Shown: positions 1-64,000 of the stretch, one piece after another
Numbering within the stretch: position 1 is the stretch's first letter
Layout: every line of letters starts with the position of its first letter
Assembly: GCA_021822605.1 (NCBI GenBank)
Contig: JAKAQL010000008.1
Coordinates: forward strand, 1 to 64,000
Direction: 5' to 3'
Source of the DNA: Actinomycetes bacterium
GTDB lineage: Bacteria > Actinomycetota > Acidimicrobiia > Acidimicrobiales > Acidimicrobiaceae
Length of the DNA: 64,000 nucleotides
Position numbers and translations under genes: made by a program
Notes under the pieces: model-generated
Told to the model about the DNA's origin: nothing
Databases searched by the model: none
What the model saw: the letters and a program-made list of their open reading frames with translations, nothing else

Positions 1-2
1 TG

Positions 3-713
3 AGCCTTCACGAGGCCCCGCTGCGAATCGAGTGCTACGACATGAGTCATCTGCAGGGCACGAACTATGTGGGTTCGATGGTGGTGATGGAGGATGGCCT
101 GATGAAGAACCGGGACTATCGCCACTTTGGTGTCTCTGTTCCAAAGAATGACGATTTTGCAGCGATGGAGGAGGTCTTACGTCGGCGTCTCGGCAGACTG
201 CTCGTGGAGGAGCAGGAGATTCCCGATCGGGGTAGACGTTTTGCCTATCGACCGAACCTTATTCTCCTAGATGGTGGTGCTGGACAGCTGTCTGTTGGCA
301 TCAAGGTCTTGGCGGAGCTCGGTTTGAGCGAGTCGATCGAGCTTGCGTCGTTGGCCAAGAGCTTTGAGGAGGTCTACCGCCCGAACCTCAACGAGCCGTT
401 GCGTCTACCTCGTGGCAGCCAAGCGCTCTACTTGTTGCAGACGCTACGGGATGAGTCGCATCGCTTTGCGATTACCTATCATCGGCGTCGCAGGACGATC
501 ACGGCAGAACAGTCTGTGCTTGACCAAGTACCTGGTCTCGGTCCAAAACGTAGAGCAAGGCTTCTGGAGCATTATGGTTCCGTCTTCGAGATCGCTCAAG
601 CCTCCTACGCGGATCTGGTGGCGACAAAGATCGTCCCCGAGACAGTCGCCGTGGAACTCGTTGGACAACTGACTAAAGTCTATGGTACCAACAACGGCTC
701 AAGCGAGGAGTAA
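3..713 (+). CDS. uvrC: UvrABC system protein C, C-terminal part (gene begins upstream of the window)
   Basis: Open frame from window start (SLHEAPLRIECYDMSHLQGTNYVGSMVVMEDG...); RNase H-like UvrC C domain followed by a HhH segment (VPGLGPKRRARLLEHYGS). Confidence 0.93.
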   Translation, partial: SLHEAPLRIECYDMSHLQGTNYVGSMVVMEDGLMKNRDYRHFGVSVPKNDDFAAMEEVLRRRLGRLLVEEQEIPDRGRRFAYRPNLILLDGGAGQLSVGIKVLAELGLSESIELASLAKSFEEVYRPNLNEPLRLPRGSQALYLLQTLRDESHRFAITYHRRRRTITAEQSVLDQVPGLGPKRRARLLEHYGSVFEIAQASYADLVATKIVPETVAVELVGQLTKVYGTNNGSSEE

Positions 714-715
714 AG

Positions 716-1471
716 GTGGATCTCGAAGCATTCCGTTCGTTGCCAGAGTGGCCAATGATCTTGCGAGACTCCTGGGAGACCAATGCAGGTTGGTGGCAAG
801 CAGGGTTTACGGAAGGCAGTGATGCCGAGTACGAGGAGCAGATCAAGCCGATCGTTCGAGTCGGTTTGGGCGGCGCTCACCGGGTACTCGATCTCGGTGG
901 TGGTGATGGGCAGTTGGCGCGGATCCTTGCGCAGAAGGGTGCAAGCACCGTCGTAGTCGACAGCTCGGCAGCCCAGTTGCACACAGCCCACCTGCGAGGT
1001 TCTTCTGCGGTATTGGCGACTGGTTCGGCGTTGCCATTCTGCGACGCGAGCTTTGATGGTGTGCTTGTGTGCCTTGTGCTAGAACATGTCGTCGAACTTG
1101 ATGAGGTGCTCAGTGAGGTATCCCGGGTGCTCGAGCCGAACGGTCGATTCCTGCTCATGCTCAATCATCCGATCCTTCAGACGCCCGGCTCTGGCTTTAT
1201 TGATGACGTAGATCTTGGCGAGCAGTATTGGCGTCTCGGCCCCTATCTCCGGGAAGATATCCAGATGGAGGAGGTCGATGCTCAGGTCTTTGTTCCTTTT
1301 GTGCACCGACCCCTCTCTCGATACATCAACGGCGCCAGCAGTCGAGGGTTGATGCTTGTGAGGATGGAGGAGCCTCCACCACCGCCGGGGTTTGTCGTCA
1401 GGGCTGAGGAGTATCGTCAAGTCCAAGAGTATCCACGTCTTTTGGTACTTCACTTCGAGCGACGCGCATGA
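716..1471 (+). CDS. Class I SAM-dependent methyltransferase
   Basis: VLDLGGGDGQLARILAQKG motif I and downstream methyltransferase fold pattern (FDGVLVCLVLEHV, EVSRVLEPNGRFLLML). Confidence 0.85.
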   Translation: MDLEAFRSLPEWPMILRDSWETNAGWWQAGFTEGSDAEYEEQIKPIVRVGLGGAHRVLDLGGGDGQLARILAQKGASTVVVDSSAAQLHTAHLRGSSAVLATGSALPFCDASFDGVLVCLVLEHVVELDEVLSEVSRVLEPNGRFLLMLNHPILQTPGSGFIDDVDLGEQYWRLGPYLREDIQMEEVDAQVFVPFVHRPLSRYINGASSRGLMLVRMEEPPPPPGFVVRAEEYRQVQEYPRLLVLHFERRA

Positions 1472-2322
1472 GCCAGCTCGTCGTCGTTGCTGGCATGTCG
1501 GGCGCTGGGCGTTCCACTGCTGGCGCCGCACTTGAGGATGCCGGATGGTTCGTGATCGACAATCTTCCGTTGTCGCTCATCTCGAAAGTGGTGGAGCTTG
1601 GGACGCAAGGCAGTATCGAAAAGCTCGCACTCGTTCTCGGCTACCCCTCCAACAACGATTTCGGCCAGCTCGTGGAGCTCATCGACGAACTCAAGGCGGC
1701 TCCCATTGATGTCCATGTGATCTACCTCGAGGCCCGCGATGATGTATTGATCTCGCGGTTTGAAGGGACGAAGCGGCGACACCCCATGACAGCTGAAGGG
1801 CTGGCACCGGCGATCGCACTCGAGCGAGCCTCGCTCACCAAAGTGCGGGATCTTGCTGATGTTATCGTCGAAACATCGAGCCTGAGTGTTCATGACCTAC
1901 GTGCTCGTACGTTGGAGCTCGCTGATCCTATGGCCCTTCGACAACGGTTGCAGGTGCAGGTGACCTCCTTTGGTTATAAGTATGGGATCCCACTTGATGC
2001 CGATTTAGTGTTTGATGCTCGGTTTCTTCCAAACCCCTATTGGTATTCGCAGCTGCGAGGAAAGTCTGGACTCGACCGAGAGGTGCGCGAATTTGTGCTA
2101 GCACAGCCGGATACAGAGCCCTTTCTCGAGCACCTATGGCCGCTTGTCGAGTTCCTTTTGCCGCGCTTTGTGACTGAAGGAAAGTCCTATCTCAACGTGG
2201 CTATCGGCTGCACGGGAGGGCGACATCGTTCAGTGGTCGTCTCCGACGTGGTGGCTCGACGTATCACGCAGGCTGGTTATCCCGTGCAGTTGTCGCATCG
2301 AGACTTGGGGCGCAGCGAGTAA
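1468..2322 (+). CDS. rapZ: RNase adapter protein RapZ / nucleotide-binding YvcJ family
   Basis: VVVAGMSGAGRSTAGAALEDAGWFVIDNLPLSL at the N-terminus, IGCTGGRHRSVVV near the C-terminus; lies upstream of yvcK. Confidence 0.95.
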   Translation: MSQLVVVAGMSGAGRSTAGAALEDAGWFVIDNLPLSLISKVVELGTQGSIEKLALVLGYPSNNDFGQLVELIDELKAAPIDVHVIYLEARDDVLISRFEGTKRRHPMTAEGLAPAIALERASLTKVRDLADVIVETSSLSVHDLRARTLELADPMALRQRLQVQVTSFGYKYGIPLDADLVFDARFLPNPYWYSQLRGKSGLDREVREFVLAQPDTEPFLEHLWPLVEFLLPRFVTEGKSYLNVAIGCTGGRHRSVVVSDVVARRITQAGYPVQLSHRDLGRSE

Positions 2323-3206
2323 TGCGCGCCGTGGCACTAGGAGGAGGTCACGGTTTGGCTGCCTCCCTGGAAGCACTGCGTGTCATTGCAGATGAGGTGA
2401 CCGCGATAGTCGGTGTTGCAGACAATGGCGGTTCAAGTGGTCGTCTACGTGAGCTCTGGCATGATTGCCCAGCGCTTGGAGATGCACGCTTGACCGTCTC
2501 TAATCTGTTAGGGCCGACGTCGGGGTTCGGCGAACTCCTGGAGTACCGTTTCCAGACTGGCGAACTGGCCGGCCATGCGCTTGGCAATTTGGTGCTCTTT
2601 GGTCTCCTCGAAAAGACCGGTAGCCTCGAGGCGGCTCTCCAGTATCTGGTAACGCTCGGCCACCTTGATGCGCGGGTGCTGCCTGCGAGTAATGCGCCTC
2701 TTGAGCTTCACGGTGTTGACAAGTCCGGTGTACCGTTGGTGGGACAACTCGCCGTCCATTGGTCTCCATCAGTGGAACGCGTCTGGATAGTTCCTGATGC
2801 TCCGCCCCTCGACGAGGCAATCAAGGAACTGATGATGGCCGATCTGGTGGTGCTCGGCCCGGGATCACTCTATACCAGCGTTTTGGCGACCGCCCTGTCT
2901 CCAGGTCTTACCGCTGCGCTTGCAGAGACAAGAGGAGTCGTGGTCTTTGTCACAAATCTGGCGCCACAGGAGGCGGAGACGCGTCATTACGATGAGGAGA
3001 TGACCATCCGTGCCCTCTTCGACCACGGCATCCGTCCCGATGTTGTACTTCTCCACCGTGCGCATCAGTTGGATGGCGTTGCGTCAGACTTTGCCAAGTA
3101 CGGAGTGGTGAGGGTGTGGGAGGGTCCTCTGAGCGAAGATGGGGTGAGACACTCCCCCCGGGCACTGGCGCCAGCGCTCGATTGGGCCATTCGCGTCTCC
3201 CACTGA
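2322..3206 (+). CDS. yvcK: Gluconeogenesis factor YvcK / CofD-like family
   Basis: ALGGGHGLAASLEALR...VGVADNGGSSGRLRE, LGPGSLYTSV; follows rapZ with overlapping stop/start. Confidence 0.94.
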   Translation: MRAVALGGGHGLAASLEALRVIADEVTAIVGVADNGGSSGRLRELWHDCPALGDARLTVSNLLGPTSGFGELLEYRFQTGELAGHALGNLVLFGLLEKTGSLEAALQYLVTLGHLDARVLPASNAPLELHGVDKSGVPLVGQLAVHWSPSVERVWIVPDAPPLDEAIKELMMADLVVLGPGSLYTSVLATALSPGLTAALAETRGVVVFVTNLAPQEAETRHYDEEMTIRALFDHGIRPDVVLLHRAHQLDGVASDFAKYGVVRVWEGPLSEDGVRHSPRALAPALDWAIRVSH

Positions 3207-3228
3207 ACGATCGTCGGACCCCTGTGGC

Positions 3229-3390
3229 ATGCCGGAGTGGAGTGCAGCGCCGCTAGAGTTGACCCGTACCGAAGTGTTGAAGGTCAATAATGGGAGTGAG
3301 GCTGTCGTCTGGCTTGCTGGTGATAGCCCTGTGATACGAGTGGTCGATGAAACGATAAGGGGGCCTGATGGCATATCGTGTAGCAATTAA
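3229..3390 (+). CDS. Possible 53-aa small ORF between yvcK and gap
   Basis: ATG ORF read by eye: MPEWSAAPLELTRTEVLKVNNGSEAVVWLAGDSPVIRVVDETIRGPDGISCSN*; below the ORF-track length cutoff; overlaps the gap start by 23 nt. Confidence 0.35.
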   Translation: MPEWSAAPLELTRTEVLKVNNGSEAVVWLAGDSPVIRVVDETIRGPDGISCSN

Positions 3391-4399
3391 CGGTTTTGGG
3401 CGCATCGGTCGCAGTTTTGTACGAGCGGTGGTGGCTGGCAACCAGCCGATTGAGGTGGTGGCAGTCAATGACTTGACCTCTCCGAGTGTCAACGCACATC
3501 TGTTGGCGTACGACTCCACCCAAGGACGCTTCCCCGGCGAGGTCCGGCTTGATGGCGACGACCTCATTGCAGGTGATCAGCACATTCGTGTGCTCAGCGA
3601 ACGCGACCCGTCCGCTCTCCCTTGGGGAGAGCTTGAGGTTGATTGCGTCATCGAGTCAACGGGTATCTTTACCGATGGGGAGCGAGCAGCTGCTCATATC
3701 AGTGCTGGAGCCAAGCGGGTGGTGATCTCTGCACCCGCGACCAACGTCGACGGTACCTTCGTGATGGGCGTGAACGACTCCGAGTATGAACCAGATCGAC
3801 ACAAGATTATCTCCAACGCATCCTGTACAACAAACTGTTTTGTGCCGATGGTCAAGGTGCTCGAGGACTCGTTTGGGGTCAATCAAGGTCTGATGACGAC
3901 GGTACACGCCTACACCAACGACCAAAACTTGTTGGACTTGCCGCACAAGGATCTGCGACGTGCGAGAGCAGCTGCTGTCAATATCGTTCCGACCTCAACC
4001 GGAGCGGCACGAGCGACGTCGTTGGTGATGCCTGCGATGCAAGGACGGCTCGATGGTGTAGCGATTCGAGTTCCAGTTGCCGATGGTTCGCTGACCGATG
4101 TGACGGCGGTTGTCCGCGGCTCCTGGTCAGTCGAGGAGGTCAATCACGCATTTTTCGAGGCTGCGACACGGGAAAGTCTCTCCAGGGTGCTCGTCTATTC
4201 TGAGGAGCCACTCGTCTCCACCGACATCGTTGGTTCCCCCGCTTCGTGCACGTTTGATTCCCAGCTCACCAAGGTACTCGATCTTGGTAACGACACTACT
4301 TTGGTAAAGATTTTCGGTTGGTACGACAATGAGTGGGGCTATACCGCACGCCTCGTCGATCTTGCCATGTTGGTCGGGAAGGGTATTGGGAGCCTGTGA
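3368..4399 (+). CDS. gap: Glyceraldehyde-3-phosphate dehydrogenase, type I
   Basis: INGFGRIGRSFVRA, SNASCTTNCFVPMVKVL active site, NEWGYTARLVDL. Confidence 0.97.
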   Translation: MAYRVAINGFGRIGRSFVRAVVAGNQPIEVVAVNDLTSPSVNAHLLAYDSTQGRFPGEVRLDGDDLIAGDQHIRVLSERDPSALPWGELEVDCVIESTGIFTDGERAAAHISAGAKRVVISAPATNVDGTFVMGVNDSEYEPDRHKIISNASCTTNCFVPMVKVLEDSFGVNQGLMTTVHAYTNDQNLLDLPHKDLRRARAAAVNIVPTSTGAARATSLVMPAMQGRLDGVAIRVPVADGSLTDVTAVVRGSWSVEEVNHAFFEAATRESLSRVLVYSEEPLVSTDIVGSPASCTFDSQLTKVLDLGNDTTLVKIFGWYDNEWGYTARLVDLAMLVGKGIGSL

Positions 4400-5538
4400 C
4401 GCTATCGGCGATTCCAAGTATCGATGATCTTGCACTTGCTCCTGGGCGGAGGGTCCTGTTACGTGCTGACTTGAATGTACCGCTGCGCACTGGTCCCAAC
4501 GGCACACAGATCGTCGCCGATGCGTTCCGCATCGATGCCGCACTTCCGACGATCGCGCGGCTACGAGCGTCTGGTGCTGAGGTGGTGGTCTGCTCACATC
4601 TCGGGAGGCCGAAGGGTTTTGACCCAAGGCTCACCATGGAGCCGATTCGTGCGATTATCGAAACACACTTTCCGGAGGTGGAGGTGCTCGAGAATTTGCG
4701 CTTCGACCCGAGAGAGGAGGCGAATGACCCCGTGTTTGCCGCCGAGCTTGCAGCTGGGTTCGATGCCTTTGTCAACGATGCGTTCGGAGTCTCTCATCGT
4801 CGTCACGCCTCGATCGTAGGCGTTCCTCCGTTGCTGCCATCTGCAGGTGGAATCACCCTGTTGGAGGAGGTGAAGCATCTCACCCGGTTGCTTGAGATGC
4901 CTGCGCGCCCGTATGTAGCTGTCCTTGGTGGGGCGAAGGTTTCTGACAAGCTCGGGCTACTCAATGCGCTTGTCCAGCAGGTGGATACGTTACTCGTGGG
5001 CGGTGGGATGTGTTTTACCTTCCTTGCCGCTGAGGGCATTGAGGTTGGTGATTCCTTGGTGGAGGAGCAGATGATCGATCAGTGCCAACACCTGCTTGCC
5101 ACTGGTAAGGTAGTGCTTCCGGTTGATGTGATGGGTCTCGCATCGAATGACAGCTTTGGACCGGATGGGGGTAATGGCGTGGCTCAGCGCTTCGGGCTGG
5201 GTGTCCCTCCCGGATACCGCGGGCTTGACATCGGCGCAGCTACCATCGAGCGATTTAGCGAGTTTCTGGTTGGGGCGCGTTCGATTCTCTGGAACGGACC
5301 CATGGGAGTCTTCGAAGATCCTCGATTTCGATTGGGCACAGATGGCGTCGCCGCGGCGATCGGTCGGTCGGATGCCTACAGCGTCGTCGGTGGTGGTGAC
5401 TCTGTCGCTGCATTGCATCAGGCAGGTCTGGCTGAGAACGTGTCGCATCTCTCCACCGGCGGTGGGGCTACCCTTGAGTATCTCGAGCACGGTGACTTGG
5501 TTGGATTAGCTGCCCTACGACATTCAAGGGAGCCCTAA
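4396..5538 (+). CDS. pgk: Phosphoglycerate kinase
   Basis: RRVLLRADLNVPL, GGAKVSDKLGLL, WNGPMGVFE, VGGGDSVAAL; GTG start at 4396 overlaps the gap stop. Confidence 0.96.
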   Translation: MTLSAIPSIDDLALAPGRRVLLRADLNVPLRTGPNGTQIVADAFRIDAALPTIARLRASGAEVVVCSHLGRPKGFDPRLTMEPIRAIIETHFPEVEVLENLRFDPREEANDPVFAAELAAGFDAFVNDAFGVSHRRHASIVGVPPLLPSAGGITLLEEVKHLTRLLEMPARPYVAVLGGAKVSDKLGLLNALVQQVDTLLVGGGMCFTFLAAEGIEVGDSLVEEQMIDQCQHLLATGKVVLPVDVMGLASNDSFGPDGGNGVAQRFGLGVPPGYRGLDIGAATIERFSEFLVGARSILWNGPMGVFEDPRFRLGTDGVAAAIGRSDAYSVVGGGDSVAALHQAGLAENVSHLSTGGGATLEYLEHGDLVGLAALRHSREP

Positions 5539-6350
5539 TGAACCGTAAGTATGACGATCTTCTCCCCAGCCCAGATCCGGTGAGTCATCGGCTACGACTT
5601 ATCTCCGCCAATTGGAAGATGAATCTCAATCATCTGGAGGCGATCGCGCTCGTGCAGAAACTCTACCACCTTCTACGTCCAGAGGATTTTCGGTACGCCG
5701 AGATCAGTATTCATCCTCCCTTCACCTCATTACGGTCGCTACAGCTCAGCTTTGAGGCCGACCGAATGCCCTTTACGCTCGGTGCTCAGAACGTCTCTGA
5801 CCAGGCTTCAGGTGCCTTCACTGGGGAGGTGTCAGCACAGATGCTCGCCAAGCTAGGTGTGGGTTACGTGATCGTAGGGCACTCCGAGCGCCGCCGTCTT
5901 TTTGGTGAGACCTCCGAGGAGGTTGCGCGCAAGGCGATCGCCGTACAGGGGACGGGCATGCATCCAATCGTCTGTATCGGAGAGTCAAATGATGAGCGTC
6001 GCGCCGGCCAGACACTGGAGGTACTCACTCACCAGCTCGACCCGATCCTTAGCACCTATCCAGCCAAAGATCTTGATGGTGTGGTGATCGCCTATGAACC
6101 CATTTGGGCCATCGGGACTGGCGAGTCGGCCGAGCCGGAGGTTGTTGAGGAGACGGGCATGGCAATTCGCCATCTGTTGACCGAGCGTGTTGGAGCGGAG
6201 ACCGCTTCGCGCATCCGTTTGCAGTATGGCGGATCGGTAAATCCAGGGAATGCGCATGAGTTTATGAGCCTCGGCGATATCGATGGTCTTTTGGTCGGAG
6301 GTGCTAGCCTGGACGCAGATACTTTTGCCATGCTGGTCAAGAGTTGTTAG
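5538..6350 (+). CDS. tpiA: Triosephosphate isomerase
   Basis: SANWKMNLN, VGHSERRRLFGE, VIAYEPIWAIGTG, YGGSVNPGN. Confidence 0.97.
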   Translation: MNRKYDDLLPSPDPVSHRLRLISANWKMNLNHLEAIALVQKLYHLLRPEDFRYAEISIHPPFTSLRSLQLSFEADRMPFTLGAQNVSDQASGAFTGEVSAQMLAKLGVGYVIVGHSERRRLFGETSEEVARKAIAVQGTGMHPIVCIGESNDERRAGQTLEVLTHQLDPILSTYPAKDLDGVVIAYEPIWAIGTGESAEPEVVEETGMAIRHLLTERVGAETASRIRLQYGGSVNPGNAHEFMSLGDIDGLLVGGASLDADTFAMLVKSC

Positions 6351-6470
6351 GTCAGGCGTCATCTGTGCAGTCGGTCGGGCGCTTCGATGATCGGTGGATG
6401 ACCTGACTTGGTTGGTAACGCTGAGCATCCGTTTAGCGGATACAAGCGTGCAGAGTTGATTGGAGATGCG

Positions 6471-6698
6471 GTGTTAACAGCGATCCTGGTGGTTCTTGAG
6501 GTGGCATCCTCGCTAGGGATGCTCGTTTTTGTCCTGCTCCACTCCGGCAAGGGTGGTGGTCTCTCCGATCTCATGGGCGGTAGTGTCGGATCAGCCGCTG
6601 CAGGATCGACGGTTGCTGAACAGAACCTCGATCGGATCACCATCGTCCTAGCGTGTATCTTTGCATTCTCTGCCGTAGCGTTGGGACTGAGGCTCTAG
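6471..6698 (+). CDS. secG: Preprotein translocase subunit SecG (GTG start preferred; a longer frame opens at 6408)
   Basis: Two hydrophobic segments with VLLHSGKGGGLSDLMGGS; position after tpiA. Confidence 0.88.
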   Translation: MLTAILVVLEVASSLGMLVFVLLHSGKGGGLSDLMGGSVGSAAAGSTVAEQNLDRITIVLACIFAFSAVALGLRL

Positions 6699-6794
6699 AC
6701 CCTCTCGGTGAACTGCTCATGTCCCGATGGTTCCAGGTTTGCCGGCCTAGGGTTCTCGGTGTTAATGATTGTGCTTTTGTGCCGATAAGGCTGT

Positions 6795-7943
6795 ATGGAT
6801 GAGTCGTTGGTTCGGTACTTGGAGGTACTGCAAAGACCGCTCGCGTTGGTTGATGCAGACCGCGTGCTCTGGGTGAACAATGCACTAACGGATCTGCTTG
6901 CCACTGCGCCCGAGGACTTAGTTGGCAGTACACTTCCGATTGCGGGTGGTCTGAATCTTGATCGCCTTCGCCGCAGCTCGACCGAGGTCGCTCTCCGTCA
7001 CGCCACCGGTTACCTTCTTGACGTGGTAATCACCACGACCCTCGTCTCGCCGACGACGTGGATGTTGGAGTTCGCGATCGCCGACTATGACGATCACAAG
7101 AGCGCGGATTATTTCCGTAAACTTCAGGCTCTTGCGGATAATCTACCAATTGGCATCCTTATCTCCGAGACGGGCCTACGGGTTGGTTACGTCAACGACT
7201 CCTTGGCAAGCCTTTTTGGCCTGATTCCTTCGGATATGCTCGGGATGAGCTGGCTGGACGCTTTTCCTGAGGTGGATCGAGGGATGCTTCGCGGACTCGC
7301 GTTGACCGCCCTGACGGGGGTTCCAGTACGCACGACGATGGTGGTGAAAACCGAGCATGCCGATCAACGTACTCTTGATATCGCCTTGATTCCCGTAACC
7401 TCTCGCGATACCAGCGTCTCCTTTATCGGTACGATACAGGACGTCACTGAGCAGGTTGCCAATGAGGCTCGGCTGAGCTTTGAGGTTGACCACGACTCGT
7501 TGACCGGGCTCGCGAACCGGAGGCGGCTCGAGAGCGATATCAGCGATCGTTTGGCACGGTTGTCAACTGGAGAGCTCGGCGTCGCCATGATTGGTTTCTG
7601 TGATATCGACAACTTTAAGCTTATCAATGACACGCTAGGTCATCTCGCTGGGGACCGCGTTCTCATTGAGGTAGCACATCGTCTCCAGGAGACTGGTTTG
7701 GCGGCGTATCGATTCGCTGGTGACGAGTTTGTGGTGCTCATTGATGAGGATACGAGGTCGCTCGAAGAGATTGAGATCATGCTGACGGACACTATTTCGA
7801 ACGCCATTGCCATCGGTACCGCCCTGCTCAGCGTCAACACGTCGGTCGGTGTCGCTACGATCGAGGCTCAAGACACGGCGAGCGAAGTGATTCGGAAAGC
7901 GGATCGTGCGATGTATGACCGCAAGCAGATGAGGGCCTCGTAA
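6795..7943 (+). CDS. PAS-GGDEF diguanylate cyclase
   Basis: DHDSLTGLANRRRLE...FCDIDNFKLINDTLGHLAGDR...YRFAGDEFVVL; upstream PAS-like segments. Confidence 0.9.
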   Translation: MDESLVRYLEVLQRPLALVDADRVLWVNNALTDLLATAPEDLVGSTLPIAGGLNLDRLRRSSTEVALRHATGYLLDVVITTTLVSPTTWMLEFAIADYDDHKSADYFRKLQALADNLPIGILISETGLRVGYVNDSLASLFGLIPSDMLGMSWLDAFPEVDRGMLRGLALTALTGVPVRTTMVVKTEHADQRTLDIALIPVTSRDTSVSFIGTIQDVTEQVANEARLSFEVDHDSLTGLANRRRLESDISDRLARLSTGELGVAMIGFCDIDNFKLINDTLGHLAGDRVLIEVAHRLQETGLAAYRFAGDEFVVLIDEDTRSLEEIEIMLTDTISNAIAIGTALLSVNTSVGVATIEAQDTASEVIRKADRAMYDRKQMRAS

Positions 7944-8599
7944 TGCGCAGCATTGAAGTAGCTCTGGCTGGAGTCGCAGATGGCGAGTTGTTGGCCGAAA
8001 TCATGGCAGCGGTTGGTGACGAGTCGATTGGCTTTCACGAAATCGCCGATCTTGTGACACGCGATAGTGTTCTGGCCACCGAGGTGATGAGGGTGGCGAA
8101 CTCGCGTTATTACGGGCTCGCCGGCGTCGTGCAATCCTTGCAGTTCGCCTGTTCTGTGGTCGGTGCTCTTGGTCTCCGAAGCATTACCCTCAGCGAGTTA
8201 GGTCGCCGTGGTGGACGCTGCCCGGTGGAACTCAATCTTATGAGCCAAGCGATCGCCGCGAAGGCTGGAGCGGTGGCTGCAGCCGAAGGGCTCGATGCTC
8301 AGGTGGCGATCGCGGCAGGCCTGGTGGTCAACTTGGGCCTTGTACTGATCGCTCAACAGGACCCGGTTGGCTTTGTCGAGATTCGTCAGTTGCCGTTGCT
8401 CCAACGTGAAGCCTTTGAACGTGAGCGCTATGGGGAGACGAACGGCGAGATCACCATGCGGGCTCTCAGGCACTGGAATTTTCCAGAGGCTTTTATCGCT
8501 TCGGTTGGTCAACAGGGCGACGATCGCCTTGGTGATATCCTCAGAGCAGTGATTCTTGACCTGCAAGAGCTCACCGATTGGGATATTGTCTCCTCGTAG
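7943..8599 (+). CDS. HDOD domain protein
   Basis: GFHEIADLVTRDSVLATEVMRVANSRYYGLAGVVQSLQFACSVVGALGLRSI; TAATG overlap with the GGDEF gene. Confidence 0.82.
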   Translation: MRSIEVALAGVADGELLAEIMAAVGDESIGFHEIADLVTRDSVLATEVMRVANSRYYGLAGVVQSLQFACSVVGALGLRSITLSELGRRGGRCPVELNLMSQAIAAKAGAVAAAEGLDAQVAIAAGLVVNLGLVLIAQQDPVGFVEIRQLPLLQREAFERERYGETNGEITMRALRHWNFPEAFIASVGQQGDDRLGDILRAVILDLQELTDWDIVSS

Positions 8600-8637
8600 C
8601 CATTGACAGCACGGTCAGGTGGGCTACCATAGGTGGT

Positions 8638-10299
8638 ATGGGCACCTACCGTTTGGACTCTGCTGATATCGCGTTGCAGGGTCCATCGTCGGCATTCGAG
8701 CTTGAAGTTCTGCCCAGTGGGATCCGGCGCTACCGGTATGCGCCGAAGTCTCTTGGGGCGGCCATAGCCTATTTTGACCAGTTCCGGGAGCGCGAGTACC
8801 TGGTCTTTGAGGATCAACGGATCACCTACGCCGAGGCTAGAGAGCGTATCATTGGCATCATACGGGCGTTGGCGCTCAAGGGCCTTCAACCTGGGGACCG
8901 AGTAGCCATCGCCATGCGCAACTTTCCGGAGTGGGTGTTTAGCTTCTTTGCCATTACGGCAGCTGGGCTCGTCGCGGTTCCGTTGAATGCATGGTGGTCG
9001 GCAGATGAGCTGACCTATGGTCTCCTGGATTCCGGGGCTAAGCTCGCTATCGTCGATGAGGAGCGTGCAGTGGCACTGGCGGATAGGGTTGTCACCGATC
9101 TATGGTTGCGAGGTTCTACCGACCTGGAGTTTGCCCCTTTGGTCGCGATGCTTGACGATCAAGTCAAGGCTGCCGAGTCAGAGAGTGAGAGAATTGTCGA
9201 GGTGAGTGGAGCCGCACCAGCTGCCATCTTCTACACCTCAGGTACCACCGGACGACCCAAAGGCGTTGTTTTGGGGCACGACAACCTCCTGCAGGCGCTT
9301 TTTAATGCACTCTATTTGGGCGCCCGTACGCTTCTTCGAGCGGGAGGCGATCCAACTCAGAGTGGCGAACAGGCGGTTAACTTGGTGAGTATCCCACTCT
9401 TCCATGTGACCGGATGTGTGGCTGTGCTCCTACCTGGAACGGCCACTGGGGCAAAGTTTGTCCTGAGTCGTCGTTTCGATCCACTTGAAGCGCTGGCACT
9501 TATCGAACGTGAACGAGTGACATCCTTTGGTGGGGTGCCGACCGTGGCTCAGCAGATCCTGCGGCACCCAGACCGTGACCGGTTCGATCTCACCTCGGTC
9601 AAGGTGGTGAGTTACGGTGGGGCGCCATCGGCCCCCGAACTCGTTCGGACGATTGGAAGAACCTCGACCGAGATTGTGCCCGGCAACGGCTATGGGCTTA
9701 CTGAAACGGCGGGTCTCGTAACATTCAATGGCGGCGCCTCCTATCAGGAGCGGCCGAGTTCGGCAGGTCCACCGGTGCCGGTAACGGATATTAAGGTGGT
9801 AGACCCTCTAGGAGAGGACTTGCCCGACGGCGAGCCGGGGGAGTTGCTCGTACGCGGGCCGACCGTGTTCCAGGGGTATTGGGACAAACCCATCGAGACA
9901 CAGTCAGTGTTCGAAGGCGGCTGGTTTCGCACAGGTGATATCGCGACAATCGATGGCGACGGTTACCTGCAGATTGTGGATCGTCTCAAAGATCTCATCA
10001 TTCGAGGGGGAGAGAACGTCGCAACAGTTGAAGTCGAGAACGTGATCTTTGAGTTCCCAGCGGTCGAGGATGTTGCGGTCTTCGGGTATCCCGATGAGGT
10101 CCTTGGCGAACGTGTAGCTGCGGTCGTAGTCATTGCGCCAACCTCTTCCTTGGATGTCGGGGCACTTCGTGTCTTCCTCAAGGCGAGACTGGCTAGCTTC
10201 CAAGTGCCAGATGTCATCGAAGTCCGGTATAAGCCCCTGCCGCGAAACCCAGCAGGAAAACTCCTTAAACGTAGCCTACGCGATGAATATTTCGGATGA
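8638..10299 (+). CDS. AMP-forming acyl-CoA synthetase (class I adenylate-forming)
   Basis: IFYTSGTTGRPKGVV, NGYGLTETAGL, WFRTGDIATID, NPAGKLLKRSLR. Confidence 0.92.
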   Translation: MGTYRLDSADIALQGPSSAFELEVLPSGIRRYRYAPKSLGAAIAYFDQFREREYLVFEDQRITYAEARERIIGIIRALALKGLQPGDRVAIAMRNFPEWVFSFFAITAAGLVAVPLNAWWSADELTYGLLDSGAKLAIVDEERAVALADRVVTDLWLRGSTDLEFAPLVAMLDDQVKAAESESERIVEVSGAAPAAIFYTSGTTGRPKGVVLGHDNLLQALFNALYLGARTLLRAGGDPTQSGEQAVNLVSIPLFHVTGCVAVLLPGTATGAKFVLSRRFDPLEALALIERERVTSFGGVPTVAQQILRHPDRDRFDLTSVKVVSYGGAPSAPELVRTIGRTSTEIVPGNGYGLTETAGLVTFNGGASYQERPSSAGPPVPVTDIKVVDPLGEDLPDGEPGELLVRGPTVFQGYWDKPIETQSVFEGGWFRTGDIATIDGDGYLQIVDRLKDLIIRGGENVATVEVENVIFEFPAVEDVAVFGYPDEVLGERVAAVVVIAPTSSLDVGALRVFLKARLASFQVPDVIEVRYKPLPRNPAGKLLKRSLRDEYFG

Positions 10300-10445
10300 G
10301 AGGTTCTGGAGTTTGGCCGGGTTCGGAGGATCTGTGTCGATGTGCACCAGGTGCCAGGTGCTGAGTTCGGAGTGAGTGAACTCCGGCGCGGTGGGGCCCC
10401 GCTGGAGAGAGTAGATTCGGTTGTTCGCTCTTGGCGGCGGGCGGT

Positions 10446-12014
10446 TTATGTGGGGAACTCGGCGACGATGAGGTAGGGACCTCCCGATTGGAGCGCTTGT
10501 GTCAAGGCCTCGTTGAAGCCCACTGCAGTGCGGACCGTCGTTGCGGGCACCGCGAAGGCCCCGGCCAGCTGTGCATGGTGGATAGGGGGGTTGTCGAACG
10601 AGAGGAGTCGCTCTGCAGCCTGCGATGGGGCCTCAGGGCCAAGACGATCGAGCTCGAATCGCAGGATCCCATAACCTCTGTTGACCAATATGACAGTGAT
10701 GATCTTGAGTTGCTCCGCCGCATGGGTCCATATCGCTTGGGGTGAGTAGAGGGAGGAACCATCGGCGACAAAGGCCAACACCTGCCGGTCTGGGGCGGCG
10801 AGCGCTGCACCAATCGCGAGCCCCAGACCATGACCGATGGCGCCTCCGGTGAGCGCAGGGAGCCACGTGTGTGCGGGCCCGGTGAGTGTCGCCTCTTCAA
10901 GACCGACTCCGAGGGTATTGCTCTCATCGACGACGATAGCCTCAGGAGGAAGGAGGGCTGCTACGGTCGAGGCAAAGTTGGTAGTGTTGAGCGGCTCCGC
11001 GAGGTCGCCGGGCGAGGGCTCCTTGCCTGAGGGCGGATTCTTGTCGCTTTCGGGAGGAGGGACCCATTCTGCTATCAATGCCTCTGCGGAGCGGCGAGCC
11101 TCAAGGGGACTGGAAGTCACAGTGAGTACGTCGCACCCTGCGGGTATCAGACGGTCCGGAAGATGCGGATAGGCGAAGAAGGGGACAGGGGGTGAAGCTC
11201 CGATCACGATGATGTGGCGGGTATCTTCGAGTACTGCCATCGCCATCTCCGGAAGGTACGGCAAACGGTGGATTGGTGGCCTTGTGCCGCCACGGTCGAT
11301 CCGAGCAGGGAAGGTGTTCGCCCACGTTCGCAGGTTTGCCCGGCTCATCAGGCGCCAAAGCGTCTCATTGGGATCGCTGGTGAGAAGGTTACCTCCAACG
11401 ATGACGGTCGTTCCTGCTGTGCTGTCGAGCGCTCCCTTCGCTCGGGCTAGCGTCGAAGGTGGGAGGGTGGCGGTAGGCGATGGTGGTTTCGCAAGAGGGG
11501 ATACCGGTCCAAAGTCGCTCCACGAGATGTCGCTCGGTACAATGAGGGTGACGATGCCGGGCACGTCTTCGAGCGCGAGGTAGCCTGCGAGCGCGGCGGT
11601 GTGGCGTGGATGCTGGTCCCGCGTAGCATGAAGTACTGCTTTCGAGAAGGTTTTGGCAAGCGCCTCGATGTCTGAGGCAAGGGGTGGATCTTGGATTGCC
11701 ACCGCTGGACTATGGTCGCCGACGATTACAACAACCGGGGAGTGTGCCCGTTTCGCGTTGTGGAGGGAGGCGATGGCATTCGCGAGACCGGGACCAAGAT
11801 GTACAAGGATAGCCGCGGGTTTCCCAGTCATCCGAGCGAAGCCATCGGCGGCTCCCGCCGCGACGGCCTCCGAGAGGGTAAGGATGGGACGAGGAGCGGC
11901 TTCGCGCCCGAGGGCGGCCACGAAGTAGATCTCGGTGGTGCCAGGGTTGGTAAACAAGAACTCGATACCTGCATCGCGGAGACCGGTCAGCAGGTGTTGC
12001 GCTCCGGAGGTCAC
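10446..12014 (-). CDS. Thiamine-diphosphate-dependent enzyme, acetolactate synthase / benzoylformate decarboxylase-like
   Basis: FTNPGTTEIYFVAAL (cofactor Glu present), TWLPALTGGAIGHGLGLAIGAAL, ADGSSLYSPQAIWTHAAEQLKIITVILVNRGYGIL. Confidence 0.85.
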   Translation of the reverse strand: MTSGAQHLLTGLRDAGIEFLFTNPGTTEIYFVAALGREAAPRPILTLSEAVAAGAADGFARMTGKPAAILVHLGPGLANAIASLHNAKRAHSPVVVIVGDHSPAVAIQDPPLASDIEALAKTFSKAVLHATRDQHPRHTAALAGYLALEDVPGIVTLIVPSDISWSDFGPVSPLAKPPSPTATLPPSTLARAKGALDSTAGTTVIVGGNLLTSDPNETLWRLMSRANLRTWANTFPARIDRGGTRPPIHRLPYLPEMAMAVLEDTRHIIVIGASPPVPFFAYPHLPDRLIPAGCDVLTVTSSPLEARRSAEALIAEWVPPPESDKNPPSGKEPSPGDLAEPLNTTNFASTVAALLPPEAIVVDESNTLGVGLEEATLTGPAHTWLPALTGGAIGHGLGLAIGAALAAPDRQVLAFVADGSSLYSPQAIWTHAAEQLKIITVILVNRGYGILRFELDRLGPEAPSQAAERLLSFDNPPIHHAQLAGAFAVPATTVRTAVGFNEALTQALQSGGPYLIVAEFPT

Positions 12015-13393
12015 AATAATTTCCCAGGGTTCAAAAGGTTGTTGGGATCAAAGACAGACTTGATGGCACGCAGTAGGTTGAGGCGAGGTGGCGACTCCTT
12101 GGCGATGAGCAGGGGTCGTTTTGCTGACCCGATCCCATGTTCACCAGAGATTGCTCCGCCGAGACCGATGGCGAGACTCACGATAGACTCCGCTGCAGCG
12201 TGACACGGTACGGGGTCGGGTTGAAAGAGCGAGAGGTGCACATTGCCGTCTCCCACGTGTCCGGTGCCGACGAGCAGGGTGCCGTGATCGCGGGCACAGG
12301 TGGCTGCGCCAGCGAAGAGTGCCGCCAGCTTTGAACGTGGTACGACGGTATCGAGAATGACCGCCGCCCCCAGCTCCTTGACGGTCCAGAAAGCAGCTTC
12401 TCGAGCATCGATGAGACCACGGCGTTGCCCCTCGTCGAGCACATACTGTTCCGTTGAGCGGTGGGCATTCAGGAGGGCCATCACTTCGGTGAGCTGCCAC
12501 GAAAGATCATTGTCGTTCATCGCTTCGAGCTCTATCATCAGATAGGCACTAGCTGTTGCGGCGACCTCACTGCTCACACCAAGGCTAACTCCAGCGTGTC
12601 GTGCCATTGATTGAAGACCAGTCGCCTCGATATACTCCAAGATGCTGGGGAGCAGGCCGTGTTCAGAGATGGCGACAATAGCATGCGCGACGTCTTCGAA
12701 GCCACGAAAGCTCGCTAAGACCAACGTTCGTGTACGCGCGCGCAGGCTGAGTCGAACTAGCACTTCGGTGACCAGCGCCAAGGTCCCCTCTGAGCCGATC
12801 AGAAGCTGAGTGAGGTCATAACCCGAGCTTGTCTTCACATAGGCGCCGCCGGATCGGGTTCTCAGTCCAGTCCCGGTGACGAATTCGAGTCCGAGTACGT
12901 TGTGTCGTGTCACGCCGTACTTCATCGCTCGCATCCCGCCGGCATTGGTCGCGACGTTGCCGCCGAGGGTGGCCGACATCTCCCCGGGATAGACAGGATA
13001 GAAATAGGGGGTTCCAGCCAATGCGTCCTCGAGTTGGGCGAGGGTCACCCCTGGTTCGACGGTCGCAGTCTGATCGACGGTGTCGATCGAGAGGATGCGG
13101 TTCATGCGTTCAAAACTCACTACGAGACCGCCCACCACTGGTTGGGCTCCACCGGATAGACCGGTACCCGACCCTCGGGCTACCAATGCGAGTTTGGAGT
13201 TGACCGCGTAGTGGACGAGCGCAGCCACTTGGTCTGCGGAAGCTGGGAAGACGACCCCAAGAGGATCGACAGGATCGAGTTCGAGAGCCTCGTCGTGCGT
13301 GTAGGCCTCGGGGATGGGTCCAATAACAACGTTTGCTCGACCGACGAGAGCAGCGAGATCCTCTGCAAGTCGGTCCGTCGTGAGCTTTCCCAT
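12011..13393 (-). CDS. FAD-linked oxidase, GlcD/D-2-hydroxyacid dehydrogenase family
   Basis: VARGSGTGLSGGAQPVVGGLVVSFERMNRIL, ATLGGNVATNAGGMRAMKYG, GHVGDGNVHLSLF, GLGGAISGEHGIGSAKR. Confidence 0.92.
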   Translation of the reverse strand: MGKLTTDRLAEDLAALVGRANVVIGPIPEAYTHDEALELDPVDPLGVVFPASADQVAALVHYAVNSKLALVARGSGTGLSGGAQPVVGGLVVSFERMNRILSIDTVDQTATVEPGVTLAQLEDALAGTPYFYPVYPGEMSATLGGNVATNAGGMRAMKYGVTRHNVLGLEFVTGTGLRTRSGGAYVKTSSGYDLTQLLIGSEGTLALVTEVLVRLSLRARTRTLVLASFRGFEDVAHAIVAISEHGLLPSILEYIEATGLQSMARHAGVSLGVSSEVAATASAYLMIELEAMNDNDLSWQLTEVMALLNAHRSTEQYVLDEGQRRGLIDAREAAFWTVKELGAAVILDTVVPRSKLAALFAGAATCARDHGTLLVGTGHVGDGNVHLSLFQPDPVPCHAAAESIVSLAIGLGGAISGEHGIGSAKRPLLIAKESPPRLNLLRAIKSVFDPNNLLNPGKLL

Positions 13394-13448
13394 GCCTCAA
13401 GGGTAGTCTACGTTTGCGCTCGGTGTTAAGCGAGCTTGGGTTTTTGAG

Positions 13449-14250
13449 CTATTGCCTGCCTGTTCTGTTGTGGGTCACGTGGTTGGGTTGACTTCTCGTG
13501 CTGTTGGAAGGTGTTTTGGCGGCAACAACGATCGTTTCATCCAAAGTCCGGTTGGAGGTCGATGAGACGAGACCGAAGGAGAAGGGAAAGCGGGATCTCA
13601 GTTCGCAGAGAAGCCAGCAGCGTGTGGAAGACTCTTTGGGCGGTGCGTTGTTGAGGGAGGCGAATTCATCCCCATCCTTGCGCGCCAAAGTCGTTCCTCC
13701 TGAGTGACGTTCCTTGCATAGCCTGGCCGTTTGGCAGAGGACTTGATCTGCTCTGGCGTGACTGTATCCGTCGTTGATCTGTCTGAAACCATCGAGGTCG
13801 ATCAACGCGAGATGCATGGGTGATCGTCTCGCTGATTGGCACGGGTTACCACGAGGCGAAAGAAACCGTCGCAGTTATTCATGTCTGTAGGGCCATCGGT
13901 CTCGGCGCGGTGGTGCGACGCATGGGCGAGGGCAAGGAGCGCGGCGTTGACAAGCCATGACATGATGAGCAGACGGAGCGTGCTGAACCATGGATCGACA
14001 ACGGGTGTCAGGGTCGTGGCCATGACGACGAGGAGGGTTAGTACGCAAGGCCGCCATCATCAGCGGCCTTGAGGGCACAACGCAGGTAGCGCAGGCCCCG
14101 ATCCCTGGCAAGGCAGTGGGGTCGGTGGCTAACCCGAACTGGATATGACCGAGACTGATCCAAAGGCTGAGTTCGACAGCCATGAGCACCAGGACTCGTC
14201 TCTGGAGTCAGGATTGGGATCCGATGCGCCAACTGGGAAGAGCGACGGCA
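13449..14250 (-). pseudogene. Decayed membrane-anchored GGDEF diguanylate cyclase
   Basis: Similarity is split over reading frames: WFSTLRLLIMSWLVNAALLALAHASHHRAETDGPTDMNNCDGFFRLVVTRANQRDDHP in one frame, then LALIDLDGFRQINDGYSHARADQVLCQTARLCKERHSGGTTLARKDGDEFA in another. Confidence 0.75.
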
Positions 14251-14500
14251 AGGGCGGAGGCGATCATCCTAGAGATTCGATACGCTCCGGTCGGCGCTAG
14301 AGCGGCCCCGATCCACATAACCCCCTCGCTACACTGAGCGAAGCCTGTCCGACGCGGAACAACCTACGGATTGATCTCAATCGATTGAAGGGCACCGCCG
14401 GCCTCGGATCTCTCATGCCTGCCCCTAAGAGTCGCGATCACAGTCGTTTCGATGAGGTGCATTGGTATGACAGCGAGCCTGTGCCGTTTGCCCGTCGGAG

Positions 14501-16168
14501 TTAGGAGGAGGACGGCATGACGGTGACCAGCGTTCCAATGTGCACCTGTGGGTACACGATGGCTGCCGTGGGCACAGGGAGTTCGACGCAACCGAGACTC
14601 TGAGGGAAACCGTACTGGGCTCGAACAAACCCATGGACCGCCTCTGAGCCCAAGAAGTAGTTGATCCAATGAACGAGGTCGTGGTAGTGAGTACCGTTTG
14701 GATTGGTCCCACTCATGTAGTTTTCGGTGAAGCGGAGATAGATGGGGAAGGTACCGTTGGTGGTATTCAATCCGGCGATGCCGGTATTCGTCGGGCTAGT
14801 CAGGACAACGCTGCCATTTTCCCAGAGGTAGAGTGTCTCGGGGAGCGGTGCCTTCTGCACTTGAATCCATGCGTAGGGATGTGGGTCAACGTTGTTGGAG
14901 ATGACATCTTTGATCAGCGTGGGCCAAAGCAAAGGATTGTTAAGCCAACCACTGCCGTTGGTGTAGTCAAGGCTGTTGAAGTCCTCGAAAGCCATGACTG
15001 CACCCTTTGTGATGACGTTTGTGTTCCCCGGGCTCCAAAGGGACGTGAGTTGCGAGGGCATACTCCAGCGCCAATCAAAGGTCCCCTGCGGCGGTGATTG
15101 GAGGGCAGCGACTTGCGCTGCCTCCGTCGAGGCCACCGTCGTGGATGAAGTGAAGGAGACCGGAAGGTAGTTGAGCTGGGCCAGCACTTCCTGAAGGCGG
15201 AGCATCGACATCGGTGCACCACTCATGGAGAGCGTATCTCCCGTTGGTCCAAGGGCTCCCGTTGGACTCACGACCGCGACTGCGGCGGGGGTAGTCATGG
15301 TGAAGGTCTCTGATGGCCAGAAATCACCGGTCGTCGGTGTAAAGGTAAGCGTGTAGGGGGTTGGCTGAGTCCAAGTCCCCTTCACGGGGTCAGCACCCTG
15401 TATGGTAGGACTGATGGTGGGAAGTTTGTCCCCAAAGAGCTTACTGACCGGCTGCGAGAGCGTGATGGTGATTGTCGCTTCGGGAGAGAGGTTGTTCAGG
15501 TCCGGACTGATGACGGCTTCAGGTGTTGAACCAGACTGACGGAAAAACACCATATTGGATGCTGCTGGGAGTGTCTCCCAGGGGTCAGGAACGGCAGCTA
15601 CCTGCACTGAACCAGCCGCCTTACGGGAGGAACCGGGAATCGCAACACGACTGTCAGCCTTCGTCAATTTGACGTATTTCGTGCTGGAATGGAAGGAGTA
15701 GGCGACCACGCTGACCGGATTTGAGAACTCCGATTGGACCGATTGGCCCGAAGCTGCGATGGCGACTGGATCGAGTAGGCGTGCGCGAGGTGTATGGCTG
15801 GTAAGAGTGAGGCGTTGGGTCTTACCGGCGAGCCACGCGATCCAGGAGGGACGTTGGAGGGTTACGGTGACGGTTGTCGCTACACCAGTGGAGATATCTT
15901 TGGTCGGGAGGATTGCTCCACTTTCAAGTTCGACATGAATAGGCTCGCCGCCGATAGTGCCGGCGACGCTGACGATGCGCTGGTGTGCTCCCGAGGTAGT
16001 CAATTCGCCAAGTGAGGTGTAGGACGATGTGAGCGAGGCCTTTGGCCAATTGATAGCCACCACGATGCCAGCTGCGATCAGCAATCCTCCGACGATGCCT
16101 CCACCGATTGCTATGGCATTACGACCACGGTGAGAGCCCTTCGATCTAGCATGCCCGGCATTCGCCAT
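14501..16168 (-). CDS. L,D-transpeptidase (YkuD) family protein with N-terminal TM anchor
   Basis: C-terminal EAVHGFVRAQYGFPQSLGCVELPVPTAAIVYPQVHIGTLVTVM (H...S-x-G-C-V); N-terminal TM segment. Confidence 0.8.
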   Translation of the reverse strand: MANAGHARSKGSHRGRNAIAIGGGIVGGLLIAAGIVVAINWPKASLTSSYTSLGELTTSGAHQRIVSVAGTIGGEPIHVELESGAILPTKDISTGVATTVTVTLQRPSWIAWLAGKTQRLTLTSHTPRARLLDPVAIAASGQSVQSEFSNPVSVVAYSFHSSTKYVKLTKADSRVAIPGSSRKAAGSVQVAAVPDPWETLPAASNMVFFRQSGSTPEAVISPDLNNLSPEATITITLSQPVSKLFGDKLPTISPTIQGADPVKGTWTQPTPYTLTFTPTTGDFWPSETFTMTTPAAVAVVSPTGALGPTGDTLSMSGAPMSMLRLQEVLAQLNYLPVSFTSSTTVASTEAAQVAALQSPPQGTFDWRWSMPSQLTSLWSPGNTNVITKGAVMAFEDFNSLDYTNGSGWLNNPLLWPTLIKDVISNNVDPHPYAWIQVQKAPLPETLYLWENGSVVLTSPTNTGIAGLNTTNGTFPIYLRFTENYMSGTNPNGTHYHDLVHWINYFLGSEAVHGFVRAQYGFPQSLGCVELPVPTAAIVYPQVHIGTLVTVMPSSS

Positions 16169-16379
16169 CCGACACCTCCTCGTGAGAATTGCAGCTATGC
16201 TGACCAGACCATAGTTCGTACTGAGCCAGACTCGCGGCAGTTGCCTGGCGAGTAGTCATGAGTATAGTTTGTCTACCGGTGGCGAGTAGTCGATCTGTGG
16301 TGGCGGAGTTGAGGGTTTCTTCAGACTGTGGTTCGGCGAGTGGTGGCGTCCATGCGACGCTTAAAGAGGCAATATAGCG

Positions 16380-16982
16380 GTGGATACTAAATTTCTGGTG
16401 GAGAGTTTTGTCACCCTAGTTGTGATCACAGACCCGATAGGCAACGTGCCGACGTTTCTGGTGGTGACCCAGGGGAAAGGTAACAAGGCTCGTCAACGCC
16501 TGGCACTTGAGGCAGTGCTGGTAGCTACCGCTGTTTTGGCCATTTTTGCAGGCTTCGGACAAGAGATCTTAAGTTATCTCGGCATCTCCTTGCCAGCTCT
16601 CCAGGTCTCTGGTGGTCTGCTCTTGTTGATCGTCGCGCTGCAGCTTTTGACTGGTAAGCAGGCAGAACTTACGGCCCAGTCCAAGGTGAACGTCGCGTTG
16701 GTCCCACTCGCGACTCCTCTCATCGCTGGCCCGGGCGCCATCGCGACGGTCTTGGTGTTCGCGGGCGAGGTGCATTCGGTGGGGAATGCGCTTGGGCTTG
16801 CGGTGGTCATCTTGGTCGTGATGGCAGTACTGCTCGTGGTGCTTCGATTCTCAGTACATCTGAGCCGGCTGCTGCGCGAGGGAGGCATCGAACTCCTCTC
16901 CCGCGTCTTTGGACTGCTCCTTGCCGCCATCGCCGTCCAATTGGCTGCCTCTGGGGTTCTGGCCTTCGCTCATGGGCACTGA
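16380..16982 (+). CDS. MarC family integral membrane protein
   Basis: VVITDPIGNVPTFLVVT, VALVPLATPLIAGPGAIATVLV; about six hydrophobic segments. Confidence 0.9.
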   Translation: MDTKFLVESFVTLVVITDPIGNVPTFLVVTQGKGNKARQRLALEAVLVATAVLAIFAGFGQEILSYLGISLPALQVSGGLLLLIVALQLLTGKQAELTAQSKVNVALVPLATPLIAGPGAIATVLVFAGEVHSVGNALGLAVVILVVMAVLLVVLRFSVHLSRLLREGGIELLSRVFGLLLAAIAVQLAASGVLAFAHGH

Positions 16983-17273
16983 CTGGGGCCCACATCCCTG
17001 CGGGCCTCGCGTTGAGGCTGTTCAGAGGAGACTTCCTCAGCCGGACCAACTAGACTGTCCTTGAGAAGAACCTGGCCGTCCTACGGTGCTAGGTGTGGAT
17101 TGAGGCGCTTGTCGGTTGCGTTGTTGGTGATCGTAAGCGGTAAGAGATAGTGGTAAGAGAGAGTACGGCGTGCTTCGAACTCGCTAGTTGCAGAGTGCGC
17201 GTGTTCGCGAGTCTACGACTGTCGGGTAAGGGTTGTCCAACGGTTCTCTCAACAGAAAGAAAGTGAGGCCATT

Positions 17274-17903
17274 ATGGTCCAGTTAGGTGATGTTGCCCCA
17301 GATTTCGAGGCGGATACGACGCTAGGAAGGATACGGTTTCACGAGTGGCTTGGGGACTCCTGGGGTATTCTTTTCTCCCACCCCAAGGACTACACCCCAG
17401 TGTGCACAACTGAGCTCGGAGAGGTAGCCCGATTGCAACCTGAGTTTGACCGCCGCTCAACCAAGGTCATCGGGCTTTCGGTTGATGATGTGGCGAGTCA
17501 CCTGAAGTGGGAGGCGGACATCGAGGAGGTCCGAGGTTCTGCGGTAAAGTTCCCGATGATCGGAGATGCTGATCGGAAGGTATCGACGCTATACGGCATG
17601 ATCCACCCAAACGCATCCGATACCTTGACGGTTCGTTCTGTCTTCATCATCGACCCTGCCAAGAAATTGCGCCTTGAGATGACGTACCCGGCCTCAGTGG
17701 GTAGGAATTTTGCGGAGATACTACGGGTGTTAGATGCGCTGCAACTCGCCGATGCATTTCCTGTGGTCACCCCGGTGAACTGGGAGCCAGGCGATGAGGT
17801 GATCGTGGCAAACTCCTTGAGCGCTGAGGATGCCCGTAAGCAGTTCCAGGGTTTCCGTGAGGTGAAGTCCTATCTGCGTTTTGCAAAGGACCCAAAGGCC
17901 TAA
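17274..17903 (+). CDS. Peroxiredoxin, Prx6/1-Cys type
   Basis: SHPKDYTPVCTTELGEVARL active site; KLRLEMTYPASVGRNFAEILRVLDALQ. Confidence 0.94.
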   Translation: MVQLGDVAPDFEADTTLGRIRFHEWLGDSWGILFSHPKDYTPVCTTELGEVARLQPEFDRRSTKVIGLSVDDVASHLKWEADIEEVRGSAVKFPMIGDADRKVSTLYGMIHPNASDTLTVRSVFIIDPAKKLRLEMTYPASVGRNFAEILRVLDALQLADAFPVVTPVNWEPGDEVIVANSLSAEDARKQFQGFREVKSYLRFAKDPKA

Positions 17904-17915
17904 AGTTCAGACCAG

Positions 17916-17936
17916 AGCACACGTGGGAGGTGTGCT
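17916..17936 (+). terminator. Perfect hairpin downstream of the peroxiredoxin gene (possible terminator, no clear U-tract)
   Basis: AGCACAC-GTGGGAG-GTGTGCT: 7-bp perfect stem, 7-nt loop, 13 nt after the stop codon. Confidence 0.35.
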
Positions 17937-18161
17937 AGCCCGTTCGGTACGTGGCTGGCAACCTCCTTGTGGATCAAGCAGCTATGGCCCACAGGGGCAC
18001 AGTGGAGAGATACGAGGACTGAGAGGGAAGCCTCGCCATGGGCCTACACGTTGACGCGTGGTATTCGCGAGACGATAGCGCGTGAGGCTCAGTTGTGCTG
18101 ACAGCCAAGGTTGCATTGGCCTCTTCGTTTCTACGCCCCAACCACATGGGCCATTCGTAGG

Positions 18162-19019
18162 TCATGGCCAGGGATGATAAGAGGGCGGCGGCGGTCCTAG
18201 CTGGCGGTTCTTTTGTTGACGTCTGCGCCCGGTGAGCCATGCAATGGCCGAACCTAGGATCATGAGTATGGCAACCACCACAATGGTGCGCGCAAGCGGG
18301 CCCGTGTCGCCGATAGCAAAAGGCGCAGGTGGACCGGCAAGCACGAGGGTATACGAGTCGGCATACTCTAAGGACTGTGAGGGTGTGAGCTGCGTAGTGA
18401 AGGCCGCACCGTAGTGGGTATCCGTTGAGGAGTTCTCGAGGATGACGGCACGATGCCCCCAGCATCCACTCGACTTTGGGGATTGACAATCAAGGTTGGA
18501 TCCGCCACCTCCATTGGTGTATCGATATCCGTCCTCGTACATCCACATAAAAACGACGACGATGGCGTTTGGGAAATTTCCCGCCCAATCTGAGCCCCCA
18601 TCCATGGAAGGAGGTATGGCCGGATCACGTGCCTGGTTGGCAGCTTGTCGGGCAAGGAGTTCGAGCTGGGGTGATGAGTCCTCGACGCTTGGCAGGTTTC
18701 GGATGGTGCGCTCATTATTGACAAGGTAGATGAGTTGGCGCGCCTGGCGTAGCTCACTGAAACCTCTTGGAAGCGTGAGGCGTGCTAGGCCCTCGGATCT
18801 TCGAGCCAGGTTCAGATCAAAGAGAGCCGCCTGGGTGCAGGCAGGCGTAGTGTTGGGAATGATTGCAGAATGGCAAGCCTTTTCCCAGTTCGGATCCCCA
18901 GTTGGAATCGTAAGATCGTGCACAGATGATGGTGCGGTCGACTGTGCGGGATTGAAGAGGAAGAGGGAGGAACCCGCGATAAGAAGGAGCGCCATCGCCA
19001 CTATTACCGCTCTCTTCAT
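18162..19019 (-). CDS. Secreted/membrane-anchored protein with a possible CAP-like domain
   Basis: N-terminal signal/TM (MKRAVIVAMALLLIAGSSLFLF), C-terminal TM (TIVVVAILMILGSAIAWLTGRRRQQ); LIYLVNNERTIRNLP...GCWGHRAVIL resembles a CAP/SCP core. Confidence 0.55.
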   Translation of the reverse strand: MKRAVIVAMALLLIAGSSLFLFNPAQSTAPSSVHDLTIPTGDPNWEKACHSAIIPNTTPACTQAALFDLNLARRSEGLARLTLPRGFSELRQARQLIYLVNNERTIRNLPSVEDSSPQLELLARQAANQARDPAIPPSMDGGSDWAGNFPNAIVVVFMWMYEDGYRYTNGGGGSNLDCQSPKSSGCWGHRAVILENSSTDTHYGAAFTTQLTPSQSLEYADSYTLVLAGPPAPFAIGDTGPLARTIVVVAILMILGSAIAWLTGRRRQQKNRQLGPPPPSYHPWP

Positions 19020-19180
19020 GCTGTCGTCCCATCTGTCGTCCGATTGTGCTGCCACGTCACCCGGCAACGCAGCCCTCTCAAAGTTTTGTCTTCGGAACAA
19101 GCCTAGTGAGGCTGGCGTCGCCATGACTAAGCTCGCGTCCTTTGGTAGCGTAGACTGGGGACGGAGAGGATGGAGACACG

Positions 19181-20209
19181 ATGAAGCTGGCCATGCAGAT
19201 CAACTATGCGGGCGACATTCTGGAGACAGTTGAAGAGGTAGTTCGCTATGAGAGCGCGGGACTCGATATCGTCTTTGTCGCGGAGGCTTACGGGTTCGAT
19301 GCGGTATCTATCTTGGGATATCTGGCGGCTAGAACGAGTCGCGTTCAGCTCGGGCCTGGGATCCTTCCTATTTATTCCCGGACGCCTGCACTGATCGCGC
19401 AGACTGCGGCAGGACTCGATTACGTATCGGGTGGGCGGGCGGTGCTTGGTCTTGGCGCCTCGGGGCCTCAGGTGATCGAGGGATGGCACGGAGTCGCTTA
19501 TGATCGGCCAATCGCTCGGACTCGGGAGATCATACAGCTCTGTCGCAAGGTTTGGCTTCGAGACCGGCTGGAGTCCGACGGCATCTATCAAATTCCACTT
19601 CGAGGTGGCACCGGACTGGGCAAGCCGCTCAAGCTCATTACCAAGCCAGTCCGACCTCAGGTGCCTATCTATCTCGCCGCAATTGGGCCGGCGAATGTTC
19701 GGTTGGCATCAGAACTCGCGGAGGGATGGCTGCCAATATTTTACCTTCCTGAACAGGCAGAAGCGGTCTGGGGCGATTCCATGCGCCAGGGATTGGACCT
19801 ACGAAACCCGAACCTTGGCCGCTTCGAGATCGTGGCCGGTGGATTGCTCGCTATTGGCAAGGACATCCAAGAGGTCCTCGACCTCGCGCGACCCTACGTT
19901 GCACTCTATGTCGGAGGAATGGGTGCGAAGACAAAGAACTTCTACAACGATCTTTTCCGACGCTATGGATATGGAGATCTAGCTGAACAGATTCAGGATC
20001 TCTATCTTGCTGGCGAACGGGAGAGGGCAGCCAAGCTCGTACCCAACGAACTGCTTGAACGTATGAATCTTGTCGGTGATGCCGGTTTTGTCCAGGAACG
20101 GGTCCACGCCTTTGCCCAAGCTGGCGTCACCACGCTGATGGTGACGCCAGTTGGTGAAGATCCGATCGGCTCATTCCGACAGTTGCGCGCGATGGTCGAT
20201 CGGCTCTAA
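19181..20209 (+). CDS. LLM-class (F420-dependent-like) oxidoreductase
   Basis: LDIVFVAEAYGFDAVSILGYLAARTSRVQLGPGILPIYSRTPALIAQTAAGLDYVSGGRAVLGLGASGPQV. Confidence 0.88.
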   Translation: MKLAMQINYAGDILETVEEVVRYESAGLDIVFVAEAYGFDAVSILGYLAARTSRVQLGPGILPIYSRTPALIAQTAAGLDYVSGGRAVLGLGASGPQVIEGWHGVAYDRPIARTREIIQLCRKVWLRDRLESDGIYQIPLRGGTGLGKPLKLITKPVRPQVPIYLAAIGPANVRLASELAEGWLPIFYLPEQAEAVWGDSMRQGLDLRNPNLGRFEIVAGGLLAIGKDIQEVLDLARPYVALYVGGMGAKTKNFYNDLFRRYGYGDLAEQIQDLYLAGERERAAKLVPNELLERMNLVGDAGFVQERVHAFAQAGVTTLMVTPVGEDPIGSFRQLRAMVDRL

Positions 20210-20213
20210 CTTA

Positions 20214-21317
20214 GTGTTCTCTGTCGCGCTATGGTGGCCACTCTTGGTGGTTGTCTGGGAGATCTACTTCACATGGCGATTATTTTTTCCGCAACGAATC
20301 GACCAAGTTCTTTCGCCGAGGGTACCGTTGGACGGGGTGGAGGTGGTCATCCCCGCACATAACGAGGCCGCGACTCTTCCAAAACTGCTTGCCAGTCTGG
20401 ATGCTCAGAAGGGAGTGAACGCGCTGGTCACAGTTATCGATGATCGCTCAAGTGATGAGACTTGCGCCATTGCGCAGTCACTGGGAGTTGAGGTCCTACA
20501 GCTCCACGATAGGCGCGGAAACAATCCAAAGGCTGGCGCTCTGAGCAATTGGATCCCAAAGGGGACCACTGAGACGGTGGTGTTTCTGGATGCAGATGTC
20601 GATCTTGTCGAGGCTCACGCGTTGGTGCGGCTCGTAGCTGTTGCTCGGGGGCGACCAAATGATCTGATCAGCGTACAGCCCTATCATCGGATGGGGCGCT
20701 GGTACGAGCAGTTCGCATTCTTTCCGAACCTCGTCTCTATGGTGGCCTCAGGAGCCTTTGGCGCATTTGGGCTTGGATATTCGGCTGCCACCTTCGGTCC
20801 GGTGTTGTGCTGTCAGGTGGCTCAGTACCAACGGGTAGGTGGGCATGCGGTGGTGATGGACTCGGTGCTCGATGATCAGGCATTGGGTCAGAGATTTCGA
20901 GGTGCTGGCGGTCACACTGTCCTGTTCGGGGGTCGAGGATGGGTTGAGTTTCGGATGTATGCGAATGGGTTTGGACAGTTGCTGGAGGGCTTCCGAAAAA
21001 ACGTTGCGAAAGGGGCGCTCATGGTTCGTGGCTTCGGGGCGCTGCTGGCAACGCTGATGGTAGTGGGCCAACTCTCGGCACTCGCCACCCTTGCTTCCGT
21101 TGGTGTCAAGGGTCTGCCGGCGGCGTTGGTGGTCATTGGGTTGGTCTGTTTGGTCAATACGTTGGTAGCACGGCGTATTGGTGCGTTCCATTGGAGCAGT
21201 GTGTGTTTTCAGCTGGTCTATCTACCCATTTTTCTTTGGATGGTAGCCACTTCCGGGTTTGACCTACTACGCGGTATGACCACCTGGAAAGGTCAGGCGA
21301 TGAGAACGAGGCGATGA
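20214..21317 (+). CDS. Family 2 glycosyltransferase, CrtQ-like (4,4'-diaponeurosporenoate glycosyltransferase family)
   Basis: VEVVIPAHNEAATLPKLLASLDAQ, ISVQPYHRMGRWYEQFAFF, SVLDDQALGQRFRGAGG, GRGWVEFRMYANGFGQLLEGFRKNVAKGA; GTG start at 20214 just after the upstream stop. Confidence 0.75.
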   Translation: MFSVALWWPLLVVVWEIYFTWRLFFPQRIDQVLSPRVPLDGVEVVIPAHNEAATLPKLLASLDAQKGVNALVTVIDDRSSDETCAIAQSLGVEVLQLHDRRGNNPKAGALSNWIPKGTTETVVFLDADVDLVEAHALVRLVAVARGRPNDLISVQPYHRMGRWYEQFAFFPNLVSMVASGAFGAFGLGYSAATFGPVLCCQVAQYQRVGGHAVVMDSVLDDQALGQRFRGAGGHTVLFGGRGWVEFRMYANGFGQLLEGFRKNVAKGALMVRGFGALLATLMVVGQLSALATLASVGVKGLPAALVVIGLVCLVNTLVARRIGAFHWSSVCFQLVYLPIFLWMVATSGFDLLRGMTTWKGQAMRTRR

Positions 21318-21799
21318 GCGTGTCCAGTGTGACCGACATGGCGCTTGCAATCGCGTACTGGATTACGACAAGCGTAGTGGTAGGACTCCTCGGTGCACGG
21401 CTCACTCTAGGGGCGTTGCGCTCTGTCGCTCGTCGCACCTGGTGGTCAGCCGGGCCCACTGCGCGTTGGTATCGACGCATACTGCGCATTGACGTTTGGA
21501 AAGATAAGCTACCCGAGGCGGGAAGGTTTGGCGGCGGAGTCTCTAAGCGGCGAATCATCAGTCGTAAGCACTCGGTGTTGGAACGACTGTACTTGGAGAC
21601 GGTGCGGGCTGAGCTGGTACATACCGTCTTGTTGGCGATTCAGTGGGTACCGGTATTTTGGCTGAGTCCAGGTTTTATCGCCGTCCCGGTACTGTATGCG
21701 CTGGTCGCGAACGTACCCTTCATAGCAGTTCAACGGTACAACCGGTTGCGGCTGTCAAGACTTGTGAGTGTCGATGATCGCTGGAGCCTTGACGAATAG
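21314..21799 (+). CDS. CrtO-like acyltransferase family membrane protein (glycosyl-4,4'-diaponeurosporenoate acyltransferase family)
   Basis: LYLETVRAELVHTVLLAIQWVPVFWLSPGFIAVPVLYALVANVPFIAVQRYNRLRLSRL; ATGA overlap with the CrtQ-like gene. Confidence 0.7.
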   Translation: MSVSSVTDMALAIAYWITTSVVVGLLGARLTLGALRSVARRTWWSAGPTARWYRRILRIDVWKDKLPEAGRFGGGVSKRRIISRKHSVLERLYLETVRAELVHTVLLAIQWVPVFWLSPGFIAVPVLYALVANVPFIAVQRYNRLRLSRLVSVDDRWSLDE

Positions 21800-22318
21800 A
21801 TGTTCACGATAGTACTGTAGCTCTGCGATACTGTCTCGAATATCGTCAAGGGCACGATGTGAGCTGTCCTTTTTTGGCAGGAGATCAGCCAGGCCGGGAT
21901 ACCACCGCTTCGCGAGTTCTTTGATGCTCGACACATCGACGGATCGGTAGTGCAGCCAGTTCTCAAGGTCGGGCATGTACCTCGCGAGAAAGCGGCGATC
22001 AGTGCCGATCGAGTTTCCGCAGAGAGGCACCTGTCGAGCATTTGGACAGTGCCGCTTGAGAAAGGCAAGCGCGGCAAGGTTGGCTTCCTCAAGAGTGGTG
22101 GTAGATGCACGAACGTCTGCCAGGAGGCCGTTGGCTTCGTGCATCTTTGTGACAACTTTCTCCATTTCCCCAAGCGAATCGTCATCCGCGTGTATCACCA
22201 AAGGGCCGAACTCCTCAATGGTGTTGAGGTCGTCGTCGGTAACGATCATCGCGATTTCCAATATGACATTGCGCTCGGGGAGAAGCCCTGTCATCTCTAG
22301 ATCCATCCATGCCAGCAT
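21755..22318 (-). CDS. orn: Oligoribonuclease
   Basis: MLAWMDLEMTGLLPERNVILEIAMIVTDDDLN, LCGNSIGTDRRFLARYMP, HRALDDIRDSIAELQYYR. Confidence 0.95.
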   Translation of the reverse strand: MLAWMDLEMTGLLPERNVILEIAMIVTDDDLNTIEEFGPLVIHADDDSLGEMEKVVTKMHEANGLLADVRASTTTLEEANLAALAFLKRHCPNARQVPLCGNSIGTDRRFLARYMPDLENWLHYRSVDVSSIKELAKRWYPGLADLLPKKDSSHRALDDIRDSIAELQYYREHLFVKAPAIIDTHKS

Positions 22319-22387
22319 GACAGCCAGGTTACTCGCTGTGTATGCTGAGTGGGGTAGCATGAAGGTAAGAGGAACAAGAAGGGGTAT

Positions 22388-23185
22388 ATGGGTCACACGG
22401 CATCGCAGCATCCCTGGGTGATCGTTCCGACGTATAATGAAGCTAGCAATATTGTCGATATCGTCAAGGCGATTCGTGAGGCGGTGCCTGCCTCCACGGT
22501 ATTGGTGGTTGATGATAGCTCGCCGGACGGCACGGCGGATTTGGTTGAGGGGCTCCGCACCACCGATAGTTGCATTCGCGTGCTACGACGTCCTGGGAAG
22601 GCCGGACTCGGTGCAGCGTATCGGTCAGGGTTTCGGCAGGCGCTGGACTCCGGTGCTACCGCCCTGGTCGAAATAGATGCAGATTTCTCGCACGACCCGG
22701 CCGTCATCCCAAGTTTGCTTCAGAGCCTCGATGACGGTGCTGGTCTCGCCATCGGGTCACGCTACGTAGCCGGTGGTTCGTCGGAAGGGTTGCCGGCCAT
22801 GCGCCTCTTGATCTCCCGTCTTGGGAATCGCTATGCGTCCCTCATGCTTGGGATGAAGGTCCACGACGCCACCGCTGGTTTCCGCGCCTACGAGGCCGGG
22901 GCAATGAAGATGATCGATCTTGACCGAGTACGCGCCGATGGGTATGGATTTCAGGTTGAGATGGCCTATCTAATCTCCCAACTGGGCTTCAGGATCACCG
23001 AGGTGCCAATCACCTTCCATGATCGGCGCGCAGGTAGCTCGAAGATGTCGAGCCATATTGTCGTCGAGGCGATGATGCTCTGCACGATTTGGGGCTTGAG
23101 TCGAAGGGTGGCGTGGCTGCGGCAGGGCTCACGACAGGACCGGCTGATCGATCAGTTGGAGAAGCTGATTCGGATGTCGAAGTGA
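22388..23185 (+). CDS. Polyprenol monophosphomannose synthase (Dpm/Ppm1-type GT2)
   Basis: VIVPTYNEASNIVDIVKAIR, VVDDSSPDGTADLV, VEIDADFSHDPAVIPSLL, EVPITFHDRRAGSSKMS. Confidence 0.9.
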   Translation: MGHTASQHPWVIVPTYNEASNIVDIVKAIREAVPASTVLVVDDSSPDGTADLVEGLRTTDSCIRVLRRPGKAGLGAAYRSGFRQALDSGATALVEIDADFSHDPAVIPSLLQSLDDGAGLAIGSRYVAGGSSEGLPAMRLLISRLGNRYASLMLGMKVHDATAGFRAYEAGAMKMIDLDRVRADGYGFQVEMAYLISQLGFRITEVPITFHDRRAGSSKMSSHIVVEAMMLCTIWGLSRRVAWLRQGSRQDRLIDQLEKLIRMSK

Positions 23186-23616
23186 CGGAGATCGCGGTAC
23201 AGGTGCTTCATCCTGAAGCACAAATTCCTGCATCGCAGTTGCCGGGCGATGCAGGAGCCGATCTTGCCCTTGTCGAAAGTCTGACCCTGCGCCCCGGTGC
23301 CCGTGGACTGGGTCGCACTGGACTTGCTGTAGAGCTGCCCTCTGGGACGATGGGGTTGGTGATGCCCCGCAGCGGTCTCGCTCTTCGTCTGGGTGTGACG
23401 GTACTCAACGCTCCGGGCCTGATCGACGCGGGCTATCGCGGGGAGATCAGAGTGCTGTTGATCAATTTTGGTGAGAGTACGGTGGAGCTTCTTCCTGGTG
23501 ATCGGGTCGCACAACTCGTGGTAGTACCGTATGTGGGTGTCGACTATCTGGTGCGAGATGCATTGTCAGAGACGGAGCGAGGAGTTGGTGGCTTTGGTCA
23601 TACCGGCCATCATTGA
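23182..23616 (+). CDS. dut: dUTP diphosphatase
   Basis: LPGDAGADLALVE, MPRSGLALRLGVTVLNAPGLIDAGYRGEIRVLLIN, GDRVAQLVVVPY, ERGVGGFGHTGHH. Confidence 0.95.
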   Translation: MTEIAVQVLHPEAQIPASQLPGDAGADLALVESLTLRPGARGLGRTGLAVELPSGTMGLVMPRSGLALRLGVTVLNAPGLIDAGYRGEIRVLLINFGESTVELLPGDRVAQLVVVPYVGVDYLVRDALSETERGVGGFGHTGHH

Positions 23617-23660
23617 TCGCCTGCGTAAAGACAAGGGGCAAGGGGAGTTGGGTCGCCTGT

Positions 23661-23666
23661 TATACT
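23661..23666 (+). promoter_or_regulatory. -10-like element upstream of tRNA-Gly
   Basis: TATACT 12 nt before the mature tRNA 5' end; no convincing -35 seen. Confidence 0.4.
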
Positions 23667-23678
23667 GTTGAGCGTAAC

Positions 23679-23751
23679 GCGGACGTGGCTCAGTTGGTAG
23701 AGCATCACCTTGCCAAGGTGAGGGTCGCGGGTTCGAATCCCGTCGTCCGCT
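23679..23751 (+). tRNA. tRNA-Gly (GCC)
   Basis: Cloverleaf by eye: GCGGACG...CGTCCGC acceptor, CACC-TTGCCAA-GGTG anticodon arm, GCGGGTTCGAATCCCGT T arm. Confidence 0.95.
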
Positions 23752-24342
23752 CGACAGAGGGTTTGGCTGTGCTGTTCCCTGCTTTTCGTGGTTGTTTGAA
23801 TTCGCTCGGTTCCAAGCCTGAGGTAACGGGCCTCATCACTGGGGCACAGTCGTTCTAAGGTCAGCGGTATATGTGATATTCAATCGTGGGTCTGGGTGCG
23901 GCTAGCGAGCGTAGATTCGAGCCGAAACCCTCAGCCACATGGATGGACAGCTCGCGGCGTTGACTGGACTGCAAACGCCTAGGAGGCCTCACGCCGCGGC
24001 TCTGTGAGCGTCCCTCGTTCAAGACGCGCTCCTCGTTGGCTACCCTCGCATCTCGTCGATATCGGTGGTTCGTACTGATAGTGACCAGACGCCGAAGGGA
24101 AGCTATCTATCCATCCGCTCCACTACCTTAGTGAGGCGGCTGGCTGCTTGGGATCGATCGGCTGTATCCACCTCAGACGTGAGGAGGAGCATAAGAATGT
24201 TCTATCCAGAGGCTGCACACGATCCAGCGAGGGTGTCGATTGGGGGTTGGGGCTACTGGTGCGCCCATGGCAAGCGAGGAAATTGGGGAGTGGGGCCGAG
24301 ATGGCCCGATTGCGGGGCCAGGCGCTATAGAGTGTAGCCCAC

Positions 24343-24415
24343 GGGCCGTTGGCGCAGTTGGTAGCGCACTTGCATGACGCGCAAGGGGTCAGAGGTTCGA
24401 GTCCTCTACGGCCCA
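24343..24415 (+). tRNA. tRNA-Val (GAC)
   Basis: GGGCCGT...ACGGCCC acceptor, CTTGC-ATGACGC-GCAAG anticodon arm (GAC at 34-36), AGAGGTTCGAGTCCTCT T arm. Confidence 0.9.
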
Positions 24416-24599
24416 CCGTGATGGAGATCGCTGCTGAGTGGGTCCGAGCGAGCCATCTGCTGACATGATTCCGGTAACGGTACTCTGCATCCCGACCAGA
24501 GCGAGCTCGTTCGCCGAGAACATGGAGAATCTCCTTGCCTCACGAGAGCTGTTCTCCGCTAATCTCCCCGAAAGGGGAGTGAACGATAGTCAAAAACGG

Positions 24600-24864
24600 T
24601 GCGCACTCAACTGGGGTGACCGGCAGCGAGAAGGCCAAGTGAGGTGCTGCCGTGGTGATCATTGGAGTGTCGGCTGCCGAACTTTCCGAACAGGGGTCGC
24701 AGGTAAATCTTGCGGGGGCGTGTCGTGCCATAGGTGGCAACCGTATCTTCTTGGGCTGCCCGTCTACCGTTGGCTCCAAAGGGCAAGTCTGGCGCGATAA
24801 ACGCGGTATTCATGCCTCGTTTGGCCGCGGAAACGAGAAACTGACCGAGCCTATGACACTCTGA
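24600..24864 (+). other. Possible decayed coding remnant, unidentified
   Basis: Protein-like segment AAVVIIGVSAAELSEQGSQVNLAGACRAIGGNRIFLGCPSTVGSKGQ with no matching intact N-terminus; upstream frame is interrupted. Confidence 0.25.
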
Positions 24865-24871
24865 GCAGCGT

Positions 24872-25300
24872 CTATTGGCCGGAGTTTTTGGACGGTGATC
24901 TGCTGAGGTGATAGAGCAGGAAAGCATACGCAAAGAGCGCAAGGGTGAATCCGAGTGCCATGATCAACGACAACAGGTTTGATCGGCCACCGCCATTGAC
25001 AAAGGCGAGCCCTGCGGCAATCGCAATGACGATACCAAGGACTCCGACGATCGTGTAACCCAGGGCGCCAGCCGCGGGTTGTTCAAGTGAGGCATTGATC
25101 ATCATGACGCCGTTGATTAGGAGGGCAAGACCGATGATCACATGGATATACAGAACCGCAATGGGGTGCGATGCACCCCACGGGTTATGAGGAGTAATTG
25201 TTACATACAATACATTGGCGGTACCGAAGATGAATTCAATGAGTAGCGCAACGATGGAGGTGAACGATAAAAGTTTGAGGTCGAGCTGGCGCTTACTCAT
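24872..25300 (-). CDS. Small integral membrane protein, function unknown
   Basis: 142 aa with four hydrophobic segments. Confidence 0.65.
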   Translation of the reverse strand: MSKRQLDLKLLSFTSIVALLIEFIFGTANVLYVTITPHNPWGASHPIAVLYIHVIIGLALLINGVMMINASLEQPAAGALGYTIVGVLGIVIAIAAGLAFVNGGGRSNLLSLIMALGFTLALFAYAFLLYHLSRSPSKNSGQ

Positions 25301-25414
25301 AGCAACGACAGTCTAGCGCCTCTGGCCGCTTTAAGCAAGTCGGTCGCGACGACTATACCGTAACATCAGGATGAGTCCACCAATCATGTCTGGTAGTAGA
25401 GGACGAGCTATGTA

Positions 25415-27574
25415 TCAATCGAAGACCTGTTCTGTAGTGGTACGCGTCTCGAACGTGCCAGGGGTGGGTGTCTCGGCTACCTCCAGGGACGATGGTTGGA
25501 GGTGCCATCTTCTGAGGCGCAAAGCGTTCATGACGACGATAAGGGATGAACTTGCCATGAGCGCAGCGGCGAGCATAGGGTTGAGGATGCCAAGAGCTGC
25601 CAAGGTGATGGCAACTGCGTTATAGCCGAATGCCCATGCAAAGTTCTCATGAATGTTGCGCAAGGTTGCTCGCGCCAGCGATATCGCGCTGGGCACCTTG
25701 GTAATGTCGTCACCAAGGATGGTGATATCGGCGCTAGCCTTGGCGATGTCGGTGCCGCTGGCGAGTGCGATCCCAAGGTCGGCTTGCGCAAGGGCTTGCG
25801 CATCGTTGATTCCGTCGCCGACCATAGCTACTCGTCTTCCGGTTGCCTGCTCACCGCGTACCGTCGCTGCCTTGTCACCTGGTTGGACGCCGGCTCGGAT
25901 TGCAGTGATGCCGAGGGCATCAGCCAGCACCTGCGCATTAGAGAGACGATCGCCGGTCAACATGACAACCTCGATGCCACTGCGTTCCAGGGTTTGGACG
26001 AGCTCTTTTGCCCCCTTCCGGAGCGTCTCATGAAGAGTGAAGAGGAGGGGTGGCTGTTCGTCGATCTGACAGGCAATGGTTCGCGATGCCTGGTTCGTCT
26101 CGATATTGAAGTACTGTGGCGCTGCTATCGTCACCGTGTGTCCGCCCGCTGTCCCGACTAAACCTGAGCCAGGTAGTTCTCGCACAGCCTCCACTGGCGC
26201 CCTCAGCGTTGATAGTGCGGTGAGTGCACGGGAGACTGGATGCGTAGAGGCCTGAGCAACCGTCGCGATGAGGACCTTGCCCTCCTCGCTTAGTCCCGTG
26301 GGTAGGTCATCGAGTGCGAGTGTCGCATCGGTCAGGGTTCCCGTCTTGTCGAGGAAGACGGTGTCGATCTTGGGTACCTGCTCAAGAACGGTTGGACTCT
26401 GAATGAGAATACCGGTACGTGCCGCCCGAGAGGTGGCTACTAGGAATGCGATTGGCGTGGCAAGACCAAGTGAGCATGGACAGGCTACCACCAGCACCGC
26501 AATACCCGCGACGAGCGCCTTGATGATCGAACCTTGGGTTAGCCAGATCAAGAACGTGGCGATCGCAATGAGAATGACTACTGGAACAAAGACGCGAGAG
26601 ACTCGATCGCTCAGGCGCTCCAAATTCGCCTTTTTGGCCTGGGCCTGCGCTACCTGTTGAGTGAGCTGTGACAAAAAACTGCGTTGGGCACTGGTTATCG
26701 CGATGCCCTCCAACAAATGATCACGGTTGATCGACCCCGCGAGAATAGTGCTTCCTGGTCCAGCATGGTTGGTATCGGATTCCCCTGTGATGATCGCGGT
26801 GTCAACCGCAGATTCGCCAGCGGTGACGGTCATGTCGGTCGGAACGACTTGACCAGGGCGCACCGTGAGTAGGTCGTCACGCAGGATCTCCTTGGCCGGA
26901 ATTGTCATTTCGACCCCTTGGCGAGACACGGTGACGTCGCCGAGGATCTTTGCCTGGAGGTCGTTGAGATCGCTCCTCGCCGCTACCTTTGCGCGCTCTT
27001 CGATCCATCGTCCGAGATAGATGACGGTCGGCACGATCGCTGCCGCATCAAAGAAGATTGGTTCACTTGTCTTCGCTGCGATGGTGATGACTGCCGACCA
27101 GCTGAAGGCGGTGACAAAGCCAAGTGCGACAAGGGAGTCCATGCCTCCCGTCAAGTGTCGGAGGTCGCGAAGTGCAGTCACCAGGAAGCCACGACCAACG
27201 AGAATGATGACAACAAGGGCTAGCACTAGTGCGATCGGTCGTGCTATCGACCATATGGAGAGATCGCCACCAAGGAGCACGGCACTGAGTAGTGCGCTCA
27301 CGAGCAACGGCCATCGGTGGTGTGTCAACTGGGGGGAGGTCGCCTCCTGATCCTTGGCAACCGCTTCATAGCCGGCTTGGCGAACTGCCGCTAAAATTCG
27401 GTCGGTGTCAAGGGCGCTGGGGTCAAACGTGATGGTGGCCTCTTCTAGGGCATAGTTAACGGTTGCCGTTGCTCCTGGGAGGCGATTGAGCTTGCGTTCA
27501 ATACGAGATGCACAGCTCGTGCAGGTCATACCGAAGAGCTCTAGCTCAAGTTGTTTACTGGATGAGTTCGGCAT
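25415..27574 (-). CDS. copA: Copper-translocating P-type ATPase
   Basis: HMA GMTCTSCASRIE, CPC (VVACPCSLGLATP), DKTGTLTDA, MVGDGINDAQAL. Confidence 0.95.
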   Translation of the reverse strand: MPNSSSKQLELELFGMTCTSCASRIERKLNRLPGATATVNYALEEATITFDPSALDTDRILAAVRQAGYEAVAKDQEATSPQLTHHRWPLLVSALLSAVLLGGDLSIWSIARPIALVLALVVIILVGRGFLVTALRDLRHLTGGMDSLVALGFVTAFSWSAVITIAAKTSEPIFFDAAAIVPTVIYLGRWIEERAKVAARSDLNDLQAKILGDVTVSRQGVEMTIPAKEILRDDLLTVRPGQVVPTDMTVTAGESAVDTAIITGESDTNHAGPGSTILAGSINRDHLLEGIAITSAQRSFLSQLTQQVAQAQAKKANLERLSDRVSRVFVPVVILIAIATFLIWLTQGSIIKALVAGIAVLVVACPCSLGLATPIAFLVATSRAARTGILIQSPTVLEQVPKIDTVFLDKTGTLTDATLALDDLPTGLSEEGKVLIATVAQASTHPVSRALTALSTLRAPVEAVRELPGSGLVGTAGGHTVTIAAPQYFNIETNQASRTIACQIDEQPPLLFTLHETLRKGAKELVQTLERSGIEVVMLTGDRLSNAQVLADALGITAIRAGVQPGDKAATVRGEQATGRRVAMVGDGINDAQALAQADLGIALASGTDIAKASADITILGDDITKVPSAISLARATLRNIHENFAWAFGYNAVAITLAALGILNPMLAAALMASSSLIVVMNALRLRRWHLQPSSLEVAETPTPGTFETRTTTEQVFD

Positions 27575-27758
27575 CGTAGCCGGCCTCATCCATTGCAGCG
27601 ATCAAGGTCTCCACTTGTAGCTCTTCGCCCTCGACGGTTACGATCTTTGCGTCAATATCGACCACGACGGATTGCACGCCTGGGATCTTTCCCACTTCGC
27701 CTTGAATCGCCTCTTGACAGTGGTGACAGCTCACGGTTGGAACACTAAATTGCATCAT
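27555..27758 (-). CDS. copZ: Heavy-metal-associated domain copper chaperone
   Basis: MMQFSVPTVSCHHCQEAIQGEVGKIPGVQSVVVDIDAKIVTVEGEE; C-x-x-C motif; overlaps copA. Confidence 0.85.
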   Translation of the reverse strand: MMQFSVPTVSCHHCQEAIQGEVGKIPGVQSVVVDIDAKIVTVEGEELQVETLIAAMDEAGYDAELIQ

Positions 27759-27871
27759 CGAGTCCCTCATCTTTCTCATCTCCAGTCTATCCTTGCCTGC
27801 ATTGGCCGATGCAAGGAGTGGTGGTGGTGGATGAGACAGTCGCGGGATCTCGGCGTGTTGATGTGAGGGTG

Positions 27872-29023
27872 ATGCTGGTTGCGATCGGACTGTCCCTCGC
27901 AGCGGCAACATCGCTTGGTTTCGCACGCTTTGCATACTCTTTACTTCTGCCGACGATGCGTACCGCTTTGCACTGGAGTTACTTCGCGGCTGGCGCGATG
28001 AATACTGCCAACGCTATTGGGTACCTTGGAGGTGCACTCCTGGTTACGCGCATCTCGGATCGATTCGGGAACCGCCGGTCATTTGTCGTGAGCGGTGCAG
28101 GCATGGTCGTTTCGCTGGCCCTGACACCGGTGAACGCTCACCTCGTGCCGCTGCTCGGCCTCCGAATCATCTCTGGTTTCTGCGGTGCAGTGATCTTTGT
28201 CGTTGGGTCCTCCCTTGCTCAACAGGCCGCACGAGGACTATCGCGGTCGGGAGCTGCGGTCATTCTTGGGGTCTACTTCGGAGGTGCGGGCCTGGGTACC
28301 GCTGTGAGCGGCGCGATTATCCCTGCCATCCATCTGGGTATTGGCACACTATGGAGGGTCGATTGGTCGATCTTGGCCATCATCACATTGCTCGCGATGA
28401 CCGGCGCCGTACTCGCATCGCTACAGGTGGGCGATCCTCCCGTGCGCACTGCCCAAGAACGACATCTTGGCCACTACCGGCCGTTGCTCCCCGCACTTAT
28501 CGCCTACGGGCTGTTTGGCTTCGGCTACCTAGCATTTTTGACATTTCAAGTTGCCCTCATGAGCCATCAAGGCTTGGCGTCCTCGAGAGTCGTGATCTCC
28601 TATGTCATCTTTGGCATGGTCGCCGCGATCAGCGGTTTCGTCTGGTTTCGACCACTCGCTGGTCACAAGCCCGGCCTGGTGGCGGCGTCGATCTATCTTT
28701 CTGGGGCAATCGGAGCGTCGCTCTATCTGTTGTCGAAAGCACTCTGGGTCGAGATGGTCGCTGCCATGCTCTTCGGGCTTGCACTCATGAGCTGTTCTAC
28801 CGCCTTCGGGGTCGTGACTCGGGTGGTACTTCCGCCTTCGCTGCAGACAGGTGCGATGGGTGTGGCGACGGTGGCGATTGCGGTCGGGCAAAGCCTGGGC
28901 CCTCTCGTAACCGGTCAAGTCGCCGACTCGCATTTTGGTCTGGCTGGTGCAATTGGTGTCGGTGCCACCTTCATCGGACTGGCAGCGATCACCTCGCTCT
29001 TCCAGCGCACTCAGGCGGCGTAA
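27872..29023 (+). CDS. MFS transporter (YbfB/YjiJ-like)
   Basis: About twelve hydrophobic segments; SLGFARFAYSLLLPTMRTALHWSYFAAGAMNTANAIGYLGGALLVTRISDRFGNR. Confidence 0.88.
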   Translation: MLVAIGLSLAAATSLGFARFAYSLLLPTMRTALHWSYFAAGAMNTANAIGYLGGALLVTRISDRFGNRRSFVVSGAGMVVSLALTPVNAHLVPLLGLRIISGFCGAVIFVVGSSLAQQAARGLSRSGAAVILGVYFGGAGLGTAVSGAIIPAIHLGIGTLWRVDWSILAIITLLAMTGAVLASLQVGDPPVRTAQERHLGHYRPLLPALIAYGLFGFGYLAFLTFQVALMSHQGLASSRVVISYVIFGMVAAISGFVWFRPLAGHKPGLVAASIYLSGAIGASLYLLSKALWVEMVAAMLFGLALMSCSTAFGVVTRVVLPPSLQTGAMGVATVAIAVGQSLGPLVTGQVADSHFGLAGAIGVGATFIGLAAITSLFQRTQAA

Positions 29024-29125
29024 CAAGTCACGGGTGTGAACGAGTCAATAGGCACTCACTTCGCAGAAATTCGTGTTGCAGGTGAGCCGCTGAATCTATC
29101 GACCCACCCCGTTCCACGAAGATCC

Positions 29126-29199
29126 TGGAGGCGGCGAGCGGATTCGAACCGCTGTGCAAGGCTTTGCAGGCCTCTGCCTAACCACTCGGCCACACCGCC
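29126..29199 (-). tRNA. tRNA-Cys (GCA), CCA encoded
   Basis: Reverse complement GGCGGTGTGGCCGAGTGGTTAGGCAGAGGCCTGCAAAGCCTTGCACAGCGGTTCGAATCCGCTCGCCGCCTCCA. Confidence 0.95.
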
Positions 29200-29281
29200 A
29201 GTAATCTATAGGAGACTAATCGGGGCAGCAATCTGAACCGATCGAGTTGGCTGAGTCGGTGAGATTGGAACAAGATAGATC

Positions 29282-29791
29282 GTGAACAGACGCAAGGTGA
29301 TAGGTTGGAGCACTGGAGTAGGGGCGATCGTCGTGGTCAGCATTGGAACACTGGCCGCCATTCCGAGCGGTGGACAGAAACCAGCGCAAATTCCGATCCC
29401 GGGTTCGGCGACGACGGCCTTGCCACAACTACAAAAACTGGGACCTGACGGTCAGATTCCAAGGAATGTAGCGGAGACAGTCCTGCTACCGGTCGGGATG
29501 GTGCCTACTGGCTATAAGAACTTAAATCCCCAGGGTACTACCTTCGATGGTTATGTCCTCTATCGATCAACGATGACTCCGCCACAGGTGCTCGCCTTCT
29601 TCAAGGCTGCGCTGCCCGATGCTGGCTGGCACCTCTACAATGCGAGCGTCACCAAGGGTCAGGATGTGATCTTGGCATCCAAGGCAGGAAGCGACGGTTT
29701 CTATTGGGAGGTTGGCATCAAAGATCCTTTTCCGAGTGGGAGATCCCGGTCCAATCTTCAGCTACGAGTGATTCAGATTAGCTTCTCATGA
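29282..29791 (+). CDS. Secreted or membrane-anchored protein, function unknown
   Basis: GTG start, N-terminal hydrophobic anchor, soluble C-terminal region; ATGA overlap with the downstream gene. Confidence 0.65.
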   Translation: MNRRKVIGWSTGVGAIVVVSIGTLAAIPSGGQKPAQIPIPGSATTALPQLQKLGPDGQIPRNVAETVLLPVGMVPTGYKNLNPQGTTFDGYVLYRSTMTPPQVLAFFKAALPDAGWHLYNASVTKGQDVILASKAGSDGFYWEVGIKDPFPSGRSRSNLQLRVIQISFS

Positions 29792-31011
29792 GAGTGCTCG
29801 TCGTCGGGGCTGGTCCGGCTGGGTCGCTGACCGCCATGCTGCTCGCCAAGAGTGGTCACGAGGTCACGCTGGTCGACCGATCCTCATTCCCAAGGGACAA
29901 AGCGTGTGGGGACGTCATTGGACCGTTGGCCCTCGCAATGCTCGATCGTCTGGGGGTCGAACTCTCCGGTGACCGGCATCGCATAGGGTCGATGTGGCTT
30001 GGCTTCGAGGGTCGCGAGATGCTCATGCCAGCTCGTGCCGGACTCAATCACGGCGGTTACGGGTTGACAATTCGGCGCAAGGAGTTCGATGATCTGCTCT
30101 ATCGCCAGGCTATCACTGCGGGGGCCGAGAGTCGGGTTGGGGTCGTTGGTGACGTACAAAGAAGCGGCCCGCACCTGCGAGTCCTCCTGGATGGGAGACA
30201 GGAGGAGTTCGATATCGTCGTGGGCGCCGACGGAGCTAACTCCGGTGTTGCTCGCTCCATGGGGATGGTGGAGCCTGAGCGAATTCTGCTGGGTTTTGCA
30301 CTGCGGCGACATCTTTCCGGTTCGGTACGAGCTGACCGGGTTGATTTACTGCTTGGGGGTCGCGGACCGATCACTCCAGGGTACGGGTGGGTATTTGATC
30401 AGGGTGGTGGGCAGCTCAATCTCGGTGTCGGAGTGGGTGTTGGTGGAGAGCGGACTCGAGCGAGAGGGGTACGTGAACTCTTAGACCAGTATCAACAGGA
30501 TCTGCTCGATCGCAAGATCATCACCACAGCCGGAGCCCACCAAGAGATGGGTGGTTGGCTGAAGATGGGTCTCGTCGGCACACGTGTGGCATCGGATGGG
30601 GTGTATCTCGTTGGCGATGCGGCGGGGCTGGTGAACCCGCTACAGGGCGAGGGAATCGCCGCGGCGCTCATGAGTGCTTCGTTGTGTGCGTCGGTGATCG
30701 ATCGATGGGGTGTGGATGGCGATGCTGCCTATCGCAGTGCAATCGACCAGCACTTTCGTAAGTTCCTTGCCACTGGCTACACCATCCAGCGCCTGGCTCT
30801 TGCTCATCCGAAAGCCACCCGTCTGGCGATGCAGTCACTGGTACGTGTCGGCCGCCGATCTGAGCGGATTGCGAGTGGCTGGGGAATCTTCTGGAACGAC
30901 CTCACCGAGCACTCAGGTCCGCAGCCGGGAGCGTTTGTCGCCTGGTCGGCGCTCACGCTGGGTCAGTCGGTGACAACCTTCACAAAGGCTCGACCGTCGT
31001 GGCCAGATTAG
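29788..31011 (+). CDS. Geranylgeranyl-reductase family FAD-dependent oxidoreductase
   Basis: VLVVGAGPAGSLTAMLLAKSGHEVTLVDRSSFPRDKACGDVIGP, VGADGANSGVARSM, LVGDAAGLVNPLQGEGIAAAL. Confidence 0.9.
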   Translation: MRVLVVGAGPAGSLTAMLLAKSGHEVTLVDRSSFPRDKACGDVIGPLALAMLDRLGVELSGDRHRIGSMWLGFEGREMLMPARAGLNHGGYGLTIRRKEFDDLLYRQAITAGAESRVGVVGDVQRSGPHLRVLLDGRQEEFDIVVGADGANSGVARSMGMVEPERILLGFALRRHLSGSVRADRVDLLLGGRGPITPGYGWVFDQGGGQLNLGVGVGVGGERTRARGVRELLDQYQQDLLDRKIITTAGAHQEMGGWLKMGLVGTRVASDGVYLVGDAAGLVNPLQGEGIAAALMSASLCASVIDRWGVDGDAAYRSAIDQHFRKFLATGYTIQRLALAHPKATRLAMQSLVRVGRRSERIASGWGIFWNDLTEHSGPQPGAFVAWSALTLGQSVTTFTKARPSWPD

Positions 31012-31112
31012 GCGCAGCGAGACGGTTCGCGATTGGGAGGTCAACCAGGATCGAACCCCTGGCCGAAGACTCTCGGTCGCTGGTTGCACGGTTCGTGTGG
31101 TTGTGACGTGGG

Positions 31113-31655
31113 CTATGGTATGGCCGGCAGCCCATCGATACTGTGGGCGTTGTAGCGTTTGCGGTAGTTTTTGAGGCCTTCGCTGCCCTTCGCAGCGAGC
31201 CAGTTTTCTAGACGGTCTCGCTGGCGCATCTGGGCGGCCATGGGTACCCCGTAGCCACACGAGTTAGTCACGCTCGTGATGGTGATCAGGATAATGGCGC
31301 GGGCACCCTCCCGGTTAGGAAACTTCGTGACCAACGATTCAAATCTTGACCCACCTGGTAACAGGGGTTGGCCACTGCCGTAGATACGCAGGATGTTTGG
31401 CACGCCAGCGAACGAGCAGAACATTAAGGTGATTCGTCCATTTTCTCTGAGATGGGCGATCGTCTCGGCACCCGAGCCAGTGAGGTCGAGGTATGCGACA
31501 TGTCGCACGTCTGGCACATGGAGTGTGTCGCGTAAACCCTTCGGCGAACAGTTGATATGGCCATGATCGCTTAGCGGAGCCGTTGCGACAAAAAAGACCT
31601 CCTGATCGTGAATGAAGTTGATGTCATCAGTGGTCAGCTCGGCGTGCGTAGTCAT
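31113..31655 (-). CDS. Pyridoxamine 5'-phosphate oxidase family protein
   Basis: FFVATAPLSDHGHINCSPKGLRDTLHVPDVRHVAYLDLTGSGAETIAHLRENGRITLMFCSF. Confidence 0.82.
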   Translation of the reverse strand: MTTHAELTTDDINFIHDQEVFFVATAPLSDHGHINCSPKGLRDTLHVPDVRHVAYLDLTGSGAETIAHLRENGRITLMFCSFAGVPNILRIYGSGQPLLPGGSRFESLVTKFPNREGARAIILITITSVTNSCGYGVPMAAQMRQRDRLENWLAAKGSEGLKNYRKRYNAHSIDGLPAIP

Positions 31656-32236
31656 CTTCTTGAATCTAGCTACGCACTCTCTCCGGCTGGGCGTACAGGA
31701 ATTGAATTATCCACAATTTTCGTGCCCGATGGCTGCTTGCGACCCCACAGCATCTCGAGCCCTGTTCGGCGAGGCTGCGGTGCGGGCTTATCAGATTGTC
31801 TGGGCGTTAGCACCTGTCCGGTGCACTGCTAAGGTTTCGCGTGCATCAGTTGTTGTGGCTGGATTTCGCTGCCGATTGGCACTTCACGGTGGGGCTGAGT
31901 GGTAGCCTTTGGTGTCGGTGCTCCTGTTGTGATCCTCGCCTGCCAACGGTGAAGGCCTAGACAAGGATGGTGTAACCCTATATGAAGACGGATCTCTTGA
32001 AACGGTCGGTCGACGTTCATGCTCCATATGGCAGGGGAGGGCGGTCTTCGACGGTGTGGCCATTGGCGAGCAACGAGGGACGCACATCGTCCCCGGACGA
32101 GCGCTGACTCACGACTCTCTAGACGATCGATCCCAAGTGGACTGATAGGTGTGCAGCGTGAAGTCTTCGTTTTCCCGCACCGCGGATGTTGGTAATGGCA
32201 CCCTTGTTGTCCTAGGCTTGATGGGACCGCGCACGA

Positions 32237-33166
32237 GTGAGGGAGGATTTCTTTGTGGCGAACCATGAACGCCCGATGATCTGTTTCGCAGGACCGCTTG
32301 GCAGCTCTGACCACCGAGTCATTGAGCTATTTGGTTTCACCGACTTTGATCCTCTTCCGATGCCCTCTGTCGAGCAGGTGATCTTTACCGTGTCCACCAC
32401 ACCAGGGCTTCTTGGTGTACTCCCCATCGAAAATTCTACCGAAGGAGAGTTGACGCTTACCCTTGATCGACTGATCTTTGATGCTGAGGACGCGTTCATC
32501 ATTGGCGAGGCAGTTCTTGCGGAGGAGATCTGGGGATTCTCTCTCAATGGTGAGGCGTCTGTTCATACGGTCATCTCCCACTCGATGATTCTCGACCTCT
32601 GTGCTGACTTCATTCGGCATCGCGGACTCAGCGTTCGTCACGCAGTATCCACGAAGGCTGCCTGCGACGAAGTAGTGAGTGCTCGAGATCCTGGATTGAT
32701 GGCCCTCGCGCCGCCAAGTGTCGGCGCGCAGGCGGGACTCAACGCGGTTGCCACCGAGGTAGCGCAGGTGAGTGAGTTGCGGACTCGTTATGCGCTGGTC
32801 GCGAACGCCCTTCCCGCTCCGACAGGCACCGATCGGACGATGCTCGCTATCGTCCCACGTTTTGATGCCGTCGGGGCGCTGAGTGAAATCGCTAATCACT
32901 TTAAAAATCATGATGTCAATATGTCGTCCATCTTGTCGCGCCCGCTGGCAGGAGAACGAGATGTTCACTGCTTCGTCGTGGTTGCTGATGGGCATGCCAA
33001 TGTCGAACCGGTGCGTTCGCTTCTTCGATCTCTGTTGCGAGCTGGTCATCAGGTCAAGTTGATGGGTTGCTATCCACGTTGGACTGCCAAGGACGTCGTT
33101 ACCCCCTCGACCCAACTTCCCCGGGGAGTGCTCTCCTACGAGGAGGCGGCTGGTTCAGGCGCATAG
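32237..33166 (+). CDS. pheA: Prephenate dehydratase with ACT domain (start uncertain: GTG 32237 or ATG 32276)
   Basis: ICFAGPLGSSDHRVIELFG, GVLPIENSTEGELTLTLDRL, STKAACDEVVS, TRYALVANALPAPTGTDRTMLAI, ACT-like NHFKNHDVNMSSILSRPLAGERDVHCFVV. Confidence 0.87.
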   Translation: MREDFFVANHERPMICFAGPLGSSDHRVIELFGFTDFDPLPMPSVEQVIFTVSTTPGLLGVLPIENSTEGELTLTLDRLIFDAEDAFIIGEAVLAEEIWGFSLNGEASVHTVISHSMILDLCADFIRHRGLSVRHAVSTKAACDEVVSARDPGLMALAPPSVGAQAGLNAVATEVAQVSELRTRYALVANALPAPTGTDRTMLAIVPRFDAVGALSEIANHFKNHDVNMSSILSRPLAGERDVHCFVVVADGHANVEPVRSLLRSLLRAGHQVKLMGCYPRWTAKDVVTPSTQLPRGVLSYEEAAGSGA

Positions 33167-33176
33167 GGGGATCTGT

Positions 33177-34172
33177 GTGGAGGGAGTTCATGGGCGGCTT
33201 GCGTCCGTTGGGGTGGTTGGTCTAGGCCATCTTGGGGCGTCGCTCGCCGCGGCGTTGACGAATGATGTCACGGTCGTCGGCTTTGATTCGAATCCGGTGT
33301 CGATGTCCATTGTTGTGCAACGTTTTGGGATCAATACGGCTGCATCATTGCTCGATCTTGTCTGCCAGAGTGAATTGATCGTGCTTGCAGTGCCGACCCC
33401 TGCGGTTCGAGGGGTTCGCGATCAGCTGGAGACTTTGGCCGATTTAACAGGGTCGCGTCCGGTCGTCTGTGATATCGCGTCAGTGAAGAATGAGCTAGCA
33501 CTCGATGACGATACTCCATCATCGTTGTCCTACATCAGCCTACACCCAATGGCAGGACGTGAGGGAAACGGTGCTGAAAGTGCCGACCCGTCGATATTTG
33601 CGAACGCGAACTGGGCAGTCGTGCTGACTGGCCAGGAGGAACCCCAGGCGCTAGCCTCGGCGTTGCTGGTTCCTCTTACCTTGGGCAACGGGGTCATACC
33701 GATCCTTCTGGCCGATCATGACCGTGCAATCGCCATGGTGTCTACTTTGCCGCACGTGAGCGCGGTTGCCCTCGGTCGCCTCGTTGGTCAGGCAGCTGAC
33801 CGCGTACTGTTGCGTAGATTGGCGGCAGGATCGATCCGTGATAGTGTTCGTGTTGCGCGCACCGACCCGGCACGAATTGTGGAGATGCTTTACCCGAATC
33901 GCGCGCAGCTCATCGGTGCCATCGATGCTCTGATTGGAGAGTTGCAGGCTTGTCTGGTTCACTTGGAAGACGAGCGTTGGCTGCTCGCTTGGACCCGTGA
34001 TGGTCATGACGGTGCGTGCTCACTCGATGACAGAGACGGAAGACGGTCCTCAAGTCACGTTCCCCAGGCGCTCCTGGTGGATGAGCTTATCCGGCTTGCA
34101 GGAGACGGTGCCATGATCGTCGGCCTTGGCTGGGAAGGGGATGACTTTCGTCTCGACCTAGTCGGCGGCTAG
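33177..34172 (+). CDS. tyrA: Prephenate dehydrogenase family protein
   Basis: VGVVGLGHLGASLAAAL, DIASVKNEL, SLHPMAGREGNG. Confidence 0.85.
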   Translation: MEGVHGRLASVGVVGLGHLGASLAAALTNDVTVVGFDSNPVSMSIVVQRFGINTAASLLDLVCQSELIVLAVPTPAVRGVRDQLETLADLTGSRPVVCDIASVKNELALDDDTPSSLSYISLHPMAGREGNGAESADPSIFANANWAVVLTGQEEPQALASALLVPLTLGNGVIPILLADHDRAIAMVSTLPHVSAVALGRLVGQAADRVLLRRLAAGSIRDSVRVARTDPARIVEMLYPNRAQLIGAIDALIGELQACLVHLEDERWLLAWTRDGHDGACSLDDRDGRRSSSHVPQALLVDELIRLAGDGAMIVGLGWEGDDFRLDLVGG

Positions 34173-36104
34173 TCGAGTCGATATTCGTCGTCGTAGTTCG
34201 AGGCCCAGACGACAAAATTCCCGTGCAGCCTCGGCGTCGTTGGTGTTGAGCACGCGCTGAGCGAGCTGGTGCTGGGCCTGATGGAGCGCGATGAGGTCGG
34301 GATCCTCTAAGCTACTGGCGATTGCGCAGCGTGGTTCGGCTAACGGCCTCTTGTGTCCGCTGGCGGCAAGTGAGATGATCGCGCGTTCCCACCTGAATCC
34401 CTGTGCAGCTGCAACGACGGATGGGTATGACTGCATGGTGGGGAGGATGAGTGAGTCGGGAAGGGCAAGGATCTCGGTGATCGGCAGTGGACGACTCAGC
34501 GCGTAACCCTGACCAAGTTGCGCCCCTAGGGCATGGAGCACTGGTAGCATCCGTGGATCCTCAATACCCTCGATCACCAGATCGACCTCGATCAGTTCGC
34601 TGAGATCGATCGCGACGGTCATCAGGGGTAAGCCAACGTTGAGCAGATCGATGGGCTCTGAAAACGCCCGATCCAGTTTGATCTCGTCAAAGGGGAAGCT
34701 CATGATTCGCGAAAGGGATGCGTAGCCCGTTCCAAAGTCATCAAGAGCTATCTGGTGCCCAGCCTTCTTAAGAAGCGCCAGCGGACCGTAGGCGAGCGAG
34801 ACGAGATCCTGGTTTTCGGTGATCTCGATTCTCAGCTGATGGGGTGAGATCCCTCGTTGGCGCCAGACGGTAATGATCTCACGCGCGTAGCTCTCGTCCG
34901 AGATGAGATCCGGCTCAATGTTGATCGCAACTGGCTTTGTTAAGCCATATTGCTCGACATCGTCGGCCACCTGGGCGAGTACCGTTTCGAAGAGTCTCCG
35001 CCGTTCCTCCCGTGCAAGCGTATCAATAAATTCCTCGGGACTGATCAGGCCGGATGACACCCTGAGGCGAGCCAGGGCTTCATATTGTGTGATCCGTCCA
35101 TTGCCCAGATCGACGATTGGCTGGTAACGAACCTCGAGATTATCACCTTCGATGGAGAGGAGGGAGTGGACGCCGGCCGTCGGGGGAGACTCGGGTGCGG
35201 CGTCAGACATCGGCAGGGTGACCAAGTGGAGCCCAGGCTCTGCACCGGTGACGAGGGCCTGTGAAAGTGCTGTCTCCGCCATACCGAGCAGCAGCATCGG
35301 GTCAGCATTTTCTCGCCACGAGATAGCAAGTCCTGCATACCAGGCTGGTGGTTCTTCACCCGGGGGTTGAAGTCGTGTCGCGCCAATCGCATTCAGCTCC
35401 CGTTCGATGATCGAGACCACTTCGTTACGACCGTCGGCCGTCTCAACCAAGAGCGCAAATGTCGTATCGCCGAGGCGTGCAACGGTGTCGGTTGAACGGG
35501 TGAGGGAACCGAGTTGCCCCGCTAGCTCTACGAGAAGACGGTCACGGTCGCGGGGGTCGGCCTCAAGGTTGTGGTCAATGGAGGTCAAGGCGTAGACGTC
35601 CAGGAGGGCGAGCGCGACTTGCGTGTGAGCACGATCGGCTCGCAGAAGACTCGCCGTCAAGGCATCGATGAATCCACGCCGATTGACGAGACCGGTCAAG
35701 GCATCATGATGGCTGAGTGCGAGGGCAGATCGTAGCTCTACTCGGTGTCGTCGGTCTAGGGTGTCCATCGCACGCGCCTGGAGACGTTGGCGTTGTTGAT
35801 GAACCATGTCAGGTTCGAGGTCTTCGCGATGCCGCATCAGCGTCACTGCAAGCGAATCGATGAGTGCGAGGACCACGGAAGGAGGGTAGCCCAACCGTTG
35901 GAGCGTGATGGCAGCCAGCTCTGCACTCTTACGGCTTGCCCTGGCATCCGCAAGGGCTGGTGCTAGAGCGAGCACCAGCGGTACGAGGAGATCACGGGTG
36001 AGCAACTGGTCCTGATTGTCGACGCCGGTGACGATTGCGGAGAGAACCTCATCGACCACCGCGGGATCGCTCAACCATGACCAAGTCGGATAGGAATGAT
36101 ACAT
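34158..36104 (-). CDS. GGDEF-EAL domain protein (degenerate GGDEF, EAL largely intact)
   Basis: HHDALTGLVNRRGFIDAL with GDTTF in place of GGDEF; EAL: QYEALARL, INIEPDL, RIEITEN, ALDDFGTGYASL, LVIEGIED, GYALSRPLP. Confidence 0.9.
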   Translation of the reverse strand: MYHSYPTWSWLSDPAVVDEVLSAIVTGVDNQDQLLTRDLLVPLVLALAPALADARASRKSAELAAITLQRLGYPPSVVLALIDSLAVTLMRHREDLEPDMVHQQRQRLQARAMDTLDRRHRVELRSALALSHHDALTGLVNRRGFIDALTASLLRADRAHTQVALALLDVYALTSIDHNLEADPRDRDRLLVELAGQLGSLTRSTDTVARLGDTTFALLVETADGRNEVVSIIERELNAIGATRLQPPGEEPPAWYAGLAISWRENADPMLLLGMAETALSQALVTGAEPGLHLVTLPMSDAAPESPPTAGVHSLLSIEGDNLEVRYQPIVDLGNGRITQYEALARLRVSSGLISPEEFIDTLAREERRRLFETVLAQVADDVEQYGLTKPVAINIEPDLISDESYAREIITVWRQRGISPHQLRIEITENQDLVSLAYGPLALLKKAGHQIALDDFGTGYASLSRIMSFPFDEIKLDRAFSEPIDLLNVGLPLMTVAIDLSELIEVDLVIEGIEDPRMLPVLHALGAQLGQGYALSRPLPITEILALPDSLILPTMQSYPSVVAAAQGFRWERAIISLAASGHKRPLAEPRCAIASSLEDPDLIALHQAQHQLAQRVLNTNDAEAAREFCRLGLELRRRISTRLAAD

Positions 36105-36363
36105 GGCGCCCTTCGATCCTCCGTACGTGGTCCCTAGGCCAAGGGCTTCGAGAGGCGAACCCTACCAGCGAATATGTCCATCTACCCGACGTGTTGGTGC
36201 TTACCTTGGTCAACTACGCTCATTCTAGCCCACTGGAGGCGACCTCGCGAGAGAGTTCGCGAATGTTTTGCGCTTGGGCAACCTGGGGAGGTGATGAGCC
36301 CTGGTTGGGTGCCTGGTAGTCGTCGTGGAACTTTGGTAGGCTAAAGCTCATATCGCGAAAGGG

Positions 36364-38040
36364 ATGATGATGGAATCGACTATGCAACAGGGTGCGCTCA
36401 CGGTGGCTGGCATATTGCGCTACGGATCGCAAGCCTTTCCTGATGCGGAGGTGTTCACCTACAACGGTGGTGATGACGTTGCCCGTGCTCGTTTTGCGGA
36501 GATCGCTGATCGGGCAGCTCGACTGGCAGGCGCCTTGGCCGGAATTGGAATCGAACCCTCCGACAGGGTGGGCACTTTCTGTTTTAACCATCAGCAACAC
36601 CTCGAGGCGTACCTCGGTATCCCCGCCATGGGGGCGGTGATTCACACGCTGAATCTCAGACTTTCACCCGATCAGCTTCAGTTTGTGATTGACGATGCAC
36701 AGGATCGGGCCATCATTGTCGATGGGATTGGATTGCCACTATTGGCGCAGGTGCTTGACGCCTGCCCCTGCGTGGAGACCATTATCGTGGTCGGGCCAGT
36801 TCTCGATGTTGCTGCCAGGAAGGCAGTGGCAGCACGGCGTCGCGTGGTAGATTATGAGGACTTTCTGGGAGGTGCAACGCCGCTGGCGGAGTGGCCGGAG
36901 CTCACCGAGACGGATGCGGCAATGATCTGTTACAGCTCAGGTACCACTGGTAGTCCAAAGGGCGTTGTCTATTCGCATCGCTCCACCTATCTCCACGCGA
37001 TCAGCGCGCTCCCGCTGTTTAGCCAACGCAGCTGGAATATTCTGGAGTCCAAGGGTGATGTTGCCCTTATTGTGGTTCCGATGTTTCATGCGGCAGCCTG
37101 GGGGTCTCCGTATGCCTGTTGGTTCACCGGATCAACCATGATTATGCCGGGGCGCTTTTTGCAGGCCGAACCGCTCGCCGCAATGATCGAGAGGTTCCGC
37201 CCGACCGTCTCCTCCGGGGTGCCTACTATCTGGAACGATCTGTTGCACTATTTGGAATCGCATCCAACGGACATCTCAAGCCTCCGCATGTTGACCTCTG
37301 GAGGGTCAGCGACACCCCGATCTCTGATTGAGGCGTATCTTGAGAGGTACAATATCCCTGTCGTCTCCGGGTGGGGCATGACGGAGACCTCCCCGATTTG
37401 CACCCTTGCGATTCCTCCCTCAGGTACGCCACGTGAACGCCTAGTTGACTATCTCGAGACGGCGGGCAAGGTTGTCCCCGGCGTAGAGTTGCGGATTGTG
37501 AATGATCAACAGCAGGCACAGCCCTGGGATGGCAAGGCGTTTGGGGAGATCGAGGTGCGCGGTCCCTGGATTACTGCAGGCTATTTGGGAGGGCGAGGAG
37601 TTGAAAACTTCGATCACGGATGGCTTCGAACTGGTGATATCGCTACCGTTGATCCACAAGGTTACGTTCGAATCATCGACCGTACAAAGGATGTGATCAA
37701 GTCCGGAGGGGAGTGGATCTCCTCCATTGAGCTTGAGAATGCCATCATGGCGCACCCCAAGGTAGCTGAGGCTGCGGTCATCGCAGTCCCGGATGATCGT
37801 TGGTTCGAGCGTCCGTTGGCTTTTGTGGTGGTAAAGCCAGGAGCGGATCTTGAGGTAGCCGAGCTTCGTGAGTTCCTGGCTGGTCGCGTCGCAAAGTGGT
37901 GGCTACCTGAGCGTTACTCCTTCGTTGAGGCTATTCCTCGCACATCGGTCGGGAAGTTTTACAAGAAGGCGTTACGTGACGGGTACCAGGAAGGCAACTA
38001 CGCGATCCATGAGGTCAGACGGACCCAAGGTCAGGAGTAG
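36364..38040 (+). CDS. AMP-forming long-chain acyl-CoA ligase-like protein
   Basis: ICYSSGTTGSPKGVVYSHRS, SGWGMTETSPI, WLRTGDIATVDPQGYVRIIDRTKDVIKSGGEWISS. Confidence 0.93.
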   Translation: MMMESTMQQGALTVAGILRYGSQAFPDAEVFTYNGGDDVARARFAEIADRAARLAGALAGIGIEPSDRVGTFCFNHQQHLEAYLGIPAMGAVIHTLNLRLSPDQLQFVIDDAQDRAIIVDGIGLPLLAQVLDACPCVETIIVVGPVLDVAARKAVAARRRVVDYEDFLGGATPLAEWPELTETDAAMICYSSGTTGSPKGVVYSHRSTYLHAISALPLFSQRSWNILESKGDVALIVVPMFHAAAWGSPYACWFTGSTMIMPGRFLQAEPLAAMIERFRPTVSSGVPTIWNDLLHYLESHPTDISSLRMLTSGGSATPRSLIEAYLERYNIPVVSGWGMTETSPICTLAIPPSGTPRERLVDYLETAGKVVPGVELRIVNDQQQAQPWDGKAFGEIEVRGPWITAGYLGGRGVENFDHGWLRTGDIATVDPQGYVRIIDRTKDVIKSGGEWISSIELENAIMAHPKVAEAAVIAVPDDRWFERPLAFVVVKPGADLEVAELREFLAGRVAKWWLPERYSFVEAIPRTSVGKFYKKALRDGYQEGNYAIHEVRRTQGQE

Positions 38041-38042
38041 CG

Positions 38043-38267
38043 ATGCCGGACCCGGATGAGAGTCGCGAGCGTATGCTGGAGAGCCTGCAGGTACTACTGT
38101 CCCAGCTCGACGACGTGAGCTTCTCACAGCTACTGAGGTATCGGCGTCTGGACCCAGCCAGAGTCAAGCAGGTACAGCAGGAGCTCGCCAAGGTGCGCCG
38201 TTCGCTGCTCAAGGCACAGCAGGTGCTGAGTCATCTGGACTTAGAGATTGAGGAGAATGAGCGATGA
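38043..38267 (+). CDS. Small (74 aa) highly charged, helical protein, function unknown
   Basis: MPDPDESRERMLESLQVLLSQLDDVSFSQLLRYRRLDPARVKQVQQELAKVRRSLLKAQQVLSHLDLEIEENER; tightly spaced between two CoA-ligase genes. Confidence 0.65.
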   Translation: MPDPDESRERMLESLQVLLSQLDDVSFSQLLRYRRLDPARVKQVQQELAKVRRSLLKAQQVLSHLDLEIEENER

Positions 38268-40213
38268 CCGAGGTTGGTGACATTCTCTGGGAACCCAGTG
38301 CTGGAGGACTGTCAGGACCTCTAGGAGCGTTTTTGGGCACCGAGGGCCCAAGGCTCGGGGTTAGTTCGAAAACCTATGATGACCTCTATCGAGCGAGCAT
38401 TACCAAGATCGGTCCGTTTTGGCGTTCCGTCGCACGTTTCTGTCAGCTCGCTGGCGATCTGGGTGATCGCGATTTGGTAGGAGAGCTACCCGATGCAGTG
38501 TTCTTCCCGGATGGTTTTATCAACTACGCCCAGGAAGCGTATCTCCGTTTTCACGACCCAGCGTGCATCGTCAAGGCTGACGAGTCCGGGATGCTAGAAC
38601 ACGTTGAGGCTCATGAGTTTTGGCGAGCTGTTGCCCAGCTTGCAGCGTCCCTTCAGGCGGCTGGCGTAGGAGTAGGCGACCGTGTCGCGGGCTATCTTCC
38701 CAATATCTATGAGGCGGTCGTTGGACTCTTTGCCACCGCGAGTATCGGTGCTATTTGGTCCTGCACGTCACCGGACTTTGGCGTCGGCGCGGTGGTGGAT
38801 CGTTTTCGCCAGATTGAACCAAAGGTCGTCTTGGCAGTCACCGAGTATCGCTATGGTGGTCGACTCATCGATCGGAGGACGACGCTTCACTCGATCCTTG
38901 ATGAGCTGCCAAGCGTTCGCACCGTTATCGTGGCGGGATCTGCGGACGGACTACCACGGGGGGCCTGGAGCCTACTCTCCTTTGATGAGGCGATCGAGGG
39001 AGAACGGCCATTGATTTTTGCTCGGGTGCCCTTTAACCATCCTTTGTGGGTTCTTTACTCCTCAGGGACGACGGGCGTTCCAAAGGCTATTGTCCACTCC
39101 CACGGTGGAATCGTGCTTGAACACAAGAAAGTGCTCGAGCTCCAGAACGAGATCGCCGATGGGAGCACGTTCTTTTGGTACTCTTCCACGGGTTGGATGA
39201 TGTGGAATTTTTTGATGGGCGGCCTGCTGGTTGGCGCTTCCATTGTGTTATACGATGGCTCCCCGGGCTACCCGGATCTCGGTCAGCTCTGGCGGCTGAT
39301 CGATAGGGCAGGTATCGATTTCTTCGGCGTCTCGGCTCCCTTTCTTCGCAGTTCGCAGGTTGGAGGGGTGGATCCACGATCACTGATCCATGGTACGTCG
39401 CTACGGGCCATCGGCTCGACCGGAGCGCCACTGACCATCGATGGTTTTGATTGGGTGTATCGTCACGTTCCGGGACCAGTACAGCTCATCTCAGCCTCTG
39501 GTGGCACGGATGTGTGTACCGCGTTTTTGGGTAGCTCTCCGATGCATCCAACGAGAGCCGGACTGATCGCGGCCCCCGCACTCGGTGTTGCGGTTGCAGC
39601 CTTTGACGAGTCAGGGACACCAGTGGTGGGAACGATGGGTGAGCTGGTTATCACCGAACCCATGCCGTCGATGCCGATCTGGTTCTGGAATGATGGGGAT
39701 CGAAGCCGGTATCATGAGGCGTATTTCGCCAAGTATCCTGGCGTCTGGAGACATGGCGACTGGGTCACTTTCTATGCTGATGGTTCGAGCGTGATCTACG
39801 GCCGTTCTGATTCAACCTTGAATCGTGGTGGTGTCCGCATGGGCACTGCCGAGTTCTACCGTGTGGTGGAGGCCATCAAAGGGGTACAAGAGGCCCTGGT
39901 GATCGACACCTCGGCTCTCGATCGAACTGGTGAGCTCATCCTTTTTCTTGTCCTGACCCCGACGGCGGTCGAGGAGGAGGTAGTCCAACAGGTACGAGCC
40001 GCGCTGCGAAGAGAGCTCTCTCCTCGACATGTTCCTGACCGGTTCTTCATGGTATCGGAGGTTCCGAAGACCTTGAATGGCAAAAAGTTGGAGGTTCCGA
40101 TTCGCCGACTTTTTCTCGGGGAGCAGCTCGCGGATGTCGCATCAAGTGACTCGGTGGCCAATCCTGGCGTCCTCAGCGAGTTTGAGGAGCTTGCTCGGCT
40201 AGCACGTCCCTGA
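38264..40213 (+). CDS. Acetoacetate-CoA ligase
   Basis: VLYSSGTTGVPKAIVHSHGGIVLEHKK, YSSTGWMMWNFLMGGLLVGASIVLYDGSPGYPD, SDSTLNRGGVRMGTAEFYRVVE, KTLNGKKLEVPIRRL. Confidence 0.94.
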   Translation: MTEVGDILWEPSAGGLSGPLGAFLGTEGPRLGVSSKTYDDLYRASITKIGPFWRSVARFCQLAGDLGDRDLVGELPDAVFFPDGFINYAQEAYLRFHDPACIVKADESGMLEHVEAHEFWRAVAQLAASLQAAGVGVGDRVAGYLPNIYEAVVGLFATASIGAIWSCTSPDFGVGAVVDRFRQIEPKVVLAVTEYRYGGRLIDRRTTLHSILDELPSVRTVIVAGSADGLPRGAWSLLSFDEAIEGERPLIFARVPFNHPLWVLYSSGTTGVPKAIVHSHGGIVLEHKKVLELQNEIADGSTFFWYSSTGWMMWNFLMGGLLVGASIVLYDGSPGYPDLGQLWRLIDRAGIDFFGVSAPFLRSSQVGGVDPRSLIHGTSLRAIGSTGAPLTIDGFDWVYRHVPGPVQLISASGGTDVCTAFLGSSPMHPTRAGLIAAPALGVAVAAFDESGTPVVGTMGELVITEPMPSMPIWFWNDGDRSRYHEAYFAKYPGVWRHGDWVTFYADGSSVIYGRSDSTLNRGGVRMGTAEFYRVVEAIKGVQEALVIDTSALDRTGELILFLVLTPTAVEEEVVQQVRAALRRELSPRHVPDRFFMVSEVPKTLNGKKLEVPIRRLFLGEQLADVASSDSVANPGVLSEFEELARLARP

Positions 40214-40395
40214 TGGTTTCCGTGGCGCCGTCGGGGCTTGCGTGCGTGCTTCTCCGCCGCCAGGCTCGGGCGGAATCCCTGTGTGCCGGTGTGGCCTAAG
40301 GGGGATGATCGCGCACTGGAGACGAGATGATGGTGAATACGTTGGTGGCGGAGTCTCCCAAAGACTGGTAGTGGCAAAGGTCTAGGATTGGAGAT

Positions 40396-40557
40396 ATGAG
40401 GAACTTGACACCTTTGGTCTGGGCAGCATCGATCATAGTGGTCGTCGTCGTTGTCGATGTAGCGTTCCTACGTCACCACACGCTCGCACGTCTCCTCATC
40501 AATATCGCGATCGTTCTCTTGTTTGCGGGTGTTTACCTGCGATGGTTTAGGCACTGA
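40396..40557 (+). CDS. Possible 53-aa small membrane protein
   Basis: Read by eye: MRNLTPLVWAASIIVVVVVVDVAFLRHHTLARLLINIAIVLLFAGVYLRWFRH*; two predicted TM helices; below the ORF-track cutoff. Confidence 0.55.
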   Translation: MRNLTPLVWAASIIVVVVVVDVAFLRHHTLARLLINIAIVLLFAGVYLRWFRH

Positions 40558-40729
40558 AGGCTCAAACCAATCCTCTGACGATCTCCACAACGAGCGAACG
40601 CGAACCAGATCGCACCGGCACTAGGTGGTGGGGTCGAAGCCTTCGTCGAGCCCACGTGGATAACCAACAGAAGGCGTACCTACGAGGTCGCCACCACTGT
40701 GGTTCCTTTGGCTAGATAGCCATGCTGGT

Positions 40730-41614
40730 CTAGAGGGAGGGTAGCAACTCGTGGACGCGCTGGAAGTTGGGTAAGGCCCCAGCTTGACGTATCGCCATCT
40801 CGATGGGAGCGCCGAGCGCCTGGAGTTCTGCGAGTTCTCCATCGGAGACTGCGTCAAAGAGCGGGGCCATCAATACGTTTGTCCTGCGCTCCAAATCGCT
40901 ACGGAATGCGCGCCCTTCCATAGTGATCGTCTCGTCCTTCCTGATGAGACCTCGTGAAGCAAGGCTCTCAACGCCATCGTTCCACTCATCGTCGGTGTAC
41001 CCTCTCGATGGCTGTGCCGTGGAGCGCTTTTCAGCTCCGATAGCCACCATAAGGATGTGGGCCTCACAACCATTGATCTGATTGACGGAGAGCAGGTTGT
41101 TGTGACAGTCTCCCCTGTATTCACGGATGAGAGTGGCGGCATGGAAGAGCCGAGAAGTCGGATCTTCCGGTGGCCGGAGGGATAGGTTTGCAGCGTAGAG
41201 GGGATGTCCACTACGTTCTCCATCGACGGAAATCTTGGTTGCGATCTCAGCCGCGCGGGCTAGAGCCTCCTGGCTTGGGGCGAGAGGGGTCGATTCCATG
41301 ATGCGATTCCAGGCAGCCAGCAAGCCTTCGAAACGGGCGCCGACGAACTGTTCAGGTGCGGCTATCTGCCAAACTGAAGGGATGGCGGCCTCGACATTGC
41401 GATGCGAGAAGGTGTAGAACACGGCTGTTACTACGCCTGGCTCGACCCTTCCCATCGGTGCAGCGCGTCCCCCGAAGTATCGAGCCCAGGAGTCGGAAAC
41501 CCCAAGGGCCTTATAGCTCTCGCGACACTCTTTGGCAAAGTAGGTCAGGTCGTGTAGTGTTTCGAGTTGAGCCCAGACTATCAGGGAGCTGGTTTGCCGT
41601 TCATTGCGATCCAT
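40730..41614 (-). CDS. SCO6745-like family protein
   Basis: LTYFAKECRESYKALGVSDSWARYFGGRAAPMGRVEPGVVTAVFYTFSHRNVEAAIPSVW; DGVESLASRGLIRKDETITMEGRAFRSDLERRTN. Confidence 0.7.
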   Translation of the reverse strand: MDRNERQTSSLIVWAQLETLHDLTYFAKECRESYKALGVSDSWARYFGGRAAPMGRVEPGVVTAVFYTFSHRNVEAAIPSVWQIAAPEQFVGARFEGLLAAWNRIMESTPLAPSQEALARAAEIATKISVDGERSGHPLYAANLSLRPPEDPTSRLFHAATLIREYRGDCHNNLLSVNQINGCEAHILMVAIGAEKRSTAQPSRGYTDDEWNDGVESLASRGLIRKDETITMEGRAFRSDLERRTNVLMAPLFDAVSDGELAELQALGAPIEMAIRQAGALPNFQRVHELLPSL

Positions 41615-41729
41615 GTGCTCAGGCTAGTAGCCATCACTGTGCATTGGCTAACGATACTCTTTTGAAGAGCGAGCGTATCACGATGATCGATAGGCAGCGG
41701 AGTTGGTGGGGTTTAGCTAACCTGGCCTT

Positions 41730-42248
41730 ATGCCTATTTACAGTCTTGGTAGTCAAATTCCCCAGATCGCCGCCTCGGCATTTGTCCATCCAGATGCCGT
41801 CATAATCGGCTCTGTGGTGATCGGTGAGGAGGCCTCGGTCTGGCCACAAGCAGTATTGCGCGGCGATTATGGCCAGATTGCGATAGGTGATAGAACGTCG
41901 GTGCAAGATGGGACGGTCATTCATGCAACGGCTGAGCTTCCTACTATCGTTGGCGCCGAGTGTGTCGTCGGACATCTTGTGCACCTTGAGGGTTGTGTGA
42001 TTGAGGACCATTGCCTCATCGGATCGTCATCGGTTGTTCTGCACCGGGTTCGGATCCATGAGCATGCTTTGGTTGGGGCGAACGCCATGGTAACCAATGA
42101 TACCGACGTTCCTTCGTTTGCAATGGCGCTCGGGGTTCCGGCGACTGTCTTTCACGACCGGGTCTCCAAGGGAGCCTTCGCCCAGGCCGTCGATCTCTAT
42201 GTCGCCAATGGGCGACGCTATCAAAGGGAGCTGATTCGTCTGGAGTAG
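41730..42248 (+). CDS. Gamma-class carbonic anhydrase family protein
   Basis: Left-handed beta-helix hexapeptide pattern: VWPQAVLRGDYGQIAIGDRTSVQDGTVIHAT, VGHLVHLEGCVIEDHCLIG. Confidence 0.92.
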   Translation: MPIYSLGSQIPQIAASAFVHPDAVIIGSVVIGEEASVWPQAVLRGDYGQIAIGDRTSVQDGTVIHATAELPTIVGAECVVGHLVHLEGCVIEDHCLIGSSSVVLHRVRIHEHALVGANAMVTNDTDVPSFAMALGVPATVFHDRVSKGAFAQAVDLYVANGRRYQRELIRLE

Positions 42249-42420
42249 TGGCGACCTGGGTGGAGTGATAGGTGCTGATGTAACGATGATTCGCGACGCC
42301 CTACGGGATCACCAAACGGGAGATCCCTGAGCTATGCCGGATCTGGCTGAGCAACCCAACCATGACAGGGCAACCTTGCGGCAGGGGAGTCTCTTGGCGG
42401 GAGTGTCTGTCAGATCTGAC

Positions 42421-43215
42421 TCACCGATGCCGCAAGGCGGTGGCGACACGCCTTCCCGCGAGCGTATGGACTTCGATGGGGTGATTGAAGGCATCGGTGA
42501 GCGTTGCAGACGTCAACACCTCGTCGGCCGTACCAAACCAGTAGCCACGCTCACTCATTACGAGGGTGTGCGTGATCGAGGCGGGTAGATCCTCCAGGTG
42601 ATGAGCCACCATCACGAGAGCTCCATCCTGGTGATGGTGGTCGAGAATACGTTCGAGTGCCTCGATCATCTCTTCACGTGCCACCAGGTCGAGGTGAGAG
42701 GTGGGTTCGTCGAGCACGGTTAAGCGTGGTGTACCACTGAAGGCTCGTGCGAGAAGGACACGCTGGCGTTGACCCGATGATAGCGAGTCTAGGGTTCGCT
42801 GCGCGTAACCGTGAAGACCCACGATCTCTAGGAGCTGCTCGGCCTCGGTGTGGTCGTGGTCGTCGAGCACGAACCATTCACGACGGAGGCCCGAGTGTCG
42901 TCCAAGAGCAACCACCTCGACAGCGGTCATATCTGGGGTTAGTTGCATGGCCAGTCCGTCGAAGAAGTAGCCAATCCTTGGCCGTAAGGTTCTGATGTCG
43001 GTGGTGTGCACGTCACTGCCTAAGAGGTGCAATACTCCTCGGCTGAGCCGGAGCCGTCCTGCAAGCACCATCGCGAGTGATGTTTTTCCGATGCCGTTAG
43101 GCCCCAGGATGGCGAGGCGCTGACCAGCCTCCAAGGTGATCGATAGGTCGGCAAAGACGGTGGTCTCGCCGCGTGCCAGGTAAGCGTGCTCCATGTAGAT
43201 GATAGGGTTGGTCAT
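42421..43215 (-). CDS. ABC transporter ATP-binding protein (start trimmed to ATG 43215)
   Basis: LAILGPNGIGKTSLAMVLAG Walker A, DSLSSGQRQRVLLARAF signature, RLTVLDEPTSHLD Walker B. Confidence 0.92.
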   Translation of the reverse strand: MTNPIIYMEHAYLARGETTVFADLSITLEAGQRLAILGPNGIGKTSLAMVLAGRLRLSRGVLHLLGSDVHTTDIRTLRPRIGYFFDGLAMQLTPDMTAVEVVALGRHSGLRREWFVLDDHDHTEAEQLLEIVGLHGYAQRTLDSLSSGQRQRVLLARAFSGTPRLTVLDEPTSHLDLVAREEMIEALERILDHHHQDGALVMVAHHLEDLPASITHTLVMSERGYWFGTADEVLTSATLTDAFNHPIEVHTLAGRRVATALRHR

Positions 43216-43619
43216 AGGGCTATCAAGGCTATTGCGATGATGGCGAGCGCTAGGCCCACCACCTGGCGTGGGTGGAGCTGGACTCTTGTGATGATAACTT
43301 GCAAGATGAGGGTGACGGCCGGGTAAAGAGCGGTGATTGCGATGAGCGGTGCCGCATTGGAGCCTCTCCGTAGCGCAAGAAAGAAGAGCGCGTAGCCGAT
43401 GGTGCCGGCCAGACCGGCTGCGATAGTCAACCAAGAGAAGGCGGGCCGTATGAGGAAGGCAACCGGAATGACTGCTATCGCCTCCACGAGCACTACTGTG
43501 ACCCAAAGAGTTAACGGGGCAGCGCGCACCGAGGCACGATCCGAGAGGAATCCCCACGCTCCCCATGCGAGCGCCGCACCAAGCGCCAATCCAACGGCGG
43601 TCAGCTCGATGCGAGACAC
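43212..43619 (-). CDS. Single-EamA-domain (DMT superfamily) membrane protein
   Basis: 135 aa, several TM segments, LAWGAWGFLSDRAS..., ALRRGSNAAPLIAITALYPAVTLILQVII; ATGA overlap with the ABC ATPase. Confidence 0.82.
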   Translation of the reverse strand: MSRIELTAVGLALGAALAWGAWGFLSDRASVRAAPLTLWVTVVLVEAIAVIPVAFLIRPAFSWLTIAAGLAGTIGYALFFLALRRGSNAAPLIAITALYPAVTLILQVIITRVQLHPRQVVGLALAIIAIALIAL

Positions 43620-43692
43620 ACCCCTCCTTTTAGAATATTCGTTTTAAGGCTAGCGAGTGATCGACCGATGAAGCTCATGAGGGGTTGGTGTA

Positions 43693-44697
43693 ATGCAGCG
43701 ATCGAATTCACTCAATATCGGCGTTCTGGGCAACAGTGGTGAGAACGCTCTGACAGGGCTGTTGGAACAGCTGATGACTGCTGCTGGCGCGATGGGTGTC
43801 ATGGTGGCGAGACGGCTCGAGTCGAGGTATTTGATCGAGAGAGTTCGAGTCGTTCCTCGGATTCTACGCGAAGGCGATGTGATCGAATTCGAGAATGCCG
43901 TCGATCTGTCGACGGCCGTCCCGATTGAGCCAGATGGGCCGGGCCGCATTTTTTCTGACTATATCGGGTTTTCGCCGTTGGCCTCTCTCTACCTCGTCCC
44001 GTTCGAGGCGACGAGAGACGATAGCCTTGCTACCGTGATTTTTTCGAATCGAGAACTGCGCTGTCCTCGTCAAACGTTGGTTGCGATGTGTCGCATGATT
44101 GAGTTCACGATTACGATGGGAACCGAGTACGAGCGACAGGTTCGTTCGCTCGCAGACCAACTCGCAATTCTTGGGGAGCAGGCATCGAACGACCCCCTGA
44201 CGCAATTGCTGAATCGGCGCGGATTCCTTGAGGTCTTACAACGAGAGGCAAGTCGGCTGTCGCGGAATCCAGCACCGATGGCCATCCTGTTGTTTGATCT
44301 CGATGGTTTAAAGTCCGTTAACGACCTCTATGGACATGAGGCCGGTGATGATTATCTGATCAAGTTCGCCCGAACGCTACGCGACAATTTGCGTGCCATG
44401 GATGTGGTAGGCCGACTTGGCGGGGATGAGTTCGCCCTTCTTGCACCACAGACTGATCGTATCAATGCGGAGGAGCTGGCACGTCGCCTGCGTCGCCTCT
44501 TTGACGCCCGTCGGCTTCCGGTCTCCATTGGGGTAGCAGCATTTGAGGGTGAAAAGATGTCCCTGGCGGCCCTTCTCTCTCAGGCGGACCAGGCGATGTA
44601 TGCGGATAAGGCACAGCGCAAAGAGGCCATGGGTACGCAGGAGAAGCTAACCATCGATCTCACGGCACTTGAGGGAAGACTACAGACTCGGGTTTAA
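43693..44697 (+). CDS. GGDEF diguanylate cyclase with N-terminal sensory-like domain
   Basis: SNDPLTQLLNRRGFLEVLQ, LFDLDGLKSVNDLYGHEAGDDYL, GRLGGDEFALLAP. Confidence 0.92.
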   Translation: MQRSNSLNIGVLGNSGENALTGLLEQLMTAAGAMGVMVARRLESRYLIERVRVVPRILREGDVIEFENAVDLSTAVPIEPDGPGRIFSDYIGFSPLASLYLVPFEATRDDSLATVIFSNRELRCPRQTLVAMCRMIEFTITMGTEYERQVRSLADQLAILGEQASNDPLTQLLNRRGFLEVLQREASRLSRNPAPMAILLFDLDGLKSVNDLYGHEAGDDYLIKFARTLRDNLRAMDVVGRLGGDEFALLAPQTDRINAEELARRLRRLFDARRLPVSIGVAAFEGEKMSLAALLSQADQAMYADKAQRKEAMGTQEKLTIDLTALEGRLQTRV

Positions 44698-45681
44698 CGC
44701 GACTACCACCCGTCCCCGCACCTGCCCTTTGAGAATCTGGTCGGCGTAGCTGGGGAGTGATTCGAGGTCGATCTCGGTGATCATCTCCTCCAGGAGTTTT
44801 GGGTCAAGTACGTCAGCGAGTCGTTCCCATGCGATGTTGCGAGCGTGGAGGGGAGCGTTGACAGAATCAATGCCGGCGATCGAGACACCGCGCAGGAGAA
44901 ATGGCATCACCGATGCGGTGAATGTGGCACCGCCAGCAAGGCCCACCGATGCGATCGCTCCGGTTCGTTTCGTTTGCGCGAGCACTCGCGCGAGAGTCTG
45001 GCCCCCCACGGAATCGATGCACCCTAACCAGCGTTCAGACTCCAGCGGACGTTCTGGTCCGCCGTCGAGTTCATCCCTTGGGATAATGGTTGCGGCACCG
45101 AGATGTTTGAGATAGTCAGTCTCGTTGGCGCGTCCCGTCGAACCAGCGACCGAGTACCCGAGTCGATTGGCGATGGCGATGGCGATGGAGCCGACGCCAC
45201 CAGCTGCACCAGTCACGAGTAGCGGATCCTCCGAGCTTGGTGCTATTCCCAGGTGCTCAAGTGACATGATGGCGAGCATGGCGGTCAGGCCGGCAGTACC
45301 GATGCCCATGGCCTGTCGTGGTGTCAGAGAGTGGGGAAGGCGTACAACCCAGTCAGGTTCTAGGAAGGCCTCGTCGGCATAGCCGCCCCAATAGAGTTCA
45401 CCGATTCGAAAGCCAGTGGCTATGATCCAATCACCGGGCGTGTAGGTATCTGTCTCATCCGCTATCACCTGTCCGACGAGATCAACACCGGGAATGTGCG
45501 GGTAGGAGCGCACCAATCGACCCAATCCCTTCATCACCATGCCGTCTTTATAGTTGAGTGTCGAGTAAGCGACGTGGACCCTCAGTGGCCTGGGCCGAAA
45601 ATCAGAGACAGGGAGCTGTTCAATCGCTACGGTTGGTTGTGGTGTGGATTCCCGGACGACGAGGGCGCGGATAGTTTCCAT
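44680..45681 (-). CDS. MDR-family oxidoreductase, YhdH/AcuI-like (acrylyl-CoA reductase family)
   Basis: VAYSTLNYKDGMVMKGLGRLVRSYPHIPGVDLVGQV, VTGAAGGVGSIAIAIANRLGYSVAGSTGRANETDYLKHLGA. Confidence 0.9.
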   Translation of the reverse strand: METIRALVVRESTPQPTVAIEQLPVSDFRPRPLRVHVAYSTLNYKDGMVMKGLGRLVRSYPHIPGVDLVGQVIADETDTYTPGDWIIATGFRIGELYWGGYADEAFLEPDWVVRLPHSLTPRQAMGIGTAGLTAMLAIMSLEHLGIAPSSEDPLLVTGAAGGVGSIAIAIANRLGYSVAGSTGRANETDYLKHLGAATIIPRDELDGGPERPLESERWLGCIDSVGGQTLARVLAQTKRTGAIASVGLAGGATFTASVMPFLLRGVSIAGIDSVNAPLHARNIAWERLADVLDPKLLEEMITEIDLESLPSYADQILKGQVRGRVVVALNPSL

Positions 45682-45987
45682 TATGTGTCTCCCTTTATGG
45701 TTATTGATTCTTCAAAGGTAACTTAGTACCGCTGGCCCCGCACAAGCTCATTGGAAGGGCGAGATTCAGTGTGCTAGCCTAGAGGTCGTGGCAAACGTGG
45801 GAACTGCTCTAGCTTTCTAAGGGTTCACAGTTGGTGAGGCTGTTGCAGGGGGCGAGTTTTGTTTTCATGGTTGGCTAGCGCAGCGCGACGGTCGCCGTAG
45901 GAGCGATTGGGTACGAAGGTTGATCCCGGGATAGAGTCGGATGGTTGCGATGGGCGTCTCGAGGTCTTTGAGGAATGGGGGTTGACG

Positions 45988-46455
45988 ATGCTCACGGTAC
46001 CTCTCGAGGAGCGATTCAACTCAGCGTTCTTGCACTTCTGTGCCGCCATGGACGGGGCCCCAGGGGGTGCCGTTACCGAGCCGGACGCTGAAACTGGCGA
46101 GCAGTGGGACAATCTCCATGTGCTCGGTCACGTTTCGGAGATGCTTGAATACTGGTTGGCTGAGGTTCTTCGGGTGCTTACTCACGGACCAGACGAACCC
46201 TTTGGTCGGCTAAAGCGCTCACCGGAGCGAATTGCCCGGATAGAACGAAGCTCGGAGCTCGCAGTGGACGAACTTCGGCACGAAATACATCTCCGTGCAC
46301 TAGCCACGATCGATTTGTGCCGATTGCTGACGCCGGAGCAGCTGAGCATTCGAGGGCTGCATCCGAAATTTGGTCTGATGACGGTAGAGCGGATACTCAT
46401 GGAGTTCGGGGTAGAGCATCTCCATGAGCACGCGTTGCAACTCGAGTCGTTGTGA
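45988..46455 (+). CDS. DinB-like protein, function unknown
   Basis: Predominantly helical, HVLGHVSEMLEYWLAEV and GVEHLHEHALQL histidine-containing helices. Confidence 0.5.
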   Translation: MLTVPLEERFNSAFLHFCAAMDGAPGGAVTEPDAETGEQWDNLHVLGHVSEMLEYWLAEVLRVLTHGPDEPFGRLKRSPERIARIERSSELAVDELRHEIHLRALATIDLCRLLTPEQLSIRGLHPKFGLMTVERILMEFGVEHLHEHALQLESL

Positions 46456-46492
46456 TGTTCTTGGGAACGATGAATCTGTTGAGGAGAAGCGA

Positions 46493-47701
46493 GTGAAACG
46501 TCAAACACCTGATTTTGTTGGGCTCAAGTCATTGTTGGCGCCACGAGCGCCTCGGTTGGATTTTTGGCGTGCGAGAGTTGAGCGTGCTCAGACCATCGGG
46601 GATTTGCGGGCGCTGGCGCGCCTGCGTACACCACGGGCCGTCTTCGACTATACCGATGGTGCCGCCGATGGTGAGTTAACGTTGGCGCGTTCGAGAGATC
46701 TATTTCGGTCGCTCACTTTCCACCCTCGCATTCTGCGCGATGTCGGTGAGGTGGACACTTCTGTCGAACTTCTTGGTGCGCGCAGTTCGCTGCCTTTCGC
46801 CCTTGCCCCCACCGGCTTTACACGGATGATGCGTGCTGAGGGGGAACCAGCGGTTGCTCGCGCAGCACAGCGTGCAGGTATCGCTTATGCCCTCTCGACC
46901 ATGGGTACGACATCGATCGAGGAGGTCGCGGCTGCGGCTCCGAACGTACGCAGGTGGTTCCAGCTCTATCTTTGGCGTGACCGAGAGGCGGGTTTGGATT
47001 TTTTGCGGCGCGCACAGACTCAAGGTTATGAAGCTCTCGTGCTGACTGTCGACGTTCCTGTAGCTGGTAATCGTTTACGCGATGCCTACAATGGGTTGAC
47101 CATTCCACCCCAGATCACTGCAAGGACCTTTGTTGACGGTGCTCTCCACCCGGCCTGGTGGTTCGATCTCCTCACGACACCTCCTTTAGAGTTTGCCAGC
47201 ATGAACGTCTATGGCGGAACGGTTGGATCCCTCATCAATAAGATGTTTGATCCGTCGGCGACCATCGAGGATCTTGCTTTTCTTCGGGAACATTGGCACG
47301 GCAAGCTGATCGTAAAGGGCGTGCAACGCCTTGAGGATGCCCAGAGTCTCGCAGCTATTGGTGTCGACGCGGTTGTGCTTTCGAACCATGGTGGTAGGCA
47401 GCTCGATCGCGCGAGCGTTCCCCTTCGTCTTCTAGGTTCCGTGGTGGAGTCGATAGGGTCCGCAATGGAGATACTGATCGACGGAGGCGTGATGAATGGG
47501 GCGGACGTTGTTGCGTCCCTGGCACTTGGTGCTAAGGCTGTACTGGTAGGTCGTGCCTACCTCTATGGCTTGATGGCGGGTGGTGAGTTTGGGGTAGATC
47601 GTAGCATTGACATCTTGGCAAGTGAGGTGCGACGTACCATGCAGCTCCTTGGGGTGCGTTCACTCGACGAGCTTGATGCCAGTTTTGTCACTCTGCCGTA
47701 G
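46493..47701 (+). CDS. FMN-dependent alpha-hydroxy-acid oxidizing protein (LldD/lactate oxidase family)
   Basis: FDYTDGAADGELTL, PFALAPTGFTRMMR, LIVKGVQRLEDAQSLAAIGVDAVVLSNHGGRQLDRA; GTG start 46493. Confidence 0.93.
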   Translation: MKRQTPDFVGLKSLLAPRAPRLDFWRARVERAQTIGDLRALARLRTPRAVFDYTDGAADGELTLARSRDLFRSLTFHPRILRDVGEVDTSVELLGARSSLPFALAPTGFTRMMRAEGEPAVARAAQRAGIAYALSTMGTTSIEEVAAAAPNVRRWFQLYLWRDREAGLDFLRRAQTQGYEALVLTVDVPVAGNRLRDAYNGLTIPPQITARTFVDGALHPAWWFDLLTTPPLEFASMNVYGGTVGSLINKMFDPSATIEDLAFLREHWHGKLIVKGVQRLEDAQSLAAIGVDAVVLSNHGGRQLDRASVPLRLLGSVVESIGSAMEILIDGGVMNGADVVASLALGAKAVLVGRAYLYGLMAGGEFGVDRSIDILASEVRRTMQLLGVRSLDELDASFVTLP

Positions 47702-48962
47702 AGTCTTCCCCGGATGGGTCAGCTTCTGGATCAAAAGCGGTGGTACCACGGGGGGATGTGGTGGCATGTTCGACCTGGCGTCCTAACTTCTTGCCAATCG
47801 ATGTGTTGATTGACCCTAAAGCGAAGAGGCCTCCAAGCCAGAAGTAGGCGAGGCCGTGTCCGATCGCCTCGGTTGCGGTCACTGGCCCGAGAACATTGGC
47901 GAGGGCTCGCGAGAACTGGCTCAGTCCGAAGTAGCGCCCGCGGAGCCGTTTTGGAGCAAGTGCGAGGAGCACCGGAGTCCGGATGGGTGAGTAACACATC
48001 TCGCCGAAGCCGAAGATCGCTGCGAAGACCGCAAGGTCGACGAGTACGAAGGTCGTTGTGTGCCGGTAGGCGGTCGCCAGCGGAACCAACCATGCAACCC
48101 CGAAGACCAAGGCGGTGAGTTGGAGCGTTCGACGAAAACCCATACGGCTAACGAGCGAGTAGACCGGTCGTTGGAGGAGGACGATGAGGATCGGGTTGAT
48201 GACAAATCCGATGGCAATCACTTGCGGTGATTTATGTAAGGCGATCCCGATCAAAGCGGGTATGCCCGTGTCGAAGGAGGCGTAGCTGGTGAAGGAGAGG
48301 AGGACTGCAAAGACCAAGAAGCGCCTTAACCGTGGGTCAAAGAGTGCCTCTCGATAGCTGGCGTCCACGGGATGTTCACTCACGTGTCGATCATTAGGCA
48401 GCAAGAGAAAAGCCGAACCTGCAAGTGCGCCAACTACCATCCCGATGACGAGCAGGTGGAGGAAGGTCGTTGGTCTGTGTAAGTCGATAAGGAGGCCCCC
48501 ACTGAGGGTGCCTATGGCAAAGCCAGCGTTGGATGCCATGAAGTCGTAGGAAAAGAACTTTGTCGCTGGTAGGTCACCTGGCAACGCGTTCGAGGTGGCT
48601 ACGTTACGGGCAGAGTAGCGTACGTTCGAGAAGCCAAAAATGAGAGAGGCGACGAAGAAGAGAGGAGGTGTTCTTGCTAGGAAGACAAGGAAGTAGCCAA
48701 GAATCTCGACTGCAGTTCCGAGCGCAGCTGTGTTACGTGCACCAAAACGATCGACGAGAATCCCGCCAACGAGAGCCCCGGCCAGTGTGGCGATACCCTC
48801 CGTGGCGACGATGGTTCCGGCGAGTGGAGTCGAGATGTGCCGCGAGAAGTGTAGATAGAGGATGAGATAGGGCCACACCGCTCCGCCCGCCGCAGAGAGT
48901 AGCCCTGAGGTCACCACGACCATAGAGACCCGGATGATCATTGACCGGCGCGTATGTACCAT
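47688..48962 (-). CDS. MFS transporter
   Basis: About twelve TM segments, GGILVDRFGARNTAALGTAVEILGY, LRGRYFGLSQFSRALANVLGP. Confidence 0.9.
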   Translation of the reverse strand: MVHTRRSMIIRVSMVVVTSGLLSAAGGAVWPYLILYLHFSRHISTPLAGTIVATEGIATLAGALVGGILVDRFGARNTAALGTAVEILGYFLVFLARTPPLFFVASLIFGFSNVRYSARNVATSNALPGDLPATKFFSYDFMASNAGFAIGTLSGGLLIDLHRPTTFLHLLVIGMVVGALAGSAFLLLPNDRHVSEHPVDASYREALFDPRLRRFLVFAVLLSFTSYASFDTGIPALIGIALHKSPQVIAIGFVINPILIVLLQRPVYSLVSRMGFRRTLQLTALVFGVAWLVPLATAYRHTTTFVLVDLAVFAAIFGFGEMCYSPIRTPVLLALAPKRLRGRYFGLSQFSRALANVLGPVTATEAIGHGLAYFWLGGLFALGSINTSIGKKLGRQVEHATTSPRGTTAFDPEADPSGEDSTAE

Positions 48963-49255
48963 TTTCCTTTTTCTGGTTTGTTGTCATTGACCGATTCTGG
49001 TCGCCGCGATGTGGATAGCTATTCGATGGGGTGGATTGAGATTCGGGAGGGTTATGGTGATGGGTTGCGCTCGACAGTGGGCTTCTGCTCAACTCGGACG
49101 AGGTTCCAGCAACTGGAGGTGGTCGGGATCCTCGATTCGCAGTGGTGCCGTTGGCTGTTGCTCGTAGAACGAGGGGTCCTGCTGGAGTAGATATCAGTGT
49201 CAGAGTCAAGGAGTCATCACCTCTACGCTAGCGTTGAGGGGCCACCACGAGCGCC

Positions 49256-50359
49256 GTGCTTGACTTAAATCATGGAAGAAACATGCTCGAGGCGATGGAT
49301 CAGTTTGCCGATGGTCAAAGCGGGGTAGTGGTGCGAAGAGGAATGGACTTGAGCACGATGAAGGGAGCACAGGTGGAGAGAGTGTCGGACTGTGAAGCGC
49401 TCGTACCTCTCGATGAGCTAGCCTCATCTTGGCCATGTCTGGCTGGAAGTCGTGTGTTGCGGATGGAACGATCAGAGAATACCACCTGGTTAGTTGTTGG
49501 CCCAGGAGGCAAGTTCGCGGTGCGCCGTTATCGTGATGGATACCAGGATGTTGCGAGCATTCGGGCTGAATTGAGATTCATGCGGCTTGCAAAGGAGGCG
49601 TTGCCCGTCCAGGTGCCGGGAGTCATCCTGACACGGTTTGGCGATGAGTTGCTTTCTCTCTTCGATCGCCTCTACGTGGTGTTTACCTACGTCCAGGGTC
49701 AGATGGCAACCCAAGGCCAGGTCATCGAGCTGGCGAGCCAGATTGGGGAGCTAGCTGCGCTTGTCCATCTCTGTGCCGACGATAGCGATCGAACTCTGCA
49801 GGCTCGCTGGAGCTGGGATGCCTCCGTTCTCACAGGGCCAGCGCCCAGATGGGGGCCGTGGCAGCCGGCGTTCTCTCGTGATCCGAGAGGGTACGAGGTC
49901 GTGGCCGCTGCTCACGGGGAGATCGGGGCAAGGCTTGATTCCGCTCCTCGAGGAGGATCTGTGTTCGGCCTGTTGCACGCCGATCTTCGTGCAGCAAATC
50001 TGTTTGTCCAAGACGATAGGTTGACTGGGATCATCGACTTTGATGATTGTGGCTATGGATGGTATGCCTATGAGGCGGTAGCGAGTCTCTCCTTTTATGA
50101 AGCGTCACCAGAGGCGTTGGGGCTCCTGCGAGGTTGGTTGGTAGGCTATGGTCGGATTCGTGCCCTTGGCTCGCAGGCACTAGCGCTAGTGCCAAGACTG
50201 TTGATGTATCGCCGGCTTCTGCTCACCGGTTGGCTACTGGAACACCCACATGTCCGGGTGCCCGAGATCGATCGATCCCGTTTTGGAGCCGATACAGTTC
50301 GGTTGGCCACTCGGTACCTTGTAGATCCCCAGGACATAGAACGACTGTTGGGCGAGTGA
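49256..50359 (+). CDS. Aminoglycoside phosphotransferase/choline-kinase-like phosphotransferase (start uncertain)
   Basis: FGLLHADLRAANLFVQDDRLTGIIDFDDCGYGWYAYEAVASL (HxDxxxxN and D-F-D). Confidence 0.85.
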   Translation: MLDLNHGRNMLEAMDQFADGQSGVVVRRGMDLSTMKGAQVERVSDCEALVPLDELASSWPCLAGSRVLRMERSENTTWLVVGPGGKFAVRRYRDGYQDVASIRAELRFMRLAKEALPVQVPGVILTRFGDELLSLFDRLYVVFTYVQGQMATQGQVIELASQIGELAALVHLCADDSDRTLQARWSWDASVLTGPAPRWGPWQPAFSRDPRGYEVVAAAHGEIGARLDSAPRGGSVFGLLHADLRAANLFVQDDRLTGIIDFDDCGYGWYAYEAVASLSFYEASPEALGLLRGWLVGYGRIRALGSQALALVPRLLMYRRLLLTGWLLEHPHVRVPEIDRSRFGADTVRLATRYLVDPQDIERLLGE

Positions 50360-50530
50360 CGGCATATCCAGGTCGCGACGAGACCGTGCCTCAGTCGTAC
50401 CAGGCATTGAGATGAAGTTTGCTGGCATGGGCTCGATGGCTCATAGTCTGATTGCCAGGGCTTGGTCACGATGCTGCTTGTTGTGTCTTGATCCTGAGCC
50501 GAGCATCATGGGTCGTGCCGTCGAGATGAG

Positions 50531-52246
50531 ATGGTTATGCGTGCTACCGTTCTGAAACTCGCGAACGGCGCTTTTGTCCTCGGTGTGATCGTGGCGTTAG
50601 GTCTCTACGCTGGTGGTCACGTTGTTTCCTGGACCACTGGTTCCACCGGCTCGTCACTGTTTGCAACGACAGCTGCATCCTTGGCAAGCCATACTCGCTA
50701 TTCATGGGTCAACGAGGTCGACCGGCAGAATGACTGGCTCAGCGCTGCCGAGGTCCCCTCCAGGTGCACCTATGAGGTCAACAGCTCGAGTACCAAGTTG
50801 AATAGGTTGATCGCTCGCCTGGCTAACTCGCTTCAAAAAGCATCCACCATCTGTCTGACGGGAGTTTTCCGCCGTCAGATCCGTATTGTCGACAAGGACG
50901 ACCCCAAGCTGCTCACACTCGAGTCTGCCCCAGGGCAGCACGCGCAAGTAATCATTGGAGCGGTTCGCGATGCGAACGCACCGACGGTGGGTTTTGACGC
51001 GCTCAATCCGGCGATAGCGGTACTCGGATCGACTGGGGTGCGAGTGATGGGGCTCAGTATCCGTGATGTTCTAGCTGACTCGCCCGCTGTCACCCCAGTC
51101 GGCATCGACGTCGAGGTGGCAAGCCACGGTTATGGTCAGCCACCGTCATCATGTTTACGCCGTGGATGTCGTGATATCTCTATCGTGGATAATTCAGTAT
51201 CGTCGATTGTCAATCGAGCCGATGAGTCAATGCTGGTCAGGGGTCGTTGTGGCAACGCGGGGGTGGACGCGATGGGGATCGTTGTGGAGGACTATGGAGC
51301 AGGGCTGCGAGACGCCCTTTCGCGGGTCGTCGTGGCCTCGAATCGCATCAGCAACACACGAACGGGAGATAGTGAGAATCTTGTCATCAACGGAGATGTG
51401 CATCGGTTTCTGGTAGCGAACAATCGAGTGGTGAACGGGGATAACATCGGCATCGATGTCGAGGGTTGGTACAGTCATACTTCAGAGCCCATGCTTGGCC
51501 TCCTCCAAGGCAACGAAGTGGCCAACATCGACACGACCACGAATAGCGCTGCGGGTACCTGGCGGGGCGGTCACTGTGTTGACACTGCGAATGCGGCAGG
51601 GATCTATGACGATGGCGGGCACGAGCTCTGGTTGCGAGATAACCTAGTCGTTGACACGAATCAGGGGATCAGCCTCGATACAGAGAATGCCTATCGGTCG
51701 ACCGCCGAGCTATGGGTTACCGGGAATACGGTGATCGACACGGTGGGAACGAGCAACTCGGTTCCGAGCTATGGCCTCTCGCTTGCGCCGAATCTAGGTC
51801 CATCCGAGGATGCAGGTCATGCTTTCGATGCGCTCTATGTCGACGCCTTCGGTTACGACTCCGTGATTCGGAACGTCTTCGTCGCCGATAATCGCCTGTT
51901 GAACCAGTCGTTGCATTTCGACGGAGGCGGTGACGCTCAGGCAACGGTCGTCGCCGTTGGTGGCCAGTTTCAGGACGTGGCGATCTGCCATAACGTGGTG
52001 GTCGGGAGCGGTCATCGAGCTACCAGCCTGATACAGGTCGATCTACATGGCCATGATGGCCGCACTCTCAGCGTTGACGGCAACCGGTTTCATGGACTCG
52101 CACGGAGGGGTTCGAACTTTGTCGTCGGAGATGCGTCCGCAACCTCCTTGGCCGCCTGGGACCGGCTCCGAGGTCAACTCTCGGTCGACCCGACACGGCA
52201 GTGTCATATCCTCATGAAAGATCTCGGGGCAGTTGAGAGGCGTTGA
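50531..52246 (+). CDS. Secreted right-handed beta-helix repeat protein
   Basis: N-terminal signal/TM; repeated VxxNxIxxT/VxdNxv patterns (VVASNRISNTRTGD, FLVANNRVVNGDNIGI, WVTGNTVIDTVG, VFVADNRLLNQSL). Confidence 0.72.
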   Translation: MVMRATVLKLANGAFVLGVIVALGLYAGGHVVSWTTGSTGSSLFATTAASLASHTRYSWVNEVDRQNDWLSAAEVPSRCTYEVNSSSTKLNRLIARLANSLQKASTICLTGVFRRQIRIVDKDDPKLLTLESAPGQHAQVIIGAVRDANAPTVGFDALNPAIAVLGSTGVRVMGLSIRDVLADSPAVTPVGIDVEVASHGYGQPPSSCLRRGCRDISIVDNSVSSIVNRADESMLVRGRCGNAGVDAMGIVVEDYGAGLRDALSRVVVASNRISNTRTGDSENLVINGDVHRFLVANNRVVNGDNIGIDVEGWYSHTSEPMLGLLQGNEVANIDTTTNSAAGTWRGGHCVDTANAAGIYDDGGHELWLRDNLVVDTNQGISLDTENAYRSTAELWVTGNTVIDTVGTSNSVPSYGLSLAPNLGPSEDAGHAFDALYVDAFGYDSVIRNVFVADNRLLNQSLHFDGGGDAQATVVAVGGQFQDVAICHNVVVGSGHRATSLIQVDLHGHDGRTLSVDGNRFHGLARRGSNFVVGDASATSLAAWDRLRGQLSVDPTRQCHILMKDLGAVERR

Positions 52247-52280
52247 GGTTCACCCCGGTTCGTGCTGCTAAGCTTGACCG

Positions 52281-52940
52281 ATGGAACGGACTGAACTGAC
52301 GAGAGAGCGGCATCGTGCCTCGAGGGACACGTCTTCTCTCTACCGGTTACTGGACTCTCAGATCATCGGACACGTGGCCATCCAGACAGATCATGGCCCA
52401 CTGGTGCTCCCGACGGCCATTGCGCGGGTCGAGGATCAACTGCTCATGCACGGGTCGGTTGCCTCTGGATGGATGCGCCGAGCCAAACGAGGCGAACAGG
52501 TCTCGGTCGCAGTCACTCAGGTCGATGGCGTTATCGTGGCGCGCAGCAGCTTCGAGTCAAGCATTCGTTATCAATCGGCGGTCATTTTCGGGAGACCGGA
52601 GCCTGTCGACGACGAGCGAAAGCTCTGGGCGCTGACGGTGCTGACTGAGAAGCTGATACCCGGACGAACAGCAGAGATTCGTGAACCCAGCGCTCGGGAG
52701 ATTGCACAGACGATGGTCCTATCGATACCGATCCACGAATGGTCGTTGAAGATCTCCAATGGATGGCCAGATGATGGGCCCGAAGATGTCGCCACGTCGG
52801 TGTGGGCTGGTGTGGTGCTCGATCAGCCAGGTACCGGTCGTATTTTAGAGGCGCCAGACCTGGCCGCCGGAGTTCCGGTACCGTCCTCGGTGCGTGCGCT
52901 CGCGCACAGGAGCATGCCACTAGGCGATGCAGGGTCGTAG
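52281..52940 (+). CDS. Pyridoxamine 5'-phosphate oxidase-like flavin-binding protein
   Basis: SQIIGHVAIQTDHGPLVLPTAIARVEDQLLMHGSVASGWMRRAKRGEQVSVAVTQVDGVIVARS. Confidence 0.82.
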   Translation: MERTELTRERHRASRDTSSLYRLLDSQIIGHVAIQTDHGPLVLPTAIARVEDQLLMHGSVASGWMRRAKRGEQVSVAVTQVDGVIVARSSFESSIRYQSAVIFGRPEPVDDERKLWALTVLTEKLIPGRTAEIREPSAREIAQTMVLSIPIHEWSLKISNGWPDDGPEDVATSVWAGVVLDQPGTGRILEAPDLAAGVPVPSSVRALAHRSMPLGDAGS

Positions 52941-53120
52941 CGTTTGGCGGCAGGGTCCCTAAGGTTGAGTTCTTCAAGGACAGGCTCGTGTAGGCGTTGT
53001 CGTAGATGGGTCGTAGTGGGGCATACTCGGCCTCGTTGCCAGCCAAGATTGGCCGTAAGGGTCGGTTGGTCGGCTCTCCTGATGAGCCAGGCGAAGAGGT
53101 ATGGGTGATGAGTCATCGGT

Positions 53121-53136
53121 GAGGAGAGACCTCCTC
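53121..53136 (+). promoter_or_regulatory. Small perfect hairpin just upstream of the likely hisD start
   Basis: GAGGAG-AGAC-CTCCTC, 6-bp stem and 4-nt loop, about 37 nt before the ATG at 53173. Confidence 0.3.
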
Positions 53137-53172
53137 TACGGTAAACGATTGGCAGATCGAGTTAGAGAAAGG

Positions 53173-54483
53173 ATGGTAACGATGAGTTTCGAGGACGCAC
53201 TGAGGATCGTGGATCTTCGCGCCGTTCAAGAACCACTTCAGATCACCGATATCCCTCGTCCAGCTGCACCAGACAGTCAGATGGTTGATCAAGTGGGTGA
53301 GATCATCGACGAGGTCCGGGCGCACGGCGATCGAGCTCTTCTTCGGTTGACCGAGAAACTCGATCGTGTCACACTGACAACGTTATCGATTGGTCGCGAA
53401 GAGATGGAGGCAGCCTATCGTAGCCTTGCACCTGAACTGAGCCAGGCTCTTACCGTGGCGCATCGGCGTATTGCGCAGGTCTATGAGGCGGAGCTACCCA
53501 CATCATCCCGGGTGACGTCGGACGGTATTACAGTGATTCGACGGAATGTTCCAGTTCGATCTGCAGGTTGTTATGTTCCTGGCGGCGCTGCCCGCTATCC
53601 ATCGACCGTTTTACACACCGCGACGGTGGCTAGTGTTGCCGGTGTCGAACACGTGGTTGTGGCCACACCTCCCTTACCTGGCGGAGGTGTTGACGAGCCC
53701 ACCCTCGCCGCCTGTTTTGTAGCCGGGGTGGAGCGGCTCTACCCAGTTGGAGGTGCCCAAGCCATCGCAGCTCTGGCCTATGGAACAGACAGTATCGAAC
53801 GAGTTGATACCATCGTTGGTCCTGGGAACCTCTACGTAGCTCTCGCGAAGGCCCAGGTTGCCCTTGATGTTGGCATCGGTTCATCCTTTGCTGGACCATC
53901 TGAAGTGCTCGTCGTTGCCGACTCATCCGTCGATCCTCACTACGCCGCTATCGACCTCGCAGTTCAGGCTGAACATGGTCCGCATGGACTGGCTTGGCTG
54001 GTGACCTGGGATGAGCAGTACCTCCACGCCGTTGATGAGGCGTTGGCGGAGTATCTGCGGTCTGCTTCTCGGATGGAGGCGATCCGATCGACCCTGGCGA
54101 CCAATGGCTATGGTGCGCTGGTCCGCGATCGTCAACAAGCGATCGAGCTAGCCAACCTGATTGCTCCCGAGCACCTTGAGTTGCTCTACCAAGACGCTGA
54201 GGGTGATACCGGGTTGGTGAGAAACGCGGGTGTTATCTTCGTTGGTGTGGATGCTACGGCGGCCTTTGGGGACTATGTCGCCGGACCATCCCATGTGTTG
54301 CCGACCTATGGTACTGCGCGGTTTGCCAGTGGTCTTGGACTCGAAGACTTCTACCGGCGACAGCACACGGTGCTGATCAGTCCCACCGCAGTTCAGGAGC
54401 TCGGTTGGGCGGTTGAGGAGATCGCAAAGGTCGAAGGACTCACGGCACACGCTGAGTCCATATCGATTCGGAGGAGGTCGTGA
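53173..54483 (+). CDS. hisD: Histidinol dehydrogenase
   Basis: RRNVPVRSAGCYVPGGAARYPSTVLHTA, VGGAQAIAALAYGT, VGPGNLYVALAKAQV, FAGPSEVLVVAD; RBS-like AAAGG before ATG 53173. Confidence 0.96.
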   Translation: MVTMSFEDALRIVDLRAVQEPLQITDIPRPAAPDSQMVDQVGEIIDEVRAHGDRALLRLTEKLDRVTLTTLSIGREEMEAAYRSLAPELSQALTVAHRRIAQVYEAELPTSSRVTSDGITVIRRNVPVRSAGCYVPGGAARYPSTVLHTATVASVAGVEHVVVATPPLPGGGVDEPTLAACFVAGVERLYPVGGAQAIAALAYGTDSIERVDTIVGPGNLYVALAKAQVALDVGIGSSFAGPSEVLVVADSSVDPHYAAIDLAVQAEHGPHGLAWLVTWDEQYLHAVDEALAEYLRSASRMEAIRSTLATNGYGALVRDRQQAIELANLIAPEHLELLYQDAEGDTGLVRNAGVIFVGVDATAAFGDYVAGPSHVLPTYGTARFASGLGLEDFYRRQHTVLISPTAVQELGWAVEEIAKVEGLTAHAESISIRRRS

Positions 54484-55517
54484 TGCTGGGGCCGTCGCAA
54501 CCACACGTGCTTGCTACGAGCTATCACTCTCCTCAGCTCGAGGTAGATCTCAAACTCAATACCAACGAATCTCCGCTGACTCCACCGGAAGGATTTCTTC
54601 GGGAGGTTGCAAATCAGATTCGTCGCTCGTCGCTGAATCGATATCCGGACCGTCAGGCGATGGAGTTGCGCACACGGTTGGGCGAACTCCATGGGGTAGG
54701 TGCGGAGGCAGTCTTTGTCGGGAATGGATCCAATGAGGTGTTGCAGACCATCTTCCTTGCCTACGGAGGGCCCGGGCGCAGTGCCTGGGTAGCCCAACCC
54801 ACGTACGGGATGTATGCGCAGATTGGAGCTACGACGCGAACGGAGGTGGTATCTGGAGGGCGGAATCAACATGGCGAGCTGACGGCGGATACGATTGCCT
54901 CCGATGTCTCGATGGTAGTGATCTGTGATCCGAACAACCCCACTGGGATGGTCGAACCCGTTGAGCTCCGCTCACTTCCGTCCATGCGTTCGGATCAATT
55001 CTTTCTCGTAGATCGGGCCTATCACGATTTTGACCAGCGGGAAATCCCTGAGTGGGGTGGCGAGAACGTCGCGGTGGTGCGGACGTTCTCGAAGGCGTTT
55101 TCCCTTGCCGGTCTACGGCTGGGGTATGTGATCGCAGATCCAGCGGTCATCGACGCCCTCTACGGGATTGTCTTGCCTTACCACTTGTCGGCCCTCACGC
55201 AGGTAGTCGCGTTGACTGCCCTCGATTGGCGACAGGAACTGCAAGCGATGGTTGGGGTTGTGATCGTAGAACGTGAAGCGATGATCAGCCGACTAGCGTC
55301 GATGGGACTCTCCCCATATCCGTCAGCTACCAACTTCATCCTTGTTGACATGGGTGTGCATGATGCTCACGAGCTATGGCAACTCCTCCTGGAGCGGTCT
55401 ATTCTGGTGCGGGATGCGAGTCAGTGGCCAGGAGTGGGAAATGGATTACGGATCACGATTGGTACTCCCGAGGAGAATGCACGATTATTGTCTGCCCTTG
55501 AGGAGGTGCTGTCATGA
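54480..55517 (+). CDS. hisC: Histidinol-phosphate aminotransferase
   Basis: KLNTNESPLTPPEGF, RYPDRQAMELRTRL, NGSNEVLQTIFLAYGGPG, VRTFSKAFSLAGLRLGYVIA. Confidence 0.95.
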   Translation: MMLGPSQPHVLATSYHSPQLEVDLKLNTNESPLTPPEGFLREVANQIRRSSLNRYPDRQAMELRTRLGELHGVGAEAVFVGNGSNEVLQTIFLAYGGPGRSAWVAQPTYGMYAQIGATTRTEVVSGGRNQHGELTADTIASDVSMVVICDPNNPTGMVEPVELRSLPSMRSDQFFLVDRAYHDFDQREIPEWGGENVAVVRTFSKAFSLAGLRLGYVIADPAVIDALYGIVLPYHLSALTQVVALTALDWRQELQAMVGVVIVEREAMISRLASMGLSPYPSATNFILVDMGVHDAHELWQLLLERSILVRDASQWPGVGNGLRITIGTPEENARLLSALEEVLS

Positions 55518-56104
55518 GATCAGCAAAGTTTGAGCGTAGTTCACAGGAGACGCAGATCGTGATCGTGCTCAATCTTGATGGAGGACCCTCCTCGGTCTCG
55601 ACACCGGTTCCCTTCTTCTCGCACATGTTGAACCAGTTTGCTGTCCACGGTTCTATCGGTCTCTCGGTTGAGGCCACCGGGGACTGGATGGTCGACGCCC
55701 ACCACCTGGTAGAGGATACAGGTATCGCTTTGGGCAGTGCCTTTCGTAGCGCACTTGGTGACCGCGTCGGTATCGAGCGTTTCGCGGATCGGGTCATACC
55801 ACTGGATGAGTCACTAGTTCAGGTTGCTGTCGATCTGTCCGGTCGCGGTATGGCCGTCGTCGAGCTCGCAGGTAATCACTCACTAGCCCTTGGTACCCCT
55901 CCGTTCTATATGGAGCATGCGGAGGAGTTTTTTGCTGCGTTCGCCCGACATGGAGGCTGCACGTTGCACATACGATCGCTCAGTGATGGGAATACCCACC
56001 ATCAACTCGAGGCTGCCTTCAAAGGGTTCGCCAGAGCTGTACGTGATGCGGCGCGGGTCACCTCGACGCAGGTTCCGAGTTCGAAGGGTTTGCTTGATGG
56101 ATGA
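55514..56104 (+). CDS. hisB: Imidazoleglycerol-phosphate dehydratase
   Basis: PFFSHMLNQFAVHG, DAHHLVEDTGIALGSAF, DGNTHHQLEAAFKGFARAVRDA. Confidence 0.96.
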   Translation: MRSAKFERSSQETQIVIVLNLDGGPSSVSTPVPFFSHMLNQFAVHGSIGLSVEATGDWMVDAHHLVEDTGIALGSAFRSALGDRVGIERFADRVIPLDESLVQVAVDLSGRGMAVVELAGNHSLALGTPPFYMEHAEEFFAAFARHGGCTLHIRSLSDGNTHHQLEAAFKGFARAVRDAARVTSTQVPSSKGLLDG

Positions 56105-56209
56105 GCGCCCGCGCGTGGTAACCGTTCTGCATGGAACCCCGAGATGACACTAGGACCACTCGGCTCAGGTGATTGTGACAGCCCTGGCTCCGATCAGATA
56201 CCGACATCC

Positions 56210-56818
56210 ATGGAGATAGCGATTGTCGATTACGGAATTGGAAATCTCGGATCGCTCTCGAACGCACTCAGGCAGCTTGGTCATCGACCAGTCTTCATCG
56301 ATGACCCCCACATGTTGGAGAGATACGATCGTGCTCTTCTTCCTGGCGTTGGTCATTTTGGGGCGTGCGCTGTTCGACTTCGCCAGGCTGGTTTTGAGCA
56401 GCCGATTCTGGAGCGAGTCCAAAATGGTCGATGGCTCCTTGGCATCTGTGTTGGCATGCAGCTCTTCTTTGAGGGCTCTGATGAGTCCGAGGAGGCGGGG
56501 CTTGGCATCCTTGAGGGACGAGTTGAGCGCATGCAACCTGGGTTACGACTCCCGGAGATGCAGTGGAATCGTCTCTGCTTCGACACACCGACCCACCCGC
56601 TGTTTACCTCATTTACTGCCGAGGTGTGGACCTACTTTGTGCATTCGTATGCGGTAAGGGAGAGCGATGATGCGATCGCTTGGGAGGAGTATGGCCGGCG
56701 TTACGTAGCAGCAGTTGCTCATGGGTCACTGCTTGGCTTCCAGTTCCATCCCGAGAAGTCGAGTCGAGTCGGCCTGCGGATCCTCGGTGCGGCTCTTGGG
56801 TTGGGGATGGAGCGTTGA
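56210..56818 (+). CDS. hisH: Imidazole glycerol phosphate synthase, glutaminase subunit
   Basis: IAIVDYGIGNLGSLSNALRQLG, LLGICVGMQLFFEGSDE, LLGFQFHPEKSS. Confidence 0.95.
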   Translation: MEIAIVDYGIGNLGSLSNALRQLGHRPVFIDDPHMLERYDRALLPGVGHFGACAVRLRQAGFEQPILERVQNGRWLLGICVGMQLFFEGSDESEEAGLGILEGRVERMQPGLRLPEMQWNRLCFDTPTHPLFTSFTAEVWTYFVHSYAVRESDDAIAWEEYGRRYVAAVAHGSLLGFQFHPEKSSRVGLRILGAALGLGMER

Positions 56819-57570
56819 TGAGATTTTTGCCGGCCGTCGACATCCTTGATGGGCAAGCGGTGCGCCTCACGCAGGGGGACTATGCCGCAAGGACGATCTT
56901 CGGGGACGCCGAGGAGGTAGTGGATCGACTGCTCGAGGAGGGTGCCGATGCACTTCACCTGGTCGATCTCAATGCGGCGAGAGATCCACAGGATCGACAA
57001 AACCACGCGCTCCTCGAACGATGCCTAGCGAGGGCGCGGGAGTACAAGGCCTTGGTGGAGCTCGGCGGGGGTGTTCGCGATAGGGCGACGGTTGGCGCGT
57101 TCCTGGACCTTGGGGTCGATCGTGTTATCGTTGGAACCTCGGCTCTTGAGGCGGAGGGTTGGGTGTTTGATCTGGAGGAGGATTGGCGCACCAGGATCGT
57201 GGTATCGCTCGACTTTCGCATGCGTGATGGCCAGGCGTGGGTAGTCATGGATGCCTGGCGGCACACGAGCGCGTTTCGCTTGGAGGAGGCGGTTGACGAC
57301 TTTTCTCAGCGTGGTTTTGTCCTGCAGTTGATCACGCCAGTCTCACGAGATGGGATGGCAAGTGGACCAGATCTTCCGTTGTACCGATATCTTGTTGCTG
57401 AGTATCCGATCGGTTTGATCGCCTCTGGTGGGATCCGCGACGCTCAGGATCTTCAAGCACTTGCGTCGATCGTGCCAGGGCGAGGTCGCATGGACGGTGC
57501 GATCGTCGGAACCGCGCTCTACCGCGGGACACTGACGGTCGCAGAGGGATTGCAGGCATGCAACAGGTGA
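56818..57570 (+). CDS. hisA: HisA (phosphoribosylformimino-5-aminoimidazole carboxamide ribotide isomerase)
   Basis: RFLPAVDILDGQAVRLTQGDY, LHLVDLNAAR, ELGGGVRDRATVGAFLDLGVDRVIVGT, GLIASGGIRDAQDL. Confidence 0.95.
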   Translation: MRFLPAVDILDGQAVRLTQGDYAARTIFGDAEEVVDRLLEEGADALHLVDLNAARDPQDRQNHALLERCLARAREYKALVELGGGVRDRATVGAFLDLGVDRVIVGTSALEAEGWVFDLEEDWRTRIVVSLDFRMRDGQAWVVMDAWRHTSAFRLEEAVDDFSQRGFVLQLITPVSRDGMASGPDLPLYRYLVAEYPIGLIASGGIRDAQDLQALASIVPGRGRMDGAIVGTALYRGTLTVAEGLQACNR

Positions 57571-58325
57571 GAATCATTCCTTGTCTGGATGTTACGCAGG
57601 GTCGAGTGGTCAAAGGCGTCTCGTTTCTCGAACTTCGCGATGCCGGTGATCCGGTGGCGATGGGGGAGCACTATAGCGAGGCGGGAGCCGATGAACTCGT
57701 ATATCTCGACATCACTGCCACCACCTCGGCTCGGACGACAATGGTCGATCTTGCGGCGCAGGTGGCGGAGCGTGCACTGATTCCGTTTACCGTAGGCGGA
57801 GGAGTGGACTCACTTGCCGTCGCCAGCAGCCTCTTGCGGGTCGGGGCAGACAAGGTATCGGTGAACTCGGCGGCAGTGCGTGATCCACACCTTATTCGTG
57901 AGATTGCCGACGTCTACGGCAATCAGTGTGTAGTGGTCGCGATCGACGTTCGTCGAACGCGGGGTGACTACGAGGTCGTAACTCATGGTGGAACGCGCCC
58001 GACCGGTCTCGAACTCTCCGCATGGCTCGACCGGGTGCAACAAGAGGGTGCGGGTGAACTGCTGGTGACGTCGATGGATCAGGATGGCCAGCAAGCGGGG
58101 TATGACCGGGCGCTCTATGCTAAAGTGCTCGCCGAGACCGATGTACCTGTCATCGCGTCCGGTGGCGTCGGTAGTCTCGATGATTTTCTGGCCGGCGCGA
58201 CACTCGGCGTCCAGGGATTGCTGGCAGCGAGTGTTTTTCACTTCGGTACGTTTACCGTAGGTCAGGTCAAAGAGTATCTTGGGCGTGCTGGAGTGGTTGT
58301 TCGAAGTGGAGATGAGGGAGCATAA
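57558..58325 (+). CDS. hisF: Imidazole glycerol phosphate synthase, cyclase subunit
   Basis: VRIIPCLDVTQGRVVKGVSFLELRDAGDPVAMG, FTVGGGVDSLAVASSLLRVGADKVSVNSAA, PVIASGGVGSLDDF. Confidence 0.97.
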   Translation: MQQVRIIPCLDVTQGRVVKGVSFLELRDAGDPVAMGEHYSEAGADELVYLDITATTSARTTMVDLAAQVAERALIPFTVGGGVDSLAVASSLLRVGADKVSVNSAAVRDPHLIREIADVYGNQCVVVAIDVRRTRGDYEVVTHGGTRPTGLELSAWLDRVQQEGAGELLVTSMDQDGQQAGYDRALYAKVLAETDVPVIASGGVGSLDDFLAGATLGVQGLLAASVFHFGTFTVGQVKEYLGRAGVVVRSGDEGA

Positions 58326-58335
58326 GGAGTGCGAA

Positions 58336-58665
58336 ATGAGTGACCTTGGGCCAAAGAAACAGGCGATAACGATGCTTGCCGACCGCCTGCTTGTCCAGGT
58401 TCCTACCACAGAGGGCGAGCGCACCGCACGTTCCGGGATCCTCATCCCTGCGACGGCACAGGTGGCAAAACGGCTCACCTGGACAGAAGTTGTGGCGATT
58501 GGGCCAGCGGTCAGAACTATCAAACAGGGCGACCTCGTCCTCTTCTCGCCAGAAGATCGGTTTGAGGTCGAGATCCAGGCAGAGACCTATCTGATTCTGC
58601 GCGAACGCGATATCCATGCCGTTGCCTCCGATCGGATCGATTCCGGGACTGGCCTGTATCTTTAG
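58336..58665 (+). CDS. GroES/Cpn10-like protein
   Basis: MLADRLLVQVPTTEGERTARSGILIPATAQVAKRLTWTEVVAIGPAVRTIKQGDLVLFSPEDRFEVEIQAETYLILRERDIHAVA; GroES-like order of motifs. Confidence 0.78.
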   Translation: MSDLGPKKQAITMLADRLLVQVPTTEGERTARSGILIPATAQVAKRLTWTEVVAIGPAVRTIKQGDLVLFSPEDRFEVEIQAETYLILRERDIHAVASDRIDSGTGLYL

Positions 58666-58811
58666 TTCTGACGGTGATCACCCTATGCGATTGATGAAGG
58701 ATTGTTCGGTCTTCGGATCTGCTGTGTGGCGGTGCGAGTTGGCTGTACCGGTAGCAGTCCTCGCTGGTGAGTACCGATATCGGGAGAGAGTAGATTGGAG
58801 AGTGAGTAGTA

Positions 58812-59168
58812 GTGGGTATTGAGTATGACGATGAGCTCTTGGCAAGTCTCGTCTTCGACGGTCGGGGTCTCATGCCTGCGGTGGTCGTCGACGATGAGGA
58901 GCGGGTATTAATGGTCGCCTGGGTCGACGAGGAGGCCATTCGTCGGATGCTACTCGACGGCGAGACGTGGTTCTATTCACGCTCACGTCAGGAGTACTGG
59001 CACAAGGGCGCTACCTCTGGAAACACCCAAAAGGTGCTCGCCATCGTCGTCGATTGTGACGCCGACACCTTGCTCATCAGGGTCCATCAAAATGGTGGTG
59101 GGGCCTGTCACACTGGGACCTACAGCTGCTTTACCCGTATGATGGCCCACCGTGTTGGTCAGCCATGA
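58812..59168 (+). CDS. hisI: Phosphoribosyl-AMP cyclohydrolase
   Basis: MVAWVDEEAIRRMLLDGETWFYSRSRQEYWHKGATSGNTQKVLAIVVDCDADTLLIRVHQNGGGACHTGTYSCF. Confidence 0.96.
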   Translation: MGIEYDDELLASLVFDGRGLMPAVVVDDEERVLMVAWVDEEAIRRMLLDGETWFYSRSRQEYWHKGATSGNTQKVLAIVVDCDADTLLIRVHQNGGGACHTGTYSCFTRMMAHRVGQP

Positions 59169-60676
59169 ACTTCGACGATTTTCGGAAAGCTGCGAGGAGG
59201 TACTCTCTCGTCGCACTGACAGAGACACTCATGGTCGATACCATCACCCCGGTGGCTGCCTTTGAGGCTTTGATAGGGGCCGATGGGGATGGGGTGATCT
59301 TTGAGTCAGTCGATCAGGTCGGTCGCTGGTCCCGCTTCTCGTTCGTAGGACGCGCCCCCATCGGCCGAGTCCTTATGCGAGGAGGTGTGATCGAGATCGA
59401 CGGACGATTGCCAGTGGAGCCTTTGGCGACCGATGGCATCTTCGATTACTTGGAGCGACTGACTGACGCTCTCTCGATGCAACCGATGGGTGCTATTCCT
59501 TTCGCCGGGGGGCTTTTGGGTTATCTCGGTTACGATGTTGTCCGAGAGATCGAACCCACAATCGGCGAGACTGTTGAGGATGATCTCGGCCTGCCTGATG
59601 TGCTTCTCTCCGTCATCGGAGAGCTGGTGGTTTTTGATCACTGGGCACAGACAGTCACCCTGGTTGTCAACGTCCTGGTTGACCCAGACGGAGACGAGGA
59701 GGAGCAGTACCAGTCTGCTCGCGACAACTTGTCACGGCTGGTCGAACAGTTCTGTCAGATCCGCTCAGGTCTGGCGCCGGGCCGTGTGAAGGTGGGTAGG
59801 GGAGCTGAAGAACTCCTTCTGGACAAGACTTCGACGGAGGCCTACGAAGCGATGGTCGAGCGCGCCAAGGAGTATATTCTCGCCGGTGATATCTTCCAGG
59901 TTGTGCTTTCGCGACGTTTTGACTTTCCGTTGTTGGCGGATCCGATTTCGCTCTATCGAGCCCTTCGTGTGACGAATCCAAGTCCGTATATGTATCTGTT
60001 GCAGTCACGCGAGATCTCCGTTGTTGGTTCCTCGCCAGAGGCATTGGTCACAGCTGATCGTAGCGGATCCGTCATGGTCCGGCCGATAGCAGGAACGCGG
60101 CCAAGAGGAGGGAGCGAAGAGGAGGACCTACGGTTGATCGCGGAACTTCAGAGCGATCCGAAGGAACGAGCTGAACACATCATGCTGGTCGATCTTGCGA
60201 GGAATGACGTTGGGAAGGTCGCTGAGTTCGGCTCCGTCCAGGTTGTCAATCTCATGGTTCCCGAGTTGTTCGCTAGGGTCATTCATCTCACCAGCGAGGT
60301 GGTCGGCAAATTGCGACCTGACGTGAGTCATGTCGATCTGCTGAAGGCGACACTCCCGGCTGGAACACTGAGCGGGGCGCCGAAGGTGCGTGCCATGCAG
60401 ATCATCGATGAACTCGAGACGACTCGACGCGGTGTCTACGGAGGGGTGGTCGGATATTTTAGCGCTCATGGAGACCTGGATTTTGCGATCGCAATTCGGA
60501 CCGCCGTCGTCGACCCTTCCGGGATGTGCCATCTCCAAGCTGGGGCTGGTATCGTCGCAGATTCGATCGGTTCCAATGAAGCTGCGGAGACAGTTGCCAA
60601 GGCCGCAGCGGTGGCAAGGGCTGTGCTGCTCGCTCGTGACTTGACGCGGAACGACCCCCCGCCATCGGAGGGATAG
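59165..60676 (+). CDS. trpE: Anthranilate synthase component I
   Basis: FSFVGRAPIGRVLMRGG, YILAGDIFQVVLSRRFDFP, SSPEALVTADRSGSVMVRPIAGTRPRG, LPAGTLSGAPKVRAMQIIDELETTRRGVYGGVVGYF. Confidence 0.96.
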   Translation: MNFDDFRKAARRYSLVALTETLMVDTITPVAAFEALIGADGDGVIFESVDQVGRWSRFSFVGRAPIGRVLMRGGVIEIDGRLPVEPLATDGIFDYLERLTDALSMQPMGAIPFAGGLLGYLGYDVVREIEPTIGETVEDDLGLPDVLLSVIGELVVFDHWAQTVTLVVNVLVDPDGDEEEQYQSARDNLSRLVEQFCQIRSGLAPGRVKVGRGAEELLLDKTSTEAYEAMVERAKEYILAGDIFQVVLSRRFDFPLLADPISLYRALRVTNPSPYMYLLQSREISVVGSSPEALVTADRSGSVMVRPIAGTRPRGGSEEEDLRLIAELQSDPKERAEHIMLVDLARNDVGKVAEFGSVQVVNLMVPELFARVIHLTSEVVGKLRPDVSHVDLLKATLPAGTLSGAPKVRAMQIIDELETTRRGVYGGVVGYFSAHGDLDFAIAIRTAVVDPSGMCHLQAGAGIVADSIGSNEAAETVAKAAAVARAVLLARDLTRNDPPPSEG

Positions 60677-60694
60677 CTGTGGCGCGGAGATAAA

Positions 60695-60754
60695 GGTAGG
60701 GAAGCAGCGGAATGGGTAGGGAACCGGCGGAATGGGTAGGGAACCGGCGGATTA
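60695..60754. repeat. Tandem repeat, three 20-bp units
   Basis: GGTAGGGAAGCAGCGGAATG / GGTAGGGAACCGGCGGAATG / GGTAGGGAACCGGCGGATTA read directly. Confidence 0.95.
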
Positions 60755-60755
60755 G

Positions 60756-61616
60756 TTATGGCGCCAGGGCAACAGGTATCGCCGTCGAAGGCCTGGCGTC
60801 GATCATAAGGCCACTCTGATCGCCAAATCTGCGCTTGACCCAGCCGCTGACGACGACAGTGGTATCCTCGAGCAGCAAGGCACGCACCTCGCCTGCGAGA
60901 TCACCAGACGCTGCGGTTAATGGCAAGGGGGGTGTGGGAAGGTGAAGAAGGGCCTCGAGGGAGAGGGGTGAGTAACGCTGTACGAAAAGTGAGGCTGGTG
61001 GTCTCGCATGACGCGAGTCTGTTCTGGCGACAAGCTCCTGCCCAACGTAGCAGCCTTTCGTAAAACTCACTCCAGTGGCAACGAGGGTTGGCACTCCGGC
61101 AACAAGCAGATCTGGAGGGGCATCGGAGGGGAGATGGGTTGCGAGTCGCGCAAGGCGAAGATGTGCAAATGCCTCGTCAGAGGCACCGTCGTCACCCGCT
61201 GGAAGCGGTACCAATGCTGTATCCAGCGGCCAGAGCGCCGTTGCTTGACTGGTGAGGCTGGTGGCCCAGTGTAGGTCCTCGACGGTGATATCGGCCTTTA
61301 CTCGTATCCGAAATCGAGCAAGGCGCTCATGCAGCAGGTTGAGGTGTTCACGATACGTGATGAGTCGCAGGGTATCCTCATTGATTCGCTGTAGGCTGGC
61401 GATCGTGACCAGCTTTCCATCAGGCGTACAGACGGCGGCGATCAAGGGCGTTTTCTCGTCAAGATGATTGAGATCGTTGGTGAGCTGGCCCTGCAGAAAG
61501 CGAGAAGCATCGGGACCGTTCACCTGGAGCGAGGCCAATGGGAGGCATGTGACTCGCTCTGGTCGAGTCGCCGCTGCTCGTGGTGATTCTTGTTGTTCAG
61601 TGAATGGAGTGCTCAT
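60756..61616 (-). CDS. ygfZ: YgfZ/GcvT-like folate-binding protein
   Basis: RFLQGQLTNDLNHL, VSFTKGCYVGQELVARTDSR signature. Confidence 0.92.
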   Translation of the reverse strand: MSTPFTEQQESPRAAATRPERVTCLPLASLQVNGPDASRFLQGQLTNDLNHLDEKTPLIAAVCTPDGKLVTIASLQRINEDTLRLITYREHLNLLHERLARFRIRVKADITVEDLHWATSLTSQATALWPLDTALVPLPAGDDGASDEAFAHLRLARLATHLPSDAPPDLLVAGVPTLVATGVSFTKGCYVGQELVARTDSRHARPPASLFVQRYSPLSLEALLHLPTPPLPLTAASGDLAGEVRALLLEDTTVVVSGWVKRRFGDQSGLMIDARPSTAIPVALAP

Positions 61617-61795
61617 CTGTCTCTTGAGCCTATACCCTCATCCAGACGAATCCAGGACAGCAGCTCCAATTGTGTCTCGAGCTGCTCTAATAGAGTTATC
61701 GTGAGCAGGATTCTTGGCGTTGCAGACCCTAGCCATCAGTGCCCCCGATCGGTGATCCACTACACGCATACTGAGGGCGGGGAATGAGGAGTAGG

Positions 61796-62036
61796 ATGAA
61801 GGCATACCCAAGGGAACAGAAGGAACGTGTACTGAGAAGGCTCCTAGACTACGGGGCAGTGAGCGTACTCTCGACGGTGCAATCACGAAGCTTTCAAGGG
61901 CCGAAGGAATCCCGTGGACACGCTCTACACAGAGAACGCCTCACTGAAGCGAACCGGGGCTGTTGGTAAGGTCTCGGCCTCGGGTAGTGCCTCTGTGGCG
62001 CTCTCGTCAAAGGCAAAGTACGAGATGTTTCTTAGT
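61796..62036 (+). pseudogene. Decayed IS OrfA-like transposase remnant
   Basis: Pieces in three frames: KAYPREQKERVLRRLLDYG, TLDGAITKLSRAEGIP, VDTLYTENASLKRTGAVGKVSASGSASVALSSKAKYEMFL (OrfA-type HTH pattern). Confidence 0.55.
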
Positions 62037-62421
62037 CCCGAGGAGAATGTCAGCATGGGCCAAGGGCACGCTTGCCGAAGCCCTCGAATCTACAACACAA
62101 CAGCGCAAAGCGAGGCACGTCCTCGTGAATGCGGCCTACACATCGCAAATGGACTCGGCCACTCACTTACTGGAAGGTAAGTGCGTGGCGGATACGTTTT
62201 ACTGCACCAACGGGGATGTTCTAAAGGCTGACTTCAACGGTGCTCGGAACCTGCTCCATAGATACTCCGATCAAGAGATCACTCTCTACACCCCTCACAG
62301 GGAAGTTCGGCGTATCCTGCTAGCACGTTCCTCCGGCGCAACTGAGCGTCAAGAGGCACAGGTTGCACGAGACCAACACTCTTATCAACCGTGTGCGGAC
62401 AAGCCTCATGACTTTGAGTAA
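62037..62421 (+). pseudogene. C-terminal remnant of an IS605/IS200-type TnpB (OrfB) transposase, zinc-ribbon Cys-poor variant
   Basis: RRMSAWAKGTLAEALESTTQQRKARHVLVNAAYTSQMDSATHLLEGKCVADTFYCTNGDVLKADFNGARNLLHRYSDQEITLYTPHREVRRILLARSS. Confidence 0.75.
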
Positions 62422-62455
62422 TTATGCTTAGGTTTTTAGGAGCAGTGACACAGCA

Positions 62456-62941
62456 ATGATTACGCGGGTAGCAGTAGCCGTGGATGGGTCTCCCGCGTCT
62501 CTGGCGGCCGTGCAGGAAGCTTGCACGATGGTCGAGACCGGAGGCATGGTCTATATCATGGCCGTAAAGGATTATGCCGTATTTCAGCAAGAAGCGGTCG
62601 CGGAAGCGGACGTAGAGGCATCGGTGGCCGATATTGACGTATTTGTCAAGGATTGGGATAAGGCAGCGTCTCGCACGCACCATACGGTGATGACCCTACT
62701 ACAAGGGTGCGGGCACGAGTTCAAATGGATGACCATCAGTGCCAAGCCTGGCCAAGGAGGGGCTGCTCGGGTTTTCTACGAGCGCGCACTGAAGCACGAC
62801 GTGCAGGTGCTGCTCGTTGGGAGGCATCAAGGGATGGCTTGGGTGGAAGGGTTGCTGGGAAGTTTTCCATGGTGGCTGGTGGGGCATAGCACCTTGCCGG
62901 TTGTGGTGGTCCCCCCGCCCATAGGGCCTGCCGTAAGATAA
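62456..62941 (+). CDS. Universal stress protein (UspA) family, divergent, copy 1
   Basis: RVAVAVDGSPASLAAVQEA ... VQVLLVGRHQGMAWVEGLLGSFPWWLVGHSTLPVVVVPP. Confidence 0.85.
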   Translation: MITRVAVAVDGSPASLAAVQEACTMVETGGMVYIMAVKDYAVFQQEAVAEADVEASVADIDVFVKDWDKAASRTHHTVMTLLQGCGHEFKWMTISAKPGQGGAARVFYERALKHDVQVLLVGRHQGMAWVEGLLGSFPWWLVGHSTLPVVVVPPPIGPAVR

Positions 62942-62991
62942 TCGAGGATATCACAGTGACGAGAAAAAGGTCAGAAGAAGAGGGAGAGCGT

Positions 62992-63469
62992 GATGGTCAA
63001 TCGGTTGGCGGTGGCGGTAGATGGGTCTCCGGCCAGTTGGGCCGCCGTGCAGTATGCCGTCGATGCTGTGGATCAGGGAGGACTCCTACTGCTGATTGAT
63101 GTGCAAGACGTCAAGACTTTTTACAATGACTGTACTAGCGAGGCCGTTGCCGGGGATCTTTCCTGCGATGTGCGGTATTTTATGAAGGCCTGGGATAAAG
63201 CTGCTGAGCATGCCCAGCAAGAGGCTATGCAAATTGCCAGCATGCAGGGTGTCGAGGTAGAGTGGCGAATTGTGAAATTGCCTCCTAACCACGGTCGTTC
63301 CCCTCAAGCGTTTTACGAGGCCGCTATCCGTGAGCATGTGGATTTGCTGGTGACGGGCAAACACCACGGGCTCCAATTGCTCGAAGGACTTTTTGGGAGT
63401 TTTCCACGATGGCTGCTCCTGCATAGTCAAACGCCTGTCGCCGTCGTGCCGCCCTCCGCGGTACACTAG
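62992..63469 (+). CDS. Universal stress protein (UspA) family, divergent, copy 2
   Basis: VNRLAVAVDGSPASWAAVQYAVDA ... VDLLVTGKHHGLQLLEGLFGSFPRWLLLHSQTPVAVVPPS; paralogous to the preceding gene. Confidence 0.85.
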
Positions 63470-63524
63470 CGCACGAGGGAAGCGATGGAAATGGAGTCGT
63501 CTAAAGATATGGGGAGATGAAAGT

Positions 63525-64000
63525 ATGCAGCCACAGGCATGGGATGTCCTGACGATCGGCGGGGGGCCAGGAGCGACGCCCGGCGCTCAGTTCTTAGCGG
63601 CGCATGGCAAACGGGTTGCGATTATCGAGCAGGGTCTGGGGCTTGGGGGTACGTGTCTATTTGAAGGGTGCATCCCTTCGAAGATTTATTTGGAGACGGC
63701 TGGTCGCCTGCGGGCGATCCGGGAAGGCGCGCAATTTGGCATTGTCGGTGCGGACTATACGGGGCTTGATTTGGCGCGCTTGCGCGAGAGAAAAGCACGC
63801 ATCTTATCGCAGCGCGTCATTGGAGCCAGTAAATCCAGCGAGGCGCTGGGGATCACAGTTCTCCAGGGGGTCGCGGACATTATTGACTCGCGGCACGTGA
63901 GTTTTGCCGCAGCAGGACAAGACCCCGTGACTTTGGAGGCAGAAACCCTCATTATTTCTCCCGGGTCCGTTTCGCGAGAGCTCAACGTGCCAGGAGCCAA
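63525..64000 (+). CDS. Pyridine nucleotide-disulfide oxidoreductase (dihydrolipoamide dehydrogenase/mercuric reductase-like), 5' part
   Basis: Frame read by eye to window end: MQPQAWDVLTIGGGPGATPGAQFLAAHGKRVAIIEQGLGLGGTCLFEGCIPSKIYLETAGRL...; redox-active GGTCLFEGCIPSK. Not in the ORF track because it runs off the window. Confidence 0.9.
   Translation, partial: MQPQAWDVLTIGGGPGATPGAQFLAAHGKRVAIIEQGLGLGGTCLFEGCIPSKIYLETAGRLRAIREGAQFGIVGADYTGLDLARLRERKARILSQRVIGASKSSEALGITVLQGVADIIDSRHVSFAAAGQDPVTLEAETLIISPGSVSRELNVPGA

Follow-up and report, generated by a model that had tools for sequence, protein, structure and literature searches.

A five-gene islet beside ygfZ in an Acidimicrobiaceae genome, probably gained from a donor of the Sulfobacillus lineage, with later invasion by insertion sequences

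The DNA analysed here, referred to as the window, comprises bases 1-64000 of contig 67 in the genome of an actinomycete of the family Acidimicrobiaceae (GenBank assembly GCA_021822605.1); the contig itself continues to 66191, where it ends inside an fmdE gene. Towards the right end of the window the core block of the host stops at ygfZ. The order his-trpE-ygfZ recurs in its congeners, and in all six of them a ygfZ orthologue (56-69% amino acid identity) lies beside trpE. What follows is an islet of five genes with open frames, usp1, usp2, lpd, fmdE and tauE/safE, which reaches past the window and onto a second contig. The features are as follows, with coordinates on contig 67 unless contig 32 is named.

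60756..61616, minus strand: ygfZ/CAF17-like gene, the left host flank (NF007110 YgfZ, 9e-15, and TIGR03317, both below the family cut-off)
61617..62040, no strand: degraded non-coding stretch from ygfZ to the TnpB relic, no family match
62041..62445, plus strand: relic, 3' fragment of a TnpB (IS607-type) gene, recognised by DNA match, TNB domain and internal stop
62456..62941, plus strand: usp1, universal stress protein (PF00582, 4e-9)
62990..63469, plus strand: usp2, universal stress protein paralogue (PF00582, 2.4e-12)
63525..64943, plus strand, running past the window end at 64000: lpd-like pyridine nucleotide-disulfide oxidoreductase, 472 aa (PF07992 and PF02852)
64948..65899, minus strand: IS1595-type relic with inverted ends, 76-79% identical to congener copies
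after 65899 to 66191, no strand given: 5' part of fmdE, containing its HGHxC start
contig 32, 9494..10054, minus strand: fmdE (PF02663, 1.9e-20), 186 aa from an inner start, the full start being on contig 67
contig 32, 8742..9488, minus strand: tauE/safE (PF01925, 2.1e-35, residues 6-243 of 248)
contig 32, 8161..8604, minus strand: relic of an IS110 C-terminal part, lying before a GGDEF/EAL gene

An earlier note, made from the letters of the window, had described the stretch after ygfZ as an IS graveyard of frameshifted transposase remnants, and part of this description holds. The fragment at 62041-62445 matches the 3' end of an intact tnpB, located in a tnpA-tnpB pair on contig 50 of the same genome, with 92.6% identity over 417 bp. 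The open reading frame at 61963-62421 carries the TnpB TNB domain (PF07282, 2e-6; NF040570, 1.3e-7), and the relic copy contains an internal stop. The description is not borne out for the preceding stretch, 61617-62040, whose reading frames have no Pfam or NCBIfam match, which matches no other DNA of the genome, and in which no relic can be identified. An IS3-like orfA suspected in 61590-62180 was dropped when the Pfam and NCBIfam scan of that stretch came back empty. Within the window the graveyard consists of the TnpB relic, and two further relics, of IS1595 type and of IS110, lie just outside it. Another TnpB relic (locus L009, G000:C52, 1-3813) is split by an ISAzo13-type transposase (PF07592) and lies beside flavoprotein, DsrC-like and DsrE-like genes, of which those scored have host-like codon usage.

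The two usp genes are paralogues, as had been proposed: Pfam finds the Usp domain in both products, which are 42% identical to each other. USP1 carries the motif GRHQG-x8-GS of an atypical subfamily and USP2 the corresponding GKHHG-x8-GS. Compared with the ATP-binding motif of this family, G-2x-G-9x-G(S/T), the spacing here is G-3x-G-8x-GS, and the position of the second glycine is taken by Q or H. The subfamily pattern G-[RK]-H-[QH]-G-x8-GS is common to the USPs of the window and those of Sulfobacillus; one Sulfobacillus metagenome-assembled genome (MAG) has two such copies near phosphoketolase, acetate kinase and 2-oxoacid dehydrogenase genes.

The third gene, which the note had called Lpd- or mercuric-reductase-like, is full length and intact and lies closer to the first of these. 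Its best model is dihydrolipoyl dehydrogenase (TIGR01350) with 373.2 bits, short of the equivalog cut-off of 408.8, and the mercuric reductase reading was rejected at 266 against 373 bits. The FAD/NAD and dimerisation domains are present and the Lpd motifs complete (GGTCLFEGC, the CxxxxC site, and HPHPTLSE, the HP..E site), so that the product is predicted to be a dihydrolipoyl dehydrogenase-like disulfide oxidoreductase. Bit scores below the NCBIfam cut-offs, for this enzyme as for the CoA-disulfide reductases discussed below, mean that such models do not fix the substrates.

The full extent of the module was expected to lie beyond the window, and this was borne out by extension to the right, which passes from lpd through the IS1595-type relic, fmdE, tauE/safE and the IS110 relic to the GGDEF/EAL gene. 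The IS1595-type relic, a copy of which in a congener has the zinc-ribbon domain of IS1595 (PF12760), starts five bases past the lpd stop and sits between lpd and fmdE. The ends of contigs 67 and 32 overlap by 126 identical bases inside fmdE. The genome holds no second fmdE, the end of contig 32 being the only other piece, and both outer flanks are the expected neighbours; on these grounds the join is inferred rather than sequenced through. The first seven bases of the contig 32 end, CCGATCT, match what we take to be the end of an Illumina adapter, and this adapter-like tail may explain the contig break. FmdE finds the structure 2gvi (Ta1109) at 5.6e-21, and its alignment includes the C-terminal CxxC...CxxC with the four finger cysteines as well as the TGCT core motif, which places it by homology in the FmdE family with a predicted zinc finger as in Ta1109. 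The gene tauE/safE follows five bases after fmdE. An Rfam scan of both islet ends returned nothing relevant.

The relatives show what this site looks like when it is empty. In six of six congeners ygfZ directly adjoins a gene of about 1430 codons for a GGDEF/EAL protein, annotated as such (GAF/PAS/GGDEF/EAL) in one of them and recognised in the others by the same position, orientation and size. The orthologue in this genome lies on contig 32, is 64% identical over residues 316-1430 and is split into two frames. Measured through the overlap, the interval between ygfZ and the GGDEF/EAL gene is 6738 bp here versus 186 bp in one congener (L028). FmdE was found in none of 41 other genomes of the family. 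Elsewhere in the host phylum 49 genomes gave matches, the strongest with E 1e-13 and 28% identity; these are far weaker than in the order of Sulfobacillus, where FmdE is present in 16 of 42 genomes, mostly with identities of 54-83%.

It is in Sulfobacillus that the cluster itself is found. S. thermotolerans Kr1 (CP019454) has ArsR-OsmC-Bax1-I-Lpd-FmdE-TauE, with the order lpd-fmdE-tauE of the islet and amino acid identities of 63% (lpd), 83% (fmdE) and 77% (tauE). It contains ArsR, OsmC and Bax1-I and lacks usp genes, while in the islet the reverse is the case, and its lpd and fmdE are 46 bp apart with no IS between them, where the islet is split by the IS1595-type relic. The Sulfobacillus sp. 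MAG clean5091 (L020) reads ArsR-OsmC-USP1-Bax1-I-USP2-Lpd-FmdE and, like the islet, has both usp genes ahead of lpd-fmdE, at 56-83% amino acid identity; unlike the islet it has Bax1-I between the usp genes and a disrupted usp2 frame, and its contig ends at fmdE. Bax1-I, OsmC and ArsR are all missing from the islet. Both Sulfobacillus clusters adjoin lipA-lipB, and in L020 a selenocysteine tRNA (4845-4931, minus strand) lies between lipB and an IS607-type recombinase. The same Sulfobacillus MAG holds, at a further locus (L121, G456:C166, 2462-6188), a second Lpd (56%), a broken FmdE and a USP set.

The trees for the USP and Lpd proteins, which had been suggested as a check, agree with this picture for two of the three. 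The sister of USP1 is that of Sulfobacillus sp. L020 (56% identity, support 98/97), and Lpd falls into a clade made up entirely of Sulfobacillus sequences (100/100), with 70% identity to L020 and 63% to S. thermotolerans, whereas its relatives within the host genus are at most 35% identical. USP2 is 58% identical to the disrupted USP2 of L020 and has no resolved placement in its tree; a search of 59 relatives gave no match better than 3e-5 and a plasmid search none. Within Sulfobacillales, FmdE groups with L020 and S. thermotolerans (98/91); TauE groups with S. thermotolerans (100/99). The composition is unlike that of the host in codon usage: the codon scores of the five islet genes (-0.062 to +0.012) are below the host leave-one-out minimum of 0.026 (mean 0.087; 43 host genes), while the GC profile shows no deviation at the islet.

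Could the cluster instead be ancestral to the host lineage and lost by all sampled relatives? The sample is confined to six congeners and about 41 family members, which leaves this reading some room, but it would require many independent losses at one site, the trees nest the genes within Sulfobacillales, and the codon usage is not host-like. We regard it as scarcely credible. A chimeric assembly, in which host contigs were fused with Sulfobacillus DNA present in a mixed community, has a little more to recommend it, given a draft genome of 120 contigs, a Sulfobacillus-like cluster and an adapter-like tail where the contigs break inside fmdE. It is nonetheless very improbable: the genes on either outer side are those expected in the host at this one syntenic site, relics of host-type IS elements are found within the cluster and next to it, and the estimated contamination of the genome is 1.5%. 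Moreover, the proteins reach at most 83% amino acid identity to any Sulfobacillus genome compared, and the DNA from usp to lpd is only about 65% identical to L020 and to S. thermotolerans Kr1.

That a stress/redox module was horizontally acquired at the ygfZ junction, as the note had proposed, is thus strongly supported by sequence comparison, namely by the empty site, the absence of FmdE from the family, the Sulfobacillus trees, the same cluster in that lineage and the foreign codon usage. The nesting of the genes in Sulfobacillales together with their absence from the host family points to a direction from the Sulfobacillus lineage to the host. Host and donor likely belong to different phyla, and the host most likely lives in acid mine water.

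How the genes entered is a separate question, and here the idea of a decayed entry element is not supported. A TnpB/IS607-type element might have brought the cluster in, as a composite or with the genes as passengers, and decayed afterwards; the relic ends 11 bp before usp1, and an IS607-type recombinase lies upstream of the L020 cluster too. But the relic is about 92% like the intact host copy, which in turn is 67-87% like the copies in congeners, and the recombinases of host and Sulfobacillus are only 28% identical. There are no matching transposon ends on both sides: the TnpB relic is confined to the left, the IS110 relic lies on the right and the IS1595-type relic inside, so that three IS families flank or split the islet. 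A TnpB carrier is accordingly unlikely, though a shade less so than a chimera. Because the same IS families occur in congeners, the TnpB and IS1595-type relics look like genus-native invaders that came later.

The explanation we prefer, and consider quite probable for transfer and anatomy, is that of an islet of about 6.7 kb whose five intact genes were acquired from a Sulfobacillus-lineage donor and later invaded by IS elements. The set usp1-usp2-lpd-fmdE-tauE/safE would have landed between ygfZ and the GGDEF/EAL gene, and insertions would then have struck it in three places, leaving the TnpB relic at its left end, the IS1595-type relic in the gap between lpd and fmdE and the IS110 relic at its right end. 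As the IS1595-type relic splits lpd from fmdE and Bax1-I, OsmC and ArsR are missing, the islet may be only partly expressed.

What the genes do can be approached through their neighbourhoods. The constant core in other genomes is the pair fmdE-tauE, adjacent on one strand in 16 of the 19 loci looked at in extent, one of them in this genome, and divergent but near in two. The loci include Citrobacter plasmids, Sulfuricella pSCD, where ArsC and an arsenite methyltransferase lie near FmdE-TauE-OsmC, and Halorubrum p163. Two Sulfobacillales genomes (L113 and L115) combine the pair with ArsD, two ArsA, a second FmdE-family copy, OsmC, ArsB and a CoA-disulfide-reductase-like enzyme; L115, which adds ArsR and a DsrE-like gene, reads ArsR-ArsD-ArsA-ArsA-DsrE-FmdE-OsmC-ArsB-CoA-disulfide-reductase-like-FmdE-TauE. 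These ars operons share with the islet the fmdE-tauE pair and a pyridine nucleotide-disulfide oxidoreductase, and with the Sulfobacillus cluster OsmC; they differ from the islet in having ArsA, ArsB and ArsD and in the type of reductase, which is not Lpd-like. Several other Sulfobacillales pairs lie near sugar-transferase or other unrelated genes, and none of nine FmdE loci of the host phylum has a TauE gene beside it within about 1.5 kb. In two Sulfobacillales genomes, L115 (11682-12706, minus strand) and L111 (5130-6153, minus strand), a second and more divergent member of the FmdE family stands beside a DsrE-like gene.

TauE has been described as a putative sulfite/thiosulfate exporter in sulfide-detoxification operons of the BigR/CstR/FisR type (PMC5823870, PMC7315123). 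The islet resembles these in combining such a transporter with sulfur redox enzymes, but has no persulfide dioxygenase or rhodanese and retains no regulator, where some of them have one of the ArsR family; FmdE is not described in them. FmdE proteins of known structure are built on a core related to thioredoxin, some of them with a zinc finger, and no function has been assigned to them (PMC2954224). Among the papers searched, none had FmdE together with TauE, and the one match for FmdE and arsenic was unrelated.

Together, the recurrence of the pair, its ars-operon contexts, the exporter reports and the FmdE structures suggest, by analogy and with somewhat less than even confidence, a thiol/sulfur, possibly arsenic, stress module. 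The Lpd-like enzyme would transfer electrons from NAD(P)H to a substrate of dithiol or persulfide type, and FmdE, with its zinc and cysteines, would handle or sense sulfur or thiol-bound species; both would feed TauE/SafE, which would export a small sulfur oxyanion, e.g. sulfite or thiosulfate, while the USPs would be accessory stress proteins. Since fmdE-tauE lies inside or near ars genes in several relatives, a plausible trigger is arsenite, a compound that attacks dithiols.

The genes might alternatively serve lipoyl-dependent central metabolism by supplying an extra E3. The Lpd motifs fit this and the Sulfobacillus cluster adjoins a 2-oxoacid dehydrogenase E2 besides lipA and lipB, but E1, E2, lipA and lipB are not in the transferred set, and elsewhere the partners of fmdE-tauE are CoA-disulfide-reductase-like enzymes or ars genes, so that we think this rather unlikely. 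In the proteome of S. thermotolerans on arsenopyrite concentrate, 2-oxoacid dehydrogenase subunits were raised and no specific metal(loid) resistance system was regulated (PMC7409299). The raised subunits are probably the neighbours of the S. thermotolerans cluster, and the proteome neither proves nor excludes an arsenic/sulfur stress module.

Returning to the stress module, a more speculative extension, doubtful but possible, is that fmdE-tauE/safE is an undescribed two-gene unit of Sulfobacillales, Proteobacteria plasmids and a haloarchaeon. In this unit the FmdE zinc protein would prepare or sense sulfur or thiol-arsenic species, the TauE-type transporter would export them, and interchangeable disulfide reductases, Lpd-like or CoA-disulfide-reductase-like, would be the electron source; the islet would be a transferred version moving between acidophiles.

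The transfer itself is of an ordinary kind. Its value is that a complete, site-mapped transfer between probably two unrelated acidophile lineages can be seen in its several parts: the cluster of donor type, the unoccupied site and the IS decay that came later. The part worth following is the conserved fmdE-tauE pair: outside methanogens, FmdE proteins have known structures but no function assigned to them, and their constant pairing with an exporter makes that function testable.
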